DNA from: Aldrovandia affinis
Lineage: Eukaryota > Chordata > Actinopteri > Notacanthiformes > Halosauridae
NCBI GenBank assembly: GCA_029706075.1
Contig: JAINUG010000327.1
Location: 639,001 to 703,000, forward strand
Length of the DNA stretch: 64,000 nt
Direction: 5' to 3'
In this document: piece by piece, positions 1-64,000 of the stretch
Position numbering within the stretch: the stretch's first letter is position 1
How the letters are laid out: the number at the start of each line of letters is the position of its first letter
Notes under the pieces: model-generated
Database searches by the model: none
What the model saw: only the letters and a program-made list of their open reading frames with translations
What the model was told of the DNA's origin: nothing
Made by a program: the position numbers and the translations under genes

Positions 1-1292
1 CAAAATGGTGCACAGGGGCCAAACATTTTCCGCGCCCTGCTTATAAAACAAGGCATGGACGTATTTATAATGCAAAACAGGACGCGTTATAAATACATGT
101 TAACAAAGTAGACGCCTTCTTAAAAGTATTCATACGCGGCTTTATTACTTCCTCGGTTCATAAACCGCTATAAAACGGCGGCGGAGGCCAAGCCAAAGGC
201 CCCGCTGTGTCTGCTCCGGCACCGAGCGCCCGTGGACTGCGCTGACGCCTTTGCACAGGGAGGGGGGGGCTGCCCCCGTGGGCGTCAAAGTCCACACAGC
301 GACAAAAGGAAATTAATATTAAGGACAAACAGCGGACTCCATTAAGTCACACAGTGGCACTGTGTTCAGTCCAAATATTGAGATTTCCCCACCCCGCCGT
401 TGTTCAAACCTTTAGATTGCACCCCCGCCCCCAGGAGTCAATATGGACATAATCATAATAATAATCACAATCATAATCATAATCATAATCATAATGGCGG
501 GACTTACTCTGTGGATGATGTCAGCAGAGTGTATGTACTGAAAGAGATCGAAAAACACAGGCCGATTAAATTTCAGTCACAATGCATTCATGCAGATCAT
601 TCTCGAACGGGACGGGTGCCAGGTTACGACTCGGGTTCAATGCCTCGCGGCGGCGGCCCCCAGATTGGTTGGAGTCGGTGGAGTGGGTCGTGAGCGGAGG
701 ATGAGGAGGGTCGTGAGATAGATGGCTTGCTGTACATTACGCCCTTCTCATAAACAGTCACACCAGTCAGTGTACATCCAGCAGTTACAAAAATAAATAA
801 TAATAATAATATGTTCAAAATGTGCATTTCATATTTTAACACGTGCTGGGCTGAGGAATGGAAAACTCTCAGTGTGAGCAACTCTTGCTAACCTTCACTC
901 CATTGAAACAACATTTCGGTCTATAAGACCTTCAGAAGCACTGACAAAGGTCTTTCGGACCCAAACTTTCCGAAGAAGTGAAGTTTAGCGGGAGCTGCTA
1001 GTGTTTTCCTTTCATCTGTATTACCCCTTATTCTCCAAGCACCTGCGTTAAAACTTTTTGAGGTGTGGCGGCTTCGTAATTTCACACTAACACACATTCA
1101 GGCGACACTTGGAGAAGAAGTGGGTCACAGAAAACGTGCTCGCTAATAAAGTGGGTCGTGAGCTCGGAGCCGCACCGCCTTACAGGGCTCTGCTCGGCGG
1201 ACTGCGCTGGCGCACTTTTACCAACAACGAGTTCCCATAGCAACGCGCTGCTGAATAATCCATCCACACCAAGGTTTGAGAGGGCGCCTGAC
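1..1292. other. mapk14 intron 4 (left part), no exon seen
   Basis: I searched for the next p38 exon (YIHSADIIHRDLKPSN) and did not find it. The stretch holds an imperfect (AAT/CAT)n tract at about 448-496, encoding a meaningless Asn-His run. Nothing else is recognisable. Confidence 0.6.
448..496. repeat. (CATAAT)n microsatellite
   Basis: Imperfect repetition of cataat/aataat triplets and hexamers inside mapk14 intron 4. Confidence 0.8.
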
Positions 1293-20400
<19,108 letters not shown>

Positions 20401-21751
20401 CGTGGTTACGCATGTACTTAACGTGCAGATGAGTTTGGTTTTCCCATTGTGTAAGAAAACGGCATTGTTGGAAATATTATGTCATTGTCAATGGCACTGA
20501 CCTACATTTTATGGCATACTGGTCACACAGCTGGCCTGCTAGTGCATAGACGAGTACAAGTATTGTTGCGTGCGAATGATTTGCACTGATTGTGATTAAC
20601 GATCAGATTGACATGTTATATAAACCAACGAAACTCCTGCGCACGTTTCACTTGTTTATTGGCACACTGAAAAGGTGCTTTCGACAGTGCTCTTACGAAA
20701 GTGTTTATTGCCACATTGAAGAAGTGCTAAGTGTTGCAACTTGCAAGGAACGGAGTGTGCAGGAGTTTATTTCGTTTTTATTGCGGTATCCTCTTCAGAC
20801 ACCTGTTTGTGTTTGGGTGAATTTGTCCGACGTGGAAGTATCGTGTCTTAAACATAAACATGGTTAATGAAAATAAAGTATGTTTAAATACTACACAGCT
20901 ACAATATTACGCTTCAATCTAAACTCCCACGATTACTTGAATTTAAAAGCTTTGTTAGGCCCATGACTGATCTATTCACATGGGTGTAATAGCAGGGCAG
21001 GGCTTTTCCCAGGAGTTGGTACATGTCTGTTTATATTTTGCTAGTGCCGGTCTGAATGAAGGCCTAACAATTAGCTATGAATTAAGTCTACCTCTGAATA
21101 ACGTTGACATGAGCCTAATTTCAAAGGTGATATCAAATTAGTTATAGATCCCTTCATCACTGCTGTGCTGGTATAAAGGTCATGCACTATTACTAATGTG
21201 ACTCCAGTAATGTTTGTGCCCACCTGGAAAGGGAAGATGCAGTTTGTGAGATTGATGTCCTGCAATCTGATTGGATCTAGCCAGTTTTAGCCAGCGTTAC
21301 GTTATAGGTCAACTTTTGAGTTGTACTTGAATCGCAGCCTCCAATTGGCAGAGCCCACCTATAGAAGATAATGATCCGTCAGAAGAATGGTTTTACTTAT
21401 CTCACATCAAAGTGTAAACCTGGTCAGGCTCATAGTAGCCCGAAAGCCTGAAAAGTGAGGCTAGATAGCCATGTGTGAAGTATGTCTGGAGCTGCTGTGT
21501 GCTCCAAGGCCCTGTGTATTTGTGTGGAAAACAAAGCCTTCAGTTCACGGCCTTAAATAGCCGATTTGAGAACTGAGAGGTAGGCCTTGAGCTCAGGGTC
21601 AAAGCTCTCCTCCTTTCAGTGCTGAGAATGAAATCTGGCCCAAGGCATTTTAAACAGCTTTCTTTTCCCTGCAAAGATTTTTTTTTAAAACAGATTTCTA
21701 CACGACACCTCAAAGAAGAGTTTGTTCAGAATGGATATAGAGAAAAACACA
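20401..21751. other. Intergenic region between elapor1 3' end and mapk14 promoter
   Basis: No gene recognised. An open frame of 91 codons at 20592-20867 (plus strand) matches nothing I know and is not supported. No clear repeat family is visible. Confidence 0.5.
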
Positions 21752-21757
21752 TTTATT
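21752..21757 (-). terminator. elapor1: Candidate polyadenylation signal of elapor1
   Basis: AATAAA on the minus strand (tttatt on plus), about 1.55 kb after the elapor1 stop codon, with no earlier canonical hexamer noticed. It would define a 3' UTR of about 21735-23308. Confidence 0.5.
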
Positions 21758-23308
21758 CAAGGAATCGGACAGCGCAGAGGCAAGTGGCAAACAAACAGAC
21801 CTTTATCACACATCAGTATGGATTGGAACATGGTAAAACATAACTGTGGTAAAAAAAAAGAACACCACGGTGTCTTTAAAAAAAAATACATGTAGCTATT
21901 AGAGAAAGCAGTTAAAGCTTTAGTTGTAAGGCAATTCGGCAATTACTATGTTTCAAAAACATAGTTATGAATAAAAACATGAGTACAGAGATAGCTGCAA
22001 AGACTAATATCGGTCAACGTTCAGTGTACCTTCAGAACATTTAGGGTCACATTCTGTGCATCCTACACCACAGAGAGGCACCATGTTTCCAGGCAATGGG
22101 CCAGCCAAAGAACATTGAAAGCAATGGGCCTTATGGAATTAATAAGGTTCTCTTTACCCCTGAAAGTATGTTTTCCTATTTTTAAATATATATTTTGCAA
22201 CATTTAAAACAGGACTCTTCACAGGAAAAGTCAATGACTTGACAAGGTCAGCATGTTATATGCTGTATTGATGGAATCTGACATCATATTGGCCATACAT
22301 TCATAATCCATATGTAGTTAGGCTTCCACAGGACATTTTGGCTCAGGCAATAGCAGGCATGAAGAAAACACACAATTTCTAGCTTCCATAAACCAAAGAC
22401 ATGATTTTAGTCAATAATAACGCGGTACAGCCAAACGTGAGCATGCATAGCTTAACTTGACAGACCAAAAAATCTATAAATAAAAATCCTCGTCAGGGAA
22501 GTCCCTCAAACCATTAATGAGATTCATTAACTAAAAAATAACCTTTAATGAGATTCATGAACTGAAACACTTGCATTTTAAAGGTTCAGCATTCTTTTGC
22601 AGAAACAAACAAACAAAAAGTCAATTTTTCTTAAGAACAATTTTCACTCTTTCTGGGCTCATTGTGATATTCAGCGCTCTACTGGACAGTGAGTCCACCT
22701 TAAAGGCATAAAAACAATTACAAATACACTGCAATTTGGGCCAAGCGGTTCCCTTCAGCTGGTATGAAACGTTCCCATAACATCAAAGAAACATTCCCAT
22801 AATGTCAATGAAACATTTCCATAACATCAAAGAAACTTTCCCATAATGTCAATTAAATGTTCCCATAACATTGGTGGGATGTAACAGAAATGTTGCGAGA
22901 AAGACTGTTTCCCTGCAGTCACTCAGTGACACAGGAGATGCTACCATGAAGCATTTTCACTGCTCTGCCCTTTTGCAACAAGAATTCGCATGAAGTAAAA
23001 AAACACAAACCTGCTGAGTGTAGAGTAGTGGTTAAGGCTGCACTGCTGTGCTTACAGACTCCCCCTTACATTTAGCAAGAGAAGCCCCAGAACCCTCAAG
23101 TGGCTTAGTAAGCCAAATATAGATTTACAAAAAACAAATGTACACCTTTAATGTCAGATTGAGTAATGGGGATATCCTGTAAGAGAGAGGGGAGCACTGA
23201 CAGCCAAGAATGTGTGTATTCATCGTCATCTTTCCAGTGGTCCCATGTGACCAGAGGTTGACCAATCCTGTGGGCCCAAGGGAGGCCAGATGCCAGACGA
23301 CAGGTGTC
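21758..23308 (-). other. elapor1: Probable elapor1 3' UTR
   Basis: Lies between the elapor1 stop codon and the first canonical AATAAA. It is largely free of SINEs and contains a 22-bp tandem repeat at 22767-22873. The extent is inferred, not shown. Confidence 0.45.
22767..22873. repeat. 22-bp tandem repeat (about 5 copies)
   Basis: Units of the form aaacattcccataatgtcaa alternate with aaacatttccataacatcaa in the presumed elapor1 3' UTR. Confidence 0.85.
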
Positions 23309-47419
<24,111 letters not shown>

Positions 47420-48280
47420 TGCTTCTTTTCTGAGGAAACGCGGGTTGACGGGCAGGAATGGTTATCAACTCAACGCTCGTCGCTCTCCAGAGTGATGTCC
47501 CTATTTGTTGAGCGACTGCCACGACTAACCTCAGAGAGATGTATCGCGACCGTTACGGTTTCCCGGTGTTTGGTGTTCGGCAGTAATCGGCAGTGACGGA
47601 AAATGCCGAGTTCAAACAGGTGAGCCCAAAACACACGGAACTGTTCGGACAGGTGCGAAATAAACAGCAGACTGTCTCTCTGCTTTATAAACCAAGAACA
47701 TCGTGCATTGGCCCGACTGCTAGGCGGTGAAAACCCGGAACTATAATTTTATTAGCCTATTTATTATTTTAATTATTAATATAAATTTTTGCAAGTAGCT
47801 ATCTAACAAAGCATATATTATGATAATCTATGTATTCTAGGGTTAAATATACTTGCAATATATCAATTCCATCGTTGAAATATTCTGAAAGTCGTATAAA
47901 TGCAGGATGTCACATTTAATCGTACAAGCAATTAAATGTCCAGCGATCACATTTCCTCGTCTTCATGAGACGTAGAAACATGACGAAGTAGGTAGGCCTA
48001 TGATTGGGCAGCACAAATAAATAAGTAATGACAACGTCTGATTCAAATTATAATCTTAATGGTATCTCGAATTAAACCAATGAGTTTGTGTGTCTTGGTA
48101 CAGCTACAAAAAGAAGGGAACCCGCGTGCTTGACCGAATGACGACGTAGGATTAGATTTACACAGAACCCCCTAGCAACCGTGGTTGGGATGGTAAACAG
48201 TGGAACAATAACGAGACCGAGGAACATCGGCGAAGGCGATTTCATATTACTAATCCCAAATTAGCATCATATTTTCGAAG
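47420..48280. promoter_or_regulatory. Shared divergent promoter region of elapor1 and cfap276
   Basis: The start codons of the two genes are 861 bp apart and point away from each other. There is no SINE or MITE in the interval. An RFX X-box-like site lies near the cfap276 side. Transcription starts are not determined. Confidence 0.6.
48167..48179 (+). promoter_or_regulatory. X-box-like RFX site upstream of cfap276
   Basis: ACCCCC-T-AGCAAC fits the degenerate RFX consensus RYYNYY-N(1-3)-RRNRAC and lies 102 bp before the cfap276 start codon, as expected for a motile-cilium gene. A single 13-bp match is weak on its own. Confidence 0.5.
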
Positions 48281-51200
48281 ATGCCGTTCGAAAGGGATCC
48301 ATACCAATTTCCTAGATTCGAAAACGACGTTAACTTTAACGGCAAAAAGGAGCATAAGGTAAATCAACGCAGCTACCGATTACATTTGAGTTTATCGTTT
48401 GTACACAAACAATTTTAAATGGAAGGATCAAGAGGTAAAAGTTTGTTTTTTTATTATCCATTCAACGTGAACTCATCCATCATTACGTTTAACCGATGTA
48501 CATTGTAGCTAATGATCTTTCAACATTGCAGAAGTTGGTTTTCACCAGGCCAACTCATTTAGTCCAAAATGATCAGCCCTGGAGCCGCCTCAATGACGGA
48601 GCTACGTTGGCCAGCATGAGACGCAATGCGCTGTACCACGACGAGGAGGTATTCCAACACCTGTCATATATGAAACGATACGTAGTGTGATCAGGCCTAG
48701 GTCAGATACGGATTTTAAATAAGTATAACTCCTAGTATAAGTATTAGATCCTAGTAGAATCTGAAATACTAGTGTAGTTCCCTGGGAATAAGCACGTTAC
48801 AGTAGCTACTAAACAAAATGATACGAAAGAAGAATTTTCTTCTGAATATTTGATAAAGTAGTTGTTTAATTAGGATGGTTGCTAAGCTCCAGGAATTACA
48901 GCTTACTTAAAGGGTTAAAGTTCAATATTTTTACCCCAGGTTTTAAAACGATACAGTAAAGTGGTTGCAATGCTCTCATCAGATGATAAACACACAAGTG
49001 CCTTTGTATCCAGGCGGCAAGGGACAGTCTGGACTTTCACCTCAAAGCCGTGTATGACCATCACCAAGAGTTCCTGAGGAGGAAAAACGAGACCCTGTTC
49101 CAGAGGGAGACTCTCACCGAGGACCATGGGTGAGCTCGCCAGAAGGAGGACGTTAACACCACATTACATTACTGGCTGATGCTCTTATCCAGAGTGACTT
49201 CCACAGCTTACTTTTCTTTACATACAATCCATTTACACAGCTGGATATTTACTGAAGCAATTCAGGTTAAGTACCTTTGCTCAATGGTACAATAGCAGTG
49301 CCCCACCTGGGAATCAAACCTGAAATTTTTGCATTACAGGCCTCAACCATTATACTACACTGATACCCTCATTAACGTCATTAATGAGGGTGGCAGTGCA
49401 ATATCTCATTAGCCATCATTAAGCATCTCAATTCATTTAGAAAGGTTCTGGGTCTTGGCTAGCGTGCATCTGTGATTGATTGATTGGTTTTATTAGCTAC
49501 ATAGAATAAAAGAGAATCACACATTTCTGAAAATGCACGGTATAACGATTGCACCTGAAAACCCTACACGCTCAGAAAAAAAGGGTTGTGCTTCTTGTAC
49601 CTATTAAAGTACAAATGCTTGTCACTGTGGCAGTGCCCCTGTAGGGTACATAATTGTACCCTTGCCAGAAAAATAATGTACAAGCCTTATTTTCATTCCA
49701 ATATGTCTGCCAGTGTAAATAGGATATCTACCTTTCTTCAATTTCTATCTTTTTCACTGGAAAAAGGTACAAATCTGTATCATGAAGGACCTTATGTGTA
49801 CCTTTGAAGGTACAATGAATACATTTGTACCGAGGAACAACAGTGTATCCTAATTGTACCTTTATTTTTGAGTGTAGTGATTAAGGATAACATGTCACAT
49901 GACTTATTTTAATTGTGGTCCTTGTGATAGCAGGCATGATATGATATACAATACATAAAAAGAGAAGTTGGCTCTGAAATTAGCTCTTTCCAATAGACAA
50001 TTTACAATTGAGTTATTTAGCATAACCTCTTATCCAAAGTGACTTACAAGAGTGCATTCACATGGCTAGAGACCGCTAGAGCTATCCAACAGTAAGTCAC
50101 AGTCTAAACATTGACATTGCTGACATTCATGCTTCAAAACCTGTTATACCAAGGGAAAAAGAGGTCATACATTTTTATTTTAAAACAATTACGAATTGAG
50201 GTGGAGTCTGAAAAGGTGAGTTTTCAGTCTTTTACGGAAGATAGGAAGAGAATCTGCTGTCCTGACCGTGTGAGGAAGGTCATTCCACCATCTAGGTACC
50301 AGGGCAGAGAATAGGCCTGGCCGTACGGCTACTGGGTGTGCGAAGAGATGGGACAGTTAGCAGGCCAGAGGAGGGATCTGGAGGGTGTTAGGGTTTGTCA
50401 TTTCTCCAAGAAGGCATGCCTATACATTGGTATATTTGCAGCTGTTGCAGGGTTTTGAGAAAGACTCTCTGACACTGTGTCATAACCAAACGACCCAACA
50501 TTCAATGTTCCAGGAGGATTCTGAAGAATCGGGCGAAGACGACACCACCCGACGGTGACGTTGAGAAGGAACTGATGAAGACATGGGCCAACGCGACAAA
50601 GTCATCCATTCACAGCATAGAAGGAACAATAGGTCAGAACATGATTTAATTTTTTTCTTCAAACCTTCGAGACAACTTCACAAAGTAAAAGAAAAGAAAA
50701 AGTGTTATCGGTAATGCGTAGCTGCAAACCACAAACATTTCCCTTGATCACAGATCTTTTGTGGCTATTTCATGGACACCGATTTGCTCTATTGAGTTCC
50801 ACGTGTAGACGCTGGTCATGAGCTAATTTTTCACTGACAAACGAATGTACTACTTCAGAGTTACAAACTGCATTCAGCATCTTTCTGGGAATTGTAATGA
50901 AGCCTGTAAGGACTTGACTCTAGAGGCAAGATGTACTCTAGAGCAGTGGTTCTCAAACCTCTCCTCAGGGACCACCAGCACAATCTAATCAATGCTCGTT
51001 AAGTAGTAATAAGGTGTGCTGGTAGTGGAATTTAACAAATGCGTGGACTGGCTGGGGGTCCCCGAAGAGAGGTTTGAGAACCACTGCTCTAGAGACTATA
51101 AGCAAAACTACAAGTTTAAAAAACTAAAATGTAAAAGTCTGTCATTAAACTTTAAAAACATGCTTTAAATGCAAAGCTATCAAAGATTGACAGCCCAAGT

Positions 51201-52887
51201 TAAATTAAAAACCTAATCCACACCTAATCTATGGACAACTAGCCCATTACAAGCAGTTTGAACCCAGGCCCAATTTTAACAACAAAGGATTAACGGCTCT
51301 TGAGTCGTGCAAAGAATCCCACCCTAAATCGTGTGTGGACAATGTAGAGCTACGTCTGTGATTGGACAGGAATCACCCTCAGTGAAACACTCCCCTTTGA
51401 GATGATAAACGATGCAACTCTGTTCTTAGCCTTTCCTCCTCATGTAAAAGCTCCTGTTAATGATTGAGATCACACATGAAGGCCAACGTCATCCTCTGTG
51501 GTTCTGTGTGGCTCAGTAGGTAGAGCGTTGAGCTGACAGCACTTAGGTTGTGGGTTAATTTCCCATTGGGGACCACATACACTGAAAAACATATGCATTC
51601 ATTACTGAGTCGCTTTCAATAAAAGTGTTTGCTAAGCGGCATGTTATGTCTCCATCTCTGTGTTTAAAATCTAGAGTGGATTACAAATAATCTTGTGCCC
51701 AGCTCATCACCCAAATGAGAGCTATCAGTAACGTTTCAATTTGTCCTTGTAATAGTAGTCTAGTAGTGCAACGACAGTATTATTTTTATGACAACGCCAG
51801 TTGTTTATTTGTCCATCTACTTTGTGAATATTGGCTATGAACATGCATACTGTTGGTATAGCATGGCGTTGGCAACACTTAGGTTGTGGGTTCAATTCCC
51901 AATGGAGTCACATATACTGAAAAAAATGTATTCATTCACTACTGTAAGTCGCTTTGGATAAAAGCGTCTGCTAAATGGCATATATTATTCTCTGTGGTAT
52001 TGCTGCACTTATCCGCTCGTATTCTGGATGGTGACAAGTGGTTTGGATACAAGAGGCTGCAAAGTGTCAAAAGTGTAACGAGAGACAATGAGGAACGTTT
52101 GTGGGAGAAAGTAGGGAACCAGGGAGAAGCTTGAAACTCATTCTCACTGCTATCACTCAAACTCATGTGACTCAAGGTGAATTACTTTTATACAAACCTG
52201 AACTAGAACTGCCTTTTACCTTTTTCATACAATATCGTTTAATGAAGTTGTGTGACCTGTGTGTGCCCTGATACTAGATATTCTTACTGCCGTTTATATG
52301 CCTGCTTCATGTTGTACATAATTGGGCCTGTCTGCATATCCATTTTTTCAATTTGGGATGACTGACCGATAGTGGACATTGCACATAGTGGAATTTCAGG
52401 TGTTGGAAACAAAGGTACACCGTCGGAATTAAATGAATACGTGAAATTGTCCAGACTTTTTTATTTTAATATCACCTGAAAATATTTAAAATCAGCAAGG
52501 AAAACATACATTTCACTAAAACGTAAATAGCCATTTAAAACAGTTGAGATGAGAAACTCATCGGTTTGTTTGACTACATTTTGTTATCAGTGAGCAAGCC
52601 AGGTAACCAAACAAATTTCAATCCGATTTTGGAATTGCAAATGTGTTGTCTTTTATACTTGTGCTCACGTTTTCGTTCCTCGTTGAATATTGATCAACAT
52701 GGCCCCCTTTGATCGCCAGTTGAGTGGTCACTTAATTACCAGCCATTGTGTCGGGGGATTTACCTGGGCGTGCTCCGAGTGGCGTTCACTAACACACCGC
52801 CCTGTTGTCTTTCCAGAATCTCACCACAACGCTTCTACGAACAGGGGCTTTTCCAGGAAGCACGATGGCGGTTTCTACTCCACCTAA
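48281..52887 (+). CDS. cfap276: Cilia- and flagella-associated protein 276 (C1orf194 orthologue)
   Basis: Small protein bound inside doublet microtubules of motile cilia. Exons: 48281-48358, 48532-48648, 49014-49129, 50514-50632, 52817-52887, with phases 0,0,2,0 across the introns and all AG/GT. They total 501 nt, 166 residues, close to the 169 of the human protein. It starts [13 protein letters not shown]. Exon 2 carries [19 protein letters not shown] and exon 3 [14 protein letters not shown]. Exon 4 has SIHSIEGTI and exon 5 ends [15 protein letters not shown], the hallmark C-terminus. The head-to-head position with elapor1 agrees with the human locus. Introns 3 and 4 carry SINEs, a LINE remnant and MITEs. 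An X-box-like site upstream suggests RFX control. Confidence 0.93.
49158..49375 (-). mobile_element. SINE family 1 copy (minus orientation)
   Basis: Left tail gatgctcttatccagagtga, middle catttacacagctggatatt, right reversed head near ccattatactacactgata. It lies 28 bp after cfap276 exon 3. Confidence 0.82.
49564..49877. mobile_element. MITE with terminal inverted repeats
   Basis: Starts ctacacgctcagaaaaaaag and ends tttatttttgagtgtag, the inverse of its start. Internal ggtacaat/attgtacc words are mirrored. It is in cfap276 intron 3. Confidence 0.75.
50005..50430 (-). mobile_element. LINE 3' fragment (minus orientation)
   Basis: The minus strand near 50180-50310 reads [20 protein letters not shown], then [14 protein letters not shown], the same ORF2 C-terminus as at 4267. 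The shared tail is at about 50020-50052 (cttatccaaagtgacttaca). It is in cfap276 intron 3. Confidence 0.7.
50944..51086. mobile_element. hAT-type MITE with perfect 8-bp target duplication
   Basis: 143 bp. The ends are cagtggttctcaaacctctc and its inverse, gagaggtttgagaaccactg. It is flanked by ctctagag at 50936-50943 and 51087-51094. It is in cfap276 intron 4. Confidence 0.93.
51497..51650 (+). mobile_element. SINE family 2 copy
   Basis: gtgtggctcagtaggtagag head, gtgggttaatttcccattgg B-box region, ctttcaataaaagtgtttgc tail. It is in cfap276 intron 4. Confidence 0.82.
51866..51990 (+). mobile_element. SINE family 2 copy, head truncated
   Basis: Starts near gttggcaacacttaggttgt, keeps gggttcaattcccaatgg and ends gataaaagcgtctgctaaat plus a TAT-rich end. 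It is 5' truncated. Confidence 0.82.
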
Positions 52888-52956
52888 CGTCTTCGCAATT
52901 CTGTGGCAAACCCCAGCATCAATGTGTGTGCCGCGTCCCATCTTAGTAAAAATAAT

Positions 52957-52962
52957 AATAAA
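52957..52962 (+). terminator. cfap276: Polyadenylation signal of cfap276
   Basis: AATAAA 70 bp after the cfap276 stop codon on the same strand. Confidence 0.7.
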
Positions 52963-53404
52963 AGACATTGCTGTACGAGCACCGTTATGTTGGTATGTTT
53001 ATTCAAAGTTGAACTTAACATTTGGCACATCCATACTTTAAAACTGGGACACAAACTCGACGAGCCTGTTCACAATGTTTCCGGATTAAAAGATGGCCAA
53101 CATGCATTAAACATTTATCAAGAAACCTCGCTAACGAAATCATGCATGCCTTAGTTAGAGCCCATCTGTGCAATGTGCCAAAATCAGTAGAAGACATGTG
53201 GATTCGCTAGTAAGGCAATCGTGTTAAGTTGTAAACATTGTACCATAGACAAATTAATTCGCATTACTTACAAACGTTTCCCGAAAATGCCAGGAAGACT
53301 ATGCAACAAGCTAGCCAACATGTTGTTAGCAGCGAACGTTAAATTACACGCCGATACTTGGCGCCCTTTGCATGCTCGCGTCCATGGAGCCAAAGTACGA
53401 ACTC

Positions 53405-53660
53405 GTGGCCAGATCAGAATCGCCTCTATACTCATCGACCGGAACAGACACAGAAGTAAACCCCTGGTCCTACCGGCACTAGTATATCTGATCAATTCAT
53501 CATTTCTGTACCACAAGATCTTGTGGCGGCCTTAAAGAAGTGAAATGCCTCATGCTCATCGCCGATTCGGCTCGCATGTCGGATCATATCATTTCAGAAT
53601 CGGAGCAAGGCTAGACTCCAACCTGATCAAATAAGATCACTGTGTAGTTTTTTTTGTCTT
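53405..53660 (-). ncRNA. scarna2: Candidate scaRNA2 (U2 G25/C61 guide, C/D type)
   Basis: A small Cajal body RNA guiding 2'-O-methylation of U2 snRNA. The minus strand 53514 to 53405 forms a C/D module: stem GTGG-CAGA paired with TCTG-CCAC, box C ATGATGA (53497-53503), D' ACTA, C' CGATGAG (53431-53437), box D CTGA (53414-53417). Its guide AUCAGAUAU is complementary to U2 57-65 and puts C61 exactly five bases before D'. Upstream, UGAUCUUA (53632-53639) is complementary to U2 22-29 and puts G25 five bases before a TTGA D'-like box. Position and strand between tmem167b and cfap276 agree with human SCARNA2 as I recall it. Limits: no canonical box C is seen for the 5' module, the 5' end is not determined, and the human RNA is longer (about 420 nt). 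Confidence 0.72.
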
Positions 53661-53795
53661 CCCTAACCATTCGTTCACATAAAAAAACAACGATCACACG
53701 CTCTTTCACTCACTCACCCGAACACTCGTCCACATTCTCGCAACACACACTCAGCATCTGCCGCTGTAGCACAGGCGCAGTGAATTTATGCTGTT

Positions 53796-53820
53796 TCGCA
53801 GAGCATCATGGGAGTACAAT
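53796..53820 (-). promoter_or_regulatory. ZNF143/Staf-like site upstream of candidate scaRNA2
   Basis: The minus strand has TACTCCCATGATGCTCTGCG, close to the ZNF143 consensus core (ACTACAATTCCCAKSATGC type, with a trailing TGCG). It lies about 150 bp upstream of the first guide element. ZNF143 activates many snRNA-type genes. Confidence 0.55.
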
Positions 53821-54702
53821 AACTAACCAATTATATGATTGCCCCCTCTTGTGGGTATAAATGAAAGTACAGGCGCAGATAGGAATTTACAAGTAATCTC
53901 ATAATACTTGTTAAATCTATTTGTTTTTGTAAATATAACACTAAGCATTCAATTAAATTCAATCTATTCAGAACCTTCTCGTGTGCACACGTTCTATTAA
54001 CCAATTTGAATAGATAACATTGGACATTGTTAATAATACGGCATTCATACTTTCGATTTCACTGAAGAGACTGTATTAGGTATTGTTACGTAGTAAAGCG
54101 TTTGGGATTTTCATATTAAGAACCGATAATACAATTATTACCCCCACGTTTTCCTGTTTCTTTGTTGTAACAGGCACAAAAAGGGAAATAATACCGCGAA
54201 TAGCAGAGGATTTAACTCCTTCCGAAAACATACCCGTTTACTTATTCTTGATTTTGTGCATTAAAAAAAGAGCAACAATGGGTTGTTTCGTAATCAAATT
54301 AGAACTAATCGTATTAGAGCCTGCAAATACACGGAACTGGTCTATTGATGGTTAGATCCAGACAGTGTTGCCAGATGCTCGTGGTTTTTAATTCCACAAA
54401 ATGTCAGCATCAATTGACTCTCGTGTAATTGTAGGCCTATTTCCCCATATGTACTTAAAATCCACCTATATATAGTACCACCGACTCCCATACATATTTA
54501 CACTGAAGCGTATATGAATTATTCACTAATCCTCTAGTCTGGCAATCCTGAATATGATAATGAAGACTCAATCACACGTTGCCGAGCAGGTCTGGCACCT
54601 TTTGTGCATATCTTCTGTAAAACGTTTCACAGAGAGCGTGTGAAACGAACACGAAGCAGGTCTGCTATTTAAACTGTTTAAATTGAACCAACAAACATTT
54701 TG

Positions 54703-54908
54703 CATTTACATTTTAGGCATTTAGCAGACGCGCTTATCCAGAGGGACTTACACAGTCTACATTTTCTTTACATACAATCCATTTATACAGTTGGATATTT
54801 TTTACTGAAGCAATTCAGGCTAAGTACCTTGCTCAGCAGTGCCCCACCTGGGAATTGAACCTGCAACTTCTGAGTTACAAGCCCAGCTCCCTAACCGTAA
54901 CACAGTAC
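54703..54908 (-). mobile_element. SINE family 1 copy (minus orientation)
   Basis: Left tail ttttaggcatttagcagacg, right reversed head with gaattgaacctgcaactt and ccctaaccgtaacacagtac. Confidence 0.85.
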
Positions 54909-55520
54909 ACTCTCTGTATTGTTCATAGGCCTACATGTTTGAAATTTTAAAAATAAAATAATGAGCGCATATTCAGTAAAGAAACAACAGATCCATTGTC
55001 TCAACGTCAGTAAAAGTCGTCCAGAAGTCACCAACTACGTCTTCTGCACCCAAATAGTTTGTTGAGCTCAGATCGTTCGTCAGTGGAAGCCCACCTTAAC
55101 CATTGCTTTAATAAACTATTTAATTTCGTTATTGCAGCTGAACATGCATTCATTAACAGATTATGGAATTTTCTACAGCTAGGGATTAGTATTTGGTTGT
55201 GCATTGTGATATTTGCAGCTTGTATTCAGCACTTCTACATAAGCCAGTGCACTGAAAGTCTCCAAGCGTAAGGACACGAGCCAAATGAACAGCAATAAAT
55301 GCAAGAGTGGGATAAAAAAATCATCATAAATTCGGACCGTGTCCGGCATTTCTCTGCTCTGCAATATTAAAACGGCGCTAATGAAAGACGCGACTTGTTC
55401 CAAGGCTAGCCCAAAATTGACACGAGTGCCTCCAACCACACATGCAGTTGTGAACGGATAACTAAACGTTCTAACTAACGAAGAACTTCAAAAAAATAAT
55501 CGACACTGTTGGATTCTGAG

Positions 55521-55526
55521 TTTATT
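55521..55526 (-). terminator. tmem167b: Candidate polyadenylation signal of tmem167b
   Basis: AATAAA on the minus strand, about 2.26 kb after the stop codon. No earlier canonical hexamer on that strand was noticed. Confidence 0.45.
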
Positions 55527-57784
55527 TTATGACAGAGACATTAATACAAAGACCAACAATCCAGGCCATTGAAGCCCATGAACAAAGAGGACGACACAAA
55601 CAAACAAACAAACAAGATCCTGGGCCAGCCCCCCCCCCCCCTTATTCTCTCTTGGGAGCTTCATAATGAAACTGGAATGATCCGGTTGAAGTGCTTGCAA
55701 GCCTTCATTTCCAGGAAACTAGGTGACCTGTTTCAGCATCCACATTTCAGCACATGCAAAACGTACAGTGTACATAGGTATTCAAATAAACATCTTGTAC
55801 TGTACAGTTACACATAGAAGCCATTGCATGTGGCCCCAGCTTCTCAGTTTGAATATTGTTCAGATTTCCCATTTTTCTTTGCCCCCTTTCTTTGCCTTGG
55901 GTTGTGAATCAGAGGCAGAAGAAACGCGTTGCTTGGAAACTGGTTCTGCTGGTGGGGCTGCGAGATCACTCATCAGGTCATTTACAAGCCCAAAGAGGGG
56001 CATTTACCACCTCTGGAGGTCCTGTTGTTTTCACAATGTGTGCTAATCACACGCAGATCCCAATGGAACCTTCTTTCCCTTGCACTGCAGAGCAGGGGGG
56101 AAGGGGGAGCAAAGCGATTAGTGTCAAAACAAACAAATCGCCCGCAGCCCCTTCCAATAACATAATGTCTGAGAACATGTACAATGTGGAATTTACTTTT
56201 GAATTCCCAGCAGACCGATCAGAGAAAGTAAAAAACCAAGACCCCTTATAATAGCCCTCTAATAGCCAGAGAGAATTGTATCTTACTGCATCTTACGCTG
56301 AACAAGCTGTACCAACACCACAACCGTTTCTGCAGATCTGACCACAATAAGACAAATCTAGAGAACTGTGGTAGAGAGCGGCAATTAATAGCAAAGGGAA
56401 GGGGGGAAAACACCCGTTTACATGCTGTGTTCATGGGGGCGGGGGAATAAAATTACCTATTCAAACCTGTATGTGTTCAGAGTGACCGATAATCATAAAA
56501 TACTTTAGTTTTCCTTCATATTACTCTTCCAAGTTTATAGCAGACAGAGTGAACTGGTTTTGTACAATTAAAAAAAAAAAAGAAGCTTTGGGACTGTATA
56601 GAGCATCATTAACATGTATTTTTTGCACTTAAATGTGAGGAAACTCACAAAATGTAAAATATGAATAAATGGAAATCAAGTTCCATCTCTGATTTCACTC
56701 TTTACTTGAGCATAAATCTTATAGACATAAATCCATCTAGGACACAACCATAGCAATCTCTAAAATGTATGGAAATATACTGCAAGTGAAGTGAACGTGT
56801 AATATTACCCACAACTAGTACTGAATGATTTGCTTACTTTTTTCCCCCTCAAACTTTGCTGTGATACAGTTTGCACAATTATGTTTGCACAATCAAATGG
56901 TCTTGCCTCCCCTACATACAGCATTCAAGAAATCCTCTCCACGAGGAGAGAGAGAAACCCCCCCCACACACATTTACCAACTGCTATTCAGGAGATGAGC
57001 CCGAGAGAATCGCTACAAAATAAAACGAAGGATCTTTTAACAGATCGTTCAATCGTATAATAAGAAAAAGAACTGTACTTAATGTTCATTTAAACATGAT
57101 GTGTTTTTACTCTTATAAAACTCAAGATGTGAGAACTAATTAGCCTACACCTATATTGTGTCACAATCCAAAGGCACTCGTATGAAGTTCCAGGAAAGCG
57201 AGGAAAGTAACCACAAGAACACGGAGACAGTCCATCTGAAATGTATGGGCTGTTGGGAGTATCTCCAGAGCTGATTTACCAGTACATAATTTAGACCTCT
57301 ATGTAGACTATGAGAAAAGCCACCTACCTACCTATCTACTTACCTGCCTGCCTGCTGAGATAAAACTATTCTAAAGTCCTACTGTGCTATGTGACCTTTA
57401 GCTCTCCTTTTGCAATCAGGCAATGCTAACTCACCTTTTCTCAATTTAAATCACTGGTTAAACAAAAAAAAAAACTTTTAAAAAAACTAAAAAAACCTAT
57501 GGTTGCGAACAAAGTCTCTTTAGCGTCCTTCACCTGTGACCATTATACTTCCCCATGTCCAGTATTCACAATTAAATTAGGAACAAATTGCACATCGTTG
57601 TGATTTTCTCTGCTCTGTAAATGCAGCGTAGTTGTCGGTGGCCAGAAGGAACACCAGCTGGGGAAAGTGCAGAGTCCAGACGTCCAGGCCAATCCAGCAG
57701 TCTTCGTCCTGCACATGGGCCCCAGGGTGCTGGTGGGTGTGTCTGGTGCATCTGCATAGTGTCCGAAGCACAGCCCATCCCCCG
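55527..57784 (-). other. tmem167b: Probable long 3' UTR of tmem167b
   Basis: 2.26 kb without SINEs, MITEs or LINE remnants between the stop codon and the first AATAAA, in a window otherwise dense in repeats. The absence of repeats supports transcribed, constrained sequence, but this is inference. Confidence 0.45.
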
Positions 57785-60403
57785 TCACTTTATGAAGAGC
57801 ACGTAAAACGCCATGGAGAGGCAGGACAGCGCCACAGCCAGGTGAAGTCTGGTCCCAATCACAGCACCTTTGAAGAAAAAACAGGGTAGTGGGTAGTGTA
57901 GCCTTTCATCAGAAGAGTGGACTTGTACAGTAGATCTTATTCTAGTGAAACTTAAAAGTGCAAAATTAATGTCTTGGCCTCCAGGCAGAAACCTTTAAGT
58001 AAACCTTTGAGGAGGCTCAAACATGCAGTGAACATTAAAGCAACCAGCAAAGGGTTTGCAGTGGGTCAATAACCTGTGATTTTCAAAACCGGTATAGTTA
58101 GGTGCTCAAGTTAACAGCATGCCAGCACCTGGTTTCTGGACAGTGACCTGCATGGTCAAATTATATCATCACCCGAGTCAGTATTTGGCCAAACAAGCTG
58201 CTGGTCTTAATCCACAATATAAAAACAAAATGGCGGCAGTCACAATGGCAACCATATATTTTATTTTTTTACCTTTATAGAAGACACCCCAGAGGCCCTT
58301 CTTCTCTGACAGTAGCCAGCTCTTTAGCCGGGGGACCTTCTTCAGGTACGCACAGGTGCAAATGAAGAGAAGGCCGAACACCACGATTCCATCGAAAGAA
58401 TACACTGGCGAAAGGAAACAACATCCATTCAAAACGTGCTCACAGCAGTATTAATGCAGAGAGGCGTTTGTACATTCATCCACTGCAACAACTGTAGTAC
58501 ACCATCCACTATTTCACCAAAACACTACTAGCATTGACGATAATAGGCAGGTACATCTTTTTGTGGGACTATGCGAGCTGGGAAGGGCAGCAACATCCTA
58601 CATATTACATTTTTACATTTACATTTTAAGCATTTAGCAGACGCTCTTATCCAGAGCGACTTACAAGATGTGCATTAATACATGGTAGGAACAATCAGTT
58701 TGCGCACGAGATCAGTGCAGTAATATAGCGACAGACATCGTTGTAGGCAGCTGCATACCATACGTGTAACACTGGGAAGGAAAAGGTTAGTATTTTTTAA
58801 AAATTATTATTAAATGAGTAGGGAGGGATAGATATACAGGAAGTGGTGATGACAATTGGGTAGATGTAGAGGATTCAGTGGTAGTGGAGTCTGAAAATGT
58901 GGGTTTTGAGTCTCTTGCGGAAGATCGCAAGTGATTCCGCGGTCCTGACCGATCGTGGAAGGTCGTTCCACCACCGAGGGGTCAGGACAGAGAAGAGGCG
59001 AGACCGCGAGGAGAGGCTGCCGGGCGCCTGGAGTAGCGAGACTACTCAACCGAGACACTAATTTCGCACCCTGCTTGATTTTTGACACAGATCTATGAGG
59101 GAATGGAACAACAGTGCGCATCGTTTGTGAGATTTAAAATACGCACGTTTATTTGGCAGCACATTTAACATTACGTCTTTCAACTGTGCCATAATTATTT
59201 GTCATTCAATTATTTGTCATATGGGCGACAGAGTAGTGTAATGGTTAGGGAACTGGACTTGTAACGCAAAGGTTGCTGGTTCAATTCCCAAGTGGAACAC
59301 TGCCGTTGTACCCTTGAGCAAGGTACTTAACCTGAATTGCTTCAGTCAAAATATCCAGCTGTATAAATGGATTGTATGTAAAGAAATGTCAACTGTGTAA
59401 ATTGCTCTGGATAAGACCGTCTGCTAAATGCCTAAAATGTACATGTAAAAATGTCATTCAATTAAAAAAAAAAAACTTTGCATTGACGAAAGGGAAAATA
59501 ATTCAAAGCTCTGCCCTGTTCTGTGTTTATAGACCAGAAAAAGTCAATACTGTAAATGTGACAGGTATCTAAATAAACACTTGGTAAATTGTGTGCCTTA
59601 CAGGTAGCCTGCTTAGAAAGCTAGGTGTGTGTGTTGCGGTTGTGACAGCGCTTTGATTCCTGCGTTTTTACAATTAATATATTAGACTTTGCCTGTCTAA
59701 TACTGCGTAAGTATTACAGAATCTAGCCATCTGTCCAGCTTATAATGCGCATAGTGCTAGCTATGAGTAATTTCAGAACAGACCCCTATTATTAGAATAT
59801 ATGAAAGACTAACGTTAGCCATCAAGCTACGCGGTCTTTAAACTGAAATGATTTCTTAAAGCTAAACCATTTAGACCAGAAATGAGTGAGGTATCGAGCT
59901 AGCTCGTTAGATGGTTATCTAGTTAACGTTATGTTTACATATTGACAAGATAGTCAGCTAACGTTATCTACATGCAAGTAACTCAACCAACTATTGATGC
60001 TGGCTAGCAGGCTATGTATCTTATCCGACTGTGTACCTCTAACATTAGCTAGCTAGCATCTATTTCACGAACGTTAACATTTGAGAGGTAAGCTTGCTTT
60101 GCCAAAAAAATCTAAGATACAAAACTGTTGTTTACTAGTCCTACGTTATTTATATTTATATTAAACGGACTCTTTCAAACTGAGTGGGCGATGTCTTCAC
60201 GGCCTGGTGCGTCTAGCTAGCTCCCCAGATAGCTAATATGGAGCCACGTCCTCAAAATCTCCAATTTAGCGCTAGCTTGCTAGCTACTTCCTGCTTTACA
60301 TGTTGTAGTAGATAGTAAGCAAGCTAACTTAGCTACCTAACAAAGATATTAACTATTATCCCCAAAGTTCTGGAATACAGCTTCAATACATACCGTTTGT
60401 CAT
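57785..60403 (-). CDS. tmem167b: Kish-B (transmembrane protein 167B)
   Basis: Small two-pass protein of the Golgi secretory pathway (Kish family). Exons on the minus strand: 60394-60403 (10 nt), 58273-58404 (132), 57785-57867 (83). They total 225 nt, 74 residues, the family's exact length. The first exon codes only MTN plus one base. Exon 2 reads [20 protein letters not shown], with the first membrane span, then [16 protein letters not shown]. Exon 3 has [20 protein letters not shown], the second span, and ends FIK. The minute first exon makes the start hard to find by open frames, but donor GTATGT and the in-phase join are clear. Next to cfap276 as in human. LINE and SINE copies sit in intron 1. 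Confidence 0.96.
58608..59150 (-). mobile_element. LINE 3' fragment (minus orientation)
   Basis: The minus strand near 58870-59010 reads [20 protein letters not shown], then [15 protein letters not shown], the same ORF2 end as at 4267 and 50005. The shared tail gcagacgctcttatccagag is at 58636-58655. It is in tmem167b intron 1. Confidence 0.72.
59223..59452 (+). mobile_element. SINE family 1 copy
   Basis: Starts gggcgacagagtagtgtaat, with ggttagggaactggacttgt, B box ggttcaattccca and tail gataagaccgtctgctaaat. It is in tmem167b intron 1. Confidence 0.87.
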
Positions 60404-60919
60404 AATCACAGGCGGTTTAAAAAAACCTCTACCAAATTGCAGTGTGTTCAGCAATCCCGATTTATCTACCTCTTCATTTTACGCCTGCTACCTTGACAGC
60501 AAACACGCAGGACTGAGTAGTCAAATACCGGCTATGACAGGGGCAAGGTACATGCGCCCATTCCCTGTCAGGGAAGACGAATCGATTCCAGATAAGGATG
60601 AAACAGCGCACTTGGACACACTACTAAACTGACGAAAATTTACAATTATCCAGCTGTGGAATTAAATGTGTTGCTGAATGAAGCTGCAAGGAAATGAGAT
60701 ACTGTTTAGTATGCAATAAAAAAATACTTTAATCTGGGTCGGGTCTGTTGTAACATTAAACCAGGGGTGGGCTATTCCTGTCCTGGAGGGATGGTGTGTA
60801 TGCAGGTTTTTGTTTCCAGCAGTTCCTGTGGCTCAGTTAGCTAATTAATTAGCTCTATATACCAACGTTGCTTCACTCCTTGATAATTCCACAGTAAAAT
60901 GTTTGATATAGGCCTAGGG

Positions 60920-61875
60920 CAGGGGTGGGCAATTCTGGCCCTGGAGGGCCAGTGTGTATGCAGGCTTTTGTTTCTACCAATTAACCTGGCTTACAAACAT
61001 GAAACCAGCCAAGAAGTGTTTAGTCACATTAGATGACCAGAAAATGGCCAATGATTTAAATTATTTTTATTTGAGATTTGATACTAATGATTTTACTGCA
61101 GAGTGTATTAAAGAGCTGGACTCCTTACCCCCAATTGAGTATGTTGATAGACCGCAGATCGATCCAAAACAGGTCCAGTACTTCTTTGAACATGTTTCCT
61201 CAAAAAAGGCTATGGGGCCTGATGGGATTTCACCATTTATTTTAAAGACTTGTGCAGAAGAGCTAACACTGGCCTGGTGCCCTATCTTTCAACAGTCCTT
61301 AGATATTCAAAAGGTTCCTGCTCTCTGGAAAAGCTCTGTAATTACTCCTGTCCCCAAGAAAGCCCATCCAACTGAGAACAATGATTTTAGACCAGTTGCT
61401 CTCACATCAGTTGTAATGAAATGCCTTGAGAAGTGTGTGGTGTCTATGTTGAAATCGGATGTGAGCAGCAGATTAGATCCATTACAGTTTGCTTACAGGC
61501 AGGGACGATGCACATCGACGATGCTATCACTGCCATCACACACTTGGTTTTAAAGCATCTTGAGGACAATGGAGCTTATTCTCGGCTACTTTTTATTGAT
61601 TTTAGTTCTGCATTTAACACGCTTCAATAAAGTACATATCTATCTATCTATCTAACTAATTAGCTGTATGCATTAATGTCAGTTCACTCTCAGATTAGAT
61701 TACAGTAAACATTTCATACAGGGACGCAAGAACAGTCTTCAGCTGTCATTCACAAGCTTAACAGAAAACTTAGCTAAAATGTCAGACCATGTAAATGATT
61801 GGGCTAATTAAATAATTAAGAACAAAAGTGGGCATGAAACCCAGAAACAGATGCGGCCCTCTTTGCCCAACCATG
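60920..61875. mobile_element. hAT-type non-autonomous element containing a LINE fragment
   Basis: The left end caggggtgggcaattctggc and right end (tgcccaaccatg) are flanked by the 8-bp duplication gcctaggg at 60912-60919 and 61876-61883. The interior carries a LINE reverse-transcriptase piece at about 60995-61660. Total 956 bp. Confidence 0.75.
60995..61660 (+). pseudogene. LINE reverse transcriptase remnant
   Basis: The plus strand encodes KKAMGPDGISPFILK, then PVPKKAHPTENNDFRPVALT and [12 protein letters not shown], the fingers and palm start of non-LTR retrotransposon reverse transcriptase (L2/CR1-like). A frameshift near 61495-61505 separates it from [15 protein letters not shown] (motif A). 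It then jumps to an AATAAAGTACATATC tail with (TATC)n, so the catalytic YADD region and everything after it are deleted. Confidence 0.85.
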
Positions 61876-61939
61876 GCCTAGGGACACCAGAACAGTCTTC
61901 AGCTGGCATTCATTATCTTACCAATAAATGTAGCTATCT

Positions 61940-62003
61940 TGCACATCTTGTAAGTTGCTCTGGATAAGAGCGTCTGCTAAATGCTTAAAATGTAAAAAAA
62001 AAA
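61940..62003 (+). mobile_element. SINE tail fragment with poly-A
   Basis: Only gtaagttgctctggataaga, gcgtctgctaaatgc and a run of A remain, the shared SINE/LINE tail without a head. Confidence 0.7.
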
Positions 62004-62296
62004 AAAAAAAAAAATGTACGTTTATGCAATTGGTTGATCTAATTATGTAATTAAGGGAAGAAGTTGGCATAAAAAACAGAAACAGATGCGATCCTCCCTG
62101 CCCACCCTCACATTAAACAATACAACAAGGCAGCACAATCACCCTTAGATTGGCAGCAACTGCATAAATGTATTTATTTATTTAAGACATTGTCATTCAC
62201 TTGTATGTAGACAGATACCTACACACGTTCGGATTAGCTAATTTTATGGGAGCATTTGCTCTTTTCGTATCATGCATGATGCGCAAAGACAGTGGT

Positions 62297-62475
62297 CTCC
62301 AATCTTATCAGAGAAGGGCTGGTGTGGGTGCAGATTTAGCACAGCATTACAACACCTGATTAAACAAATTGAAGGTCTTGATTAATGACCATGATTCATT
62401 GATTAGTTGAACCGGGTGTTGCAGTGCTGGGCTAGAACAAAAGCCTGCACCCACACTGGCCCTCAAAACACGAGC
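62297..62475. mobile_element. hAT-like MITE, eroded
   Basis: ggctggtgtgggtgcagatt at the left and aagcctgcacccacactggc at the right are inverted counterparts, as in the 29146 element. The outer ends are lost. Confidence 0.65.
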
Positions 62476-64000
62476 TCAAGGTTTGAGGGGTCAGAGGTCA
62501 GAGTAAAGACCATCGAAGGAAAGTGCTTCCTCCAATAAAAGCAGCTTCGGTGTCAATGGCAATTAGCTTATCTCTCTTCCAGCTCCTGTGTCTGGATTGG
62601 CGTGTGGGTTAATCTTTGATGCCGTAATGAGATTTCAGAGGATGTGTAATGACCATGTTTATATCGTGGAACCTGGGCGTTCTCCTCGGGAAGAAAGCCG
62701 TGTTGCCGTATCAAACGTGAATAAAGTGAGTGTTTCTAATGGTTTGTAGTGTCCGTGAATGCGAACATGCACATGCAGTAATCATGGGCGTTGTATAGTT
62801 ACCTTTTCTACTCAGACAGAGTGCTGTCACCTTAAAGGCACGTGAATGTGGTGTTAATTAACCACTTCATAACATCATACATTAAATGTAGAATGCTCCT
62901 TTGGAGTCGATTGTTTTCATCAATGGGTTGACATGAACCCAAGTTGGTATTAATCAACGATATAAAATAAACAGTAGGATTGCATCTTGAATTCTTGTCT
63001 GTTGCTAAGGTGTTTTATGCCTGCATTTTCATGTCAAACCTAAGTTGTTTCTTTAATTGGGTATTTAAATATACAATTTATTGTAAGTTGTTTAACAATA
63101 ATCTTACATTTTATAAAAATGTAACCGTTTCTGTCAAAGTTGCTATTTGCTGTTAGGCCCATGGAGTGTTTTTTTATATATAGCCTATATAAAATGGTGT
63201 TACATGGCACATGGAAAATTGGTTTATGAACTTCAACTAAACAATCTGTGAAGTTGTATAGCTCCCTTCACACAGTGAAGAGACTTCTTATATGACCTGA
63301 CACTTTTCTAGCCTGGAAAAAAACAAGCTTGAGGTGGAAGCGGTGACATCCGCAGCAATTATTATAGCCTAGCCTAAATTCAGCCTTTTGTAAAAGTGGG
63401 CATGCTTCTAGTTAGGTCAACGGTCACACTTACTCATGCCAACATTCTCCTCAACCGCTTTCAGCAATGCTGGTCATTGCAAGCTGATCAACTCTGTACC
63501 AACAACCAATCCTGGGTCCTTTCACCCAGGGGGAAAAGACAACTGAAGGGAAAAAATGAAAGAAACACAAGCATGTCCTCTTGCACATCAGGGCCTTGAC
63601 AAACTGACGAGAGAGCTCTGAATCAGAGAACCCTCTTGTCTCCTTCATATCCAACACCGCTATAGTTGGATATAGTTATGTCGTCATCATGTCATTCAGA
63701 GGACCACTGCTTCAACATCTATGCTGACGAACAATATACAATTGCAGTATGTGTGTAGTCGTACTTTCCCCTTCTTCCCGCCCCTCCTTATCTGCCTTGA
63801 AGCATTGTGAAAACAATTTAATTGAGCTTGGTTACGTAATGATAATCGGCTACGTTGGAATGGTTTGCCGTTCGCGAGGGAGCAAACGAGTTCAAACAAA
63901 TGAGCACCCACACACCGTGAGGCTATTTGAGCCGCCGGTGTAGGTGGAGTCTATCTTGTCCGGTGTACACAAGTGGCTGAGTGGCCGAAGAGAGAACGCG

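Follow-up and report, generated by a model that had tools for sequence, protein, structure and literature searches.

Vertebrates possess a scaRNA, SCARNA2 or mgU2-25/61 (Rfam family RF01268), that guides the modification of U2 at two nucleotides, G25 and C61. Several papers describe how this RNA is made and what it does. SCARNA2 is among the few independently transcribed scaRNAs (PMC3349704). According to a review, its human promoter is ZNF143-dependent and is contained in the 161 bp next to the start; the review also prints two ZNF143 binding motifs (PMC7154149). When human scaRNA2 is knocked down, single analyses show U2 25Gm falling from about 98% to 65-66% and 61Cm falling from 65.6% to 45.3% (PMC6412121). 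The same source reports that TDP-43 binds GU-rich scaRNAs and that lowering TDP-43 cuts both U2 25Gm and 61Cm. GU richness has been reported for vertebrate mgU2-25/61, and TGAG-type motifs have been suggested as a possible help in Cajal body targeting (PMC4041459). U2 is also acted upon by two other GU-rich box C/D scaRNAs, SCARNA9 (mgU2-19/30) and SCARNA28 (mgU2-47) (PMC6412121), but their targets are sites other than G25 and C61. Is there a third target of scaRNA2? G11 of U2 has been proposed (PMC7960923, PMC6023535) and has been argued against (PMC6412121).

Fish are among the organisms listed with scaRNA2 in PMC8866460, and zebrafish scarna2 is named as acting on U2 in PMC6023535. Here we describe a locus on the minus strand of a 64-kb stretch of the Aldrovandia affinis genome (the window, to which all coordinates refer). 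The covariance-model search that a first-pass annotation of this DNA had proposed matches RF01268 to positions 53786-53409 with 74.6 bits (E 7.7e-16), against a gathering score of 48 bits. The alignment takes in the full length of the model, positions 1-420; the 3' two thirds align well and the 5' third weakly. In the displayed conserved blocks, 23/26, 27/30 and 27/34 positions are identical to the consensus. The score is the same, 74.6 bits, when a 1.3-kb stretch is searched alone and when the whole assembly is searched. The other Rfam families seen in the 1.3-kb stretch fall far below their own thresholds, and no other scaRNA family rises above threshold at the locus; SCARNA7, for example, reaches only 9.9 bits at 53861-53970, against a gathering score of 65.

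We conclude, with very little doubt, that 53409-53786 of the minus strand is the fish orthologue of scaRNA2 and an ordinary member of a known vertebrate family. The orthology claimed by the first-pass annotation is thus borne out by the family model. Three of its other statements do not survive. It had called the gene hard to find by ordinary similarity, yet a default Rfam search reports the locus above threshold, and the gene is an expected one, a matter of routine annotation. The novelty that it implied for a fish scaRNA2 is at odds with the passages in PMC8866460 and PMC6023535 that already place scaRNA2 in fish, including zebrafish. Finally, the interval that it gave, 53405-53660, is too short on the 5' side: the model match begins at 53786 and takes in a GU-rich domain.

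The two guides are exact complements of U2. TGATCTTA, at 53639-53632 of the minus strand, pairs with U2 22-29; it has no second copy on that strand and a single one, at 25140, on the plus strand. ATCAGATAT, at 53492-53484 of the minus strand, pairs with U2 57-65; it too occurs once on each strand, the plus-strand copy lying at 44984. The nucleotide opposite G25 is 53635, the fifth upstream of a D'-like box, TTGA (53627-53630), and the nucleotide opposite C61 is 53488, the fifth upstream of the D'-like box ACTA (53480-53483). The coordinates therefore confirm what the first-pass annotation had read from the letters: two antisense stretches on one strand, each with its target partner five bases from a D'-like box. 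Guides, spacing, box C, box D and closing stem are shared with SCARNA2, as is the GU-rich 5' domain. The fish RNA differs from the RF01268 consensus in its C61 guide, which pairs over 9 nt, one more than the consensus (which has G where the fish has U); in a longer internal hairpin of the second module, 30 nt against 8 in the elided part of the model; and in a 5' domain that is less G+C-rich.

The second module also has the remaining parts ascribed to it earlier. Box C (ATGATGA, 53497-53503) aligns with the RF01268 consensus, box D (CTGA) lies at 53414-53417, and CGATGAGT at 53430-53437 is a putative C'-like box by its alignment to the same consensus. The arms of the closing stem, 53513-53505 and 53413-53406, form 8 pairs around one bulged A as read from the sequence. 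When the module is folded alone, this stem grows to 12 pairs (-44.2 kcal/mol, z -2.46; 1/200 shuffles as good). The minimum-energy fold of the full-length RNA (z -1.98; 4/100 shuffles as good) lacks the closing stem, and in it the C61 guide is paired instead to the region around box D; all folds were computed without proteins, so this loss is not decisive. In the first module, whose fold is unremarkable (z -1.17), AAATGATATGATC at 53582-53594 is a probable C'-like element, aligned to GAAAUGA of the consensus. We looked by eye for pairing with the proposed third target and rejected it: the stretch before box D, AGAGGCGATT, pairs only in scattered fashion around G11. No tandem repeats were found at 52500-55000.

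Upstream of the G25 guide lies the GU-rich 5' domain, 53676-53755 on the minus strand, with 31 GT or TG dinucleotides in 80 nt. This count is reached by 0.5% of 80-nt segments of that strand, some of which are simple repeats. TGAG occurs six times in the 378 nt of the matched locus, a number equalled by 0.4% of segments. The fold of the GU-rich domain is unremarkable (z -1.71). The mature 5' end of the RNA probably falls between about 53790 and 53740.

Does the fish gene carry a promoter like that of human SCARNA2? Just upstream of the locus, at 53823-53797 on the minus strand, we predict a probable ZNF143/Staf site that agrees with SBS1, as printed in PMC7154149, at 21 of 27 positions. The site had been spotted by eye before it was scored against SBS1; the next best score in the window is 17, and the best in 150 simulations is 19. 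A looser 18-nt ZNF143 consensus has 7 matches in the window where 3.61 are expected, and the promoter site is an unremarkable match among them, with two mismatches. Since this consensus fails to single out the site, it is SBS1 from PMC7154149 that by itself carries the ZNF143 claim. For SBS2, the site is absent from the six best listed matches in the window. With this reservation, the fish gene may, like SCARNA2, be an independent gene that depends on ZNF143. The best SBS2-like match in the window, 20/27 at 32066-32092 of the minus strand, lies beside a UnaL2 element between elapor1-type exons and may be due to chance or be repeat-borne. A TATA-like CATAAATT is found at 53790-53783. CTCF-like (53854) and CCAAT-like (53831) stretches upstream were set aside, being no better than others elsewhere in the window.

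The surroundings of the locus are those of the human gene. On the plus strand, an exon at 48.5 kb matches the solved CFAP276 structure (E 2.5e-10), and another cfap276 exon lies at 52.7-52.9 kb (E 6.3e-7). At 58.2-58.4 kb the minus strand carries a DUF1242 exon of the kind seen in tmem167 proteins; we take this gene to be tmem167b, not tmem167a. Judged by the exons found, scarna2 is intergenic, and its position and strand between a tmem167b-like gene and cfap276, on which the first-pass annotation had leaned, hold. Farther away, at 29356-35095 of the minus strand, are exons for ELAPOR1-type domains (29.4-35.1 kb). The human order is TMEM167B, SCARNA2, CFAP276, ELAPOR1, and the fish neighbours (tmem167b-like, cfap276 and elapor1-like) are the same.

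We searched the whole assembly (1,222,302,279 bases in 2,576 contigs) for other copies and for the targets themselves. RF01268 reports one match in these 1.22 Gb, the present locus, with 16 of 235,395 first-look candidates scored, so a weak second copy may have escaped the search. At the DNA level, the 426-nt stretch 53405-53830 finds only itself. A convincing scaRNA2 elsewhere in the genome, which the first-pass annotation had named as grounds for giving up its claim, is thus reported by neither search. Viral contigs scanned with a conserved 19-mer gave no match, as expected. The U2 model (RF00004) has 46 matches in the assembly. Within the 12 best loci we located 17 U2 5' ends by their first 21 nt, and 16 have both target sites exact; of the other 34 of the 46 matches, the check covers those that lie inside the 12 loci. 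With two duplicate rows removed (L012 and L013 overlap), 14 of 15 distinct U2 5' ends match both guides exactly. The one that does not belongs to a truncated copy in L008, starting at position 2176, in which the U2 sequence is kept as far as nucleotide 31 or so and is lost beyond it. The top U2 matches fall into two score groups, with five scoring 194.2 bits and eleven scoring 187.8; after the C61 site the former reads ACGTCCCC and several of the latter read ATGTCCCC.

How strong was the case before the family model was applied? Of 150 sequences simulated from a first-order Markov model of the window, one contained both guide 8-mers in the right order on one strand and less than 300 nt apart; this count asks for neither a ninth base nor the D' spacing nor any box. 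The guide evidence on which the first-pass annotation relied is good, yet not conclusive, and it is RF01268 that settles the identity. That such a pair can arise at this rate is what might be said for a chance resemblance or a low-complexity artefact. With the whole model matching at E 7.7e-16, and with conserved blocks outside the guides, this explanation is untenable; we regard it as refuted and give it next to no credence. We think it just as improbable that a different two-guide box C/D RNA arrived independently at the same U2 sites. The guides by themselves are short; the similarity, however, extends beyond them to the boxes, the stems and a CUACAC motif, over the full length of a single family model, and the gene neighbours are also strongly against an independent origin. 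We reject it on the RF01268 match.

A third alternative, very unlikely though slightly less so than the other two, is that the locus is a decayed copy of scaRNA2 and that the working gene lies elsewhere. The weak alignment of the 5' third and the irregular predicted fold of the full-length RNA would suit a pseudogene. Nevertheless, neither guide is damaged, the boxes keep their sequence and spacing, the locus has cfap276 and a tmem167b-like gene for neighbours, a probable ZNF143 site lies upstream, and no other copy is reported in the assembly. The intact guides and boxes, together with the lack of a second reported copy, lead us to reject this reading. The family gains a fish member whose guides are exact, whose U2 targets are present in its own genome and which has a probable ZNF143 site. 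It supports long conservation both of methylation guidance at U2 G25 and C61 and of the gene's place beside cfap276 and tmem167b.

Because the guides and their spacing are exact, the same U2-guiding function is most likely in this fish. Published human work suggests how transcription, localisation and methylation might proceed. RNA polymerase II, aided by ZNF143, would produce a capped transcript, whose GU-rich 5' domain would favour its retention in Cajal bodies through GU-binding proteins such as TDP-43. The box C/D core proteins, fibrillarin among them, would assemble on the two C/D modules. UGAUCUUA would then pair with U2 22-29 and place G25 for 2'-O-methylation, and AUCAGAUAU would pair with U2 57-65 and place C61. 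As in human, a fragment may also arise from the second module.

One further feature may bear on how the guide engages U2. Just upstream of the G25 guide, at 53642-53648 of the minus strand, ACUACAC could pair with U2 31-37; its last six nucleotides, CUACAC, are common to the fish RNA and the Rfam consensus and complement U2 31-36. Together with the guide it would form 7 + 8 = 15 bp over U2 22-37, with a small internal loop between the two parts. The computed duplex energy is -17.4 kcal/mol, whereas the guide by itself gives -8.1. When the 21 nucleotides upstream are shuffled, the native energy is reached in 3 of 2000 cases for the fish and in 32 of 2000 for the Rfam consensus, in a test made after the pairing had been noticed and with a U2 target region chosen around the guide. 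The consensus has the same arrangement, with 5 plus 10 pairs, so an accessory pairing would apply across the family rather than to this fish alone. We put forward tentatively, and consider rather less than an even prospect, that CUACAC is a second, accessory antisense element and that the two-part duplex clamps U2 open during methylation of G25. If so, the accessory duplex would cover part of the branch-point recognition sequence of U2. An earlier description of the U2 31-37 pairing may exist in the literature. The proposal is a small and directly testable addition to the way in which the guide engages U2.

Several other elements were observed in the window. Nine UnaL2 LINE 3' elements score above the gathering score in the 64 kb, on both strands: 13183-13236, 14923-14976, 25559-25612, 30745-30798, 32638-32691, 40581-40634, 51931-51984, 58624-58676 and 61936-61990. 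The second of these directly follows, on the same strand, a tRNA match at 14835-14902 (43.5 bits), and the whole, 14835-14976 of the plus strand, has the look of a SINE derived from a tRNA and ending in a UnaL2-type tail. A reverse-transcriptase-like fragment at 60918-61550 of the plus strand (RVT_1, 23.8 bits where the cut-off is 29.6) is probably a LINE remnant. An exon resembling p38 MAP kinase lies at 10140-10601 of the minus strand, where residues 14-60 of the reading frame have their best match in 3oht (E 7.7e-21).
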